Assembly (NCBI GenBank): GCA_015222055.1
Contig: JADFUR010000096.1
Location: forward strand, 1-52,883
Reading direction: 5' to 3'
Length of the DNA stretch: 52,883 nucleotides
Origin: Bacteroidota bacterium
GTDB lineage: Bacteria; Bacteroidota; Bacteroidia; Bacteroidales; B39-G9
Shown: in pieces, positions 1 through 52,883 of the stretch
Numbering within the stretch: position 1 is the stretch's first letter
Layout of the letters: each line of letters opens with the position of its first letter
Made by a program: the position numbers and the translations under genes
The notes under the pieces: model-generated
What the model saw: the letters and a program-made list of their open reading frames with translations, nothing else
Databases searched by the model: none
What the model was told of the DNA's origin: nothing

Positions 1-556
1 AATAAATATATAAAATAGAAACACTAACAATAATTAATAAAATAATTAGAAGCTGATTATTGAATTTTATATTATTAATTTTTTCGGGAAAAAATATAAA
101 AAGTACAATCAATGATATTAGACCAACAACAATTGTAATAATTAGTTGACTAAAACTACCAACAATGGTTGCAAAAATGGCAGATACTCGATTTTTTCTT
201 TTTAGAACAAAAATTCTCCCACCAAATTCACCAACTCTGTTTGGTGTAAAAATGGAAACTGTAACTCCTGACAAAACAGCCTTTAGCGATTTTGAAAACG
301 TGATTTTTTCTAAATTTTTTACTAATAATTTTCATTTTGCAGATTCAATACTCCAATTCGCAAACATTAGCAATAAAACAATAATTAAAATAAATAAATT
401 AAAATAATTAAATTTATAAAATTGATTAATTATATTATTTGTTTTATTATAACGATATAATTTTATTATAATAAATCCATATGAAGCAATTATTATTGCT
501 ATTTTTATGATGTTTTTGTATGTTTTGTTTAATTTCATGTTAAAAAAATTAAACAA
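1..556 (-). pseudogene. YbhN/MprF-type flippase-like membrane protein, interrupted by an in-frame TGA and cut by the window edge
   Basis: The minus-strand frame starts at 556 and runs to position 1 with a single stop, TGA at 332-334. Before the stop it reads a basic N-terminus, two hydrophobic segments and ANWSIESAK. After it, in the same frame, it reads KLLVKNLEKITFSKSLK, then TPNRVGEFGGR and more hydrophobic sequence. That motif is typical of the lysylphosphatidylglycerol synthase transmembrane (UPF0104/YbhN) family of Bacteroidota, in which a Trp normally stands where the TGA is. A TGG-to-TGA change or a base-call error explains it best. The C-terminus lies outside the window. The family is thought to act in lipid translocation at the inner membrane. 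Divergent from rsmA. Confidence 0.75.
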
Positions 557-785
557 ATATATAAAGATATTTGAATTTGGAATAAGATTTTAGAACTTTA
601 CACAATTAATTTAGTTAAAAGTTCAGAAAGTTTAAAGTTCATAAAGTTATATACACATGGTTACAACTAAATGTTGTAGATAAATTTCCGATAAGTAGGG
701 TTTCTACAGACTTGGTTACAAAATTTAATGACAATGAATTTTTAAACAACAAATCATAATCTAAAAATAATCACACACTATTATT
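557..785. other. divergent intergenic region
   Basis: This 229-bp spacer lies between the leftward membrane protein gene and rsmA. Around 590-650 it holds imperfect repeats of AAAGTTC/TTAAAGTT, resembling the TAAAGNN heptamers found twice inside the prophage. No clear TTTG/TAnnTTTG promoter pair could be picked for rsmA. Confidence 0.4.
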
Positions 786-1565
786 ATGGGATATGTTAAA
801 GCCAAAAAATATTTAGGGCAACATTTTTTAAAAGATAAAAATATTGCAAAAAAAATTGTAGAAAGCCTTTTGAATAATGATGTAGATAGGGTGTTAGAAA
901 TTGGTCCCGGAATGGGTGTTTTAACACAATTTTTATTGAAAAATGATAATTATGAAACTTATGTTGTTGAGATTGATATAGAATCTGTAGAATATCTTAA
1001 AAAAGAATTTCCCGAATTAAAAGACAGGATAATTAGTGAAGATTTTTTAAAGTTTAATTTTAAGGAATTTTCAACTGCAAAGTTTTCGATAATTGGAAAT
1101 TTCCCGTATAATATTTCAAGTCAGATATTTTTTAGAGTAATTGAAAATAAAGATTCTGTTGTGGAAGTCGTTGGAATGTTGCAAAAAGAAGTGGCACAAA
1201 GATTAGCAGCCAAACCTGGAAGTAAAACTTATGGTATTTTAAGCGTTTTGTTACAGGCTTATTATAATATTGAATATTTGTTTACTGTTAACGCAGAAGT
1301 TTTTTCTCCTCCTCCAAAAGTTAAATCGGCGGTTATTAGATTGACACGAAATACGGTAAAAAAAATTGATTGTAACGAAGATTTATTTTTCAGAGTTATA
1401 AAAACAAGTTTTAATCAACGACGAAAGACATTAAACAATTCTTTAAAACCAATATTGCTAAACATTAAAATTAAAGATGAGATAATGTTAAAGCGACCTG
1501 AACAATTAAGTGTGGATAATTTCATAAAATTAACTAATTTAGTGGAAAATTGTATGAAATCTTAA
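786..1565 (+). CDS. rsmA: 16S rRNA (adenine1518/1519-N6)-dimethyltransferase RsmA (KsgA)
   Basis: This enzyme dimethylates the two adjacent adenines in the 3'-terminal hairpin of 16S rRNA during late 30S assembly, using SAM. The 259-residue length fits the family. Visible motifs are GQHFL at 11-15, the SAM-binding LEIGPGMGVLT at 37-47, and the catalytic motif IV as GNFPYNIS, the Bacteroidota variant of NLPY. The C-terminus holds the usual FNQRRKTLNNSLK helix region. The ATG at 786 gives the expected N-terminal KAKKYLGQHFL. It is followed by mgtE after 80 bp, an arrangement common in this phylum. Confidence 0.97.
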   Translation: MGYVKAKKYLGQHFLKDKNIAKKIVESLLNNDVDRVLEIGPGMGVLTQFLLKNDNYETYVVEIDIESVEYLKKEFPELKDRIISEDFLKFNFKEFSTAKFSIIGNFPYNISSQIFFRVIENKDSVVEVVGMLQKEVAQRLAAKPGSKTYGILSVLLQAYYNIEYLFTVNAEVFSPPPKVKSAVIRLTRNTVKKIDCNEDLFFRVIKTSFNQRRKTLNNSLKPILLNIKIKDEIMLKRPEQLSVDNFIKLTNLVENCMKS

Positions 1566-1645
1566 ATTTAGGATTTAGATTGAGACATTATTTTTTTCTA
1601 ATCATAAAAGATGTAATTAGGGTGGCTACATAAAAAAACAAGATT

Positions 1646-3007
1646 ATGCGTTTTGAATTAACAAAAGAATTTATTGACAGTTTATGCGAGGCAATTGAAT
1701 TAAAGGATGAAAAAGCCACCTTAGATTTGATTGAGAAGTTGCATGCAGCAGATATTGCAGAGATATACGATGAGTTAGATATTGATGAAGCAAAATTTAT
1801 TCACTTATTGCTTGAAGATGAAAAGTCGTCTGATGTATTAGTTGAACTTGAAGATGATGTACGCGAAAAGTTTTTGCAATCAATGCCCAGCATGGAAATT
1901 GCAAAAAAAATAATTTATGGAATTGATTCTGATGATGCAGCTGACATAATTGGTACATTTTCTGATGAAAAGCAACAGGAAATTTTAACTCATATTGATG
2001 ATATTGTGCAGGCTGGTGATATTGTTGATTTGCTTAATTACGACGAAGATTCTGCCGGAGGTTTAATGGCTAAAGAATTAGTTGCTGTTAACGAAAATTG
2101 GAACATTACCAAAAGTCTTCGCGAAATGCGAAAACAAGCCGAAGAGTTAGACGATGTGTTTTTTGTTTATGTTACTGACGATGATAATATTTTAAAAGGG
2201 ACTCTGTCGTTAAAAAAATTACTGCTACTATCAGAAAGTATAAATATTAAAACCGCATGCAACAAAGAAGTTATTTCTGTTAATGTTGAGACTCCTTCTG
2301 AAGAGGTAGCTAATATTATGGATAAATATGACCTTGTGGCACTTCCTGTAATTGACAGCATTGGTCGCCTTGTTGGAAGAATTACAATTGATGATGTTGT
2401 TGATGTTATTAGAGAAGAAGCCGGAAAAGATTACCAGATGATGTCAGGTATTTCCGAGGATATTGAATCTACCGATAATGTTTTAGTGCAAACGCGTGCT
2501 CGTATGCCATGGCTTATTATTGCTATGTTTGGGGGGATTTTAAGTTCACGAGTAATTTATCAATTTACCGGTGAATTATCGTTTTTACCTCAAATGGCAA
2601 TGTTCATTCCTATGATAACAGGTATGGGCGGTAATGTAGGGATACAATCTTCAGCTATTATAATTCAAGGCTTAGCAAATAATTCACTTGGTATTGAAAG
2701 TCCCTTTAAAAAATTAATTAAAGAATTTTTAATTGCATTAGTGAACGGCTCTATATTATCTACAATTATTTTGGTTTTTAATTTATTAACATCAGATTCA
2801 TATATTATTACTATTGCAGTTAGCATTGCTTTGTTTTCTGTAATTTTGTTTGCAACACTTTTTGGCACTTTTGTTCCTCTTATTTTAGATAGATTTAAAA
2901 TTGATCCTGCTTTGGCGACAGGTCCATTTATTACTACTGTTGATGATATATCTGGCGTTTTTATTTATCTCGCTATTTGTAAATTACTTCTCGGAGTTTT
3001 AGGATAA
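1646..3007 (+). CDS. mgtE: magnesium transporter MgtE
   Basis: MgtE is a homodimeric Mg2+ channel of the inner membrane, gated by its cytosolic domains. The 453 residues show the full architecture. An acidic MgtE_N helical domain covers about 1-130. Tandem CBS domains cover about 135-255, starting at EDSAGGLMAKELVAV and containing the second CBS signature LPVIDSIGRLVGRITIDDVVD. Five transmembrane segments follow from about 285 to the end. The pore-region motif GPFITTVDDISGVFIY is present near the C-terminus. The gene ends 8 bp before the ATG of the gene split by the prophage, so the two probably formed one transcript. Confidence 0.96.
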   Translation: MRFELTKEFIDSLCEAIELKDEKATLDLIEKLHAADIAEIYDELDIDEAKFIHLLLEDEKSSDVLVELEDDVREKFLQSMPSMEIAKKIIYGIDSDDAADIIGTFSDEKQQEILTHIDDIVQAGDIVDLLNYDEDSAGGLMAKELVAVNENWNITKSLREMRKQAEELDDVFFVYVTDDDNILKGTLSLKKLLLLSESINIKTACNKEVISVNVETPSEEVANIMDKYDLVALPVIDSIGRLVGRITIDDVVDVIREEAGKDYQMMSGISEDIESTDNVLVQTRARMPWLIIAMFGGILSSRVIYQFTGELSFLPQMAMFIPMITGMGGNVGIQSSAIIIQGLANNSLGIESPFKKLIKEFLIALVNGSILSTIILVFNLLTSDSYIITIAVSIALFSVILFATLFGTFVPLILDRFKIDPALATGPFITTVDDISGVFIYLAICKLLLGVLG

Positions 3008-3015
3008 TCGAAAAA

Positions 3016-3075
3016 ATGAATATTACTGAACCAAAATTAATTTTAGACAAAAAAAAATGTTTGAGAAATATATAA
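3016..3075 (+). pseudogene. 5' fragment of a D-threonine aldolase/D-serine dehydratase-like gene split by the prophage
   Basis: The ATG at 3016 opens a frame reading MNITEPKLILDKKKCLRN. It runs into prophage DNA after about position 3071 and meets a TAA at 3073-3075. The remainder, beginning NIEKMVSKAENNN, is at 39116-40153 in the matching frame. Joining the two at the shared AAATAT gives a continuous protein of about 362 residues. The N-terminus fits the family (typically ..TPxLxLDxxKxxxNIxxM). The fragment itself has no function. Confidence 0.9.
3066..3071. repeat. target-site duplication, left copy
   Basis: AAATAT here and at 39115-39120 flank the prophage. Mu-family transposition duplicates 5 bp. 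The sixth matching base may be chance, so each end is certain only to about 1 bp. Confidence 0.85.
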
Positions 3076-3120
3076 TCGTCAAAACCAAACATACATAATT
3101 TAAAAACCAAATGTACAATT
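3072..3120. promoter_or_regulatory. prophage left-in-window end with two transposase-binding-like sites
   Basis: ACCAAACATACA at 3084 and ACCAAATGTACA at 3106 point inward, 22 bp apart. The outermost site starts 12 bp from the end, preceded by ATA, exactly as at the opposite end, where ACCAAACATACA also starts 12 bp in. This mirrors the paired R/L sites bound by MuA. The function is inferred from position and symmetry. Confidence 0.75.
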
Positions 3121-3162
3121 AAAATGCCACAAATGAGTTCTTGATTAAGCCCATTTGTGGCA
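3117..3162 (-). terminator. intrinsic terminator of the leftward late transcript
   Basis: The perfect 11-bp stem TGCCACAAATG (3125-3135) and CATTTGTGGCA (3152-3162) is followed, on the minus strand, by TTTTAATT. It lies immediately after the methylase stop codon and before the phage end sites, so it probably stops late transcription from running into host DNA. Confidence 0.8.
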
Positions 3163-3168
3163 AATTGT

Positions 3169-3975
3169 CTAAATATTATAATTTGCCGTTAGCACCTCTA
3201 TCTTATTTTTTCTTTTAGTAACAGTAGCACCGTTGGTTGCACTAAGTGTCTTACTAAAGCTTTTAGTATGCCAGTCGTTTTTTTTGATATACTCTGTTAA
3301 AACATCAGACGGATAAGAGCTGAGCAGAAACTTACCTTTCATATTTGCAAGAGCATTTAAATCCCGTTTAAAGTTCTCATGGCTATATCCTCCGTAGTGA
3401 CCTTGGTTTGAATCTATGTATGGAGGATCTGCATAAACAAATGTATCAACAGTATCTCGGCTTGATACAACCTTATGGGCATCATTAGCTTCTATTTGAA
3501 CGTTTTTGAGGCGGTCTGACAATTCAAACGTAAATTTATCTATCTTATTTTGAATGGTATATGCACGTTTATTACGATCGTAACCCCATGAACCTATCTT
3601 ACAGCTAAACCCTTGATTGGTTACCACGTAAAATGCCCACGCCCTAACGACAGGATCGTCAGCAAACAACCACGGACTATTATATATAATCAAAGCTTTT
3701 TTGTAAGTCTCTTGACTATGCAATGTGGCTTCTATTCTTTTACGTAAATCAAAATAGCTATGTTTAAGCACTTCATAAAAATTAACAACATTCATATTTG
3801 CATCATTAATAACTTCACTCTTTGCTGGTTGTTTTGCCCAAAACACAGCTCCCCCGCCAAAAAATGGCTCCACATAAATTTTATGCTCTGGGATAAGTGG
3901 TAATATCTCTTTAAGCATGTTTTGTTTCCCACCATAATAACTGATTGGTGTTTTTAATTGAATTTTTTCATCCAT
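3169..3975 (-). CDS. Dam-like DNA adenine-N6 methyltransferase (D12 class)
   Basis: This enzyme transfers a methyl group from SAM to adenine N6 in DNA. The 268 residues have the D12 (PF02086) layout: YYGGK at 13-17, the SAM-binding EPFFGGGAVF at about 36-45, and the catalytic DPPY at 183-186. Length matches Dam. It is the last gene of the leftward late operon, next to the phage end, where phage Mu carries its DNA-modification gene mom. Protection of phage DNA from host restriction is therefore the likely role. No restriction partner is present, so it is an orphan methylase. The target site cannot be told from sequence; GATC is likely for the family. Confidence 0.93.
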   Translation of the reverse strand: MDEKIQLKTPISYYGGKQNMLKEILPLIPEHKIYVEPFFGGGAVFWAKQPAKSEVINDANMNVVNFYEVLKHSYFDLRKRIEATLHSQETYKKALIIYNSPWLFADDPVVRAWAFYVVTNQGFSCKIGSWGYDRNKRAYTIQNKIDKFTFELSDRLKNVQIEANDAHKVVSSRDTVDTFVYADPPYIDSNQGHYGGYSHENFKRDLNALANMKGKFLLSSYPSDVLTEYIKKNDWHTKSFSKTLSATNGATVTKRKNKIEVLTANYNI

Positions 3976-4026
3976 TGTTTTATTAAATTTAAATTATTTA
4001 TAAATTTGCATTCTCTGACAAACTAA

Positions 4027-4077
4027 AAAAGGTGCACATACACCAACCAAAGGCATTTGCTCTCGGCGTGGTGTATG
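4027..4077 (-). terminator. strong hairpin terminator between the 101-aa gene and the methylase
   Basis: AAAGGTGCACATACACC pairs perfectly with GGTGTATGTGCACCTTT across a loop of about 17 nt. Read leftward, the second arm runs into a T7 tract. It would end the tail-fibre transcript and leave the methylase to partial read-through or its own promoter. Confidence 0.8.
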
Positions 4078-4085
4078 TGCACCTT

Positions 4086-4147
4086 TATTGTTAGTAGAAG
4101 GTCAGAGTTCTACTAATAAAGTCGGGGGTTATTATCCCCTTTTATTT
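4086..4147. other. two further hairpins upstream of the terminator
   Basis: TTAGTAGAA pairs with TTCTACTAA around 4089-4114. GGGG/CCCC (about 4123-4140) is followed by TTTTATTTTT on the plus strand, so it could terminate rightward transcription. With the 4027-4077 stem, this gives three consecutive hairpins in a 185-bp gene-free gap. A small structured RNA is possible but unproven. Confidence 0.5.
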
Positions 4148-4159
4148 TTATTCTAACAA

Positions 4160-4465
4160 TTATTTAATGGGATTTTCGTGTCCTTCAAGAATTGCATTAA
4201 CTTGCCCTAACACAAGAGTACTAAGAAATCCTTTCGCTTTTTGCTGGATGCGAACTAATTCTTCATTTTTTAACTCTAAAGTTGAGTTAGAATTTTGAAT
4301 CTTAATTGCTAAATCAAAATCTAACAATTTTTTCTCCACCTCATCTTCTTTTTCTAATATAGCTAATGTTAATAATATGCTTTTTAAAAGCACTTCCTTA
4401 TTCTGTTCGTCAATTAAGGTCTTGCCATTAATTTGTTTAATTGGTTGTTGTAAATTTATTTTCAT
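4160..4465 (-). CDS. small helical phage protein of unknown function, downstream of the tail fibre
   Basis: The 101 residues are largely helical and charged, with a heptad-like stretch (about 38-80: KEDEVEKKLLDFDLAIKI, then EELVRIQQKAKGF). There is no signal peptide or transmembrane segment. The ATG overlaps the stop of the preceding gene as ATGA (4462-4465), so the two are translationally coupled. Similar small proteins follow tail fibre genes in Bacteroidota phages. A fibre assembly role is possible, but I do not recognise the family. It lacks an R-X4-6-H motif, so it is not an obvious HEPN partner for the adjacent nucleotidyltransferase. Confidence 0.7.
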   Translation of the reverse strand: MKINLQQPIKQINGKTLIDEQNKEVLLKSILLTLAILEKEDEVEKKLLDFDLAIKIQNSNSTLELKNEELVRIQQKAKGFLSTLVLGQVNAILEGHENPIK

Positions 4466-4872
4466 CTTTTTTTAATTTTAAATTTCCATTTTAAATACTC
4501 TTCAATATCTTCCTCATTTCCTTTTATATATTCTTTCGTTTTTAAGGAAAATCGTGGCATGTGAAACTTGCCATACACTTTTTTATCTGTATAAATATCG
4601 CCATGCCTTATGAACGTACAAGTTCGGATGTTTTTAAAATATGTTATTTTAGGATTTGGACATATTATATTCTCAGAAATAAATACAACAACATCAATAT
4701 CCGATTTTTCAAGCGACCAATTACCTATACGTGATCCAACAATTGCAACATCTGTAATATCCTTATTACTAATGCATGAAAAATTATCTAACACATTGCT
4801 TATTATATGCGTATATAATTCTTGTTGCGTTTTATTATCCCAATTTTGAATTATTATTTTTTTTAAATTCAT
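4462..4872 (-). CDS. nucleotidyltransferase-fold protein
   Basis: The 136 residues contain VGSRIGNWSLEKSDIDVVVFI. This fits the hG[GS]-x(9-13)-Dh[DE]h signature of the Pol-beta/MNT nucleotidyltransferase superfamily, with GS and the SDID aspartates spaced by ten residues. Such enzymes move NMP from NTP to protein, RNA or small-molecule targets. It lies 13 bp downstream of the tail fibre gene and is coupled by an ATGA overlap to a small helical protein. Its role in a phage tail-gene cluster is unknown. It could modify a host target or the fibre, or be half of a toxin-antitoxin-like pair. Confidence 0.65.
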   Translation of the reverse strand: MNLKKIIIQNWDNKTQQELYTHIISNVLDNFSCISNKDITDVAIVGSRIGNWSLEKSDIDVVVFISENIICPNPKITYFKNIRTCTFIRHGDIYTDKKVYGKFHMPRFSLKTKEYIKGNEEDIEEYLKWKFKIKKR

Positions 4873-4885
4873 ATATAATTTATAA

Positions 4886-7177
4886 TTATGGTTTTGTTAT
4901 TATCCAATTCGTAATTAATCCATCAGCAATTGTAATTGTATGAGCATTACTTTGTCCATCAGCAAAAGTTATTCCTTTAGTTATTCCTACACCACCGTTG
5001 GCAGACGCATGTATGCCTTTGATTGCTTTTCCAGTGTTCATTTCCAAATTGCCTTGACGATCTATAAACATTGCGAGTTTCGGAATTTCTTGATTATTCT
5101 TAGAATAAAATTCAGTACGACCACTTGTATCATAATTTATTTCATTTTCTTTTTTAAACCTGATTTTTCCAAAATCAGTGCTATGTCCGTTTGTGTCATA
5201 TTTTAAATTTGAGGTAATTTCAACATAAGGACCAGATGAAAATTCATTGTTAGCTGTTAACATTAAAGTTGGATTTTCTTCGGCATATATCAACTTATTA
5301 TGTAATTTTTTCCAAAAAGATACTCCTACCTTATCATTTACGTATTTAGTTGTAGCAATAGCGAGGTCTACTGAACCTGTAGGTTGTTCTTTTAATTGTG
5401 CTAAATTAGCAGCACAATTAAATATTAATTTACCATTATCAAATTCACCATAAATTAACCGACCTGAAGCCGTATTAGAAATTATTAATTTATTACTACC
5501 TGTATCGTTATATCCTGCACTAGTTCCAATAAAAACATTACTAGTCCCTTTATTATAATATCCTGCACCATGTCCTATATAGACATTATTATTACCAACT
5601 TCATTTGATTTTCCAGCCGCATTACCAATAAAAATGTTATCATTCCCTGTCGTAATATCATTTCCAGTTCCGAACCCTAAAAAAATATTTCCAGAACCAC
5701 TTGTAAGGCTTGTTCCAGAATTACAAACTGCACATAAATTAAATCCCCCAGCCGAAGATAAGCTACCTGCACCTTCTCCTATATGAATATCTGAATTTTT
5801 AGTTCTTAAAACCCTCGTTCCAGAAAAATTAATTACAGAATCTCTTATATTTAAAATATTAACACTTAAAATTTTAGCAGAGGGGTTGTAATTAAAACTG
5901 CTATTATAGACAAAGCCAGGAGTAGATGGATCATTACAAAAAGGAATTAAATTTTCATCACCATAAGAAACATCATTGCCACCTTCATTAATATTCACAG
6001 CCTTTACCTTTCTTTTAGAGCCATCTACACTATTTTCAATTATAAATAAATCATCATCAGCTAAAGTTGTCTTTTCAACAATAGTTGAAATCTCATTTGA
6101 TTTATTTTTATGAATTGAAGATGCGATATCTGATGCTTGCGTATCTGTAAAATCGTTATGAGTTCTAACATAAGTAGCCCCATCACCTATATCGTCTTGT
6201 GTTAAATTAATGTTACCTATTTGAGAATTAACACTTAAAACTTTATCGGTGTTATCAATTTTAGCCCATCCATAGGCAGTTTTAACAATCCAATCGTTTA
6301 CTTTCCAATCCGTAATACCACCTAAATTTGTTCCTCCATCAGTACTAACAATCCAAAAATAACCGGTATTTGTTGTTCCTGAAATATCAGGAGTATTTGT
6401 ATTAGCATCCCAACTACCTTGTAATAATAAGCTTCCAGATAAATTGTTAATTAAATTTTTTAAGACATAGCCTTGATTTGCACTCAATACCTTATCCGAC
6501 AAAGCAGTTGTTAAATTATCAACAATATCAACAATATTAATTTTTTTACAAAATTCATGTTGTTGAATTCTGCTTATAGGCTTATTAACATCCGAAGTGT
6601 TATTAACATTCCCCAACTCGATATCAGACTTCAAAACATTATGTGGGTTACCATTTGTTGTATTCCTGTGAGATGTGTTTTCTATTATATTATTCGCCTG
6701 TTGGGGAGTTATACCTTCTTTTTTGTTATTGGTTTCAATATCATTCGCATGCTCATTTAACACCTCAATCAATCCAACAATATCCTCTATGGAAATCTCT
6801 CCCATTGTCTGCCCTTGATAGACCCATTTAGCAGGATGTGTTTCCGGGCTTTCACCTGCATTAGTATCTGCTAATAATCGGTAGAAACCTTCGCTTTTAA
6901 ATTGCGGATCTTCGCTTGCTGGGTTAGAATAACTTACATATTGTTGCTGTTCAGCATCGTACACATAAGCTTCCTCACTATCCCAAATTTCAGGTTCTGT
7001 AACATCTTTTTTATCTACTTTTGCGTCCAGCAATTCTTGCAAACCATCAACATCAGCTGCAAGAACATTATCATCTTTGTGTCGAAAGCTGTCAAGCCAA
7101 TCCCAAAATTGATTTTGAGTTGGTTTGTCTGCGGTTTGAAACCACGCTTTTAAAGTATTAATCGTTTGCTTTGCCAT
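4886..7177 (-). CDS. tail fibre / receptor-binding protein with YadA-head-like repeats
   Basis: This 763-residue protein begins with a conserved attachment region (LKAWFQTADKPTQNQFWDWLD). Next comes a phage-fibre stretch with NPHNVLKSDIELGNVNNTSD, a classic collagen-free fibre repeat. From about residue 475 to 570 it has trimeric-autotransporter head-type repeats: NIFLGFGTGND, NIFIGNAAGKS, NVYIGHGAGYY, NVFIGTSAGYN. The C-terminus ends in GITFADGQSNAHTITIADG, a likely tip. It should form a trimer contacting the host surface. Its ATG shares a base with the preceding stop (TAATG), so the two are coupled. The repeats make it a likely site of host-range variation. Confidence 0.88.
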   Translation of the reverse strand: MAKQTINTLKAWFQTADKPTQNQFWDWLDSFRHKDDNVLAADVDGLQELLDAKVDKKDVTEPEIWDSEEAYVYDAEQQQYVSYSNPASEDPQFKSEGFYRLLADTNAGESPETHPAKWVYQGQTMGEISIEDIVGLIEVLNEHANDIETNNKKEGITPQQANNIIENTSHRNTTNGNPHNVLKSDIELGNVNNTSDVNKPISRIQQHEFCKKINIVDIVDNLTTALSDKVLSANQGYVLKNLINNLSGSLLLQGSWDANTNTPDISGTTNTGYFWIVSTDGGTNLGGITDWKVNDWIVKTAYGWAKIDNTDKVLSVNSQIGNINLTQDDIGDGATYVRTHNDFTDTQASDIASSIHKNKSNEISTIVEKTTLADDDLFIIENSVDGSKRKVKAVNINEGGNDVSYGDENLIPFCNDPSTPGFVYNSSFNYNPSAKILSVNILNIRDSVINFSGTRVLRTKNSDIHIGEGAGSLSSAGGFNLCAVCNSGTSLTSGSGNIFLGFGTGNDITTGNDNIFIGNAAGKSNEVGNNNVYIGHGAGYYNKGTSNVFIGTSAGYNDTGSNKLIISNTASGRLIYGEFDNGKLIFNCAANLAQLKEQPTGSVDLAIATTKYVNDKVGVSFWKKLHNKLIYAEENPTLMLTANNEFSSGPYVEITSNLKYDTNGHSTDFGKIRFKKENEINYDTSGRTEFYSKNNQEIPKLAMFIDRQGNLEMNTGKAIKGIHASANGGVGITKGITFADGQSNAHTITIADGLITNWIITKP

Positions 7178-7872
7178 TATATTGGATATATCTTATTAAT
7201 TATATAAGCCCCTTCAATAGTCCCTCCGCCGATTGGTGTTAAAATTCCATTGGTTCCTAATTCTACTATTTTTATATCATTTGTGCCTGTAGGCAACAAT
7301 GCTATTCTTGTCGCTTGATCAGGAACTTGGATAATTGAGGATAGACGAAAAAGATCACCATAGACAGACCCATTTGTAACGAAAGTTCCTTCAACGACTA
7401 CATAGCCATTTTTCGTGCGAGTTCGCACGTCAAATGTCGTCATGTCTGCAATAGCAATAGTATTAACCCAACCTGTATCAGCCAATTTTTTTGTTACCGA
7501 GAGTAAATCGAAAAATGTATTGGCAGAAATAGCTTCCCAGTCAAATTGTAATGCAGAAACTGTTGTTGTGCCAAATTCTGCATGATAAGCAATCTCATTT
7601 CGAGTGCCAGTGTCAACAGTTATCGCAGTATCCGTTTCGACTATTTTTATGTATTCTTGCACTACACCACCTGTAAATGGCATTAATATACCATTTAGTA
7701 CCACAAACCCTGATGAAACAACTCCTGCAGCATTTACACACCCGGACAATATATAATTATCACCTCCAAAGGCGGCAAATTTTTCAAAGATTGAATTTGC
7801 ATCCTGAAAAAATTTAAAAACATTCGTTGTAAAAGGAAAATCTCGCTTACCTTGTAATAAAATTTTATTCAT
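7177..7872 (-). CDS. tail/baseplate-associated protein, function unknown
   Basis: The 231 residues are rich in G, T, V and N, with beta-type sequence and no signal peptide or membrane segment. The middle contains short glycine-bracketed motifs (SGCVNAAGVVSSGFVVLNGILMPF is the most distinctive region, at about 43-66). It sits between the gpI-position protein and the fibre and is coupled to the fibre start by TAATG. A baseplate-to-fibre connector is the likely role by position. Upstream is the heptamer repeat at 7889-7948. Confidence 0.7.
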   Translation of the reverse strand: MNKILLQGKRDFPFTTNVFKFFQDANSIFEKFAAFGGDNYILSGCVNAAGVVSSGFVVLNGILMPFTGGVVQEYIKIVETDTAITVDTGTRNEIAYHAEFGTTTVSALQFDWEAISANTFFDLLSVTKKLADTGWVNTIAIADMTTFDVRTRTKNGYVVVEGTFVTNGSVYGDLFRLSSIIQVPDQATRIALLPTGTNDIKIVELGTNGILTPIGGGTIEGAYIINKIYPI

Positions 7873-7888
7873 ATCTTTAAATTTATTT

Positions 7889-7948
7889 ATTTATAACTTT
7901 AACCTTTTCACTTTAGTCTTTAAACTTTAGCCTTTAAACTTTAGCCCA
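7889..7948 (-). repeat. TAAAGNN heptamer tandem repeat
   Basis: On the minus strand, units TAAAGTT, TAAAGGC, TAAAGTT, TAAAGAC, TAAAGTG run in tandem. The first overlaps the stop codon of the 7941-8417 gene. The same repeat, in the same orientation relative to the local genes, follows the tape-measure stop at 26147. Confidence 0.75.
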
Positions 7949-8417
7949 CAATAACATCATAACGTTTACCAGCCAACTTATAATAATCAACTAAAGCTTT
8001 CAATCTATATAACTCACTTGAACTAAACGCATAGGGTATTATAACTATAAAATCATAATCACTGTTAAAATATGCACTATCGTTATGTATGAGAATAGCA
8101 CCTGTAATATCATCATCAACCATTAATGGTGTTTCATCAGTGTCTAAGCTCAATAAAATAATTTCATCACTACCGGCATCTTCAATTCTTAATCGACGCA
8201 AATCAGTATCAAATGCATCATTCAATGCCCCTTCTAAATAGCACACCTGTCCTGTATGACTAAGTTTATAAATGTTCGTATCCCTAAATAATTTAAAGGC
8301 ATTATAAACGTCTTTAAAAGGCATTAATAATGCGTTTAAAAAGTTTAAATTAAAAGCAGTCCTCATAAGAGGGTGCATTAACCAATTAATAACCGTTGAC
8401 CAATTAACCTCGAACAT
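7941..8417 (-). CDS. tail protein in the gpI/gp48 position
   Basis: The 158 residues follow directly after baseplate J with a 14-bp overlap, the place of Mu gp48/P2 gpI, which joins baseplate and fibres. Recognisable features are RDTNIYKLSHTGQVCYLEGALNDAFD and an acidic beta-rich C-terminus. Members of this protein type accompany the contractile-tail module of Bacteroidota Mu-like phages. I know no assigned domain. The function is inferred from gene order only. Confidence 0.72.
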   Translation of the reverse strand: MFEVNWSTVINWLMHPLMRTAFNLNFLNALLMPFKDVYNAFKLFRDTNIYKLSHTGQVCYLEGALNDAFDTDLRRLRIEDAGSDEIILLSLDTDETPLMVDDDITGAILIHNDSAYFNSDYDFIVIIPYAFSSSELYRLKALVDYYKLAGKRYDVIVG

Positions 8418-9231
8418 TTGCTTTATAATTTAGAGTTAAATTATCATCAGTAATAACAAGATAACCTGCATTAGGAACTACTTTACCGTCAACAATTGAA
8501 TAATCGTTTGCAGCAAATCGGCTTTCACAAGATTTCACAACTGGAATATCAATTCCATCGGTTGCTTGTAAAGCATCAACCAGACTTGCAGGTATGAATT
8601 CGCCATCAAATGGGATATTTTTAATAAAATTCTTTATAGTATCTTTTGCCGGTTCTTGGCTCGAATCGGTTAATAATTTGCCATCTTCATCTATAACTAA
8701 AGGATTGTACCATATATCCATATTAAGACGTAAATCATCACCAACATCGCTAACGATATTGATTTTAACACCGGCATCTTTAACCGTTTTAATGTATTCT
8801 TCAAAAGGAGTTATTTCATCAGGATTGGCAGTACTCAATGGCGCTAATTCATCGCCATCATCTTTAGCAACCTTCATAAACAAAATACCATTAATTTCGT
8901 CAACAGCAGCGTGTGCAATTATTTGTGCATCTTCATCAATAGGCTCGTAATAATCGGCATCAGGAACTAAGGCGTTACCATGTTCAAATTCTTTTGCCTT
9001 ATCGGCATACCATAACAGGTTATGTGTCTTTTTTGTTGCCAAAATTTCGTTTACTTCACTTTTATGCTCGTCAAATAGAGTTTCGTGCATCCACAATGCA
9101 GCTGCAATCACAAAGCTAAAGAGCCTGTAAATAGAAATTTTGCTCGTGCTATATAATTTTACATTCAATACCGGATCTGCTGCAATAGCATCCATTATCT
9201 CTTGTTGAATTTCCGTTACTGTTCTTGCCAT
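8404..9231 (-). CDS. baseplate J-like protein (Mu gp47 type)
   Basis: This is the wedge component of the contractile-tail baseplate. The 275 residues begin MARTVTEIQQEIMDAIAADP, the usual N-terminal helix of the Bacteroidota J-like family. A helical hydrophobic segment (SIYRLFSFVIAAALWMHETLFD) and a beta-rich wedge domain ending in DNLTLNYKAN follow. It lies between the LysM protein and the gpI-position protein, overlapping the latter by 14 bp. Confidence 0.85.
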   Translation of the reverse strand: MARTVTEIQQEIMDAIAADPVLNVKLYSTSKISIYRLFSFVIAAALWMHETLFDEHKSEVNEILATKKTHNLLWYADKAKEFEHGNALVPDADYYEPIDEDAQIIAHAAVDEINGILFMKVAKDDGDELAPLSTANPDEITPFEEYIKTVKDAGVKINIVSDVGDDLRLNMDIWYNPLVIDEDGKLLTDSSQEPAKDTIKNFIKNIPFDGEFIPASLVDALQATDGIDIPVVKSCESRFAANDYSIVDGKVVPNAGYLVITDDNLTLNYKANVRG

Positions 9232-9232
9232 A

Positions 9233-9736
9233 TTATCCTATTCTAAAATTGTTTTCAATTGCCCAATAACCAATACCTTCAAGCACCGGTTCTGCACCTA
9301 CTATAATATCACTACCTGTTACAGGTTTAGATTTAGCAGCAAAATAATTATATACTAATTTGTCAATAACATCGCCGGTAGTATTGATTGAAGTGCCTGC
9401 GTTTATTTTTGTCGATAGACTATAATTGTTGTTTTTAATTATGTTAAAAATACCTTCAATAGTTCCGAATTCCTGAATTGATATATCAAATATATTTTGC
9501 CCTGATAATGTTGCAACAAAATTTTTTTGTTCTTGTTTAATTTGCTCATAACTAATACCTTGAAATTCTGAATAATCTGCAGTATCATCAATTATTAATT
9601 CAGAACCCGGTGCCACATAACTTGAAAAGCTTAAATCATTATCTTTAGTGAGATTAAAGATGCCAGAGATGTTGCCATATTCTCGAATGGCAACATCTAT
9701 AATTGTTTCTCCTGTATGTAACTCAGTTGTTGGCAT
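9233..9736 (-). CDS. LysM-like tail protein with two repeats
   Basis: Two LysM-type units are visible in 167 residues. The first is GETIIDVAIREYGNISGIFN ending PGSELII, at about 8-50. The second is GQNIFDISIQEFGTIEGIFN, at about 78-125. Similar proteins stabilise the hub or baseplate in contractile tails (P2 gpX, T4 gp53) or bind peptidoglycan during entry. It sits between the holin-like gene and baseplate J, 1 bp from each, consistent with a tail component. Confidence 0.82.
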   Translation of the reverse strand: MPTTELHTGETIIDVAIREYGNISGIFNLTKDNDLSFSSYVAPGSELIIDDTADYSEFQGISYEQIKQEQKNFVATLSGQNIFDISIQEFGTIEGIFNIIKNNNYSLSTKINAGTSINTTGDVIDKLVYNYFAAKSKPVTGSDIIVGAEPVLEGIGYWAIENNFRIG

Positions 9737-10138
9737 CTATTTTTTATTTTCTTTTTTTTCTTCTTTTTTTAATGAAAATCCTTTCAGATAATAACCACCA
9801 AAAAAGAACACAAGCACCATTATGAACCCTGATGATAAAGGCGAATCAAAAATCAATTCTTTAATTGTTGATACTTCTACTTTCAGCAACGACAGCACAA
9901 CTAACAGCAATAACATTAACAGATAAGTCGAAATAATACTTATCGAAATAAAACGCCTGGTTTTACTCCTAACTGTGCTCTCAGAGAGAGTGTCTTTTGC
10001 AAATACAGCTACCTTATCGGCAAGAAGCATGTTTAATTCTGATTTTTCTTGCTGTGTAAAAGCAAGTTTATCAACTCCGGAACTTATTGTGTCAAACACT
10101 TTACCGGCATCTAATTTTCCTTTGAATAATTTTATCAT
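9737..10138 (-). CDS. holin (3TM/GTA-type) candidate
   Basis: The 133-residue protein has a helical N-terminus (LDAGKVFDTISSGVDKLAFT), two strong hydrophobic segments (about 64-86 and 102-120), and a lysine-glutamate-rich tail. This matches the Holin_3TM (PF11351) pattern. It overlaps the amidase gene by 38 bp in another frame, the usual holin-endolysin pairing. It would form the membrane lesion that releases or activates the endolysin. Confidence 0.8.
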   Translation of the reverse strand: MIKLFKGKLDAGKVFDTISSGVDKLAFTQQEKSELNMLLADKVAVFAKDTLSESTVRSKTRRFISISIISTYLLMLLLLVVLSLLKVEVSTIKELIFDSPLSSGFIMVLVFFFGGYYLKGFSLKKEEKKENKK

Positions 10139-10715
10139 AATTGTTTTTTAAATATGAATTTATTGCATCAAAATGAAGCTTAGCAATAACATTTCTACCA
10201 TAATTAGACATTATAAAACGGCAGTCTCTTTCCGTGTCCATAAATAAATTTTCCGTGAGCACTGCAGGACATTTTGTTTTTCTAAGCATATAAAATCGTG
10301 CTTCCTTATCTGCATCACCATCCGAAAAATCTGAACGTAATTTAAATTTGGATAAATTTTTAATCGCGCTTTTTACAAAAAAGTCAGCAATTACATCACT
10401 TTCTGTTTCACCTGGGCTTGTAAAAATTTCCCAGCCAGAACCTCCCCCTGCATTTGCATGAATTGAGACCAAAAAACATTTTTTTTCTTGCTCATAAATT
10501 TTATTAATTCGTCTAACTCTTTCGGGTAACGATATGTCTATTTCTTCAGGGACAATCATTTTGCAATCAATCCCGTTTATCTGCAATAATTTAAAAAGCC
10601 TCTTGGCAACATCTCTGTTAAATTCAAATTCAAACAATTGAGTTCCATCAGACCAAATTGGACTTCTCTTACCAGGAGTATCATTTCCGTGCCCATTATC
10701 AATTAAAATATCCAT
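10101..10715 (-). CDS. endolysin, N-acetylmuramoyl-L-alanine amidase (Amidase_3)
   Basis: This zinc amidase cuts the bond between MurNAc and the stem peptide. The 204 residues hold the four Amidase_3 positions: H9 in DNGHG, an acidic ligand near E31 in EFEFNRDV, H86 in SIHANAGGGSG, and the catalytic E155 in LTENLF. There is no signal peptide, so export depends on the adjacent holin. It overlaps the holin gene by 38 bp and follows the gp25-like gene by 1 bp. Confidence 0.92.
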   Translation of the reverse strand: MDILIDNGHGNDTPGKRSPIWSDGTQLFEFEFNRDVAKRLFKLLQINGIDCKMIVPEEIDISLPERVRRINKIYEQEKKCFLVSIHANAGGGSGWEIFTSPGETESDVIADFFVKSAIKNLSKFKLRSDFSDGDADKEARFYMLRKTKCPAVLTENLFMDTERDCRFIMSNYGRNVIAKLHFDAINSYLKNNYDKIIQRKIRCR

Positions 10716-10716
10716 A

Positions 10717-11019
10717 TCAATAATTATTTGTATAATCTAAATTAAATTCGCCGTTATCTTCAACACTAAAATTACTTGCCTTATAACCGTCATTTTCGAG
10801 CTGCACAATAATCTCACGTCTCATCGACCGCAATGAAGCATTCTGCGTTTTGAGCCAATGAATTAGTCCAACACCAATCACCGGCGATTCCTTATAAGAT
10901 CCTTTTGTGCTAACAAGTAACAGATCTACATTTTGAGCATCACTATTACCACTTGTAAAATCACCATTTTCACAAATTAGATCTCTATTTTCATCTAATA
11001 TAAAATCTTGCCTTGTCAT
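10717..11019 (-). CDS. baseplate wedge protein, gp25/gpW-like
   Basis: This 100-residue protein has the family's plan: a short acidic N-terminus, then QNVDLLLVSTKGSYKESPVIG, then a helix ending REIIVQLENDGY. The KG..(S)P..G.G pattern is characteristic of GPW/gp25 and Mu gp46-type proteins, the core of the baseplate wedge. It shares one base with the upstream spike gene (11019). Confidence 0.8.
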   Translation of the reverse strand: MTRQDFILDENRDLICENGDFTSGNSDAQNVDLLLVSTKGSYKESPVIGVGLIHWLKTQNASLRSMRREIIVQLENDGYKASNFSVEDNGEFNLDYTNNY

Positions 11020-11519
11020 TAATGTTTAATTTTTTCATTTTCAATATCTTCAACCACGGTATTAACAAATTCAGGATTTGTTGCAACATCTACAGTTGTA
11101 GGAGTTGGTGTTCCTCCGGCATTAACATATAGATGCTGATGTGACTTCATCTTATCTTCAAGTTGATTAACTTTATCGACCAATTCACTAATCTTTATTA
11201 ATCCACCATTTTCACCACCATTAATTATGATCTCATCAATGTCGGTGGTTGAGAGCAAAAAAGCATCAGTAGGATTATTTTCAATCATTGCACAAAGCAC
11301 TTTACTGCCTATTGTTGGATAAATAGTAATAACTTTAGTACCGGCTTCAAGCACGGAATTTAATCGCACATTAAGCAGTTCTGGCAAATCTCCACGGTCA
11401 ACATTGCAAATATTTTTATCTTTATCAATGCTAATCACAGAACCTTCAGTTATAAATAGATGTGTATTATCTTTTATAATTTTCAAAACTGCTCTCTCAA
11501 ATGATGTTAATGCACTCAT
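11019..11519 (-). CDS. baseplate spike protein, gpV/gp45-like
   Basis: The 166 residues show an N-terminal helix and an OB-fold-like part (TEGSVISIDKDKNICNVD to about 95). A short linker helix (LVDKVNQLEDKMKSHQHLYV) and a Gly/Thr/Pro-rich segment follow. This is the layout of membrane-piercing spikes, which form trimers under the hub. HQH near residue 127-129 may bind a metal at the trimer axis. It lies between the hub and wedge genes. Confidence 0.82.
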   Translation of the reverse strand: MSALTSFERAVLKIIKDNTHLFITEGSVISIDKDKNICNVDRGDLPELLNVRLNSVLEAGTKVITIYPTIGSKVLCAMIENNPTDAFLLSTTDIDEIIINGGENGGLIKISELVDKVNQLEDKMKSHQHLYVNAGGTPTPTTVDVATNPEFVNTVVEDIENEKIKH

Positions 11520-11522
11520 ATT

Positions 11523-12473
11523 TTATACTTTAAAACTTAAAGTGTTTATGCGTTCAAATCCGATTGTTAATCCATATCTTATAATTGTTTTTTCTATAAG
11601 ATAATCGCCTTCACGGTCTGCCTGGTCTTCATCAATAATTGATAATGTATCACCTGCATGTGTGCGAGGCATTGCATAACCTTTTATTGTGCCGGAATAA
11701 CCGTCATAACTCAATTTATTATATGTTTTTTCAGCAATTTCTTTTAACTCGCTTTCGCTAATATTGCCAAAATTAAGCGTTCGCAAACTTGCCTGTGGGT
11801 CAGTGCTTCCAGTTTCGTAAGTTATTTTTTTGCCTGTTCGTTGGTTTGCAATTGCTTTAATCTTAATCTTCACATCTTCAGCACGATGATATTTTAAATT
11901 GTTTTTTTTAATATTATTCCCAAATTTATATGTGAATTTATCACCGGTTCCTCTTACATCAAATGCAAATTGGCAATTAAGAGTAGATCCTTTAATGTAT
12001 GTGAAAAAACCATACTGCTCTTGCAACGCTCTCAAAACTTTGTAAGAGCTAACATTGTTGATTTCAAATGCCCCAAGGTTAACATCAGGGGCATTAATAG
12101 TGTAATCTTTTGCGATATAATTGAGCACTTCAAGTAGAGTAACCTTTTCCCAACTGTTTTTAAAACTATTGAGCTTTAGCGGATAAAAATTATCATCAAT
12201 ATGTAAAATCATTGGTGCATCACTTTCTATTTGCCCCAAGAACCCGGTAAATTCTTCATAATATTTACCTCCGGTTCCTAATTCAATAGTTGCCTTTTGT
12301 CCTGATGCCAGATAATCTAATACACTCTTACCTGCTAATTTCTTATAATTGCGAGGTAGAGTAATAATTGCTACATCACCCATTTCTTTAACACTCTCAG
12401 TTATAATAACTTTATTAACGTTGTTAAAAACAACATCTCCAATAGTTATACGGGCATTTGGTTCGTAGTACAT
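11523..12473 (-). CDS. tail hub protein, gpD/gp44-like
   Basis: The 316 residues match the late-control-D family (T4 gp27-type hub). Visible are the N-terminal beta domain (RITIGDVVFNNVNKVIITES), the LLEVLNYIAKDY helix, and the C-terminal barrel ending with YAMPRTHAGDTLSIID, YLIEKTIIRYG and RINTLSFKV. The hub trimer connects the tail tube to the spike encoded immediately downstream. Confidence 0.86.
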   Translation of the reverse strand: MYYEPNARITIGDVVFNNVNKVIITESVKEMGDVAIITLPRNYKKLAGKSVLDYLASGQKATIELGTGGKYYEEFTGFLGQIESDAPMILHIDDNFYPLKLNSFKNSWEKVTLLEVLNYIAKDYTINAPDVNLGAFEINNVSSYKVLRALQEQYGFFTYIKGSTLNCQFAFDVRGTGDKFTYKFGNNIKKNNLKYHRAEDVKIKIKAIANQRTGKKITYETGSTDPQASLRTLNFGNISESELKEIAEKTYNKLSYDGYSGTIKGYAMPRTHAGDTLSIIDEDQADREGDYLIEKTIIRYGLTIGFERINTLSFKV

Positions 12474-12475
12474 AA

Positions 12476-13123
12476 TTACTGTATTAAGAATTCTGCTGAT
12501 TCAACACTAATTGCATTCACCGAGAACTTAATTGTATCGACATAACCTTCAACAAAATCAAGTTTAAAACCGCTGTTAAAAAAAACTTCAGTTATCCCAA
12601 GGTCGTTAAATATATCTCCAATAGCTTTATATGTTCCCGGAGCTTCAAACATTGTATGAATTTCATTTAATAGATCACCGGGATATGCATGCTCTTCCAC
12701 ATCAACTAATATGCCTTGTATTTTAATTTCATAAGGCTTATTGCCAAAGTTTTCGATTACATCGTGATTACTGCGGTCGATAGATGTACGAACCACATGT
12801 TTGCCACGTGAAAAACTTATCATTGGAGGAGGTGCTAAGAACCTGCGATTAATAGGTTTTTTTGTTTGAAACGGCAATGCAGGTGTTCCATTTTCCAACT
12901 GGTCAAGTCCAAACATATATACATCACCTGTAACATTATTTTCAAACATCATTTCGGCAAAGCTACTTTCAGATTCGCCGTAACTGTTAACATTAAGAAA
13001 ATATTTAAGGGGAACAAATCCCATAGAGAGCAAACGAGGTGCAATCTTTACTGCAGTATAACCAAATGCACTGTTATACCTTTCAAAAATATCATTTACG
13101 CTAATTCGTGTTGCTATTGCCAT
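12476..13123 (-). CDS. DUF6046-like phage tail protein
   Basis: The 215 residues include PINRRFLAPPPMISFSRGKH and YEIKIQGILVD, which are typical of a Bacteroidota phage tail family I associate with DUF6046. Its place between the tail chaperone and the hub is that of Mu gp43-type adaptor proteins. Its ATG (13121-13123) lies inside the frameshifted extension of the preceding gene, which ends at 13101, a 23-bp overlap. Confidence 0.75.
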   Translation of the reverse strand: MAIATRISVNDIFERYNSAFGYTAVKIAPRLLSMGFVPLKYFLNVNSYGESESSFAEMMFENNVTGDVYMFGLDQLENGTPALPFQTKKPINRRFLAPPPMISFSRGKHVVRTSIDRSNHDVIENFGNKPYEIKIQGILVDVEEHAYPGDLLNEIHTMFEAPGTYKAIGDIFNDLGITEVFFNSGFKLDFVEGYVDTIKFSVNAISVESAEFLIQ

Positions 13124-13687
13124 GTTCTTTTGTTCCTAAAATTCCTTTTTCTGCTAACCATTCTATCTGCCTCATTTTCTCAAACCATATATCATCCGAT
13201 AATTGTTCCGGATATGGTATGTGAAAATAGAAGCTCATCAGCGCATTACCCTGCCTGAGATAGTTACTAACCCAACGTTTATTGCTATCATCGTCGTTTA
13301 CTATATCAATAGCCGGGTAACACGCTATAAGTTTTTTATTATTGCTTTTTGGATTGGCAAAATTTCTGCGATTGCATTAAAAGCAGCAAGAAATTTATCG
13401 TCATTAACAAGCACTTCATCTTTGTTTGATAAAACACAAGCTTTAATCAATATCTCTTTTGCTTTATTAGGACTCTTGTCAAGCCACTTTTCAAACTCAC
13501 CCATAGTGTTGCGGTCTGGAACTCTAACTACAATGTCGAATGTCGGAAAATCATCGGAACTAAGTGTAGCGAGCTTCACTTTTTTGACACCATAACGCTC
13601 TTTCCATGCATTTACCATTTCAATTGTAACGCCTTCAGGTAACTCAATTAATTTTTCTTTAATTACTTTGTTTTCATTTTCAGCCAT
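13101..13687 (-). CDS. tail assembly chaperone, -1 frameshift product (GT-type)
   Basis: Slippage of -1 at 13331-13337 fuses the first 119 residues of the chaperone to a 76-residue extension in the overlapping frame. The extension reads LIACYPAIDIVNDDDSNKRW and ends GTKEHGNSNTN at TAG 13101. It has no ATG until its middle, yet its composition is clearly coding (WFEKMRQIEWLAEKG). The total is about 195 residues. In lambda and many tailed phages this G/GT frameshift yields a minor form that links tube protein and tape measure during tail assembly. Confidence 0.85.
13325..13687 (-). CDS. tail assembly chaperone (G-type, unshifted product)
   Basis: This 120-residue acidic protein is encoded just after the tail tube. 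I place the start at the ATG 13685-13687 (MAENENKVIKEKLIEL). The longer frame reaching 13726 would be read from inside a terminator-like hairpin. The 0-frame stop TAG (13325-13327) lies one codon past the slippery heptamer. The protein likely coats the tape measure during tail assembly. The tape measure gene is on the other late operon, at 24099. Confidence 0.85.
   Translation of the reverse strand: MAENENKVIKEKLIELPEGVTIEMVNAWKERYGVKKVKLATLSSDDFPTFDIVVRVPDRNTMGEFEKWLDKSPNKAKEILIKACVLSNKDEVLVNDDKFLAAFNAIAEILPIQKAIIKNL
13331..13337 (-). promoter_or_regulatory. -1 ribosomal frameshift site A AAA AAC
   Basis: The 0-frame reads ATA AAA AAC TTA TAG. The heptamer A AAA AAC is a canonical slippery sequence. 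A -1 slip continues as CTT ATA GCG into the extension. A weak downstream stem (ATAGC/GCTAT) could assist. Confidence 0.85.
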
Positions 13688-13704
13688 GATAATATTTTTT
13701 TTAC

Positions 13705-13744
13705 AAAACAAGCCTCTCAAAACCATGAGAGAGAGGCTTGTTTT
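13705..13744 (-). terminator. hairpin between tail tube and chaperone genes
   Basis: The perfect 14-bp stem AAAACAAGCCTCTC (13705-13718) and GAGAGGCTTGTTTT (13731-13744) has a 12-nt loop. Read leftward it ends in GTTTT. It probably acts as a partial terminator that keeps tube protein in excess over downstream tail proteins. Confidence 0.75.
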
Positions 13745-13758
13745 AATTTAATTTGTAT

Positions 13759-14172
13759 TTATACATTGTTATAATCAATATCAAGAACAAATAGCGTAAA
13801 CTGCTTTTTCAAGTCCATGTCTCCGCCAACTTCTCTGCCTTGATTTTGAAATTTCACAGTTAGTGTATCATTAATAATGTCATTTTCCTCATTAACGATT
13901 GTAACATTAATATCGAAAGGTTTAATTTTGAGCAAACTACCTTTTGCAGCTTTCTCAATTGCACTTGTACTTGCCAAACGCAATGTCATAGTAGCAGTTT
14001 CATTTATCTTACCCATGCTATATGAAGTTTTTTTATTACTTCCAAGGCTAAAATTTGCCAGATGTTCCTGATCAGTATTGTAAGTAAATTCAGTTACTTC
14101 GTAACTTATGCTTCCAAACATTGAGATGTGAACATCACCACTGTCGTATGCTTTACCGTTTCTAAAAATCAT
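13759..14172 (-). CDS. tail tube protein
   Basis: The 137 residues are beta-rich, beginning MIFRNGKAYDSGDVHISMFG and ending FTLFVLDIDYNN, as expected for a contractile-tail inner tube protein. It follows the sheath gene by 2 bp and precedes a strong hairpin and the frameshifting chaperone, the canonical order sheath-tube-chaperone. Confidence 0.86.
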   Translation of the reverse strand: MIFRNGKAYDSGDVHISMFGSISYEVTEFTYNTDQEHLANFSLGSNKKTSYSMGKINETATMTLRLASTSAIEKAAKGSLLKIKPFDINVTIVNEENDIINDTLTVKFQNQGREVGGDMDLKKQFTLFVLDIDYNNV

Positions 14173-14174
14173 AA

Positions 14175-15464
14175 TTATAAGGTTTTCTTAATATTAATAG
14201 TTCCTCTTATTTGCCCAATTGTTCCAGTTGAAACCATTGTAAAGGATACGGTTAATTGCTTATCACCGGTAAGCAAATCAGAATCGGGGTCAACAATTGC
14301 TTCGCCTCCTGAAATTTCACCGTTTGCAAGCATCTCATAAAACGCTTGGTTTGCAATGCCCTCAAAATATTTAACCATACCGGTTGTGAGTTTACCAGTT
14401 GAAGTATCAACAGGAACTGTTGATTTAACTTTTGGCAATAAATATTGTCGGATAAGCCTTGCGAGTTTATTTTGTGCTGCACCCAATGCAATAGTATGCA
14501 CATTCATATTGTCATCAGCATCTATAATTATCGGGGCACATACATGGTCATCATTCCATCTATAACCGGAAATTCCGGTATATGATATTGCAAAAATATA
14601 ACCTTTATCGTTTATCGTTTGCAAATCATCCTCTCGTGCGATTATTTTGGTATGGTCACTCAAACCTGCAGTAAGCCAAACCAGACGTTTTGTGTCGCTC
14701 AAATCAAGATTATTCACATCTCCCTCTTCGCCAACTTCTCCAATATTATAGTTAACCTGAATTCTTGCTCGTGTGCCAAGCATGGTTCCTATATCAGCAT
14801 AAGTTTTTGAATTTCCTTCCAATGCTTCAGCAAAGTTCCAATCTTGGCCAATGCATATAGAAACATTGTTGTAAGGAATAACAACATCTGATATTTCGAT
14901 ACCTCGTAAATCAAGATAAGAAGCTGCTAAACCGTTTATCCCTCTACCTTCAATAACCACATTTAATGGTCTGTCTGTCTCAAATGACCAATCGTGAAGT
15001 GTTTGAGCTAATGGAATTGCTTCCCTAACTATATCTTCTAAGCCATCAACATAAATGGGTGTGTAATCTGACTGTGGACTATATCCCACAGCAAGATAAC
15101 GAATTTCGCCATCGGCACCTGCAACTAAAGCATGACCATGATCGGTAATCATGTCAGCCATATCTTTAGTCACAAGAGCGGCCATAAAATATAGCTTAGT
15201 TCCTTCGCCTGCCATCCTGTAAAATTCCGAAATATGACGATACACTCGCACATCATTGTCAACATCGTAGGCAGCATTAATACCATGATCCTCGGCATCT
15301 TTCAATTTTTCGAAAAGATACACTTCGCCATTTACTATTCCGGTTATTCCTGTAGCAACCTCAATGGCGGGAGCGTTAATTAGCAATGCAGATACACCGT
15401 CAAGATTTTCAACGCTTGCACCAACACTACCTTTTTCTACAATAACACCTCGAATATTACTCAT
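14175..15464 (-). CDS. contractile tail sheath protein (DUF2586-like)
   Basis: The 429-residue protein forms the outer contractile cylinder. The N-terminus VEKGSVGASVENLDGVSALL, the central GRGINGLAASYLDLRG, and the C-terminal SFTMVSTGTIGQIRGTINIK are typical of the DUF2586 sheath family in Bacteroidota Mu-like phages. The C-terminal strand is the part that makes inter-subunit contacts in sheaths. The start overlaps the preceding gene by 8 bp. Confidence 0.9.
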   Translation of the reverse strand: MSNIRGVIVEKGSVGASVENLDGVSALLINAPAIEVATGITGIVNGEVYLFEKLKDAEDHGINAAYDVDNDVRVYRHISEFYRMAGEGTKLYFMAALVTKDMADMITDHGHALVAGADGEIRYLAVGYSPQSDYTPIYVDGLEDIVREAIPLAQTLHDWSFETDRPLNVVIEGRGINGLAASYLDLRGIEISDVVIPYNNVSICIGQDWNFAEALEGNSKTYADIGTMLGTRARIQVNYNIGEVGEEGDVNNLDLSDTKRLVWLTAGLSDHTKIIAREDDLQTINDKGYIFAISYTGISGYRWNDDHVCAPIIIDADDNMNVHTIALGAAQNKLARLIRQYLLPKVKSTVPVDTSTGKLTTGMVKYFEGIANQAFYEMLANGEISGGEAIVDPDSDLLTGDKQLTVSFTMVSTGTIGQIRGTINIKKTL

Positions 15465-15843
15465 ATCTATTTGTTATAATAATTAAATTTTCACGAGTGA
15501 TTTTTTTACCTTTGTTTTTGCCATCTTCAGACAAATCAGCAAGGTTTTTAGTTAAGAAATATGCACCTTTCGAGTTAACAAAGAGTTCATCAACATTATA
15601 CTTATCCATCATCGACAACTCTCTCATTGCTCTAACAAATTTCTTATCAGATTTTAAGAACTTTTGCTTTTCGCTTTCTTCCTTTTCTTTGTTTAATTCA
15701 AGCAATTGCTTTGTAATATTATCAATTGCTTTGCCTGCATCCGCTTTTTCCTGCTCATTTGCAGCATTTTTCAACTTAGTATTGGCTTCCTTCAAAGCTT
15801 TTTCTAAGCTTGCTATTTTTTTTATATAATTTGTTTTTACCAT
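15457..15843 (-). CDS. coiled-coil phage protein of unknown function
   Basis: The 128 residues form a predicted coiled coil in the first half (YIKKIASLEKALKEANTKLK to about residue 62). A compact C-terminal part with MRELSMMDKYNVDELFVNSK follows. It lies between the XhlA-like protein and the sheath. Mu encodes short proteins such as gp38 at the same place. No domain is recognised. It overlaps the sheath start by 8 bp. Confidence 0.7.
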   Translation of the reverse strand: MVKTNYIKKIASLEKALKEANTKLKNAANEQEKADAGKAIDNITKQLLELNKEKEESEKQKFLKSDKKFVRAMRELSMMDKYNVDELFVNSKGAYFLTKNLADLSEDGKNKGKKITRENLIIITNRYE

Positions 15844-15844
15844 A

Positions 15845-16084
15845 CTATTTAATGAGTTTAAAAAAATTAATAATTAAAGTCAAAATTACAGAGCCAACAC
15901 CAAATGCACCTGAAACTACAACCATGCGGGTTTCTATTTTAGCAACTCGCAGCCTTAGCTCAGACGTTTCCTTTTTCAAATCACGTAAATCATCACGCAC
16001 ATTTTCCATTTGGTCAGATAAGCGGATAAGAAGCTCACGCTGTGTGAGTTTATTCTTATCCACTATCTCATCCTGACTGTTCAT
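15845..16084 (-). CDS. small membrane protein, XhlA-like
   Basis: The 79 residues have an amphipathic helical N-terminal part (NVRDDLRDLKKETSELRLRV) followed by one transmembrane helix at the C-terminus (about 55-76). This is the layout of hemolysin XhlA (PF10779), a membrane-associated lysis accessory. A second lysis component or a membrane tether for head or tail assembly are both possible. It lies 1 bp upstream of the coiled-coil gene. Confidence 0.65.
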   Translation of the reverse strand: MNSQDEIVDKNKLTQRELLIRLSDQMENVRDDLRDLKKETSELRLRVAKIETRMVVVSGAFGVGSVILTLIINFFKLIK

Positions 16085-16093
16085 AGTTTGCGT

Positions 16094-16561
16094 TTATTGT
16101 GAAATATTTACATGGGTTTTTCCAAAAATAGCTCTAGTCGCAGAACCGTTTCCTGTTAATGAACCTTTTAAAAATCTCCAGCCTAATGAAGAACCACTCA
16201 ACATTATAGTTGTATCTCCAGTTATAGACCAAATTTGTGATGCAATGCTAGTATAGTTAACAGCATCCATAGAGCCATACAGAGTAAACACACATGTGCT
16301 ATCAGCATATACCTTAACTGCACTCATCTGCATTTGAACGCTGTATTTATACGGTTTTGCAACCTTAAAAACTTTTGATACTGTTGATACACCGTTAATT
16401 GTATCTGCATCAGTTGTCCAAGCTGTACGATAAGTATCAGCTTTGTCAAATCTTACATCGTAAGATTGTGACTTTGCTGTGTTTGCTGTAAAAACAGCAA
16501 ACACAAACAATAAAATAATTTTAAATAAATTTTTCAGAATATTTTTTTTACACGTTAGCAC
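16094..16561 (-). CDS. secreted protein encoded between capsid and tail genes
   Basis: The 155 residues begin with a convincing signal peptide: basic MLTCKKNILKNLFK, a hydrophobic core, and cleavage after NTAKSQ. The mature part is beta-rich (SVQMQMSAVKVYADSTCVFT, LYGSMDAVNYTSIA). The start overlaps the capsid gene by 14 bp, so it is co-translated with it. A cleaved export signal is unusual in a virion morphogenesis operon. It could be a surface decoration assembled at the membrane or a lysogenic-conversion factor. No family is recognised. Confidence 0.72.
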   Translation of the reverse strand: MLTCKKNILKNLFKIILLFVFAVFTANTAKSQSYDVRFDKADTYRTAWTTDADTINGVSTVSKVFKVAKPYKYSVQMQMSAVKVYADSTCVFTLYGSMDAVNYTSIASQIWSITGDTTIMLSGSSLGWRFLKGSLTGNGSATRAIFGKTHVNISQ

Positions 16562-17612
16562 TAATTATCGCTCCACGACCATCCTCTTGTGTTGGTAACA
16601 CAAGAGCATTATGTCTAAAATTAACCAAGTTGCGTTGATTTGCAGGGTCGGTCTTAGCCTCGCTATAATACATCTTTGTCCATCCATTCGCTCGCACAAC
16701 GCGTTCCATTGAAAAGAAAATAGAAGCTTTTTGATCGCCTGCCTCTGGCACAGCACCAAATGCTAATTTCACTTTTCTGGTAGCGTTATAATATGGATTT
16801 CCTGAGTACTCAAAAACCGCGAAACTAAATAGATTTGCAATTTTACCGGAGGTATAATTGTAGTATTGATCCTTAAAATTCTGGTAAACTAGCAACAAGT
16901 CATTTATGTGATCTTCACATAAAACCAAACGCCTTCCTTCGTATGGAATTTGAAGTGCGTCAGCTTTTTTCTTCAAGCTTAAAATGTCTGCAATTACTAA
17001 TCTCTTACGACCCGTACCGTCATCTTCACCAGTTGTAAGTAAAACAGGCATTTTTGAATTCGAGCTATTTGCCGGAGCTATAGCATGAATTGCCTTTTGA
17101 AACTTACTGATATTAATAGCTTTTGTATGCTTCCCTTTCACGGTCGCTATCTTATCATAGCTCAAAGCATATAGCTCATCATCAGTGATTGGTGTTGGTT
17201 TGGTTTGATACTTATCAAGAGGGATAGGTATATCTTCTTCTCCAAGCACCTGCTCTGGTATTGGATAAGTTGTGTTATTTATCAGTACTTCCGGTAGCAC
17301 ACCCATATATACGAGGTGTATAACTTGCATCTCATCACCGGCAGAACTAACATATCTGCTATAATCTTCAATACCTTCAAGGAATGTTGCATTTTGAAGA
17401 GTGCTTAACTCTTCTTTAACAGCTCCTGTCCATACCTCCCGATACACACCTGACATAGCAATACCAGAGCTCCCCATTGGGATAAATTGCATAATAAAGA
17501 GAATTGTAACAGGAATCCAAGCACTAACTGCAAGTGGAGCTGCTAAACCAACACCTGCAAATAAACTCACGGCCAGTGAGAATAAAATACTTAAAATCAA
17601 TTTTGTTTTCAT
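16548..17612 (-). CDS. major capsid protein with hydrophobic N-terminus
   Basis: The 354 residues follow the protease/scaffold gene and precede tail genes, the place of the Mu major head protein. Two hydrophobic segments occupy about residues 5-26 and 31-47, before MSGVYREVWTGAVKEELSTL, where the capsid domain seems to begin. The rest looks like an HK97-type capsid (DPANQRNLVNFRHNALVLP near the end). The hydrophobic leader is probably removed by the ClpP-like protease or anchors early prohead assembly at the membrane. Similar leaders occur in related Bacteroidota phages. Confidence 0.83.
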   Translation of the reverse strand: MKTKLILSILFSLAVSLFAGVGLAAPLAVSAWIPVTILFIMQFIPMGSSGIAMSGVYREVWTGAVKEELSTLQNATFLEGIEDYSRYVSSAGDEMQVIHLVYMGVLPEVLINNTTYPIPEQVLGEEDIPIPLDKYQTKPTPITDDELYALSYDKIATVKGKHTKAINISKFQKAIHAIAPANSSNSKMPVLLTTGEDDGTGRKRLVIADILSLKKKADALQIPYEGRRLVLCEDHINDLLLVYQNFKDQYYNYTSGKIANLFSFAVFEYSGNPYYNATRKVKLAFGAVPEAGDQKASIFFSMERVVRANGWTKMYYSEAKTDPANQRNLVNFRHNALVLPTQEDGRGAIISANV

Positions 17613-17671
17613 TTTGAAAAATTTAAAGTGTAATTAATTGTTTTTATTTTTAATAAAATAGATTAATGAAT

Positions 17672-18790
17672 CTATAACTCAGGATTACATCCGTATTTTG
17701 CTTTATACAAAGCAGTAAATGCCTCAGGGTCTTTTTTTGGCATCGCTTCAAGTTCTGCAGAGGCTTCTTTTTGCCATTTATCCCAGTCCCAGTCTTTTCT
17801 ATCTGTGGGAATTTCATCTTTCTTATCTTTTTTTCCTAATGCATCAGAAACAGATTGGTAAACTTGCATGTCAGAAAAAATAGCATTCAGCTCTTCTAAA
17901 CCAATCTTTTCGCCGCGTGCGATATATTCATCACGCTTTTCTTTTTTTATTTTTCCTGCAGCAACGGCAGAATCAACAGCTGCCAAAATTGAGGCTTTTT
18001 GATTTTTTTTCAATTCATCTTGAGCTGCTTTAGCCTTTGTTTCACCGGATGTAATTTTTGCATCAATAGCGGCCATTACTTCCTCTTCGGTGCTAGCTTC
18101 GGTAACGGTTGTTAAGCCATACCTTGCAATAAGTGATTTTTTGTCCATCTTTTTCGTTTTTAATTTTGGAATTGTTGTTTTGGTAAGTGCTGCGAATTTA
18201 AGATAAGTAGCCTTCGCACCTAAAAGCTCCACTTCTTCTTTATCAAGGTCTGTAACATCTTTTGCCTTAGCATCAAATTTATCATCTGCAAGACCTTCAG
18301 AAATTGCTTCATCGGCATCAAACCAATTATCGCCAACCATCCATTTTTCAACTTCATTTTGCGATTTACCGGTGCGAGCCATTAATTTCGTAATAAAATT
18401 CTTTTTCATAGACCTCAATAGCTTAGCATATTTCTCCATATCCTCGGCCGTGCCATCAACACCACCCTGCGGAGCGTGGAGCATAATAAAGCCGTTCTCA
18501 GCAATGTGAATTTTGTTGCCTGACATCATAATTACGCTTCCCATACTGGCAGCAACTCCATCTATATATATATCGAGGTTACCTTTAAATGTAGCAAAGG
18601 CATTGTAAATTAAATTACCGTCAAATACATAGCCTCCATAGGTGTGAAGATGGAAATCTAATTGTGTATAATTTTCTTTTGTTATTTCAGAAATCGCATC
18701 AATTACAGTTCTATAACCAAGGTCATAACCACCCACATAACCATAGATGGTAAGAATTGCTTTATTTCTTTTTTTTTCGAGTAAAAACAT
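17672..18790 (-). CDS. head maturation protease (ClpP-like) with C-terminal scaffold
   Basis: Residues 1-190 resemble ClpP-type prohead proteases. The nucleophile is S82 in GVAASMG and the catalytic histidine is H105 in MLHAP. The WFDADEAISEGLADD segment supplies the acidic region. From about 215 on the protein is helical, lysine- and alanine-rich, with no enzyme-like features, as in scaffold domains (compare Mu gpI/Z). It is the first gene of the leftward late operon, starting 187 bp from the divergent terminase gene. Confidence 0.9.
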   Translation of the reverse strand: MFLLEKKRNKAILTIYGYVGGYDLGYRTVIDAISEITKENYTQLDFHLHTYGGYVFDGNLIYNAFATFKGNLDIYIDGVAASMGSVIMMSGNKIHIAENGFIMLHAPQGGVDGTAEDMEKYAKLLRSMKKNFITKLMARTGKSQNEVEKWMVGDNWFDADEAISEGLADDKFDAKAKDVTDLDKEEVELLGAKATYLKFAALTKTTIPKLKTKKMDKKSLIARYGLTTVTEASTEEEVMAAIDAKITSGETKAKAAQDELKKNQKASILAAVDSAVAAGKIKKEKRDEYIARGEKIGLEELNAIFSDMQVYQSVSDALGKKDKKDEIPTDRKDWDWDKWQKEASAELEAMPKKDPEAFTALYKAKYGCNPEL

Positions 18791-18843
18791 TCATTGAAAA
18801 TTTACATGAGACTATTTTTCAAAATTAAAACCTTTAAGTTTTA

Positions 18844-18966
18844 CAAACATGAGTTACAATTTTAATCTCTTTAGCAAAACCAAGCAACTAATTGTCCTGA
18901 TTCTGGACAATTATGTCCAGAATCAGGACAATTTCTGTTTTTATTCCTCTGAGTAATTCATATTTG
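18844..18966. promoter_or_regulatory. divergent late promoter region with a 20-bp perfect palindrome
   Basis: AATTGTCCTGATTCTGGACA (18890-18909) is repeated exactly inverted at 18914-18933 around the spacer ATTA. It stands between two candidate -7 elements that deviate from TAnnTTTG in the same way: CATATTTG on plus (18959-18966) and CATGTTTG on minus (18844-18851). -33 elements are weak. This looks like an activator-dependent pair of late promoters sharing one operator, analogous to Mu C control. The activator was not identified. Confidence 0.7.
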
Positions 18967-18983
18967 TATAAACTATTTTGAAA

Positions 18984-19481
18984 ATGGCCAAAATTCGAGA
19001 AAAAAAGATAGCACGCATTCTTTATGTTGAACAACATAAAGATGCTAAAGAAATTAGCAGACTAATTAATGTCAGCGAACCGACCTTGAGTAAATGGGTA
19101 AATGAATTAGGCTGGAAACGTGAGAGGAACGCAAGGCTTAACTCACCAGCAGTTAGAATTGATAACATCAAACAAATAATTAACAATCTAAGCGAAGAGC
19201 GGTTACAGCTCGGAAAAGAGTTAAAAATAACACAGCTCGAAGAGGATCTCGAAGAAAACAAGAGACTACGAACTTCTATTGCTCAACTTGATGACGCTGT
19301 TAGTAAATGGAACAAAACCCTTGAGACTATAAATAAGGATAGCCAAGTTACACTCACAACTTATTTGGCAGTAATGGAAATGCTTTTTGAAGCATTAAAA
19401 GCATTCGATGAAAAATTATATTTCAAAACACTCGACTTTCAGGAAGTCCATTTAAATGATGTTTCATTAAAATTTAAATAG
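18984..19481 (+). CDS. terminase small subunit
   Basis: The first 45 residues form a helix-turn-helix (KDAKEISRLINVSEPTLSKW), followed by a coiled coil to about residue 115 and a short C-terminal region. This is the layout of Mu-type small terminases that recognise packaging DNA. I use the ATG at 18984 (MAKIREKK); a TTG two codons upstream is in frame but less likely. It is the first gene of the rightward late operon and is followed by the large subunit after 2 bp. Confidence 0.85.
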   Translation: MAKIREKKIARILYVEQHKDAKEISRLINVSEPTLSKWVNELGWKRERNARLNSPAVRIDNIKQIINNLSEERLQLGKELKITQLEEDLEENKRLRTSIAQLDDAVSKWNKTLETINKDSQVTLTTYLAVMEMLFEALKAFDEKLYFKTLDFQEVHLNDVSLKFK

Positions 19482-19483
19482 CA

Positions 19484-21007
19484 ATGAAATTTCAGGATAA
19501 AAACGCATTATTAAATTACAAAAAGAAGTTGCGAAACATTCGCAATGGTAATGAGATTAATGAAAGTGAAACTAAAAAGGAACAACAGGCCAGGATAAAA
19601 AAAGCAAAGAAGGATCCTCGCTATTTTATTCAAACTTACTTCAAGCATTATTGTGATGCTGAAACTCCTTGGTTTCACATCGCATTAATGATATTAGTCC
19701 TGAAATCTAAAACTATACGAGCACTTGTTCGTTGGGGTCGAGGTCTAGCAAAATCAGTTGTGTGCGATACATTTATCCCCCTTTGGCTATGGATTAATGG
19801 TGAAGATGTATATCTAGTACTCGTAGGAAACTCTTATGATAAAGCAGCTATTTTACTTAGAGATATACAGGCAGAATTTGAAGCTAATCAGCTTTTAATT
19901 CATGATTTTGGTGAACAAAAATTAGCAGGTTCATGGACTGACGGCGATTTCTGCACAAAAGATAACCGATTTATTGGTAAAGCCCTCGGAATGGGTCAAA
20001 GCCCTCGTGGTTTGCGTAAGGGTAAAGAGCGACCTAATTTAATTATATGTGATGATTTAGAAGATAAAGACACAAGTCGTAATCCCAAACGCCAAGATGA
20101 TGTTGTAAGATGGATTGAGCGTGATTTAATCCCAACGATGGACGGAGAAATAAGACGGTATTTGCATCCAAACAATGACCCTTGGCCTCGCTCTATTCAA
20201 AATCAATTAGAATTAAGGCATCCTAATTGGAAAGTTGACACAATAAAAGCATATAATCAAGAAACTTATGAGCCCGCTTGGAAGGAAAAACACCCTCTTT
20301 TTTACTATAAAGATGTTGAAGATGATATAGGCTCTTTGGCTGCTCGTGCTGAATATAATCACGAAAAGCATATTGAAGGCAAACTCTTTACTGATGAAAT
20401 GATACAATGGGCAAAGCCTCCGGCACTTAATCATTTTCAGCTTATTGTTGGATTTTGGGACGTGGCCTATTCAGGCAAAAGCGACTATAATGCAATTAAC
20501 GTTTTGGGATTACATGGACGTAATTTTTGGAAGCTTAAAGCTTTTGTAAAACAATGCAAAATGGTTGTGGCTATTCGATTTATGTACGACTATGAAGAGG
20601 GTTTACCGGAAACCGTTGTAGTACACTGGGAAGTTGAAAGTCAGTTCTGGAATGACCCACTACGAGATGCTCTTAAAATTGTAGAAATAGAAAAAGGCAG
20701 ACCGCTTAATATCAGAATTGTTGAGCGTCCAAGGATGAATAAATATGACAGAATTGTATCGGGATTAATGCCTTATTATCAAAATAATAGAATTTATTAC
20801 AATGAAAAAGAGCGGTCGAACAATGATATGCAAGTGGGAATTTCCCAGCTCAAAGGAATTGAGCCGGGATATAAGACACATGACGATAGCCCTGATTCCG
20901 ATGAGCAGGGAATTAATGAATTAAGCACTTATGTTCGCACGGAAGCATTTACTCCACGCATTACTAGTGCTGCACATTATCATTCACATTCAAAAAACAG
21001 ATACTAA
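19484..21007 (+). CDS. terminase large subunit (Mu gp28-like)
   Basis: This packaging motor ATPase/nuclease has 507 residues. The ATPase half shows a variant P-loop (ALVRWGRGLAKSVV, about 83-96) and Walker B LIICDDLED (about 184-192). The nuclease half has the RNase H-like acidic motifs FWDVAYSGKSDYNA and, near the end, a DDSPDSDEQG stretch. The stop overlaps the next start as TAATG. Transposable phages use it for headful packaging from an end into flanking host DNA. Confidence 0.92.
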   Translation: MKFQDKNALLNYKKKLRNIRNGNEINESETKKEQQARIKKAKKDPRYFIQTYFKHYCDAETPWFHIALMILVLKSKTIRALVRWGRGLAKSVVCDTFIPLWLWINGEDVYLVLVGNSYDKAAILLRDIQAEFEANQLLIHDFGEQKLAGSWTDGDFCTKDNRFIGKALGMGQSPRGLRKGKERPNLIICDDLEDKDTSRNPKRQDDVVRWIERDLIPTMDGEIRRYLHPNNDPWPRSIQNQLELRHPNWKVDTIKAYNQETYEPAWKEKHPLFYYKDVEDDIGSLAARAEYNHEKHIEGKLFTDEMIQWAKPPALNHFQLIVGFWDVAYSGKSDYNAINVLGLHGRNFWKLKAFVKQCKMVVAIRFMYDYEEGLPETVVVHWEVESQFWNDPLRDALKIVEIEKGRPLNIRIVERPRMNKYDRIVSGLMPYYQNNRIYYNEKERSNNDMQVGISQLKGIEPGYKTHDDSPDSDEQGINELSTYVRTEAFTPRITSAAHYHSHSKNRY

Positions 21008-21444
21008 TGGCATTTTTAAACGCGACAGATTATGATGTTCAGATACGTTCTGAAATAAATAAAATTATTGACCCGAGCACCGAGCAAACTAAATTGAAAA
21101 GGGCAGAGGACATGGCTATTGACCAAATAAAAAATTATTTAGCCGGTAGATATAATCTTGACCTCATTTTTGTTGATGCACCAGCTGAAGGTGTTACCGA
21201 CCAACGCGATAATTTCATCGTAATGATCACTATTGATATAACACTGTATCACTTGTGGTGTAAAGAGGGTGGTAATAACATTCCACAAACAAGAATTGAC
21301 CGCTATGCCGATGCTCTGGATTGGCTCAAAGCCGTTCAAAAAGGAGCTGCAACAAATTTGCCACTAATTACTAATGATGAAGGCGAAATTGTTGGAGATC
21401 TAAGAATTTGGAGTGCACACGCATTTGAAGATAATAGATATTAA
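21007..21444 (+). CDS. head-tail connector protein, Mu gp36-like (DUF1320)
   Basis: The 145 residues have the helical DUF1320 pattern: an N-terminal DYDVQIRSEINKIIDP, then AEDMAIDQIKNYLAGRYNL, MITIDITLYHLW and YADALDWLKAVQKG. In Mu, gp36 is a head-completion/connector protein. Here it stands between terminase and portal rather than after the capsid, which in this phage is on the opposite operon. Confidence 0.85.
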   Translation: MAFLNATDYDVQIRSEINKIIDPSTEQTKLKRAEDMAIDQIKNYLAGRYNLDLIFVDAPAEGVTDQRDNFIVMITIDITLYHLWCKEGGNNIPQTRIDRYADALDWLKAVQKGAATNLPLITNDEGEIVGDLRIWSAHAFEDNRY

Positions 21445-21446
21445 TT

Positions 21447-22670
21447 ATGAGAAATTACGATATAAATAAAAAGAGCTATTTGTGGGGCTTAATTAAAGCC
21501 GAGACAAAAACACCAAGCACCGGTAAAAAAAACAACGGCATCATAACTCAGCTTATCAGTGAGTTTCAAGACAGAAGCCGTTCTGATATACAGAAATGGC
21601 GTCAAGCGATGCAAGCGGCAGAAGATCCTGAAAACCCAAGATGGAATTTGTTGCAAGATCTGTATGACAATTTAATGACAGATGGTCACCTCATGGCTAA
21701 TATCCAAATTAGAAAGTCAGCTGTTATGGGTAATCGCTTTTTTATTATGGATAAAGATGGTAAAGAAAATGATGAAGTTACTCAGCAAATTCAAACCGAA
21801 TGGTTTTATAATATAATAGAGTTCCTACTTGATAGTATTTACAGGGGTTACTCTGTAATAGAGCTTACAGACCCAATTTTAATGAGGTGGAAATTAATCC
21901 CTCATAGAAATGTATGCCCTCAATTTGAGAGAATTTATCTTGAAGTAATGGGAACTAAATTTGTTACTTATTCCGATCCTTCTTTTGCAAATAACATTAT
22001 TGCATTAACATCTCTTAATAAGTTCGGGATTCTAAACGACATCATTCCACAATTAATTTGGAAAAGAAATGCTCAACAAACATGGGCTGATTTTTCTGAG
22101 CGTTTTGGCATCCCTTTAGTTACTGCAGAAACTCTCGAAACCGACACAAAAAAGCTTAATTTAATTGAAACAATGTTACGCAAGTTGGGACAAGCAGCTC
22201 AGGCTGTTTTACCTGAAGGCACTAAAATAACAATTCACGATTCAAGTACAAAAGGAGATCCTCACAATATTTTTTCTGAACAAATAAAAATTACTAATTC
22301 TGAAATCAGCAAAAGAATAGTAGGTGGTACTATGATCTCTGACGATGGAAGCTCTTACAGTCAGAGTGAAGTTCATGAGCGTACTCTTAATGATAAAATT
22401 GCCGAGGCAGACAGGCGAATAATTGAATTCACAGTTAATAATAAGCTTATACCTTTATTACGAAATTACGGAATTAAATTTAATGATAATGAACGCTTTG
22501 TATTTGACCGCTCAGAAAGGCTTTCATTAACTGAACATTGGAAGATCGTAAGTGGCATACTTCAAAATTATGATGTTGATGATGAATGGATCTCGCGAAG
22601 TTTTAACGTGCCAATTATTGGCAAAAAACAACAATCCGTTGGGGCGGGTATTACTGCAAATTTTCGTTAG
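21447..22670 (+). CDS. portal protein (DUF935, Mu gp29-like)
   Basis: The 407-residue portal forms the dodecameric DNA gate. Motifs include RSDIQKWRQAMQAAEDPENP, LMTDGHLMANIQIRKSAVMG, IYRGYSVIEL and QSEVHERTLNDKIAEADRR, all typical of DUF935 portals. It ends GAGITANFR at TAG 22668-22670. The last codons GCA AAT TTT CGT TAG contain a slippery heptamer followed by a stable hairpin. A fraction of ribosomes may therefore continue into the MuF frame and make a portal-MuF fusion. Confidence 0.93.
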   Translation: MRNYDINKKSYLWGLIKAETKTPSTGKKNNGIITQLISEFQDRSRSDIQKWRQAMQAAEDPENPRWNLLQDLYDNLMTDGHLMANIQIRKSAVMGNRFFIMDKDGKENDEVTQQIQTEWFYNIIEFLLDSIYRGYSVIELTDPILMRWKLIPHRNVCPQFERIYLEVMGTKFVTYSDPSFANNIIALTSLNKFGILNDIIPQLIWKRNAQQTWADFSERFGIPLVTAETLETDTKKLNLIETMLRKLGQAAQAVLPEGTKITIHDSSTKGDPHNIFSEQIKITNSEISKRIVGGTMISDDGSSYSQSEVHERTLNDKIAEADRRIIEFTVNNKLIPLLRNYGIKFNDNERFVFDRSERLSLTEHWKIVSGILQNYDVDDEWISRSFNVPIIGKKQQSVGAGITANFR

Positions 22671-22700
22671 GGAATAATCCACAGGCAAAAATTATTCCCT
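22658..22700 (+). promoter_or_regulatory. candidate -1 frameshift signal: slippery A AAT TTT plus hairpin
   Basis: The heptamer A AAT TTT (22658-22664) fits X XXY YYZ in the portal frame. After a 4-nt gap, AGGGAATAAT (22669-22678) pairs perfectly with ATTATTCCCT (22691-22700) across a 12-nt loop. A -1 slip leads into TCG TTA GGG AAT, the MuF frame. Heptamer, spacing, hairpin and the lack of another start codon agree. Confidence 0.75.
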
Positions 22701-24010
22701 CACATAAGCCGGAACTATATGCTGATGTTTGCCCACATTGTGGAGGTGCTGCACCTGAAGTTTCAGCAGATATACCACCAAACTTTGTCAAGCGTATTAA
22801 TAAAGAATTAAAGCGTATTATTGATGATGTATATTCCGGTAATATTACAGCCGGAAATATTGACACTCGGCTATTGAAGGTGGTTGGTTCTGCCATAGAA
22901 AAAAGTTTATTCCAGGGCTTTGGAAAAGATTTTGCTACAGTTGATTTTACAACTCCCGATGCTGCAATGTTAAGTAGATTAACACGTGATGTTTGGCAAT
23001 TTTCTGCAGCAAAAAACTATCAGCAATTACGCGACACAACTCTTGCTTTGATTGATGAAAGTGGCAAGGCTCGTAATTTTGCAGATTTTAAAGATGCGGC
23101 AAAACAAATCAATAATAAATACAATGATACCTGGCTAAAGACTGAATATAACCAAGCAGTTGGTAGTAGCACAATGGCAGCACGTTGGTCAGAATATAAG
23201 GCCAATGCCGACATAATGCCTTTTTTACAATACGATACAGCCGGAGATAATAATGTTCGCCCGGAACATCAGTTGTTAGATGGTATTATTCGTAAAATTA
23301 CCGATGAGTTTTGGAAACAATATTTTCCTCCAAATGGATGGGGTTGTCGTTGTGGTGCTAATCAACTAAGCACTAGCACAGCTGTAGAAACTCAGGCAAT
23401 ACCTACCGTAAAAGTGCCGGAAATGTTTAAAACAAATTTGGCTGACAATGGTTTAATATTTCCAAAAGGGCACGCTTATTATACCGGTATTCCAAATAAA
23501 ATATTACGAACCGCAATACAAACATTGCCCGATGATGTGGCATACAAAGCCGTATATACAAATCCCGAAACAAAAGGAAGTATAAAAATGCACTTAATGC
23601 ACGGGACTAGCGAAATGGCTTCAAATATCGCCATGAGCGAAACTCTTGCAGATTATGGTTATAAAGTAAAGCTATTGCCAATTATTGATACTGATAGAGA
23701 CGACATAAGAAAAATAATTTTTAAAACAGATAAATTCATTCCCGGTAAAAATCCGGATGCATTAATTAATAAAGAGATTTTTGAGATGAAATGGCTTAAA
23801 AAAGTTAGTTATAAAAATTTACAACGCAATACTTATAAAGCTTCCAAACAAGCCAACAATGTGTTTCTTAAAATAACAGAGACATTAACCGAGAAGCAAC
23901 TATCACGACCAATCAATGGTATTTTTAATCAAAGCAAAAGCATAAAACAGGTATGGATTGATAATAATGGAGACATATTAAAAATGCAAAACCCAAACTA
24001 CAAAAAATAA
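22664..24010 (+). CDS. MuF minor head protein with nuclease-like C-terminal toxin domain, probably expressed as a frameshift fusion
   Basis: The frame is open from 22607 and reads coding sequence well before its first start-like codon (TTG 22874), including YADVCPHCGGAAPE, so translation must enter earlier. A -1 frameshift from the portal gene gives 448 residues after the joint. The MuF domain is shown by NNVRPEHQLLDG and PPNGWGCRCGANQL. The last 150 residues resemble a CdiA-type C-terminal nuclease: KNPDALIN, EIFEMK (a PD-ExK-like pattern) and ASKQANNVFLKI. MuF-linked polymorphic toxins are known in temperate phages. Injection with phage DNA or release in the host are possible. No immunity gene follows. 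Confidence 0.82.
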   Translation, partial: SLGNNPQAKIIPSHKPELYADVCPHCGGAAPEVSADIPPNFVKRINKELKRIIDDVYSGNITAGNIDTRLLKVVGSAIEKSLFQGFGKDFATVDFTTPDAAMLSRLTRDVWQFSAAKNYQQLRDTTLALIDESGKARNFADFKDAAKQINNKYNDTWLKTEYNQAVGSSTMAARWSEYKANADIMPFLQYDTAGDNNVRPEHQLLDGIIRKITDEFWKQYFPPNGWGCRCGANQLSTSTAVETQAIPTVKVPEMFKTNLADNGLIFPKGHAYYTGIPNKILRTAIQTLPDDVAYKAVYTNPETKGSIKMHLMHGTSEMASNIAMSETLADYGYKVKLLPIIDTDRDDIRKIIFKTDKFIPGKNPDALINKEIFEMKWLKKVSYKNLQRNTYKASKQANNVFLKITETLTEKQLSRPINGIFNQSKSIKQVWIDNNGDILKMQNPNYKK

Positions 24011-24021
24011 TTTGGGTTTTG
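23987..24021 (+). terminator. hairpin spanning the MuF stop codon
   Basis: CAAAACCCAAA (23987-23997) pairs with TTTGGGTTTTG (24011-24021). No clean T tract follows, so a weak terminator or an mRNA end-stabilising hairpin is possible. The tape measure gene starts 78 bp later. Confidence 0.5.
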
Positions 24022-24098
24022 GGCTTCCTTGAGGCCGAACCTCTTGGAACAATACAAAGATACAATATTTTTTTTAAAAGTCAAATAAATAGATTGTT

Positions 24099-26147
24099 AT
24101 GACAGGGCAGGCAAAAGTTCAATTAATATTGGAATTAAAAAACCGCATGAACACCGGTTTAAGCAAAGCAAAAAAAAGCGTTAATCAAAACGTTTTAGCA
24201 ATGAAAGGTAAATTGTCTGATTTAAAAAATCATCACATAAAAGCTTTCACCGCTATGCGTAATGAAATACCTATGCTAGACAAAGCTTTTAGGTTATTAG
24301 GTAATCCGTATGTATTAATGACTGCAGGGGCAATTGCACTTGCTGTGGTTATTGGCAAAACTACAAAAAAGGCTGCAGAATTTGAACATGCCTTTTTGCC
24401 TATACAACAGCTAAACCTTGATAAGTCGGCAGGTGAAATGCAAAAATATCAAAGGCAAATTAAGAATTCAGCTTTTGATGTTGGTGCAAACCTGCAAGAT
24501 TCAACTCAGTCATTTTACGATTTGCAATCGGGTACAGGTTTATTTGGGAAAGAAGCTGTAGACGTTTTTAAAAAGGTTGGAAATTACAGTATCATTACCG
24601 GTGCTAACATTAATGATACCACAAACTCGGTTATAAAAGCCATGAAAGCCTTTGGACTTGGTGTAGGAGATATTGACAGCCTACTTGCAAGTAATGCCAA
24701 AACCGTGCAGCAAGGTATTGTTAGTTTTGATGAGTTGGCAAAAGTGCAAACAGAATATGCAGGTGCGGCAGCAACTGCCGGGCAAAGTGTTGATACTGCT
24801 AATAAATTGTTTTCTGCATTTACAAGTATTGCTGCAAATGCAAGAACTGGTGCAACGTTAACCAAAACAGCATTTCAAGGATTAACACAGGCAAGTACCA
24901 TTAAAGGTATTGAAGGTTTGTTGGGTAAAAATAAGATGTATGATGCAAATGAAAACCTTCGCAATATGGGAGATATCCTGAAAGATGTATCTGCAAAATT
25001 TAAGACAATGTCATCAAAACAGATTGATGAGGCTATAAATAAAATTGGTGGTCCGGAAGGATTACGAGCCATGTTTGGAAAATTAAAAACAGGTGCTGAT
25101 GACTTTTTTAAAACGATGGATGATTTTGATAAAACAGAATTTAATTTTGCAAAGGCTCTCAAAAATGCTAAAAACGATACAAGCACAATCGCAGACATTG
25201 CGAAAAATAGACTTGGTATTATTTCTGTTGAAATAGGACAAAAGTTTCTACCTATTTGGGTTACAGTTCTTGAAAAAGTAAATAAAGCCTTAACGTTTGT
25301 ATGGGATAATTTTGATACAATTTTGGCTGTTGTTAAAAATGTAGGAATTGGTCTCATTGCATTGAAAGCAGGGATGATAATTTTTAATATTATTACAATG
25401 GCAAATCCAATTATGGCAATCGCTGCCGGAGTTATTGCATTAATTGCAGGGATTACAATATTAATAAAAAAAACAGAAGGTTGGGGGAAAAGTTGGAACG
25501 CCATTAAAATAATAGGATCAATCTTTTGGAAAGAAATGAAACTATCAGCATCACTACTTTTCAATTCGGTTATAGACGGTGTTAAAATAACATGGTTAAA
25601 ACTAAAATTATTAGGCCAATGGATTGGTGGATTTTTCAAAAACATTGGCAAAGCAATATCGCTAGCATGGCATGGTGACTTCAAAGGTGCAAAACTCGCA
25701 ATGAAATCAAAAATAGAAGTGGGTGCGTCTGCTGAAATTGAAGAAATAAAAGCTGCACAGCAAAAAAGAAACCTGTCGGCATTAAACCAAATAAAAGCAG
25801 ATAAAAAAGCCGTTGTCGCAGCTAGCAAAATGATTGGCCTTAAATGGAAAAAGACAGAAGAGGCTGACGAAAAAGAAGGAATTTCTGAAACTGGTGAAAA
25901 GGAAAACCCATTTGCTACTACCGAGAACTCTGCAAGCTCAGCAATAACACCCGGCAACGATTCAATTAGCAAAGTAACAGGTTCTGCAAAGCAAATTCGT
26001 AACATAACGGTAAATATTGATGCCTTCAATAAGGGCGGAATAAACACAGAAAATACAGAACTACATCAAATGGATGCTGAAGCCATAGAAGAATGGTTTA
26101 ACAATATGATGTTAAGAGTTGTGCGAAATGTAGAGTTGAGTTATTAA
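24099..26147 (+). CDS. tail tape measure protein
   Basis: The 682 residues set tail length and exit ahead of the DNA on infection. The PhageMin_Tail (PF10145) region is visible from about 100 to 330, for example FGKEAVDVFKKVGNYSIITG and NAKTVQQGIVSFDELAKVQT. Hydrophobic segments lie near 70-90 and 415-460. The C-terminal third is lysine-rich and helical. It lies on the rightward operon, while sheath, tube and chaperone are on the leftward one, so their balance depends on both late promoters. The long antisense frame here is a shadow. Confidence 0.9.
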   Translation: MTGQAKVQLILELKNRMNTGLSKAKKSVNQNVLAMKGKLSDLKNHHIKAFTAMRNEIPMLDKAFRLLGNPYVLMTAGAIALAVVIGKTTKKAAEFEHAFLPIQQLNLDKSAGEMQKYQRQIKNSAFDVGANLQDSTQSFYDLQSGTGLFGKEAVDVFKKVGNYSIITGANINDTTNSVIKAMKAFGLGVGDIDSLLASNAKTVQQGIVSFDELAKVQTEYAGAAATAGQSVDTANKLFSAFTSIAANARTGATLTKTAFQGLTQASTIKGIEGLLGKNKMYDANENLRNMGDILKDVSAKFKTMSSKQIDEAINKIGGPEGLRAMFGKLKTGADDFFKTMDDFDKTEFNFAKALKNAKNDTSTIADIAKNRLGIISVEIGQKFLPIWVTVLEKVNKALTFVWDNFDTILAVVKNVGIGLIALKAGMIIFNIITMANPIMAIAAGVIALIAGITILIKKTEGWGKSWNAIKIIGSIFWKEMKLSASLLFNSVIDGVKITWLKLKLLGQWIGGFFKNIGKAISLAWHGDFKGAKLAMKSKIEVGASAEIEEIKAAQQKRNLSALNQIKADKKAVVAASKMIGLKWKKTEEADEKEGISETGEKENPFATTENSASSAITPGNDSISKVTGSAKQIRNITVNIDAFNKGGINTENTELHQMDAEAIEEWFNNMMLRVVRNVELSY

Positions 26148-26181
26148 AGGCTAAAGTTTAAAGTTTAAAGGCTAAAGGGAA
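26145..26181 (+). repeat. TAAAGNN heptamer tandem repeat
   Basis: Directly from the tape measure stop codon, TAAAGGC TAAAG, TTTAAAG and GGCTAAAG units run in tandem. They match the repeat after the 7941-8417 gene, read in the sense of the local genes. Confidence 0.75.
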
Positions 26182-26188
26182 AAATAAG

Positions 26189-26680
26189 ATGAATGAATTA
26201 AACAATTATTTTGCAATACTTGACCGGGTTAGCAAATCTGTTGCGAAATTGCCACGCCGTGCAGCTACCGAAGCTGTGAACTTTAGTAAACAGCGTTTTA
26301 AGTCTCAAAATTGGGTTGATACCAATACAGAGCCTTGGAAAAAGCGTAAACCGGTTAAAGAAAGTCGTAAACGTAGTGGCAGGGCTATTTTAACAGATAC
26401 GGCAAGATTAAGACGAAGCATTCGTGTGGTTCATGTTGATAGTAATTCCGTAATTATAGGTACTGATGTTCCTTATGCCGAAGTGCACAATAATGGTTTT
26501 CGTGGAAGAGTTAAGCAAAACGTACGCTCACACACAAGGCGTGGGAATGCTGTTAAAGCCCACACAAGAACAATTAAACAAAATATACCACAAAGAAAAT
26601 TTATAGGGCAATCATCCGTTTTAAATAAGAAATTAGAGCGAATGATGACAGCTGAAATTATAAGAGCTATTAAAGGTTAA
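26189..26680 (+). CDS. tail completion protein (Mu gpG-like virion morphogenesis, PF05069)
   Basis: The 163-residue basic protein carries the family hallmarks: RLRRSIRVVHVDSNSVIIGT followed by DVPYAEVHNNGFRG, and the C-terminal PQRKFIGQS. P2 gpS/Mu gpG proteins join the tail to the head. It begins 41 bp after the tape measure gene, beyond the heptamer repeat. Confidence 0.88.
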   Translation: MNELNNYFAILDRVSKSVAKLPRRAATEAVNFSKQRFKSQNWVDTNTEPWKKRKPVKESRKRSGRAILTDTARLRRSIRVVHVDSNSVIIGTDVPYAEVHNNGFRGRVKQNVRSHTRRGNAVKAHTRTIKQNIPQRKFIGQSSVLNKKLERMMTAEIIRAIKG

Positions 26681-26685
26681 TAATC

Positions 26686-26718
26686 AGACCTAACAGGTTT
26701 TTGAAATCTGTTAGGTCT
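26686..26718 (+). terminator. hairpin AGACCTAACAG / CTGTTAGGTCT
   Basis: A perfect 11-bp stem with an 11-nt loop lies 6 bp after the gpG-like stop. Similar ACCTAACAGG-type hairpins are frequent between genes in Bacteroidota. A weak T tract makes termination uncertain. Confidence 0.55.
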
Positions 26719-26730
26719 TAAATATAAATT

Positions 26731-27282
26731 ATGGAAATTATTTATCAAAAAATTATAGATACTTTTAATGCTAATAAGAAAATATTTATTAACCGCAATT
26801 TACCAGTAATCCGACAAATAGATATTAATTACGGACAGCCAGACGATCCTCAGAACTTTGAAGTTTTTCAACCGGCTATTTATATCAGTTGGCAAATATC
26901 TAACCAGGCGGACAGGGAACCGAGCACACTAACATTAGAATTCCATGTTTTGCAAGAACCCGGAGCACATACCGAAAATTATAGTGAACGTTTACCTAAA
27001 GGGAAAGAATATCTCTTAATGCTTAAAACGATTAAGTATATTCTTAATAAATTAAGAGCGTCGAACACAACCGGGCTTAAATATACGGGTGAGAGACCCA
27101 ATATAACACCGTTTTTCAACTATCATATTTTAACATATACTTGCTTTATTGATGATGGTGCCGGCGAAAGTCTAACAAAGGGAAGTTTAACAGATGTTGA
27201 ACTTACTGATTATGATGCAAGCTTTAGTGTTCAAAAAAAAGAAACACCTCCCACACCAACCGCGATTGATACTTTTAAATAA
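26731..27282 (+). CDS. tail terminator/neck-type protein, tentative
   Basis: The 183 residues start with a helix (IYQKIIDTFNANKKIFINRN) and continue with beta strands (VFQPAIYISWQI; PSTLTLEFHVLQ). This resembles tail terminator proteins (Mu gp37 and lambda gpU-like), which cap the tube. The last gene of the rightward late operon, ending at a strong terminator, is a usual place for it. Assignment is by fold-like pattern and order only. Confidence 0.65.
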   Translation: MEIIYQKIIDTFNANKKIFINRNLPVIRQIDINYGQPDDPQNFEVFQPAIYISWQISNQADREPSTLTLEFHVLQEPGAHTENYSERLPKGKEYLLMLKTIKYILNKLRASNTTGLKYTGERPNITPFFNYHILTYTCFIDDGAGESLTKGSLTDVELTDYDASFSVQKKETPPTPTAIDTFK

Positions 27283-27312
27283 AAAAAAGGCTGCCATTTG
27301 GCAGCCTTTTTT
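27283..27312. terminator. bidirectional intrinsic terminator between convergent operons
   Basis: The perfect 13-bp stem AAAAAAGGCTGCC / GGCAGCCTTTTTT has a 4-nt loop. It ends the rightward late operon and the leftward operon of 27314-28185 arriving from the other side, each with a T6 tract. Confidence 0.95.
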
Positions 27313-27313
27313 G

Positions 27314-27541
27314 TTAAGCAAAGGGCTCAAGTTCTTTAAGTAATAATTTTAACGAAGAATAGTGCGAGAAGATATTCGATCTATAATCAATATCTGTTAA
27401 TCCAATCTCTTCGCTTACAAAATAGCATTCAAATAATGCTTCTAATGTTTTACAAAAATGTTGCGGACTATCAGTTTGCAATATACAATCGTTGACAATA
27501 TCACTAACTTTTATTTTAGTTTCACATTGGTCTGGTATCAT
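27314..27541 (-). CDS. small protein coupled to the antirepressor-like gene
   Basis: The 75-residue acidic protein (CILQTDSPQHFCKTLEALFE) has no recognised domain. Its ATG overlaps the stop of the upstream gene as ATGA (27538-27541), so both are made together. It ends at the bidirectional terminator. A partner or modulator of the upstream regulator is a fair guess from coupling alone. Confidence 0.65.
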   Translation of the reverse strand: MIPDQCETKIKVSDIVNDCILQTDSPQHFCKTLEALFECYFVSEEIGLTDIDYRSNIFSHYSSLKLLLKELEPFA

Positions 27542-28185
27542 AAAACACCTCCCATAAATTTATTAAATAAGCCATTTCTTACTTCTTTGTTTTCTACTTG
27601 AATAAGTAGTTGTACTAATTCGGTATCAACACCAATACCGTTATTTAATATGTGATTACAAACCATTTCAATACGTTCTTGCATGTGAGCACTTACAAGA
27701 TGTGGGCTGTTTCGTAAATGAGTAAGAACAGAAGGATTTATACCAATACGTGCAGCTAATTTAGCATTACTACCCATTAAAATTGCTGTTTTTTCAACTT
27801 TTGATAATAATTGATTATTTTCAATTTTATCAATTTTGTTAATCACTAAATCTTCTGCCCAATCTCGAAATAATTTAGCACGCTCGCTCTTTATAAAAAA
27901 GCCTAAACGGATTATACCTCGTTTTGTCCAATAAACTTTATTGTGTGGGGCTTTTGGTTCGCTGTTACAAATTGTAACAGCACTAATAAAATGTTTACCT
28001 TCCAACAGTTCATCAGAATATCTGTGTTTAGTAACTCTAATTACTGAATTTGAAACACCATAACCTAAAGTTACATCTTTAGTCGGCATTAAAAATTCAA
28101 ACTCCTCATTTGGAATTACAGTAACTTGAAGATTTTCATTTACTGACAAGCTGATAGCTTGATTTTCATTCTTTTTGTAAGACAT
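27538..28185 (-). CDS. phage antirepressor-like regulator (BRO/Ant type), tentative
   Basis: The 215 residues hold VYWTKRGIIRLGFFIKSERA followed by KLFRDWAEDLV. That TKRG..RLGF-(F/I)KSERAK-F-W pattern is familiar from phage antirepressor/BRO-family proteins. A second part (AKLAARIGINPSVLTHLRNS) resembles a helix-turn-helix. It would counter the XRE repressor at 38186 and promote induction. The start codon region AUGUCUUACAA lies within a sequence that can pair with the leader (28231-28240), suggesting post-transcriptional control. Confidence 0.6.
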   Translation of the reverse strand: MSYKKNENQAISLSVNENLQVTVIPNEEFEFLMPTKDVTLGYGVSNSVIRVTKHRYSDELLEGKHFISAVTICNSEPKAPHNKVYWTKRGIIRLGFFIKSERAKLFRDWAEDLVINKIDKIENNQLLSKVEKTAILMGSNAKLAARIGINPSVLTHLRNSPHLVSAHMQERIEMVCNHILNNGIGVDTELVQLLIQVENKEVRNGLFNKFMGGVL

Positions 28186-28355
28186 GATAAAGAATTTAAA
28201 TTAATAAAACGGGCAAAGCCACCTTAGGTGTGTCTTACAATTCATCGCGGGGCGTTGAACCAGTGCATTCTTTCGTTTGCACCACCATAGCAGCTTTGCT
28301 TTATTTTAAATTAAACTTGTTCAGGGATTTGCCCCTGTTGATAAATTGTAAGACA
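28175..28355 (-). promoter_or_regulatory. structured 5' leader with mutually exclusive pairings at the start codon
   Basis: On the minus-strand RNA, segment A (28355-28340, UGUCUUACAAUUUAUC) can pair with B (28246-28231, GAUGAAUUGUAAGACA) over about 16 bp with one G-U, extended by GGGGC/GCCCC. B can instead pair with C (28184-28175, UGUCUUACAA), which covers the start codon and the next three codons. Inside the A-B stem are smaller hairpins (GUGCA/UGCAC, CAGGG/CCCUG). The G-U favours the minus-strand transcript as the folded one. A translational switch or a binding site for an antisense RNA would fit. DNA-level operators are an alternative. Confidence 0.6.
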
Positions 28356-28371
28356 GAGGCAAATATAAGAA

Positions 28372-28941
28372 TTAATTTTTAATATATGGATTGTTCTTAA
28401 TTTTTTTTTCATAAAAACTCACAAAATCATAATCATTTATTTCATTGTAGACATTCATTAATTGTTTTCTTTTTGGAATTTTTCTATTTAACCATTCGCC
28501 TGTAGTTTCTCCAATTTTTAAATCATTCATTGGGGAAATCTCAAGTTTTTCAATAGCTATGCAAGTTTTAATTAATGTTTTTTCGTACGCTTTCATAAAA
28601 TTTTTAAATACTTCATTATCTACTGCTGGCAATTCATTTCTATAATAATATTGGAGTTCTTTTAAACGCCCTTGAAATGCTAATGCAATAGGATAATTAT
28701 ATAATTCTAAATATTTATACAGTTCATTCCCCGTTTTTGCCTTTTCCCCATATTTTTTTGATAAAAGCATATTATACATTCCTATATCATTTCTATCTAT
28801 TTTTTCTTCAACTTTTTTTTCTTTCTTCTTTGAGAAAAAGAAAACACTAATAATTATAAGAAAACATCCCCAAAAATAAAACTCTATTGCTATAAGTATC
28901 GCTCCTATAATCAATAATACTACACCTAAAATTTTTTTCAT
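28372..28941 (-). CDS. two-segment membrane protein of unknown function
   Basis: The 189 residues begin with two adjacent hydrophobic segments (about 3-20 and 22-42), followed by KKKEKKVEEKIDRND and a helical cytosolic domain (LYKYLELYNYPIALAFQGRL). The very AT-rich codon use resembles the host more than the structural genes do. It lies between middle genes and the antirepressor-like gene, a typical cargo position. No domain is recognised. Confidence 0.62.
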   Translation of the reverse strand: MKKILGVVLLIIGAILIAIEFYFWGCFLIIISVFFFSKKKEKKVEEKIDRNDIGMYNMLLSKKYGEKAKTGNELYKYLELYNYPIALAFQGRLKELQYYYRNELPAVDNEVFKNFMKAYEKTLIKTCIAIEKLEISPMNDLKIGETTGEWLNRKIPKRKQLMNVYNEINDYDFVSFYEKKIKNNPYIKN

Positions 28942-28995
28942 AATTCATAATTTTTTAGTTAAACAAAAAGTAAATATAATAAAAAGGGTATTTAA

Positions 28996-29193
28996 TTAAT
29001 TATTTTTATCATATTTATGTAACAATGCTTTTGCGGGTATTCGCAGATACTCGTAATAAGTGCTCTGACTAATAAAAAATTGCGGATAAATTAAATTATC
29101 ATATACCCATTGTTGTGTAACACCTTTTTTTGTGTTTTCAAGAGTTATGTTTTGAATTTTAACAATTCTTTTTAACCGATTTTTATTCATCAT
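28996..29193 (-). CDS. small basic phage protein
   Basis: The 65-residue basic protein reads LKRIVKIQNITLENTKKGVT, then QQWVYDNLIYPQFFISQSTY and a short tail. Small proteins with this I(Y)P..-ISxxT(Y/F)xxYL pattern recur in the middle region of Bacteroidota Mu-like prophages. It resembles a truncated DNA-binding protein, but the function is unknown. A Mor-like role in late activation cannot be excluded, because no other Mor/C candidate was found. Confidence 0.6.
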   Translation of the reverse strand: MMNKNRLKRIVKIQNITLENTKKGVTQQWVYDNLIYPQFFISQSTYYEYLRIPAKALLHKYDKNN

Positions 29194-29214
29194 TTTTTTA
29201 AAACTATAATAATA

Positions 29215-29628
29215 TTAATCTCTCCAGTATTCTTGATTTAAATAAGTGCTTGGATACGCCATTTGCACATTATTAAATCTGCATTGTTCTTTATATCTTT
29301 TAATATGTGCAAACACTTTTACCTTATCTTCTTTGCTCATATTTTTCCAGATATTCTCAGTCATCTTTCGCTTACCAACTTTATTTTCGTAAAAGTTCCA
29401 AAAACGCTCAAAACTCAAATCAGGTTCAATTTCTTTAATTCTTATGCCTTTGTTTGTTTTTAATTTTTGTAGAAGCTCTATTCTGAAAGGAAATAGGCTA
29501 AATGTTTCACGAAATTGCCCCTCGGTAAGTTCTGCTTTAACTTCAAACTTTATTAAATGCCCTTTATCGTCGTAACTAAAGCATAAATCACCGTCTATTT
29601 TTGGGCTATAAAAAATAAATTCTCTCAT
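29215..29628 (-). CDS. phage protein of unknown function with replication-type C-terminus
   Basis: The 137 residues have a beta-rich N-terminus (FIFYSPKIDGDLCFSYDDKG). The C-terminal half, FERFWNFYENKVGKRKMTEN followed by an HIKRYKEQCRFNNVQMAYPS-type segment ending STYLNQEYWRD, is often found at the end of phage replication initiator or helicase-loader-like proteins. There it is a short helical motif before the terminal W. Role not established. Confidence 0.65.
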   Translation of the reverse strand: MREFIFYSPKIDGDLCFSYDDKGHLIKFEVKAELTEGQFRETFSLFPFRIELLQKLKTNKGIRIKEIEPDLSFERFWNFYENKVGKRKMTENIWKNMSKEDKVKVFAHIKRYKEQCRFNNVQMAYPSTYLNQEYWRD

Positions 29629-29668
29629 AATATTATAAATTAAAGTAGTTGTAATTAAGGCTCATAAC

Positions 29669-30013
29669 TCAAAAGTTAGTAATAATTTCATAGTCATGCT
29701 GTAGAGCATAAATAAGCTCTTGTTTAGCACCTTTTGAGTTTATCCAATCCTTTATAAGAAAAATAGCATCACAGGTTTTTAACAATTCCATTGATATTTC
29801 CATTGCCTCTTCCCAACTTGCATGCTTCGAAATATGATGCATTGGGTTTGTTACGTTATATTCTGAACTTTTAAGTAACAGCTCATAAACATCAAACTTT
29901 CGTAAGCATTTTTCATACTCTATTCCGGTTACTTTGCCGGCTAGATAAATGTCTTTAATCTTATCCCCTTTTGGAGGTGTTGTTGTTCTGTCTTTATTCG
30001 GTTTTTGTATCAT
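29669..30013 (-). CDS. DUF4406 protein, nucleoside 2-deoxyribosyltransferase-like
   Basis: The 114 residues carry IYLAGKVTG near residue 22, HASWEEAMEISMELLKTCDA and FLIKDWINSKGAKQEL, the signature elements of DUF4406, related to nucleoside 2-deoxyribosyltransferases. The Asp in CDAIFL and the Glu in AKQEL match substrate-binding positions of that fold. It is common as a phage accessory gene. A role in nucleotide metabolism is inferred from the fold and has not been shown. Confidence 0.78.
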   Translation of the reverse strand: MIQKPNKDRTTTPPKGDKIKDIYLAGKVTGIEYEKCLRKFDVYELLLKSSEYNVTNPMHHISKHASWEEAMEISMELLKTCDAIFLIKDWINSKGAKQELIYALQHDYEIITNF

Positions 30014-30062
30014 TTGTTTGTTTTTAATTGATTTATACTATTTAGTGGTTCTTATTTCGTTG

Positions 30063-30317
30063 TTAGCGTTTATAGTTTGCCAAGAAAGTTTTTATCCCTT
30101 CTTTAATTTCTTTAATTGGAGTGTCCTGCGTTCCATTTCTGACATAATACAAGAAGTCAAACAACAAAACGCTAACACGTTGAATATTTCCAACTTGCTG
30201 TTGTGCATACTTGGTCATTGCCTCTATTAAATCCGGGTGATTTCTAGCTAGCATTCCTGTGCAATCATATAGTATTTGCTCAACTTTCGGAGCTTTATCA
30301 AAGTCATCTTGTGTCAT
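30063..30317 (-). CDS. small phage protein of unknown function
   Basis: I take the start at the ATG 30315-30317 (MTQDDFDKAPKVEQILYDC), giving 84 residues. An upstream ATG in the same frame reaches 30446, but that region codes in another frame for a different, broken gene (30352-30497). The protein is helical (LIEAMTKYAQQQVGNIQRVS; FDFLYYVRNGTQDTPIKEIK). No domain is recognised. Confidence 0.65.
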   Translation of the reverse strand: MTQDDFDKAPKVEQILYDCTGMLARNHPDLIEAMTKYAQQQVGNIQRVSVLLFDFLYYVRNGTQDTPIKEIKEGIKTFLANYKR

Positions 30318-30351
30318 TTGTTTGGGTTTAAAATTATTTGTTAGCGAGAAT

Positions 30352-30497
30352 TTAAGATAGCCTTTCGAGTATCTTAAATTCCGAATCGCTAAATTTAACA
30401 TCACTACATCCATTATTGCACCTATCGATAAAATCAACACCTTCACATTGTCCTACATGTTCGATATATTCTCTAATAAATTCTCAACACTAGGCAT
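30352..30497 (-). pseudogene. small phage ORF broken by a one-base deletion
   Basis: The ATG 30495-30497 opens MPSVE. One base is missing in GTTGAGAATTT, and the coding pattern continues in the next frame: EFIREYIEHVGQCEGVDFID and, further on, SDVKFSDSEFKILERLS to TAA at 30352. Restoring the base gives about 49 residues with two cysteine pairs. The coding look of the second part suggests a recent break or an assembly error. Confidence 0.55.
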
Positions 30498-30533
30498 ATT
30501 GCATTTTTTTATTGCGTCATCAAGTATCTCAAT

Positions 30534-30785
30534 TTAACCAGTAAACAAAGAAGAGTTATCTTTTATCAATCTTTGTATTTGCGTAGCCTTTTGGCGGTCG
30601 TTATCTCTATACGCTTCTTCTAAATCCCTTTTAAATCCGCAAACGACTTTCAAATTAAATAGTTGCTTAAGTTTGTCAATAGGTAATTCCTTTACAATAG
30701 AAATAGCGACTTCTCTATATATTTTTATTCTGGTTCTTTCAGTTAAAAATCGGTTTTCTATTTTTACTTCTGCTTCGTATCTCAT
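30534..30785 (-). CDS. small charged phage protein
   Basis: The 83 residues (MRYEAEVKIENRFLTERTRI; SIVKELPIDKLKQLFNLKVV; YRDNDRQKATQIQRLIKDNS) are predicted mostly helical, with no membrane segment or known motif. It belongs to the cluster of short genes between the GemA-type genes and the late control region, oriented with them. Confidence 0.6.
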   Translation of the reverse strand: MRYEAEVKIENRFLTERTRIKIYREVAISIVKELPIDKLKQLFNLKVVCGFKRDLEEAYRDNDRQKATQIQRLIKDNSSLFTG

Positions 30786-30813
30786 AATTTTTTATTTATG
30801 TGTTAGAGTGCAT

Positions 30814-30954
30814 TTAGAGAAATAAACAATGCCAGTAATATTTGCCAAACCACCAATGAGTTAACCAAATACTATTACGCCATTGTTCGTCTCCTTTTTT
30901 GAACTCTAATTTCAAAAAACTATCTTTTGATTGTTGATAAATTAAGTGTTTCAT
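30814..30954 (-). CDS. 46-residue Trp-rich ORF
   Basis: ATG 30952-30954 to TAA 30814-30816 gives MKHLIYQQSKDSFLKLEFKK followed by a tail with five tryptophans (WRNSIW, THWWFGKYYW). It fits between two other minus-strand genes with ordinary spacing and has an aromatic, possibly membrane-associating, C-terminus. It is short enough that chance cannot be excluded. Confidence 0.5.
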   Translation of the reverse strand: MKHLIYQQSKDSFLKLEFKKGDEQWRNSIWLTHWWFGKYYWHCLFL

Positions 30955-30977
30955 GTTAATAGTGGTTATTACTAATG

Positions 30978-31208
30978 TTACAAACTAAACTGCGGTTCGT
31001 AATTAAAATTTCTTAAATACCACAATTCATTTTTAAGGTCAGACAATTCAAGACCGAGCTCTACATTTTTATTAATTGCTTTGTCTGGAAGTTCCTCTTG
31101 TTTATTAGCAAATACCGTTATGGTCGATATTAGTTCTTTGTTAATCTCATCTACTCGTTTAATAATTTGATCCTTTCGAGTTTTACTATTTGATTATTCC
31201 ATTGCCAT
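30978..31208 (-). pseudogene. small phage ORF with an in-frame TAA at codon 5
   Basis: ATG 31206-31208 reads MAME, then TAA, then 71 uninterrupted codons: SNSKTRKDQIIKRVDEINKE, ISTITVFANKQEELPDKAIN, VELGLELSDLKNELWYLRNF and a C-terminal EPQFSL. Composition is clearly coding. There is no ATG/GTG/TTG soon after the stop. Either a nonsense change (C/GAA to TAA) has silenced it or an unusual start is used. Confidence 0.55.
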
Positions 31209-31219
31209 CGCTCTATATT

Positions 31220-31543
31220 CTAAATTAACTTATTATAAATTATGCTAATTTTTTTATTTGATAAAAACTGGTGTCTAAAGGAATGCTTCTTAAAAAGACC
31301 AGCTAGAATGTTAATTTTTATATCACTGTCTTTTTCAGCCATTCTTACAAAAGAATCCCACAAATTAAAAGTTCGGTCAAGTACTGCTTTTATTTTTTTT
31401 GTGTCGGACATATCATCACCTAATCGACTTTTATAATATTCTTCACACTTCTCACACAAATCAGCATTAAGTTTTTGAATTTCTTCTGTTCTAGTTACAT
31501 CTGCTTTTTTTGCAATTTTTAATAATTCTTCATTTAAAAACAT
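31220..31543 (-). CDS. phage protein of unknown function
   Basis: The 107 residues begin MFLNEELLKIAKKADVTRTE and contain ADLCEKCEEYYKSRLGDDMS, with a CxxC that might bind zinc. The rest is helical and charged. It has no recognised domain. The position in the early/middle operon suggests a host-takeover or replication accessory role at most. Confidence 0.62.
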   Translation of the reverse strand: MFLNEELLKIAKKADVTRTEEIQKLNADLCEKCEEYYKSRLGDDMSDTKKIKAVLDRTFNLWDSFVRMAEKDSDIKINILAGLFKKHSFRHQFLSNKKISIIYNKLI

Positions 31544-31555
31544 AATTTTCTAATT

Positions 31556-31741
31556 TTATTTAATAATTTTATTAGCATCATCAAATCCAATGTTATAAGC
31601 ATTAATAATTTCTTTCTGATATTTATGCCTGTATTTTTCATCATATTGCATTAAAACAATAATATTTGTAACAATTATCATACAGTTAACTATGATAATT
31701 ATTACAAGAAATATGATACATTTTTTAGATTTAATACGCAT
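31556..31741 (-). CDS. small single-pass membrane protein
   Basis: The 61 residues consist of a basic start (MRIKSKK), one long hydrophobic helix (about 8-32), and a charged tail (QYDEKYRHKYQKEIINAYNI). It could be a membrane-targeted early phage factor, for example in superinfection exclusion. No homology is recognised. Confidence 0.58.
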   Translation of the reverse strand: MRIKSKKCIIFLVIIIIVNCMIIVTNIIVLMQYDEKYRHKYQKEIINAYNIGFDDANKIIK

Positions 31742-31752
31742 TTAATTCTAAT

Positions 31753-31959
31753 TTAAACGTTCTGTTTTTTTGGTTTTTTCATTAACCTGTGACCTATTTT
31801 ATTTAATTTTTGAAGATCGGGCAGTGTAAGACCAATTGTATTACCTGCTTTACAATTATATGCCGTTTTGCCATTTTGGTTGGTTGTGCACATAATCACA
31901 GTGTTTGCAATTGCCTTTAAAACAAGTTGCGTTTTTTTCTTTGAAAAAATTATAATCAT
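31753..31959 (-). CDS. small basic phage protein
   Basis: The 68 residues carry TVIMCTTNQNGKTAYNCKAG and LTLPDLQKLNKIGHRLMKKP. The pattern recurs next to DUF3164 genes in Bacteroidota Mu-like prophages. It may bind nucleic acid given its charge. Function unknown. Confidence 0.6.
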   Translation of the reverse strand: MIIIFSKKKTQLVLKAIANTVIMCTTNQNGKTAYNCKAGNTIGLTLPDLQKLNKIGHRLMKKPKKQNV

Positions 31960-31991
31960 CGTTTAATTGTTTAATTGTTAATTTAATTATT

Positions 31992-32023
31992 ATCTGATAA
32001 GCGTTTTAAACCGCTTATCAGAT
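31992..32023. terminator. 12-bp perfect hairpin after the DUF3164 gene
   Basis: ATCTGATAAGCG (31992-32003) pairs with CGCTTATCAGAT (32012-32023), 8-nt loop, in the 73-bp gap between DUF3164 and the next gene. On the minus strand it is followed by AATAATT rather than a T tract, so attenuation or RNA processing is as likely as termination. Confidence 0.55.
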
Positions 32024-32032
32024 TTTCATCTA

Positions 32033-32632
32033 CTAAATTGTAACTGCCGAAAAATTCAACTGCACAGCTTTATACTCACCTTCAGCATCACGTTTCCAAA
32101 CATTAACATATCGCTTGCTGTTATTAGTCTCAATAGACTTCTTAATTAGCTCCATAGCTTCAACCCAAGTTTTATTTTTAATGTTAAGACCAAACAGGCT
32201 TAAAATGCGTTTAGAATCAAGTCTGCCTTTCTTAGTTTTAAAAGCATTATTTACAAGCTCCATTAATTCCATATCAGAGCTCTTACTTTTTTGCTCAAGG
32301 AATTCGTTAATTTTCTCCTGAGCCAGATTGATATTATCATTAAACTCAACTCTATTTTGAACCGAAATTTCAATTTTTACAGCCTTATCGAATGAGTAAA
32401 GTGAGTAATTTCCTTTTCGCTCAGTTGCTTTTATTTTTGCATCACGCAATATTTCCGCATAAAGCTCATCGCCTTGCGTTAAAATATCTAACTTAAGCTG
32501 TCTAAGCCTATTTTCAAGCTTTTCAGCTTCCTTTAACATTTTAAAGGTATAACGCTCCTTTTTTTTGTCAATAGCCGGAACATATACTGCAGGCACCTTT
32601 TCACCTTTGTGATTCGTCCATTCTTTTTTCAT
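32033..32632 (-). CDS. DUF3164 family protein
   Basis: The 199 residues show the family pattern: a short N-terminal WTNHKGEKVPAVYVP, then a helical region (AEKLENRLRQLKLDILTQGD), AKIKATERKGNYSLYSFDKA with strands, and a C-terminal helical block ending VWKRDAEGEYKAVQLNFSA. DUF3164 is a hallmark of Mu-like early operons, between transposition genes and gemA-type genes. Its function is not established; involvement in replication or nucleoid interaction is only suspected. Confidence 0.88.
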   Translation of the reverse strand: MKKEWTNHKGEKVPAVYVPAIDKKKERYTFKMLKEAEKLENRLRQLKLDILTQGDELYAEILRDAKIKATERKGNYSLYSFDKAVKIEISVQNRVEFNDNINLAQEKINEFLEQKSKSSDMELMELVNNAFKTKKGRLDSKRILSLFGLNIKNKTWVEAMELIKKSIETNNSKRYVNVWKRDAEGEYKAVQLNFSAVTI

Positions 32633-32646
32633 AACTTTATTTAGAT

Positions 32647-32892
32647 TTAATTAACGTTTTTACATTTTTTTGGTACTGATATAGTTTCTGGAAATTTTGT
32701 TGCCGTAGATGGATGTTCAAGTGCATAAATTTTTTTATCTATTAAAGAACTCTGAGCAATATGGTAATTTCTGTCATGGCAATTTGTACTCCAATCCGGA
32801 TGATCTGTTTTATGAGACATTAGCCACTGAAATAGTTCAGTTACATTATCGTCATGTCTTTTCTTTTCTGAAAATAATTCACTTATAATCAT
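32647..32892 (-). CDS. small early-region protein
   Basis: The 81 residues contain ELFQWLMSHKTDHPDWSTNC and IAQSSLIDKKIYALEHPS, with several His and Cys (HDRNYH, KKCKN) but no clean zinc-finger spacing. The ATG overlaps the upstream stop (32889-32892), so it is coupled to the CxxCxG protein. Function unknown. Confidence 0.6.
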   Translation of the reverse strand: MIISELFSEKKRHDDNVTELFQWLMSHKTDHPDWSTNCHDRNYHIAQSSLIDKKIYALEHPSTATKFPETISVPKKCKNVN

Positions 32893-33086
32893 TTTTCTAT
32901 TGTTTTAATTGGTTTTGGACTAATAGTAATAGTTATATCTTTAGTTACGCTAACTAATCCCGATCCACCGCAAAGCGTGCAGGGTATTGATTTTATTTCC
33001 GATGTAAATTCATCTTTAACCATAATAGATCCTTCACCTTTACATCGTCGACATACATCGTTGTGTTTTATAAGAAAATGTTTCAT
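32889..33086 (-). CDS. small DnaJ-type zinc finger protein
   Basis: The 65-residue protein has the paired CxxCxGxG units of DnaJ zinc-binding domains: CRRCKGEG at about 12-19 and CTLCGGSG at about 36-43. They bind one zinc ion together. Such tiny proteins are common in phage early operons. A chaperone-like or nucleic-acid-related role is possible. Confidence 0.78.
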   Translation of the reverse strand: MKHFLIKHNDVCRRCKGEGSIMVKDEFTSEIKSIPCTLCGGSGLVSVTKDITITISPKPIKTIEK

Positions 33087-33092
33087 TCGTTT

Positions 33093-33545
33093 TTAATTTA
33101 AGTTTATGTTTAACAATAACTTTCTATCTGTGGTAGCCTTTTTATTGGCGATAATTCGCAATTTTTTACACAGGGCTTTCAATTCTTCAACTGACAATTC
33201 AAATAATAACTTGCCACAGATGCGGTTATCTAACATAAAGCTGTTTACATCGCTCCAGTCATTATTTGTGGCATAAATGCCAATTTTATTAAGATAAACA
33301 AGAGCATTACTTCGCCATCGACGTAAGTCTGTAGGAGATTCACGGCGGTTAAATAATCCTAATTTTAGGCGATATATTAAGTGGTCAATTTCTTCATTTG
33401 ACAACTCCGTGGTGCTTTTAACACCATACGAAGCCAATACGTCTGCTTTATTTTGCAGAGCTCCAAGCCTGTATAAAAGTTTATGTACTTCAACTCTTTT
33501 TTCTTTAATTGTCATCATGGCTTTGTAATTAATTATTCTACCCAA
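33093..33545 (-). CDS. GemA-like regulatory protein (Mu gp16, DUF1018)
   Basis: The protein has 150 residues from the ATG at 33545, or about 140 from the MMTIKEKRVEVHK methionines. It contains KLLYRLGALQNKADVLASYG, SNEEIDHLIYRLK and RRWRSNALVYLNKIG, matching GemA/gp16 proteins. In Mu, GemA affects host gene expression and DNA topology. The frame overlaps the ATPase gene by 13 bp. Confidence 0.82.
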   Translation of the reverse strand: MGRIINYKAMMTIKEKRVEVHKLLYRLGALQNKADVLASYGVKSTTELSNEEIDHLIYRLKLGLFNRRESPTDLRRWRSNALVYLNKIGIYATNNDWSDVNSFMLDNRICGKLLFELSVEELKALCKKLRIIANKKATTDRKLLLNINLN

Positions 33546-34141
33546 TACTTATTAGCACCCTCTTCCCAAATTACATAAGGTTCACCACCTCCGTATCTAC
33601 TCTGTGGAAATGCCTTATATCCTTCAACTCTTATTTTAACACTTACATCATAACGAACCGATTTGGCAACTCGCCCTGCAGGCTCTCTTCCATCTGCGTG
33701 CGAAATAAAAATGAAAACCTTATGAGGAAATTCATCTCTTATTTTCTTATAATCATTATATGTCATTCCTGTATATTGCAGGCTGTCAATAATTATAAAG
33801 TTTGGGCTTTTCTGCTTTTTTAAGCGTTTCTCAAGCTCATCAATAGGTTCTTTATCAAGAAATATTATCCTATTTTTTGAAGTAATATTTTCATCTATAA
33901 TTGCTTTTTTAAAGCTTTCGCTAATACCCTCTTCAAGAGGATTGTAAGCTACACGCCCGAAGTTCGACAAATACTTAGCAAGTTGAATTGAAAATCGTGT
34001 CTTACCCTGCGATGAGTTGCCCCATACTAACCAAGCACCACCTGCCTCCGGCTTACCTACTGCATCTTTCCACTTACCTGTAAAATCCATCACCTTAAAT
34101 TTGCGTTTAAACAGCTCATCAATTGATACGGCTCTTCTCAT
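33533..34141 (-). CDS. RecA/AAA-type ATPase
   Basis: The 202 residues carry a P-loop GNSSQGKTRFSIQLAKYL (about 41-58), Walker B PNFIIIDSLQY (about 112-122), and ISHADGREPAGRVAKSVRYD, resembling a RecA-like sensor region. It is a conserved gene of Bacteroidota Mu-like phages, placed between the MuB-like gene and gemA. A role in replicative transposition or in loading host replication proteins is inferred from position. It overlaps both neighbours. Confidence 0.78.
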   Translation of the reverse strand: MRRAVSIDELFKRKFKVMDFTGKWKDAVGKPEAGGAWLVWGNSSQGKTRFSIQLAKYLSNFGRVAYNPLEEGISESFKKAIIDENITSKNRIIFLDKEPIDELEKRLKKQKSPNFIIIDSLQYTGMTYNDYKKIRDEFPHKVFIFISHADGREPAGRVAKSVRYDVSVKIRVEGYKAFPQSRYGGGEPYVIWEEGANKYWVE

Positions 34142-34415
34142 TTATTTTAAAATTTTCAACCACTTCAAATGGCGTTATAATTAGCATATTTAACTCATCA
34201 TCAACCAAATTATCAATGGTTTCATACTTATATATTCGATATGATTTTTTCATTTTGCAAACAATTCTGTCACGCTCATTCCTTGTTACATCACGTTCGT
34301 TAATAACTGTGTGATGTTTCATCTCAATAGGCTCACTTACATTATGATGTTTGTCATAGATTAATTCATATTGACAAACACCTTTTTTCATTGAATATCC
34401 GTATAATACCCTCAT
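34119..34415 (-). CDS. small early protein between MuB-like ATPase and RecA-like ATPase
   Basis: The 98-residue charged protein (YDKHHNVSEPIEMKHHTVIN; ERDVTRNERDRIVCKMKKSY) is coupled at both ends: a 4-bp overlap with the MuB-like stop and a 23-bp overlap with the next gene. No domain is recognised. Confidence 0.62.
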   Translation of the reverse strand: MRVLYGYSMKKGVCQYELIYDKHHNVSEPIEMKHHTVINERDVTRNERDRIVCKMKKSYRIYKYETIDNLVDDELNMLIITPFEVVENFKINEKSRIN

Positions 34416-35284
34416 ATTTTTTCATTATTAAGTTTTTGCAACTCAATATAGATTCTACGCAAGGAGCCATGCGTATGAGCATATAAATTTTGAATGTCAG
34501 TAATCCCATTTGCTTTTGCTATTAATGCCGTTTGCTTTTTTGCAAACTCTTTATTAGCCTCACTGCCTTCAGGAGTAATCTTTTGATAACGGCTACCGTA
34601 ACGACTAAAGATTTCGGTATATCCAACCTTTTTGCGTCCTATATTACCGTCAATTTTCGCTTTTAATCCGTCGGCACCCATCATATACCAACCGCAAGCA
34701 CATTCAGTAGCATTCCATAGGGCTTTTAGCTCCAAAAATGCAGAATAATCTAAATCACCGGCTTCATCAATTATCGCAATAGGCTGCGAAATTGTTTTTA
34801 TGTAATACACAAGGTCGGCATATACATCAACATAACGACCGGTATTATTCAGCCCAAATTCTTTAGCCAAATTTCTTACAAATTTTTGTTTGCTTTTACA
34901 CTGACTGCTGTCAATGTAAACAGAATTTTTATGCGTGCGTGCATAGTATCTTGCAGCATAAGTTTTTCCTATATCAGCAATATCACAAAGCATTCCACTT
35001 TGAGAATATCGCTTACAGGCATCTAACTGGGCAGTTATGAATTGAAACACCGGAGTTTTAACGGTAATGTGCTTTGTTTGAGTTCCAAGTTCAACCGCTA
35101 GCCTGCGTGCTATAGTAATCCATTTTGCATCACTTAGTACGTTGGCAATATCACCTTTTTTAATTCTACTTAACTGTGCTGGGTTTATACCAATTGCTAC
35201 GGCATATTTTGCGGCACTCGAATAATTTTTTTCATTGTCTTTTATTTCGACAACAATTTTTAATCTTTGATCAGTTGTAATCAT
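34412..35284 (-). CDS. MuB-like transposition ATPase
   Basis: The 290 residues combine an N-terminal helix-turn-helix (AVAIGINPAQLSRIKKGDI) with an AAA ATPase. The P-loop is divergent (CDIADIGKTYAARYYA, about 99-114) but keeps GKT/Y. Walker B is IAIIDEAGDLDY. A C-terminal helical region ends HTHGSLRRIYIELQKLN. MuB binds target DNA, delivers it to the transposase and gives target immunity. It follows the transposase by 20 bp. Confidence 0.9.
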   Translation of the reverse strand: MITTDQRLKIVVEIKDNEKNYSSAAKYAVAIGINPAQLSRIKKGDIANVLSDAKWITIARRLAVELGTQTKHITVKTPVFQFITAQLDACKRYSQSGMLCDIADIGKTYAARYYARTHKNSVYIDSSQCKSKQKFVRNLAKEFGLNNTGRYVDVYADLVYYIKTISQPIAIIDEAGDLDYSAFLELKALWNATECACGWYMMGADGLKAKIDGNIGRKKVGYTEIFSRYGSRYQKITPEGSEANKEFAKKQTALIAKANGITDIQNLYAHTHGSLRRIYIELQKLNNEKI

Positions 35285-35304
35285 AAGGCATATATTTATT
35301 TAAT

Positions 35305-37293
35305 TTAAAAGTCTTTTAATGCTCTTTGTTTATAATATTCTTCATCACTTTCATTACTTTCATCATAGAAATCTGTATTAGTTTCATCCGGTATAATATC
35401 TTCAATAGTTTCCGGCACGACAGCATCCATTGCGATAAAATCTGATGCTGACATCTCTTCATGTTTAAAAATTAATTTTTCTTTTTGTTCATGTAATCGC
35501 TTACGGTGATTGGCAAGTCGTTTAAATTGTTCTTGCATTATTCTGGTATCATCCTCAGTGCGTTCAAATCGCGATTCGTTGAATTGCTCAATAAGTTCTG
35601 CTTTACATATAAATTTATCGCCCTGGTATAAATAAGCTTCTGAAATAATTCCATCGGCTTCCGGTAGCCAATAAGCATCAACTGTTTTATTGTTATATTC
35701 CAACAAAGCCAATGCACTTGTGTCAATCCAATAATCGTTATATTGTATTCTCACATAATCGCTCTGTCTAACGGTGGTTGCTGTCTTATTACCGATTTCT
35801 TTTAGTATTCTAAATTTCTGAGGTCTGCTAAGGTCTGGATTTTGTTTCTCGGTTAATACTTCCCAGCGAGTTTTACCCTTAAAATGAGGATGCTCGCTGT
35901 TGTTGTTCAAATCTATTGCGGCAATACTGTCGGCAACAATTTCTTTATAGCTTTTTTTCTCTTTATAATCTTCTTTATTCTGATAAACTCCTTTACCATA
36001 CCATCTACCGATATTTGCAAAGATGTCTTTTTCTGCACCATATTTTAATTGCTTAATTCCGTGCTCTGCTCTTTTTTCGCGAGAGTTAGATGCTGCACAC
36101 AAACGAGTGTACTGAAATAACTTATCAAACATGGGAATGTAAGATCCTGTTAAGTGATGTTCAAATTCCAACTCTCCGGGCCATCTTAAATTGTTTTTCA
36201 AGCATGTATAATAAAGGTCGCGAAGCATATCTCTAATCATAGAACCACTCTTACCATCTTTATCATACGATTTTGCAATTATCACACCGCTCAAAGGTTC
36301 AAAGGCAAGATATATCCAAACTGGGTTGCCATCTTTGTCTTTTCGTATCATTCTATCGTCAATGGATATTTTTGATAATGAAAACTCAGGCAATTTTCTT
36401 CGCATATAAGGCGATTTATTCAGCTTATATTTACTGTATGCCATACGCATCGAAAGTATCATGTCTTCGTATTCCGGCTTATTTATTACATTATATACAG
36501 TTGCTTCCGATATTGTTATAGGTTCACCGTTTTTTTTAAAATCTTCACGATTGAAAATCTCTCCTGTGTCTAAATCAATAATCTCTTTTGTACCGGTAAT
36601 AAACTCCATGTATTTTTTATGAACTTTATCAGCAAATGGTAAATTTTCATGTACATAGATTGATAATAGTAGCCTTATAATTTGCGGATATGTTTTTAGC
36701 GAGTTCGTATTACTATATTTTCTACTGATAAGGGAATCATAACCATCTTTACGAAATGATGTAAACTTATGTCGCAAACTGCCTGATTTCGTTGGTAAAT
36801 TATGATAATAAGTAGGCTCAAAATGTATAAGTATTTCATTAATGTGTTCCCAAAAATCAAACTTCTCATTACTACCATAAATTTTTTTCGATTGTCTTTT
36901 TTTCTGCTTTTTAACAATCGTTATGGCGTTAAAGAACATTGCCTGCGTACTATATAGCTTAACCTTATCCGTTGGTAAATAGCGACCGTCGCCGAGTTTA
37001 TAAGTATTAAAATAATCATATGCTTTATGGTCGGTTCTCAAAAAATCTTGAAACCAATGAGCTTTATATATTTCGTAAGGGTTTCCACCTATTTTTTCAA
37101 TAATCTTTTGCTTAAATCTATCTGGTATACTGTTATATTCAATTAATGCAGAGCGACCATTGCCTCCTCGGCGTGTTTGCTTTAAACTACTTCGATGTTT
37201 AAGTATATCATAATTCGATTTAGTAATAATATTACCGGCACCATATAACCATCCAGATTTTACACATAATATGTTGTTGTAATATTCTATCAT
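35305..37293 (-). CDS. MuA-like DDE transposase
   Basis: The 662-residue protein carries an N-terminal DNA-binding region (SGWLYGAGNIITKSNYDILK), helical linker domains and an RNase H-like core. Candidate catalytic positions are D312/D313 in SIDDRM, an acidic residue in WPGELEFEHH (E376 or E378, where Mu has Asp), and E406 or E410 in SREKRAEH. The C-terminal tail from about 585 is helical and acidic and would contact the MuB-like ATPase. It catalyses integration and replicative transposition using the ACCAAAYRTACA sites at both ends. Confidence 0.93.
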   Translation of the reverse strand: MIEYYNNILCVKSGWLYGAGNIITKSNYDILKHRSSLKQTRRGGNGRSALIEYNSIPDRFKQKIIEKIGGNPYEIYKAHWFQDFLRTDHKAYDYFNTYKLGDGRYLPTDKVKLYSTQAMFFNAITIVKKQKKRQSKKIYGSNEKFDFWEHINEILIHFEPTYYHNLPTKSGSLRHKFTSFRKDGYDSLISRKYSNTNSLKTYPQIIRLLLSIYVHENLPFADKVHKKYMEFITGTKEIIDLDTGEIFNREDFKKNGEPITISEATVYNVINKPEYEDMILSMRMAYSKYKLNKSPYMRRKLPEFSLSKISIDDRMIRKDKDGNPVWIYLAFEPLSGVIIAKSYDKDGKSGSMIRDMLRDLYYTCLKNNLRWPGELEFEHHLTGSYIPMFDKLFQYTRLCAASNSREKRAEHGIKQLKYGAEKDIFANIGRWYGKGVYQNKEDYKEKKSYKEIVADSIAAIDLNNNSEHPHFKGKTRWEVLTEKQNPDLSRPQKFRILKEIGNKTATTVRQSDYVRIQYNDYWIDTSALALLEYNNKTVDAYWLPEADGIISEAYLYQGDKFICKAELIEQFNESRFERTEDDTRIMQEQFKRLANHRKRLHEQKEKLIFKHEEMSASDFIAMDAVVPETIEDIIPDETNTDFYDESNESDEEYYKQRALKDF

Positions 37294-37329
37294 TTTGTTA
37301 TATTAGCGACTTAATTAAATTTTACAGTT

Positions 37330-37611
37330 ATGAATGAAAAAGAGATTATTAAAAGGATTGAAGCTTTGGAATTCGATCATGGTGTAGCTAAAATTTATCG
37401 TTTTGCAAGAATAGAAGCACTTGAAACAGTTTTTCTCAAACTTGTTTCTGAAATAGATAAAAATAAAATAGATGATTATTTGAAAATTATGCGTAATATC
37501 AATTATAAAAGCATTATTAATCAAATTAATGAATTGCCAGAGCATCTTCATCTTGAATATTTTGATTTTTTTCAAAAAGAGCTTCATAAGCTTAAAGATA
37601 CCTTCCAATAA
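37330..37611 (+). CDS. small helical protein encoded against the early operon
   Basis: The 93 residues (MNEKEIIKRIEALEFDHGVA; LETVFLKLVSEIDKNKIDDY; LPEHLHLEYFDFFQKELHKL) are wholly helical. The ATG lies 36 bp from the divergent transposase start, and the stop overlaps the end of the next leftward gene by 20 bp. It therefore opposes early transcription. It might be a lysogeny-expressed regulator. An antisense frame of similar length is less protein-like. Confidence 0.62.
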   Translation: MNEKEIIKRIEALEFDHGVAKIYRFARIEALETVFLKLVSEIDKNKIDDYLKIMRNINYKSIINQINELPEHLHLEYFDFFQKELHKLKDTFQ

Positions 37612-37810
37612 GAGGAAAATTTTTGCTCTCTTTTTTATATCTCATCTCTTTTTCAGAATTAGGAAGAGCGATTTCGCTCCTTAAACTGAATATAGTTGCT
37701 ACAGATATATGTTGTCTATATTCATGATATATGATACTTACTATATCATTATTGCTAAAATTTTGTTTAATTAGTCTTTTAATGCTTTTAATTACTTTAG
37801 TTTTTTTCAT
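37592..37810 (-). CDS. small basic HTH-like early protein
   Basis: The 72 residues read KVIKSIKRLIKQNFSNNDIV, then QHISVATIFSLRSEIALPNS. This resembles a helix-turn-helix in which the second helix starts SVATIFSLRS. It is the second gene of the leftward early operon. A regulator of early transcription is plausible. Confidence 0.6.
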   Translation of the reverse strand: MKKTKVIKSIKRLIKQNFSNNDIVSIIYHEYRQHISVATIFSLRSEIALPNSEKEMRYKKESKNFPLIGRYL

Positions 37811-37830
37811 AATTTCTAATTGTTAATTAA

Positions 37831-38079
37831 TTATTTATTTAAAATCCTGTTAATCTTGTTAATCCTGTTAGTTTTAATTTTTTGTTTTTGCTCAATAATA
37901 ATTTTGGCTATATCAATTGCCTTTTTATTTGTTCGCCTGCCGATAATAAAAATCTGATATATATATTCTTTGCTTACATGCAAATATTCTGCAATTTCTT
38001 CACGTTCTGAGATGGTTAAAAGTTGTCCCAATTCTCTGTTTGAAGGATAGTCGTAAAAATATTTTTTGCTTTTCGCCAT
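37831..38079 (-). CDS. Ner-like early regulator, HTH protein
   Basis: The 82 residues contain a helix-turn-helix (LLTISEREEIAEYLHVSKEY, recognition helix around KEYIYQIFIIGRRT). It is the first gene of the leftward early operon, divergent from the XRE repressor, which is the place of Mu ner. Expected to turn down the early promoter and the repressor. Transcription should start about 25 nt upstream of its ATG. Confidence 0.78.
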   Translation of the reverse strand: MAKSKKYFYDYPSNRELGQLLTISEREEIAEYLHVSKEYIYQIFIIGRRTNKKAIDIAKIIIEQKQKIKTNRINKINRILNK

Positions 38080-38110
38080 TTTTAACTTAATTTTGACCTA
38101 TTAATAATGA

Positions 38111-38141
38111 CAAATATATAAGTAAACTTATAAAAATCAAA
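38111..38141 (-). promoter_or_regulatory. prophage early promoter with embedded operator
   Basis: On the minus strand, TTTG (38141-38138), a 19-bp spacer, and TATATTTG (38118-38111) form a textbook Bacteroidota promoter. The dyad TATAAGT-TT-ACTTATA (38132-38117) fills the spacer and overlaps the -7 element, so repressor binding would shut it. Confidence 0.88.
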
Positions 38142-38173
38142 ATTATTTCCAATAATTATTATTATTACTTATA
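38117..38173. promoter_or_regulatory. repressor operators in the c/ner intergenic region
   Basis: The 16-bp dyad at 38117-38132 and a further ACTTATA half-site at 38167-38173, close to the repressor start, share the sequence ACTTATA. A third copy stands at 38666-38672, downstream of the repressor gene. The set fits cooperative or looped repressor binding. Confidence 0.7.
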
Positions 38174-38185
38174 AATTATTTTTAA

Positions 38186-38563
38186 ATGTCTATAAATAAA
38201 AGGGTTTTAGAATTAAGAAAATATTTAAAGCTAAATCAGTCTTTATTCTCAAAATCTATAAGAATAAGTCAGTCCGCACTATCTCAGATAGAAAAGGGAA
38301 CTATTTCTCTTTCTTTTGAGACGATTAGAAATATTAGTGTCACTTATAATATTAATTGCAACTGGTTGATAAATGGTAAAGGAAAAATGATAGAAGAAAA
38401 TATTGGAACAAATACAGTTAATGAAAAATTCCCTGAATATAAAAATCAAATTAATGAGAATATTCTTACTAAAATGTTAGATAAAAAAGATAATGAAATA
38501 GAAAAATTATCGCAAGAAATAGGAAAGCTAAAATATATTAATGAGCAATTAAAAAACAAATAA
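38186..38563 (+). CDS. XRE-family phage repressor (c-type)
   Basis: The 125 residues begin with an HTH_3 domain (about 4-62: LRKYLKLNQSLFSKSIRISQ, then SALSQIEKGTISLSFETI) and NINCNWLINGKGKMIEE, a common linker in Bacteroidota XRE regulators. A C-terminal coiled coil (EIEKLSQEIGKLKYINEQLK) would mediate dimerisation. Divergent from the Ner-like gene and the only gene at this end, it is the lysogenic repressor. It has no LexA-type protease domain, so induction probably uses an antirepressor. Confidence 0.88.
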   Translation: MSINKRVLELRKYLKLNQSLFSKSIRISQSALSQIEKGTISLSFETIRNISVTYNINCNWLINGKGKMIEENIGTNTVNEKFPEYKNQINENILTKMLDKKDNEIEKLSQEIGKLKYINEQLKNK

Positions 38564-39019
38564 CCCTCCAATAATACAGTTTATACGCATCACACACACA
38601 TCACTTTTAAATAAAAAACACAACTGCCTATAAAACAGCCAAATGCCTTAAAACGTCATATATTTACTTATAAATATTAAGTATTAAGACCCCTAAAATA
38701 ATAGTAAACAGCTTGTTTTATACCCTTATTTAAGTATTTTCACATATATAATATATGCTTTTTTATGGCTTTTTGTAAGCCCTACTGTAAGCCCAACTGT
38801 AAGCCCAAAGCACAAAAACAACAAAAAAGGTAAATTATTGGCACAAAAAAATAGCCCCAAATATTGGAGCTATTAAATAGGGTATAAATCATGTTTAATT
38901 ATTGTTTTAAGGCTTATAATTAAAGGTTTTAAGCAATACAGGCATAACGATTAAACTTATACAGATAACGTTTAAAATAACGGTCAAAATAATTTAAGTT
39001 CAATTAAGGCAAAATTAAA
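38564..39019. other. gene-free region between repressor and prophage end
   Basis: No convincing coding frame is seen. It contains the third ACTTATA site (38666-38672), the three 12-bp tandem repeats (38774-38809), and a hairpin (AATAGC..CCAA / TTGG..GCTATT near 38850-38875). The arrangement recalls the Mu enhancer/operator region that activates the transposition complex. Confidence 0.6.
38774..38809 (+). repeat. three tandem 12-bp repeats TGTAAGCCCWAM
   Basis: TGTAAGCCCTAC, TGTAAGCCCAAC and TGTAAGCCCAAA follow each other without gaps, about 300 bp from the prophage end. They are GC-richer than the surroundings. A protein-binding array, such as a transposition enhancer, is plausible. Confidence 0.75.
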
Positions 39020-39114
39020 GTTTTGTATATTTGGTTTTTAGGCAAAAATATATAACTTATTAATAATCAATTTAAAAGGTAACTATGTTTTGTATGTTTG
39101 GTATTAAGGGGTAT
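39020..39114. promoter_or_regulatory. prophage right-in-window (repressor-side) end with two transposase-binding-like sites
   Basis: Read inward from 39114, ACCAAACATACAAAA starts 12 bp in (39102-39088) and ACCAAATATACAAAA lies 67 bp further (39035-39020). Both match the sites at the other end. Wider spacing at this end than at 3072 parallels the unequal ends of Mu. Confidence 0.75.
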
Positions 39115-39120
39115 AAATAT
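39115..39120. repeat. target-site duplication, right copy
   Basis: AAATAT, identical to 3066-3071. The host frame ATA AAT ATT GAA AAG resumes here in phase with the left gene fragment. Confidence 0.85.
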
Positions 39121-40153
39121 TGAAAAGATGGTCTCAAAAGCTGAAAATAATAATTTGACGCTCAGACCTCATTTCAAAACACATCAATCATTAATTATTG
39201 GTGATTGGTTTAAAAAGTTCGGAATTAATTCTATCACTGTTTCATCAATTAAAATGGCCAAGTATTTTGCTGAAAACGGATGGAATGATATTACTGTTGC
39301 TTTTCCTGTTAATATTCGTGAAATTGCTGAAATAAATAAGCTTGCACAAAAAATTAATCTGAATATTCTGATTACTTCCGATACAATAATTCAATTTTTA
39401 AATGACAATTTAAAAATGACTGTAGGCGTTTTTATTAAGATTGATACAGGTTATCATCGCTCGGGAATTGAAGTTGAAGAAACTGATGCTATCGACAATT
39501 TAATTAATAAAATTGAATTAAGTAAAGTTCTTTCTTTTAAAGGATTTTTAACACACGATGGACATACTTATCATGCCAAAAGTGTTGAAGAGATTAATGA
39601 CATTCATAATTTAACAATTAAGAAATTAAGTAAGCTTAAAAAGCGATATATTAACAAATATAAAAATATAATAATATCCATTGGTGATACGCCTTCTTGC
39701 AGCATATCAAATAATTTTACAGATATTGACGAAATTCGTCCCGGTAATTTTGTTTTTTACGATTTTATGCAAGCCAACTTAGGCTCATGCTCAATAAATA
39801 AAATTGCAGTTGCTCTTGCTTGCCCTGTTGTTGACATCAACGCAAAACGAAATGAGATTGTAATTTATGGCGGTGCCGTTCATCTCTCCAAAGAATTTAT
39901 TATGGATTCGAACAACAACAAAAATTTTGGACTTGTTGTAGAGTTTTTAAACAACGGCTGGTCTGAGCCTATAAATGGGACTTATCTGTATTCACTTTCG
40001 CAAGAACACGGAATTATTAAAACTACAAAGAATTTTTTGAGCAAAATAAAAATTGGAGATATTGTTGGCATCTTACCAGTTCATTCATGTCTTACTGCAA
40101 ATTTAATGAAATCGTACACAAGTTTTGAAAATATTGAGATTGACCATTTGTAA
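39116..40153 (+). pseudogene. 3' fragment of a D-threonine aldolase/D-serine dehydratase-like PLP enzyme gene
   Basis: This piece encodes all but the first 17 residues of a fold-type III PLP enzyme (alanine racemase N-terminal plus D-ser_dehydrat domain). The PLP lysine is in LRPHFKTHQS (K38 of the restored protein). The C-terminal metal-binding HxC motif is in ILPVHSCLTANLM. Such enzymes split D-threonine or dehydrate D-serine. Interrupted by the prophage after codon 18-19. A TTG in phage DNA at 39098 could in principle start a 351-residue product, but without a normal upstream region it is most likely silent. Confidence 0.92.
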
Positions 40154-40325
40154 TGATACTCTTATTTTAATTTGAGATTTTTTTTGTAATGAGATAATAA
40201 TTCTATAAATTTATACAAATAAATATTCAAACAATTAATAATTTAACTCAAAGGTGCCTTAAAAGTTATATTAATTTTAAGTAAGTATAATTTTATATTC
40301 GCCTTTATAAATCTAATTATAAATC

Positions 40326-40904
40326 ATGAAAAATATTTTATTTGTTCTATTAATTTTATTTAGTTCTGGGCTTTTTGCTCAAGAAAATAATGAAGAAATA
40401 CAAAAGACAGAAGATTTAAAAAATGAAATTGTTTCTTTGAAAAAATCTAGTTCTTCGATAAATAAAAAATTAAATTCCTTAAAGTATTCCCAAAAGAAAT
40501 CATTAACAAAACAAAACGAAAAAATTGAAAATATTAATACTGAGATTAAATTTTCAACAACTAAAATTACGAATAATTCAGAATCGATATTAAAAACAAA
40601 TACTGAAATTGATTTATTAAAAAAAGAAAATGAAAGACTAAATCAATTGTCAGAAGATAAATGTTCAGCATTTGAACTTTCGTTTATTATACTTGTAGCA
40701 TTTTTGTTATGTTTGTTTTCAATAAATTATTGGTTTTTATTAAATTATAAAAAAAAGAGTAGACGATTTGGTATAGAAGCAAAACAGGAAGTTGATTTAG
40801 AAATTCAAAGTGTGAAAGTTGAGCTTAGTAAAGAGATTAAAAATATAAAGAAGAGCATTAATAAAATTAATAAAGAGTTTAAATCATTATCGGAAAAGGA
40901 ATAA
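40326..40904 (+). CDS. secreted/membrane coiled-coil protein
   Basis: The 192 residues have a signal peptide (cleavage likely after GLFAQ), then a long coiled coil (about 22-115). One transmembrane helix (about 119-140: LSFIILVAFLLCLFSINYWF) and a second charged coiled coil complete it. With both a signal peptide and an internal membrane span, the first coil is probably periplasmic and the second cytosolic. Bacteroidota-type ATG context. No family is recognised. Confidence 0.75.
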   Translation: MKNILFVLLILFSSGLFAQENNEEIQKTEDLKNEIVSLKKSSSSINKKLNSLKYSQKKSLTKQNEKIENINTEIKFSTTKITNNSESILKTNTEIDLLKKENERLNQLSEDKCSAFELSFIILVAFLLCLFSINYWFLLNYKKKSRRFGIEAKQEVDLEIQSVKVELSKEIKNIKKSINKINKEFKSLSEKE

Positions 40905-41359
40905 TTTTTTTTTAGTTTGTTTCAGCATTTTATTTTATAGACCTTAAGGTCTTGTTGCAATAAAACTATTTTTTAATTTAATATTGCTTGCTGCAAAACC
41001 TCTCAGATTTAAAACTAAGCTGTCATACTAAACTTGTTTCAGTATCCCTTTTTAGAGAACATTAAGTTTTCAAAATTTCAAAGATTTGAAAATTATGAAC
41101 ATTTTTGGCTTCCAGCATCTATAAAACAAAAGTTAGGACGATTGCACTAGTTATTGATATTACTAAAATGTTATTCTTTTTTTATAAATATTAGGATATT
41201 ATTGAGTATAATTTTAATTTAGTACCAATATTTAAAAATGAAAACTTTGTTGTTTTTTGCTACATGCATCATTTTAAAAAGTATAATATAAAATAGATAT
41301 TAATTTCAAGCATTTAATATAAATAATTAAATATCAATTAACTATAAAAAAATAAGCAA
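40905..41359. other. 455-bp intergenic region
   Basis: No coding frame is visible. Around 41021-41047 the sequence GTCATACTAAACTTGTTTCA resembles a short interspersed repeat seen in other Bacteroidota (GTCATTCTGAACTTGTTTCAG-like). No clear promoter for the peptidase gene could be identified. Confidence 0.4.
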
Positions 41360-43453
41360 ATGAGAAAATTAATTTACAGTTTCTTTTTACTAGCAATGGT
41401 TTTTTCATCGTGCCAACAAAATGGTGTAAAAGATGAAAAAATAATTGGCAAAAAATCATTAAAACTCACAAGTGATTTAATGACACCTGAGGTTTTGTGG
41501 TCGTATGGAAGATTGGGAGATGCTCAAGTTTCTCCTGATGGAAAAACAGTATTGTATGGCGTTAGCTATTATAGCATTCCTGAAAATAAAAGCAACAGAG
41601 AGCTTTTTACAATTGGAATTGATGGGAAAAATAAAATACAATTAACAACAACCGCTTGTGGTGAATATAGTGCAATTTGGCGTCCTGATGGTAAAAAAAT
41701 TCTTTATTTATCACCAGCATCAGGCTCAATGCAAATTTGGGAAATGAATCTTGATGGAAGCAGTAAAAATCAAATTTCTGATGTTGACGGCGATATTACT
41801 AATATTATATTCTCGCCAACTCAAAAACAAGTATTGTTTACAAAAGATGTTAAAGTAGACAAACAAGTTGTTGATATTTATTCTGATTTACCAAAATCTG
41901 ACGGTAAAGTAATTACTGATTTAATGTATCGTCACTGGGATACTTGGGAAGATGGCAAGTATTCACATATTTTTATTGCTGATTATGCCGATGGTTCTGT
42001 TAATAATGATTATGATATTATGGAGAACGAACCTTACGACACTCCTTTAATGCCATTTGGCGGTATTGAGGAAATTACATGGAGCCCTGATGGAAACAAA
42101 GTTGCTTACGACTGTAAAAAACTTAAAGGTAAAGCTTATACATTGAGCACAAATTCTGATGTTTATATTTATGATTTAAAAACTAAAGAAACCACAAACC
42201 TTTCAGAAGGAATGCCGGGTTACGACAGAAGTCCTCTTTTTTCTACTGATGGTAAAAAAATTGCTTGGTTAAGTATGAGCCGAGCCGGCTTTGAGGCAGA
42301 TAAAGACAGATTGTTTGTTTATGATTTTGATACTAAAATGAAGAAAGACCACACTCAAAATTTTGACTATAGTCCTTTTAGTATGGTATGGACGCCTGAC
42401 AATAAGTCAATGTATTTTGTAAGCGGAGTGAAGGCAACTTTCCAAATTTATAAAATTAATTTTGATAATGATGAAATAACAGCTATCACAAAAGGTACTC
42501 ACGATTATCATTCTGTTGCTCTTGCAGAAAATTGCTTGATTGGAACAAAAGTATCGATGATTAAACCTGCTGAGATATACAGAGTTGATGAGAAAACAGG
42601 TGCAGAAACAGAAATCTCATTTGAGAATAAAGAAATTTTAGATCAGATAGCACCTGCGAAAGTAGAAGCACGTTGGGTTACAACAACCGACAATAAACAA
42701 ATGTTAACATGGGTTATTTATCCACCAAATTTTGATAAAACGAAAAAATATCCAACATTACTTTTCTGCGAAGGCGGACCACAATCACCATTAAGTCAAT
42801 TCTGGAGTTACCGTTGGAATTTCTCAATTATGGCAGCTCAGGGTTATATTGTTGTTGCTCCAAACCGTAGAGGTGTTTTAACTTTTGGACAAGAATGGAC
42901 AGACCAAATAAGTAAAGACCATGGTGGTCAAAATATGAAAGATTATTTTAGTGCTATTGATGATTTGAAAAAAGAACCTTTTGTTGATGAAAACAATCTT
43001 GGTGCAGTAGGAGCAAGTTATGGAGGATATTCTGTTTACTGGCTTGCCGGAAATCATAACAAAAGATTTAAAGCTTTTATTTCTCACGATGGTGTATTTA
43101 ATTCTACTGCAGAATATGGCTCAACCGACGAAATGTTTTTCGATGATTGGGAAAATGGCGGTGCTTATTGGGATTTGAATAATAAAGTAGCACAAAATTC
43201 TTATGCAAATTCTCCACACAAATTTGCACAAAATTGGGATACACCAATATTAATTATTCATGGTGGTAAAGATTTTAGAATTCCTTATACTCAAGGAATG
43301 GAAGCTTTTAATGCAGCACAACTAAGAGGTGTTCCAAGTGAATTCTTATATTTCCCTTCAGAAAATCATTGGGTATTGAGACCACAAAATGGAATTTTAT
43401 GGCAACGTACTTTCTTTAACTGGTTAGATCGTTGGCTTAAACCTAAGGAATAA
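41360..43453 (+). CDS. S9 family prolyl oligopeptidase-type peptidase, lipoprotein
   Basis: The 697-residue serine peptidase has an SPII signal (lipobox FSSC, Cys at about 18), WD40-like PD40 repeats forming a propeller (QVSPDGKTVLYG, IWRPDGKKILYLS, TWSPDGNKVAYD), and a C-terminal alpha/beta hydrolase. The triad is S553 in GASYGGYS, D638 in GGKDFRIP and H670 in ENHWVLRP. It degrades peptides in the periplasm or at the outer membrane. A strong terminator follows 20 bp after the stop. Confidence 0.94.
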   Translation: MRKLIYSFFLLAMVFSSCQQNGVKDEKIIGKKSLKLTSDLMTPEVLWSYGRLGDAQVSPDGKTVLYGVSYYSIPENKSNRELFTIGIDGKNKIQLTTTACGEYSAIWRPDGKKILYLSPASGSMQIWEMNLDGSSKNQISDVDGDITNIIFSPTQKQVLFTKDVKVDKQVVDIYSDLPKSDGKVITDLMYRHWDTWEDGKYSHIFIADYADGSVNNDYDIMENEPYDTPLMPFGGIEEITWSPDGNKVAYDCKKLKGKAYTLSTNSDVYIYDLKTKETTNLSEGMPGYDRSPLFSTDGKKIAWLSMSRAGFEADKDRLFVYDFDTKMKKDHTQNFDYSPFSMVWTPDNKSMYFVSGVKATFQIYKINFDNDEITAITKGTHDYHSVALAENCLIGTKVSMIKPAEIYRVDEKTGAETEISFENKEILDQIAPAKVEARWVTTTDNKQMLTWVIYPPNFDKTKKYPTLLFCEGGPQSPLSQFWSYRWNFSIMAAQGYIVVAPNRRGVLTFGQEWTDQISKDHGGQNMKDYFSAIDDLKKEPFVDENNLGAVGASYGGYSVYWLAGNHNKRFKAFISHDGVFNSTAEYGSTDEMFFDDWENGGAYWDLNNKVAQNSYANSPHKFAQNWDTPILIIHGGKDFRIPYTQGMEAFNAAQLRGVPSEFLYFPSENHWVLRPQNGILWQRTFFNWLDRWLKPKE

Positions 43454-43472
43454 GCATTAATAATTTTATTAT

Positions 43473-43516
43473 AAAAGCCACAAATTTAATTTTTTTTAAA
43501 TTTGTGGCTTTTTTTA
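43473..43516 (+). terminator. intrinsic terminator after the S9 peptidase gene
   Basis: AAAAGCCACAAATTTAA (43473-43489) pairs perfectly with TTAAATTTGTGGCTTTT (43496-43512) and runs into further T residues. Confidence 0.93.
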
Positions 43517-43589
43517 ATGCTATGGCGTGATTAAGATATTTTAAGTCGGGATAATAATATTATTATAGCAAATTAATAAAACATTTTAG

Positions 43590-43616
43590 TGATAATATTT
43601 TGCTAAATTATTTTGA
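43590..43616 (+). repeat. 27-bp direct repeat, first copy (second at 44124-44150)
   Basis: The sequence starting TGATAATATTTTGCTAAATT is identical at both places, and the match extends outward with one mismatch. The second copy codes for the last residues (NNLAKYYH) of the 44120-45124 gene, so the first copy is a displaced gene-end fragment. Confidence 0.85.
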
Positions 43617-43743
43617 GATGTTGCGAAATACAAAATAGTTAGTTCTATATAGAATAATTATTTCAATATTAAATATTGATGTTATAGAGGAAATAATCAA
43701 TAATCAACACACAACAATCAATAAATAAGTAAAAAAGAAACAA

Positions 43744-43926
43744 ATGAAAAAATTTGATTTAGAAGATAGATTTATTGATTTTATAATAAGAATTAGCAAT
43801 GTTGTTGATGAAATTGATGATTCGAAATTAGGAATAAATATAGCTGGTCAATTAATTAGAAGCGGTAGTTCACCTGCATTAAATTATGAAAGTATTGAAA
43901 CTGCAAAGTTCAATATGCAGAAATAA
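43744..43926 (+). pseudogene. truncated four-helix bundle protein (23S rRNA-IVP family)
   Basis: The 60 residues (KKFDLEDRFIDFIIRISNVV; INIAGQLIRSGSSPALNYES) match the first half of four-helix bundle proteins, which normally have about 115-125 residues. The frame stops at TAA soon after the LIRSGSSPALNY hallmark, and no second half follows. AATCAACACACAA-type inverted repeats flank the remnant (near 43701 and 43945). Confidence 0.75.
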
Positions 43927-43960
43927 TGAAAATTGAATATTGTGTGTTGATTGTTGAATA

Positions 43961-44002
43961 TTTAATAGTTATATAATATTAGTGTGTTATATAACTATTA
44001 AA
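43961..44002. terminator. 16-bp perfect hairpin
   Basis: TTTAATAGTTATATAA (43961-43976) pairs with TTATATAACTATTAAA (43987-44002), loop 10 nt. It is very AT-rich with no clear T tract, so it may be a repeat end or a weak terminator. Confidence 0.5.
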
Positions 44003-44119
44003 TTGGATCAACTTTATGGTTTTTTATTTTATTGAATGATTTCTAGTAGCAATGAAATTTTAAAAAAATTGTTAAGCTAACGGATAAATATTTTTTTGAA
44101 AAGAATTAATAAATCAATT

Positions 44120-45124
44120 TTAATGATAATATTTTGCTAAATTATTTTGAAAAATCACGTCGTTAGCTTCGTTAATACTATTAACAACCTCGGTAATTTT
44201 TCTTTTCCTTTCATTAATTTGTTCTTCGTTAAGATTTGCAGCACCGTTAAAAACAATTTTTTCAATGCTATACCCTTTTTTATTCAAAGTCATTGCAACA
44301 GCGGCGTTAAAATCATCAAAAATAATAACAGATGGTAATTGATTAACCGAATATTGTAAAACAGAATTTAATACACAACTTTTAATATATTCAATTTGAA
44401 TTTTACTTAGATAATTTGCTCCCAGCAATATTTTTACCAAATTAATTTTTGCTAACTCATTATGTTTGTGTTTGTTGATTAATTGATTATATTTTTTATT
44501 ATTAGTTTTAAGAAACAAATCAATAAAATCGGGAGGAACAGATTTAATATCGGCTAACTGATTTTTCTTTTTTCTTATTTTATATTCTTTAACTGCATGT
44601 TTTTGATTTACAGGAATATAAAATTTCCATTTTCGGGTTCTTTTAAAAGATTCTGTCATTGGTCGTGGTCGCCATGTGCTTTTTGTTCGAATCATTAAAG
44701 GTGCTGTAACTCTTAGTTTTTGAGATTCTAAACTATATAACATACAGTTTAGAAAATGAATCCATCCTCCGCCAATAGAAGAGTGTAATGCACTCCAAAG
44801 AGTAGCATCTGAAATAGAATCGACCGTATTTTTATTTGTGTCAAGATTAGAATTAATTCTGTTCGTTTTGAGTTGATTAACAAAATCTCTGTCTAAACTT
44901 ACTGGATAATATGTAACATTGTTTGTTGAATCAATAATACCTGTTTTTGAATGGTAAAGGGCACTAACATCAAAAATATAATTTGAATCGTTCGATAATT
45001 TGATGTGAATATTATAATCTAATCCCCATTTCATATCAGTAATAGGCTGTGTTGTCAACTCATTTTGAGCAAATAAAATTTGCATATAAGTTAAACCGAA
45101 AAATAACAAAATAAATTTTTTCAC
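44120..45124 (-). CDS. secreted protein of unknown function
   Basis: The 334 residues have a signal peptide (MKKFILLFFGLTYMQILFAQ, cleavage after FAQ). The mature protein includes WSALHSSIGGGWIHFLNCML and RTKSTWRPRPMTESFKRTRK. Its C-terminus is rich in helix, with VIIFDDFNAAVAMTLNKKGY. Similar periplasmic proteins are scattered in Bacteroidales, without an assigned role. Divergently oriented to the truncated gene upstream. Its 3' end has been copied to 43590. Confidence 0.75.
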   Translation of the reverse strand: MKKFILLFFGLTYMQILFAQNELTTQPITDMKWGLDYNIHIKLSNDSNYIFDVSALYHSKTGIIDSTNNVTYYPVSLDRDFVNQLKTNRINSNLDTNKNTVDSISDATLWSALHSSIGGGWIHFLNCMLYSLESQKLRVTAPLMIRTKSTWRPRPMTESFKRTRKWKFYIPVNQKHAVKEYKIRKKKNQLADIKSVPPDFIDLFLKTNNKKYNQLINKHKHNELAKINLVKILLGANYLSKIQIEYIKSCVLNSVLQYSVNQLPSVIIFDDFNAAVAMTLNKKGYSIEKIVFNGAANLNEEQINERKRKITEVVNSINEANDVIFQNNLAKYYH

Positions 45125-45182
45125 GAGAATAGAATTTAATTAAACTGCAAGCATCCAAAATATAAGAAAATAATTTGTTAAT

Positions 45183-46376
45183 CTATTTATATAACAAATA
45201 TTTTTTTCTAATTTTTTTAAAAGTCAATAAATCTTTTTTCCAGGTTTTTCTAATTTCTTTTTCAGATAATTGGTCAATTATTTGTTGTCGCAAGATATTA
45301 TTTCCTGCAAGATTTTTGAAATAAGGGTTGAAAAATTTATCGCCAATATTTAGATTTCTGTATGCACTGATTAATAAATTCAAATTAATTTTTGAGTTAT
45401 CAATCTTCATATTTCGCAAATCTAAACCAAAGCATTTTACATTTTTAAATTTGGGATTTTTTGCTGCACCCATAATACTTTTAGGCATAAAACTAAAGTT
45501 GTTGTTTTTAAAATCTGGATGACCAATTACCTGAAACGGGAAATTTGTTCCTCGACCAACACTAACAACAGTTCCTTCGAATAAACCGAGAGAAGGGTAT
45601 AGGTTTACAGATTTCATGTTTGGCAAGTTTGGCGATGGTTTAATTGGTAAGTTATATAAAGTTTGGTGAGTATAATTTTTGCATTTAATAACTTTAAGTT
45701 TACATTTCTCATTATTTTTTAACCAGCCTTCTCCATTAATCATCAAAGCATATTCGCCTATTGTCATTCCGTAAACCATTGGAACTTTGTGCATACCTAC
45801 AAAAGAACGAAAATTTGTATCAAGAACTGGTCCATCAACCAAAAATCCATTTGGATTAGGTCGGTCTAAGACAAGAAAATCAATATTGTTTTCGGCACAT
45901 GCTTCCATAACATAGTGCATGGTTGAAATATAGGTGTAGAAACGAACTCCAACGTCTTGAATGTCAAAAATTATAATATCAATATTTTGTAAATCCTCGG
46001 ATTGTGGTTTTTTGTTTTTGCCATATAAAGAAATAATTGGAATACCTGTTTGTTTATCAATATTGTTATTTATATGCTCACCAGCATCTGCTGCACCTCG
46101 CAGTCCATGCTCAGGAGCGAAAATTTTTACAACATTAATATTTAAGCTGAGTAAAGAATCAACAATATGGGTGTGTTTAATATAAGAACTTTGATTGGCA
46201 ACAATGGCGACTTTTTTATTTGTTAATGTTGGCAAATACTCATTAGTATTTTCTGCACCAACAATAATTTTTATTTTATTATTATTGTTTTGAGAAGAGA
46301 AGTTTTTGCATCCAGATAACAAATCAATCTGTGACAAAACAAATATTACAATTATAAGATTTATAGTATTTTTCAT
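45183..46376 (-). CDS. namZ: NamZ-type exo-beta-N-acetylmuramidase (DUF1343), lipoprotein
   Basis: The 397 residues have an SPII signal (LLSGC) and the DUF1343/PF07075 core: VAIVANQSSYI, IFAPEHGLRG with the conserved EHG, IIIFDIQDVGVRFYTYISTM, LVLDRPNPNG, and the late VSVGRGTNFPFQVIGHPD. The founding member removes MurNAc from the non-reducing end of peptidoglycan fragments, so the likely job is periplasmic cell-wall turnover or recycling. Confidence 0.9.
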   Translation of the reverse strand: MKNTINLIIVIFVLSQIDLLSGCKNFSSQNNNNKIKIIVGAENTNEYLPTLTNKKVAIVANQSSYIKHTHIVDSLLSLNINVVKIFAPEHGLRGAADAGEHINNNIDKQTGIPIISLYGKNKKPQSEDLQNIDIIIFDIQDVGVRFYTYISTMHYVMEACAENNIDFLVLDRPNPNGFLVDGPVLDTNFRSFVGMHKVPMVYGMTIGEYALMINGEGWLKNNEKCKLKVIKCKNYTHQTLYNLPIKPSPNLPNMKSVNLYPSLGLFEGTVVSVGRGTNFPFQVIGHPDFKNNNFSFMPKSIMGAAKNPKFKNVKCFGLDLRNMKIDNSKINLNLLISAYRNLNIGDKFFNPYFKNLAGNNILRQQIIDQLSEKEIRKTWKKDLLTFKKIRKKYLLYK

Positions 46377-46447
46377 GTGTTTTTACAGGATAATTTTTTA
46401 TTATATATTACACTTTTTTTTAAATTATGTGTCTTATTAATCTTGTT

Positions 46448-46468
46448 TTTTTTTGACAGGATTTACAG
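46448..46468 (+). repeat. direct repeat flanking the GxxExxY gene, first copy (second at 46974-46994)
   Basis: A T7 run plus GACAGGATTTACAG is identical at both positions. Variants (ACAGGATTTACAGGAT, AACAGAATTTACAGAATT) occur around them. Confidence 0.8.
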
Positions 46469-46584
46469 GATTTACAGGATGATTTTTCTATCATATTTAC
46501 ATATATTTTAATATTAATATACTTTATGTAATTTAAGCACGAGCAATTATTTTATGCGTTAATTTTTTTATTATATTTCCAAAA

Positions 46585-46962
46585 TTATTTTATTTTGTTA
46601 TATGTTCTGTATTTTCTTTTAACCTCTACAGACGACCCAAAGTTTATGAGTAATCCCACATCCAGACCTGTCCCTGCAAGATAATTTACTAATTGAACCT
46701 CATGTTTTTTTATCATATTTTCTACTGCCTTTAATTCTATAATAATTTCATTATTAACAAATAAATCTGCGTAATAATTACCAACTTGATGTTCTTCATA
46801 AAATACTGGTATAGAATATTGTTGCTCTACATTAAAGCCGGCTTTTGTAAGTTCAATTTTTAAAGCATTCTCATATACTTTTTCAAGAAATCCGGCTCTT
46901 AGGGTGTTATGTACTTTAAAAGCACACGCAATTATTTCATGAGTTAATTCTCTGTGTTCCAT
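46585..46962 (-). CDS. GxxExxY family protein
   Basis: The 125 residues hold the eponymous motif GFLEKVYENAL (24-34), then YADLFVNNEIIIELKAVENM with the D..E-x-K pattern of PD-(D/E)xK nuclease folds, and HEVQLVNYLAGTGLDVGLLI. Members are widespread in environmental Bacteroidota. The fold suggests a nuclease or nucleic-acid-binding role that is not demonstrated. The gene is bracketed by direct repeats, so it may move as a small cassette. Confidence 0.9.
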   Translation of the reverse strand: MEHRELTHEIIACAFKVHNTLRAGFLEKVYENALKIELTKAGFNVEQQYSIPVFYEEHQVGNYYADLFVNNEIIIELKAVENMIKKHEVQLVNYLAGTGLDVGLLINFGSSVEVKRKYRTYNKIK

Positions 46963-47171
46963 AATATTATATCTTTTTTTTGACAGGATTTACAGAATTA
47001 ACAGAATAAATTTTATATTATATATTAGACTTCTTTTTAGATTAAAAATCTTGTTAATTTTGTCTTATTTTCTACTAAAATTTACAGAATTATAATTTTT
47101 TACGCACACACTTTAATTAAAGGCACTAAATTACTACATTTGTAGATAATTTTAAATTAAAAAGATAAAAA

Positions 47172-48416
47172 TTGAATACAGAACTTTTTATTGCCCGTCG
47201 AATAACTAATTCAAAGACAAGCACAAAAAAAATATCGAAACCGATTATTGTAATTGCAATAGCAGGTATTGCTTTAGGTTTAGCGGTTATGATTATTTCT
47301 GTGTCAATATTAACAGGTTTTAAAACTGAGATACGCAATAAGGTTATAGGCTTTGGCTCACATATACAAATTAGCAATTTTGATTCGAATTGCACTTTTG
47401 AAACAAAACCCATTGATAAAAACCAAAATTTTTATCCTTCATTAGATACGGTAGAAGGGATTAAACATATACAAATTTTTGCCACAAAATCGGGAATTCT
47501 TAAAACTAAAGATGAGCTACAGGCTGTTGTCTTAAAAGGTATTGGTTCTGATTTTGATTGGTCGTTTTTTGATAAGAACATGCTTGAAGGGAATCATTTT
47601 ACAGTAATAGATTCTGTAAAAAATAATAATATTGTAATATCGAAAACTATTGCGTCAATGCTTAAACTTAAACTTGGCGATAAAACATCAATATTTTTTA
47701 TTCAACAACCTCCCCGAATGCGAAGATTTACAATAACAGGAATTTACAAGACAAGTATTGAGGAGTTTGATAAATTATTTGTGCTTGTTGACATTGCCCA
47801 TATCCAGAAATTAAATAAATGGAAAAAAAATCAAATAACCGGTTTTGAAATTTTAATTGATGATTATGAAGATTTGGATAAAATGACAAATCTTGTTTTT
47901 AATGTTGCTGGATATAATTTTAATAATGACGGCAGTAAATTAAAGATTAGCACTATTAAGGAGAAATATCCTCAAATTTTTGATTGGTTAGGAATACAAA
48001 ACGTTAATGTATGGGTGATTCTAATATTAATGTTATTAGTAGCCGGATTTAATATGGTGTCGAGTTTATTAATAATTATTTTAGAACGAACAAACATGAT
48101 AGGAGTGTTGAAAAGCCTTGGTGCTGAGAATTGGAGTATTAGGAAAATATTTCTTTACCAAGCATCATTTTTAACTGCTAAAGGTTTGTTATGGGGTAAT
48201 GCAATTGGAATTATATTGTGTTTGATTCAAAAATATTTTGGGGTTTTGAAGTTAGATGAAGCATCATATTATTTATCTCAGGTTCCAATAAATTTAAGTT
48301 TATCTTATATCGTTTTATTGAATATAGGGAGTCTTATTGTTACATTTTTTATGCTTTTAATTCCTTCAATGATAATTTCAAAAATTAGTCCCATTAAAAC
48401 GCTTAAATATAATTAG
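47172..48416 (+). CDS. ABC transporter permease, LolC/E-FtsX type
   Basis: The 414 residues have one N-terminal transmembrane helix (about 24-48: PIIVIAIAGIALGLAVMIIS), a large periplasmic domain, and three C-terminal helices (about 275-400), which is the MacB/LolE permease layout. It likely acts with an ATPase encoded elsewhere to release lipoproteins towards the outer membrane. The start must be the TTG at 47172 (LNTELFIARRI), as no ATG fits the conserved N-terminus. Confidence 0.88.
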   Translation: MNTELFIARRITNSKTSTKKISKPIIVIAIAGIALGLAVMIISVSILTGFKTEIRNKVIGFGSHIQISNFDSNCTFETKPIDKNQNFYPSLDTVEGIKHIQIFATKSGILKTKDELQAVVLKGIGSDFDWSFFDKNMLEGNHFTVIDSVKNNNIVISKTIASMLKLKLGDKTSIFFIQQPPRMRRFTITGIYKTSIEEFDKLFVLVDIAHIQKLNKWKKNQITGFEILIDDYEDLDKMTNLVFNVAGYNFNNDGSKLKISTIKEKYPQIFDWLGIQNVNVWVILILMLLVAGFNMVSSLLIIILERTNMIGVLKSLGAENWSIRKIFLYQASFLTAKGLLWGNAIGIILCLIQKYFGVLKLDEASYYLSQVPINLSLSYIVLLNIGSLIVTFFMLLIPSMIISKISPIKTLKYN

Positions 48417-48545
48417 TGATTATTCATTAAAATTGTTTTTAAATAAGGTGAGATTTTTATTTTGAATTTTCAATATTTTAAATTGAGTATCAATAATATT
48501 ACCATTCTCATAAAAATCAAATTTGCTGAAATTTTTATAATAGTA

Positions 48546-48577
48546 AAAGAACCTTAATAATTTATTAAGGTTCTTTA
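48546..48577. terminator. bidirectional terminator between the permease and aldolase genes
   Basis: AAAGAACCTTAATAA (48546-48560) is repeated inverted at 48562-48576. It lies 8 bp beyond the aldolase stop and 130 bp after the permease stop, serving converging transcripts. Confidence 0.85.
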
Positions 48578-48584
48578 TTATATT

Positions 48585-49664
48585 TTAATTTTTATCAACT
48601 GCATTCAAATCTTCAAAAGCAATTTTAAGCCTTTCAAGCATAGAAACTTCTGCGGCACGTAACCATTTACGAGGGTCGTAATATTTTTTATTTGGATTTT
48701 CTTTGCCATCAGGGTTCCCAATTTGTTCTTGTAGAAAGTCTGTATTTTTTTTGTAATAATCCATCACACCTTTCCATGTAGCCCATTGAGTATCTGTGTC
48801 AATATTCATTTTTATAACACCATAACTTATTGCTTCTCTAATATCTTTCATGTCAGAACCAGAACCACCATGGAAAACAAGATCAACTGGGTTTTTAGCG
48901 GTATTATGTTTTTTCTGAATATATTTTTGTGAATTTTCTAATATTTTAGGTGTTAGTTTTACATTACCAGGCTTGTAAACTCCATGAACATTTCCAAATG
49001 ATGCTGCTATAGTGAATCTATTGCTGATTTTGCTTAATTCTTCGTATGCTAAACAAACATCTTCAGGTTGTGTATATAGTTTTGCGTTATCAATATCAGT
49101 GTTGTCAACGCCATCTTCTTCGCCACCTGTGCAACCTAATTCAATTTCAAGTGTCATATCAATTTTGCTCATTCTTTCGAGATATCTTTTGCTAATCTCA
49201 ATATTTTCTTCAAGAGATTCAACAGACAAGTCGAGCATGTGAGAACTGAATAAAGGTTTTCCGTATTTTTTGTAATGTTCTTCACCAGCATCTAATAAAC
49301 CATCAATCCAGGGTAGTAATGATTTTTTGCAATGATCGGTGTGAAGTATCACGGGTACACCATAATGTTCGGCTAACAAATGGATTTGTTTTGCACCTGC
49401 AATTGCACCAAGTATTGCAGCTTCTTGCTTGTCGTTAGATAATCCTTTCCCTGCATTAAAACTTGCTCCACCGTTTGAGAATTGAATAATTATTGGTGAA
49501 TTTATTTCTCTTGCAGCTTCTAATGCGGCATTAATAGAATCAGAGCCTATAACATTTACAGCTGGTAATGCGAATTTGTTTTTTTTTGCTAGTTCAAAGA
49601 TTTTTTGAACACCATCGCCTGTTACAACTCCAGGCTTTACATTTTCTAAAATTTTGTCTGACAT
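48585..49664 (-). CDS. fbaA: class II fructose-bisphosphate aldolase
   Basis: This Zn-dependent enzyme cleaves fructose 1,6-bisphosphate to DHAP and glyceraldehyde 3-phosphate in glycolysis, and runs in reverse for gluconeogenesis. The 359 residues match the long FbaA subtype. Zn and active-site signatures include HTDHC (108-112), LEIELGCTGGEEDGVDN, and the phosphate-binding LVFHGGSGSD and KMNIDTDTQWATW near the C-terminus. The gene stands alone between terminators. Confidence 0.97.
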   Translation of the reverse strand: MSDKILENVKPGVVTGDGVQKIFELAKKNKFALPAVNVIGSDSINAALEAAREINSPIIIQFSNGGASFNAGKGLSNDKQEAAILGAIAGAKQIHLLAEHYGVPVILHTDHCKKSLLPWIDGLLDAGEEHYKKYGKPLFSSHMLDLSVESLEENIEISKRYLERMSKIDMTLEIELGCTGGEEDGVDNTDIDNAKLYTQPEDVCLAYEELSKISNRFTIAASFGNVHGVYKPGNVKLTPKILENSQKYIQKKHNTAKNPVDLVFHGGSGSDMKDIREAISYGVIKMNIDTDTQWATWKGVMDYYKKNTDFLQEQIGNPDGKENPNKKYYDPRKWLRAAEVSMLERLKIAFEDLNAVDKN

Positions 49665-49738
49665 AATATTTATTTTTTTTGTTAATGCAATAACTTAATA
49701 AAATTAAAATTACTTAATTTAGTTATTATTAAAAAATT

Positions 49739-50248
49739 TTATTCAATGCATTTTAAAATTTTTTGAATTTTATTCTGTTTGTTTTCTTTTATTGATTTGG
49801 TTATGAAACCAGTATCTATAAAATATTTAACAGATGTTATAGGATACTTGATTAATGTTTTGTATTGTTCATCTGTTAATTGATAAATAATCATTGATGA
49901 TACTGTCATAAAATTTGATTCTTGTTCTGTAGTATCTTTTTTTACTTTTCTAGGTGTTAGTGTAATATTTGTATAATTGGAAAGTGTGAAAGTTAATTCA
50001 GTATTATCTTTAATTTTAAAATCATTATATCTAAAATATTTCAACTTGAGATATTTTCTGTCGCCAATGGTTTGTGCTTTAAAATAAAAAGGTTGACCAT
50101 TAACTCTACATATGGAGACCGGAACTGTACGAATTATTCTTAATTCGGTTAGTGCATCAATTGCATTTTTTTCATATTTGCATTTTTTTTGTGAAAAAGC
50201 AGATATTGATATAAATATGAGAATTATTATTAGAGAATTTTTTTTCAT
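49739..50248 (-). CDS. small secreted protein of unknown function
   Basis: The 169 residues have a signal peptide (MKKNSLIIILIFISISAFSQ) and a mature part with a beta pattern (KYLKLKYFRYNDFKIKDNTE; ELTFTLSNYTNITLTPRK). It resembles small single-domain periplasmic proteins of Bacteroidota, without an assigned family. Divergent or separate from both neighbours by about 75-100 bp. Confidence 0.7.
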   Translation of the reverse strand: MKKNSLIIILIFISISAFSQKKCKYEKNAIDALTELRIIRTVPVSICRVNGQPFYFKAQTIGDRKYLKLKYFRYNDFKIKDNTELTFTLSNYTNITLTPRKVKKDTTEQESNFMTVSSMIIYQLTDEQYKTLIKYPITSVKYFIDTGFITKSIKENKQNKIQKILKCIE

Positions 50249-50350
50249 GATATTAATTCTGTTTTGTATAATACAAAATAATTATTCTACAAATTTATGA
50301 AAGTTAATTGTAAGAATAATAAATAAATAAACCAATAATTAAGTAAAAAA

Positions 50351-51577
50351 TTATATTTTAGATAAAATTTTATTGAATTCTAAATTTGGAGTAGTTCCTT
50401 TTTTGTCAAAAGAGAATTTTGGCTTAATACCTTTAACTATGTATGTATCAATAAATTGTTTGTTTTCTGAACAAAATTTACCATTATATTCACAATCAAA
50501 ATATTCTTTTGCAAACTCATATGTAGAAGCAGAAATGTTTATTTCATTATAATTAGATTCTATTTCAATTTGTCTGGCAATATTTACTGCGTCTCCCCAG
50601 ATATCATAAGCTAATTTATTTTTTCCAACTACGCCAGCAATAACCTCTCCGGTATTAATACCAATACTCACTTCAAATATATTTTTATCATGTTTTTTAT
50701 ATAGCTCATTAAAATTTGCAATAAATTTTTTTATTTTTAAACTAACAAGTAAAACATCAATGGGGTTGCTTTTGTTTCTTAAAGGAACTCCACCAGCACA
50801 TATATATAAGCCAGCGTTTGTTTTTATTTTTTCGACATAATGTTCTTCAATAATTTCATCAAAATTTGAATATGCTTGATGAAGATAATTTATCATGTCA
50901 TCGGTTGAAAAATCGCTTCTATAAGTTGAAAATTTTTTGAAGTTTACAAATAATACACTTGCTCGTTTATAATGGCGAGGTTTTGAATATCCTTTGTTTT
51001 TTAATTGTATTGCAACTTCATAAGGTAGAACTCTGGAAAGGACAGATTCTGTTTTTTGTTTAGATTCTTCAATAGCTTGCTTTTGTAAAGAAATTTCTTG
51101 TTTTTGTTCTTCAATATAATCTTTAACATTTTCAATATGTTCAGATAATGCTAAAGAGTTTTCTTTTTCTTGCTTAAGTTCTTCTTCAATTTCTTTTAAC
51201 TGTGTTATGTCTGTTTCAACAGCAATAAAATTTTTTATTGTATTATTGTTATCAAAAGTTGGTGTTAATGTAGTTTGAACCCACTTAACCTCTCCTGATT
51301 TTGTTTCACATTCAGTAATATATGTAATAGAATTATTTTCAATGAAAAAATTAGTATCTGTTTGGTGGATATTTTTTATAGCTTCAGATGCAACTTTACT
51401 ATATTTTGTTTTATACTCTTCAAGAGTATAACCATATAATCGTGAAAAAGCGTCATTAGTCCAGATTACTTTTCCTTCAGAATCCATTAAAACTATCGAA
51501 TTATCAACAATATTTGCCCAATCAGGTACTTTCCCATCTTTATTTAAAAACTCACTGCTTTGTCTATTATTACTCAT
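50351..51577 (-). CDS. PAS domain plus degenerate class III adenylate/guanylate cyclase domain
   Basis: The 408 residues contain a PAS domain (about 20-130: SIVLMDSEGKVIWTNDAFSR to ETDITQLKEI), a coiled coil (130-180) and a class III cyclase homology domain (about 200-375). The nucleotide-site region LAYDIWGDAVNIA (about 322-334) and IGINTGEVIAGVVG are kept. The two metal-binding Asp are not: the first position reads VLFVNFKKFS (N212), and the second reads KTNAGLYICAGG (G256). The expected transition-state Arg region is VNIARQIE. It is probably catalytically inactive, or acts as a regulatory heterodimer partner. Confidence 0.85.
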   Translation of the reverse strand: MSNNRQSSEFLNKDGKVPDWANIVDNSIVLMDSEGKVIWTNDAFSRLYGYTLEEYKTKYSKVASEAIKNIHQTDTNFFIENNSITYITECETKSGEVKWVQTTLTPTFDNNNTIKNFIAVETDITQLKEIEEELKQEKENSLALSEHIENVKDYIEEQKQEISLQKQAIEESKQKTESVLSRVLPYEVAIQLKNKGYSKPRHYKRASVLFVNFKKFSTYRSDFSTDDMINYLHQAYSNFDEIIEEHYVEKIKTNAGLYICAGGVPLRNKSNPIDVLLVSLKIKKFIANFNELYKKHDKNIFEVSIGINTGEVIAGVVGKNKLAYDIWGDAVNIARQIEIESNYNEINISASTYEFAKEYFDCEYNGKFCSENKQFIDTYIVKGIKPKFSFDKKGTTPNLEFNKILSKI

Positions 51578-51678
51578 TTATTGTTTATCAATTATTGATT
51601 ATTTGTATAAATATAAACTTCTTAAAGTTAATAAATTACATGTACTACTCAAAATTATTTTATTATAATTTTATTTTT

Positions 51679-51710
51679 TTTGAAATAAATAGAATTATAT
51701 TTTACCTTCG
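51679..51710 (+). promoter_or_regulatory. promoter of the FKBP gene
   Basis: TTTG (51679-51682), a 20-bp spacer and TACCTTCG (51703-51710) match the Bacteroidota consensus TTTG-N19/21-TAnnTTTG with one substitution in the -7 box. The start codon follows about 150 nt downstream, leaving a long leader that contains a CCCACATG/CACATGGG pair. Confidence 0.65.
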
Positions 51711-51859
51711 CAAAATTAATAATAAAAGTTTATCATAAAGCCCCCACATGATAAATAATATTTAATATTAATGGAAAGATGGTGATTTTTTTGAATAGTA
51801 TAACAACTGTTCAGTCACATGGGGACTTCATCTGACCTTTATAAATAAATTATTTACAA

Positions 51860-52549
51860 ATGAAATTTAAAATTTTAATTTTAGCAATTAGCTGCTTAGC
51901 TGCTTTTGCTTGCAATTCACAAAATGGAACTATGAAAAAAAACATTAATCTTGAAACTGAAGTAGATTCAGTAAGCTATAGTTTAGGTATTACTATGGCA
52001 GAAAACATTAAAAAAGGTGGAGTTGAAAAAATTAATGCTGAAGCTTTAGCTGTTGCTTTTAATCACATATTTGATGGTGAAAAAACATTAATTGAATCAA
52101 AAGAAGCTGAAAATATTTTGAATAATTATTTTAGAAAAATACAAATGAAAAAAGCTGGAGAAAATAAAGAAGCTGGTATTAAATTTTTAGAGGAAAATAA
52201 ATCTAAAGATGGTGTTGTAACTCTTGCTAGTGGTTTACAATATAAAATTATTAAAAAAGGTACTGGTGCAATTCCTAAAGCAACCGATAAGGTTACAACT
52301 CATTATAAAGGTACTTTAATTGACGGAACAGTATTTGACAGTTCTTATGATAGAGGTGAACCAGCTAATTTTCCTGTAAATGGTGTTATTCCAGGTTGGA
52401 CAGAAGCTTTACAATTAATGACTGTTGGTTCAAAATGGGAGCTTTATATTCCTTCTGAATTAGCTTATGGTCAAAGAGGTGCTGGTCAGATTATTGGCCC
52501 TGATGCAACTTTAGTTTTCGAAATTGAATTAATTTCTATTGACAAATAA
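51860..52549 (+). CDS. FKBP-type peptidyl-prolyl cis-trans isomerase, lipoprotein
   Basis: The 229 residues form a lipoprotein (lipobox AFAC) with the FKBP_N dimerisation domain (about 33-100: DSVSYSLGITMAENIKKGGV) and a C-terminal FKBP domain (about 125-228). The latter keeps the conserved THYKGTLIDGTVFDSSYDRG and IPGWTEALQLM, then SELAYGQRGAG and LVFEIELISI. This is the Mip/FkpA layout, a periplasmic or outer-membrane folding chaperone. It follows a promoter at 51679 and ends at an intrinsic terminator. Confidence 0.95.
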   Translation: MKFKILILAISCLAAFACNSQNGTMKKNINLETEVDSVSYSLGITMAENIKKGGVEKINAEALAVAFNHIFDGEKTLIESKEAENILNNYFRKIQMKKAGENKEAGIKFLEENKSKDGVVTLASGLQYKIIKKGTGAIPKATDKVTTHYKGTLIDGTVFDSSYDRGEPANFPVNGVIPGWTEALQLMTVGSKWELYIPSELAYGQRGAGQIIGPDATLVFEIELISIDK

Positions 52550-52565
52550 GAATTTATTTTAAAAT

Positions 52566-52604
52566 AAAAAAATAGGACTACTGAAAAGTTAGTCCTATTT
52601 TTTT
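52566..52604 (+). terminator. intrinsic terminator after the FKBP gene
   Basis: AAAAAAATAGGACTA (52566-52580) pairs with TAGTCCTATTTTTTT (52590-52604), loop 9 nt, followed by T/C. The A run lets it work in the other direction too. Confidence 0.93.
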
Positions 52605-52836
52605 TCGATAAATAATAGCTGTGAAACTTACTGTATAAGAAATTTGTAACGTTTATTTTTTTGAAATTTAAACCCTAATTAATATTTAGAATCTTTAAAT
52701 TTTCAATTAATTTTGTAATAACTTTGTTAAAAAGGGTGAAACAGAATGAATAAAAAATACTCAAGTGTGCCTTATTAAATCGTTGGTGGTAATTATAGCC
52801 GGATGATACAAAGCATTATATTAAAATAAACAGATT

Positions 52837-52883
52837 ATGAAACATTACATAACATCATTATTTTTCCTTATTATTCTTAGTAA
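52837..52883 (+). CDS. start of a secreted protein, cut by the window edge
   Basis: The ATG 52837-52839 is followed by 15 codons reading MKHYITSLFFLIILS, the beginning of a signal peptide. The upstream TAACTTTG at about 52719 fits a -7 box but lacks a clear -33 partner. Product unknown. Confidence 0.55.
   Translation, partial: MKHYITSLFFLIILS

Follow-up and report, generated by a model that had tools for sequence, protein, structure and literature searches.

The closest described precedent for the locus reported here is the C4 RNA of phages P1 and P7 (immI operon; Rfam RF01695). P1 C4 is described as blocking expression of ant (PMC8198154, PMC8546580), as acting in trans (PMC8546580, PMC12197685) and as being processed by RNase P, with its a' loop giving target specificity (PMC5320573); the heteroimmunity of P1 and P7 is ascribed to c4 (PMC12197685). 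The P1 sequence record gives the order a1, b1 (both labelled 'putative' target sites), c4, a2, b2, icd and ant1. Other comparisons are looser. The c4-a1b1 motif, described from gamma-Proteobacteria and phages and carrying no Rfam number (Weinberg 2010, PMC2864571), can be likened to our locus by name alone, as the upstream a1/b1 part of c4 loci. The sar RNA of P22 and IsrK of Gifsy-1 likewise control phage antirepressor or antQ genes; the likeness is one of description, and no three-arm layout figures in the account given in PMC12197685.

We analyzed a 52,883-nt stretch of DNA from a Bacteroidota bacterium (hereafter the window), in which an initial annotation had pointed to a leader with two mutually exclusive stems, one of them covering a start codon. 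The three copies of the 10-mer TTGTAAGACA lie where that annotation placed them, two on the plus strand (28346-28355 and 28175-28184) and the reverse complement at 28231-28240. Its longer inverted pair, 28231-28246 with 28340-28355, was also borne out (16 nt, 94% complementary), and in minus-strand RNA its sole mismatch becomes G-U; GGGGC (28335-28331) and GCCCC (28253-28249) are present on the minus strand as described. Read 5' to 3', the minus strand carries a promoter-like box, 4 nt, a1, b1, a C4-shaped RNA with b' before a', the AUG and then a2. In this arrangement the three copies take the places of a1, a' and a2 in a C4-type antisense RNA like that of phage P1. The features are as follows.

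28360-28367, minus strand: promoter box TATATTTG of the Bacteroidota -7 type, ending 4 nt before a1.
28340-28355, minus strand: a1, the copy at the 5' end of the leader; its 16 nt form pairs with a' and with the 3' side of the b' hairpin.
28331-28335, minus strand: b1 (GGGGC), which pairs with GCCCC of b' and is part of the -32.7 kcal/mol duplex.
28213-28299, minus strand: C4-type RNA, with an outer stem (28299-28289 with 28223-28213), an inner GGUG/CACC, a tetraloop-type hairpin, the b' hairpin and an unpaired a'.
28249-28253, minus strand: b' (GCCCC), in and beside the loop of its own hairpin.
28231-28246, minus strand: a' antisense arm, whose last 8 nt (GUAAGACA) stay single-stranded when the C4 forms.
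28175-28184, minus strand: a2 target, from the U of the AUG (28185-28183) through codon 4, a 10-nt run with a'.
27538-28185, minus strand: target gene, 215 aa, BRO/antirepressor-like.
27314-27541, minus strand: 75-aa open reading frame overlapping the end of the target gene by ATGA.

The element order (a1-b1, C4, a2, antirepressor) is shared with P1/P7, as is the fold: when the 77-nt C4 of P1 and the corresponding window stretch are each folded alone, they adopt the same topology of outer stem, tetraloop-type hairpin, b' hairpin and unpaired a', the last of which is the specificity element in P1 according to PMC5320573. Unlike in P1/P7, a2 covers the AUG and codons 2-4, a1 directly follows the promoter box, b' is a GCCCC common to many relatives, and the phage is Mu-like. 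The window locus also lacks icd, the antirepressor-like gene beginning directly after the C4-type RNA, and no GGGGC-like partner for b' that could serve as b2, which in RNAs of the P1/P7 kind sits close to the ribosome binding site, is visible downstream of a2. The initial annotation had invoked P22 ant; since the middle arm sits in a folded C4-type RNA with covarying stems of its own, we instead regard P1/P7 c4, rather than P22 ant/sar, as the closer precedent.

The locus lies within a Mu-like prophage (window 14175-38563) that encodes a transposase, a transposition protein, a Mu portal, a tail sheath and a tape measure, together with an HTH_3 repressor-like gene (38186-38563) whose product is likely the phage repressor. 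The top PHROG match of the 215-aa target protein is a family of unknown function (phrog_23341, E 1.8e-15), and the next six are all anti-repressor (E 2.4e-5 to 0.093); Pfam Bro-N matches at E 0.023, below the Pfam cut-off. An antirepressor-like gene thus does lie on the same strand directly downstream of the RNA, as first proposed, though its likeness to antirepressors, judged by these profiles, is moderate. The protein at one related locus (L024) matches phrog_130 (2.5e-42) and resembles the window protein in the C-terminal part only. The 75-aa frame, which the ATGA overlap may couple to the target gene, has no Pfam or PHROG match, and among 91 loci its relatives occur only in L065 and the window's own locus. 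Two neighboring prophage proteins recur more widely, with relatives of the 26189-26680 protein beside 34 of the 91 loci and of the head protein at 22874 beside 23 (duplicates included). A genome scan with a single protein returned none, and a DNA search of annotated phage records gave no match.

The initial annotation had proposed covariation in related prophages as a check. Beginning with an alignment of five relatives, we collected 59 loci from viral contigs and 26 from genomes (85 in total), including Winogradskyella, Flavobacterium, Maribacter and Bacteroidales records and some from elsewhere, such as Thiovulum. Five without a usable start or upstream sequence were dropped (L084, L096, L127, L135 and L140), the window and L024 were added to give 82 leaders, and removal of L131 (too short) and 11 duplicates left 70 non-redundant leaders. 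With no selection on the arms, the pairing of a' with a2 reached at least the 99th percentile of swapped-locus pairs in 21 of the 70 leaders, and that of a' with upstream sequence did so in 34, where about 0.7 would be expected in each case; the 34 upstream passers include at least one case (L097) without overlapping arms. These swapped-locus controls rule out chance repeats.

A run of pairing anchored at the U of the AUG was found in 36 of the 70 leaders, the window included, and 34 of these 36 also have an a1. The other two, L078 and L102, were left out of this three-arm set for their weak a1, and the pairing in L102 is probably due to chance. The 34 three-arm loci, which are a different set from the 34 upstream passers above, contain 30 different a' cores, and the three arms change together. 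Positions 3-9 of a2 are fully paired with the locus's own a' in 26 of 34 loci, compared to 17 of 1122 swapped pairs, for loci and registers preselected for pairing by a register score that credits G·U. Between the window and L077, the C4 bodies are 90% identical and the a' cores 57%, with a1 and a2 each following a'; close pairs do not always differ, as L061 and L067 have the same core. The remaining 34 leaders fail the AUG-anchored test. By eye, some of these (L062, L065, L068, L072, L073 and L129) have arms that are shorter or displaced, and in others, such as L097 and L101, no arms were seen. The arms of related loci therefore vary in concert, rather than being conserved as DNA without compensatory changes, the pattern that the initial annotation had named as refuting it, and the middle arm has the two alternative partners originally proposed for it, one of them the start codon, as a1 and a2 both covary with a'. 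In this three-way covariation, nature also supplies evidence of selection for pairing at the a1 site, which the P1 record labels 'putative'.

In 31 of the 34 three-arm loci, 3 or 4 nt separate a1 from an upstream TAnnTTTG, which we take to be the Bacteroidota -7 consensus; among overlapping control windows this holds for only 9 of 608. Given the position of the box just before a1, a1 should form the 5' end of the transcript. A scan for promoters of the sigma-70 kind found four, with 4.4 expected.

Three co-varying copies, one of them adjoining a promoter box, would look the same if they were DNA operators of a repressor whose specificity differs between phages, and some of the loci have an inverted repeat around a1 that takes in the -7 box, as operators might. 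Strand-symmetric sites, however, predict equal numbers of G-U and A-C deviations. In 26 loci, the first deviation past the Watson-Crick core of a1:a' was G·U 20 times, A·C never and something else 6 times, and over the first five positions past the core there were 27 G·U and 3 A·C; neither this test nor the own-versus-swapped percentile test involved preselection for pairing. The middle copy, moreover, holds a fixed place in a covarying RNA fold. We conclude that the asymmetry of a1:a' rules out DNA operators, which we regard as highly improbable, and that the pairing is that of RNA on the mRNA strand, in agreement with the initial reading of the minus-strand copies as RNA. This argument rests on a1:a', as there was no G·U excess past the a2 core (first position: 3 G·U, 3 A·C and 20 other).

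The same bias is seen within a1 across the 34 three-arm loci, again with loci and registers preselected for pairing: positions 2-16 contain 43 G·U and 3 A·C, but position 1 has 13 A·C, and positions 17-20 have 23 G·U and 20 A·C. Position 8 is G·U in 14 of 34 loci for a1 and 2 of 34 for a2. Across positions 3-12, 19 cells combine G·U in a1 with a Watson-Crick pair in a2, and 4 show the opposite combination. Hence a1 tends to copy the target over a greater length, but with local weak spots. Separately, in the window the inverted repeat TTTGCCTCTGT / ACAGGGGCAAA (28328-28363) flanks a1 and takes in part of the -7 box; a similar repeat occurs in part of the relatives and may be an operator or an RNA hairpin. 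For this TTTGCC../..GGCAAA repeat as an RNA hairpin, an excess of G·U over A·C was not clear.

The middle arm lies within a conserved structure. The C4 topology was recovered in 10 of 11 leaders folded, L130 being the exception, and among ten window-type leaders, double changes occur in 18 of the 29 predicted pairs. We also aligned 27 model matches; this alignment is structure-fitted and includes the ten seeds and three weak matches, of which two are second hits (in L062 and L067). Of its cells, 94.5% pair, and double changes are seen in 26 of the 29 pairs; slid versions of the fold alignment have 38.1-45.9% of cells paired. Judged from these substitutions, selection acts on the C4 fold itself. 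None of 200 shuffles folds as well as the 222-nt leader (z -3.78), whereas the 83-nt C4 segment by itself stands out less (z -1.81, with 12 of 200 shuffles as good).

Curated RNA models do not report these loci at their cut-offs. An Rfam scan of the window at gathering level returned nothing, and at that level none of 20 related loci matched any c4 model (0 of 21 sources with the window). When 1.8 kb was scanned permissively, the one relevant match was to c4-2 RNA, over its full length (28295-28215, minus strand), with 22.7 bits and an E of 0.12, below the gathering cut-off of 41. Searched with the c4-2 model, the window's whole genome gave no hit at E<=0.001, and it is absent from the genomes that the model does match (12 of the 295 from the order and 10 of the 395 from the phylum). 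We built a model (R1) from the ten window-type leaders, without c4-2 loci. At E<=1, R1 recovered 34 of 44 loci collected with the c4-2 model, 31 of them also at E<=0.001 (lowest E 2.2e-9), as well as the 3 loci obtained through a c4-2 pattern, and recovery by this sequence-structure model points to common ancestry of the window-type RNA with Rfam c4-2 (RF02944). R1 did not match P1's C4. It recovers 21 of the 34 three-arm loci, to which the covariation of the fold applies, the other 13 falling outside.

Read by eye, many c4-2 loci are similarly arranged: a box comes first, followed by the upstream copy, the C4 and a downstream copy close to a start codon. In c4-2 loci, however, a hairpin loop serves as the variable arm, UAGGA/UCCUA stays constant and the target is usually found immediately upstream of the AUG, whereas window-type loci vary in the unpaired a', and the start codon is part of what a' targets. 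Nine genomes of a single genus (g190; L028-L057) carry 2 to 6 c4-2 RNAs each; at most of the 29 loci examined there, the upstream and downstream copies match, and several distinct loop sequences occur. We considered whether differing loops in co-resident copies could prove action in trans, and rejected this: 0 of 34 within-genome pairs were identical, compared to 9 of 372 between genomes (label-shuffle P 0.43). At several c4-2 loci (L028, L031 and L009), an ATG after the upstream copy opens a short frame into the C4 RNA.

At the level of sequence comparison, then, the relatives demonstrate the fold, the two pairings, their strand and the position of the target. We consider it likely that a C4-type antisense RNA is encoded in the leader and silences the prophage antirepressor. 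Transcription would start at or just before a1, and the C4 RNA would be freed by processing or by the transcript ending at the outer stem. Free C4 would then pair in trans with the AUG and codons 2-4 of the antirepressor mRNA, whether that of its own prophage or of a superinfecting phage, and block initiation; without C4, the antirepressor would inactivate the phage repressor, for which the HTH_3 protein is the candidate. The variable arm would then set immunity specificity, as in P1/P7. Among the features that count against silencing by a C4-type RNA, b2 is missing, and a2 alone provides 10 bp.

The outer C4 stem and the U residues after it could also act as an attenuator that ends most transcripts, leaving free C4 and little antirepressor mRNA, which is compatible with silencing by a C4-type RNA. 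A stretch with at least 6 T in an 8-nt window occurs 10-40 nt after a' in 22 of the 34 loci, but by that measure 12 of 34 have no such run, and a scan of 27900-28700 found no terminator-like site on the minus strand. We regard attenuation as rather doubtful.

The role of a1 allows several readings: it may keep the precursor inactive, permit self-limitation or be part of a cis switch. In the last, a' would pair with a1 (gene on) or a2 (gene off) within one leader molecule, with no separate RNA. Both pairings are present and covary, and that with the upstream partner is far stronger: the predicted duplex energy of the C4 segment is -32.7 kcal/mol with a1 and b1 and -13.9 with the start-codon segment (for the arms alone, -19.4 for a1 with a' and -11.4 for a2 with a'). 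In a predicted leader beginning at a1 (28355), a' is paired with probabilities of 0.88-1.0 (0.65 for its last base), presumably with a1, as suits pairing in cis, and the AUG region is 0.03-0.66 paired. When the leader starts at 28371, however, the best predicted fold keeps the C4 form with a free a'; as the two folds differ, whether the a1-paired or the C4 form wins would depend on the 5' end and on processing. Further, the outer stem encloses a', so that a' could reach a1 or a2 in the same molecule only through a pseudoknot or after the stem opens; a plain switch needs no selected C4 fold, yet the fold is under selection; and the characterized relative is described as acting in trans (PMC8546580, PMC12197685). 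A purely cis switch thus seems unlikely to us. The a1 arm extends into the b' hairpin, whereas a2 needs only the unpaired a'. Pairing with a1/b1 requires the b' hairpin to be opened and so excludes the mature C4 fold, and it probably keeps the unprocessed precursor inactive or lets C4 limit itself.

The kind of RNA is already known (C4); the variant features are the start-codon target, the absence of b2 and icd, the Mu-like setting and, by eye, the exchange of constant and variable arm roles relative to c4-2 loci. A literature search by title gave no description of such an RNA for Bacteroidota, from which we claim no absence from print. The locus places P1-type RNA control of an antirepressor in Mu-like phages outside Proteobacteria, and its short arm predicts which related phages should be heteroimmune. 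More tentatively, and with more doubt than conviction, we suggest that many Bacteroidota phages share an RNA immunity code, in which a C4 class reads the antirepressor start codon and first codons, a1 is a 5'-terminal self-decoy and the early residues drift. If so, the 30 a' cores would be potential immunity groups; the self-decoy, often weakened by G-U, would allow C4 to be handed from its own precursor to the target, and the first residues of the protein would drift along with the RNA code.

R1 matched 4 of 295 genomes of the order, with a single copy in the window's genome, and two of the loci were new. At one, found with R1 alone (L147, 1351-1950), three arms identified by eye precede an HTH protein rather than a BRO-like one, such that the device looks modular. 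At the other (L146), arms identified by eye precede a small unknown protein.
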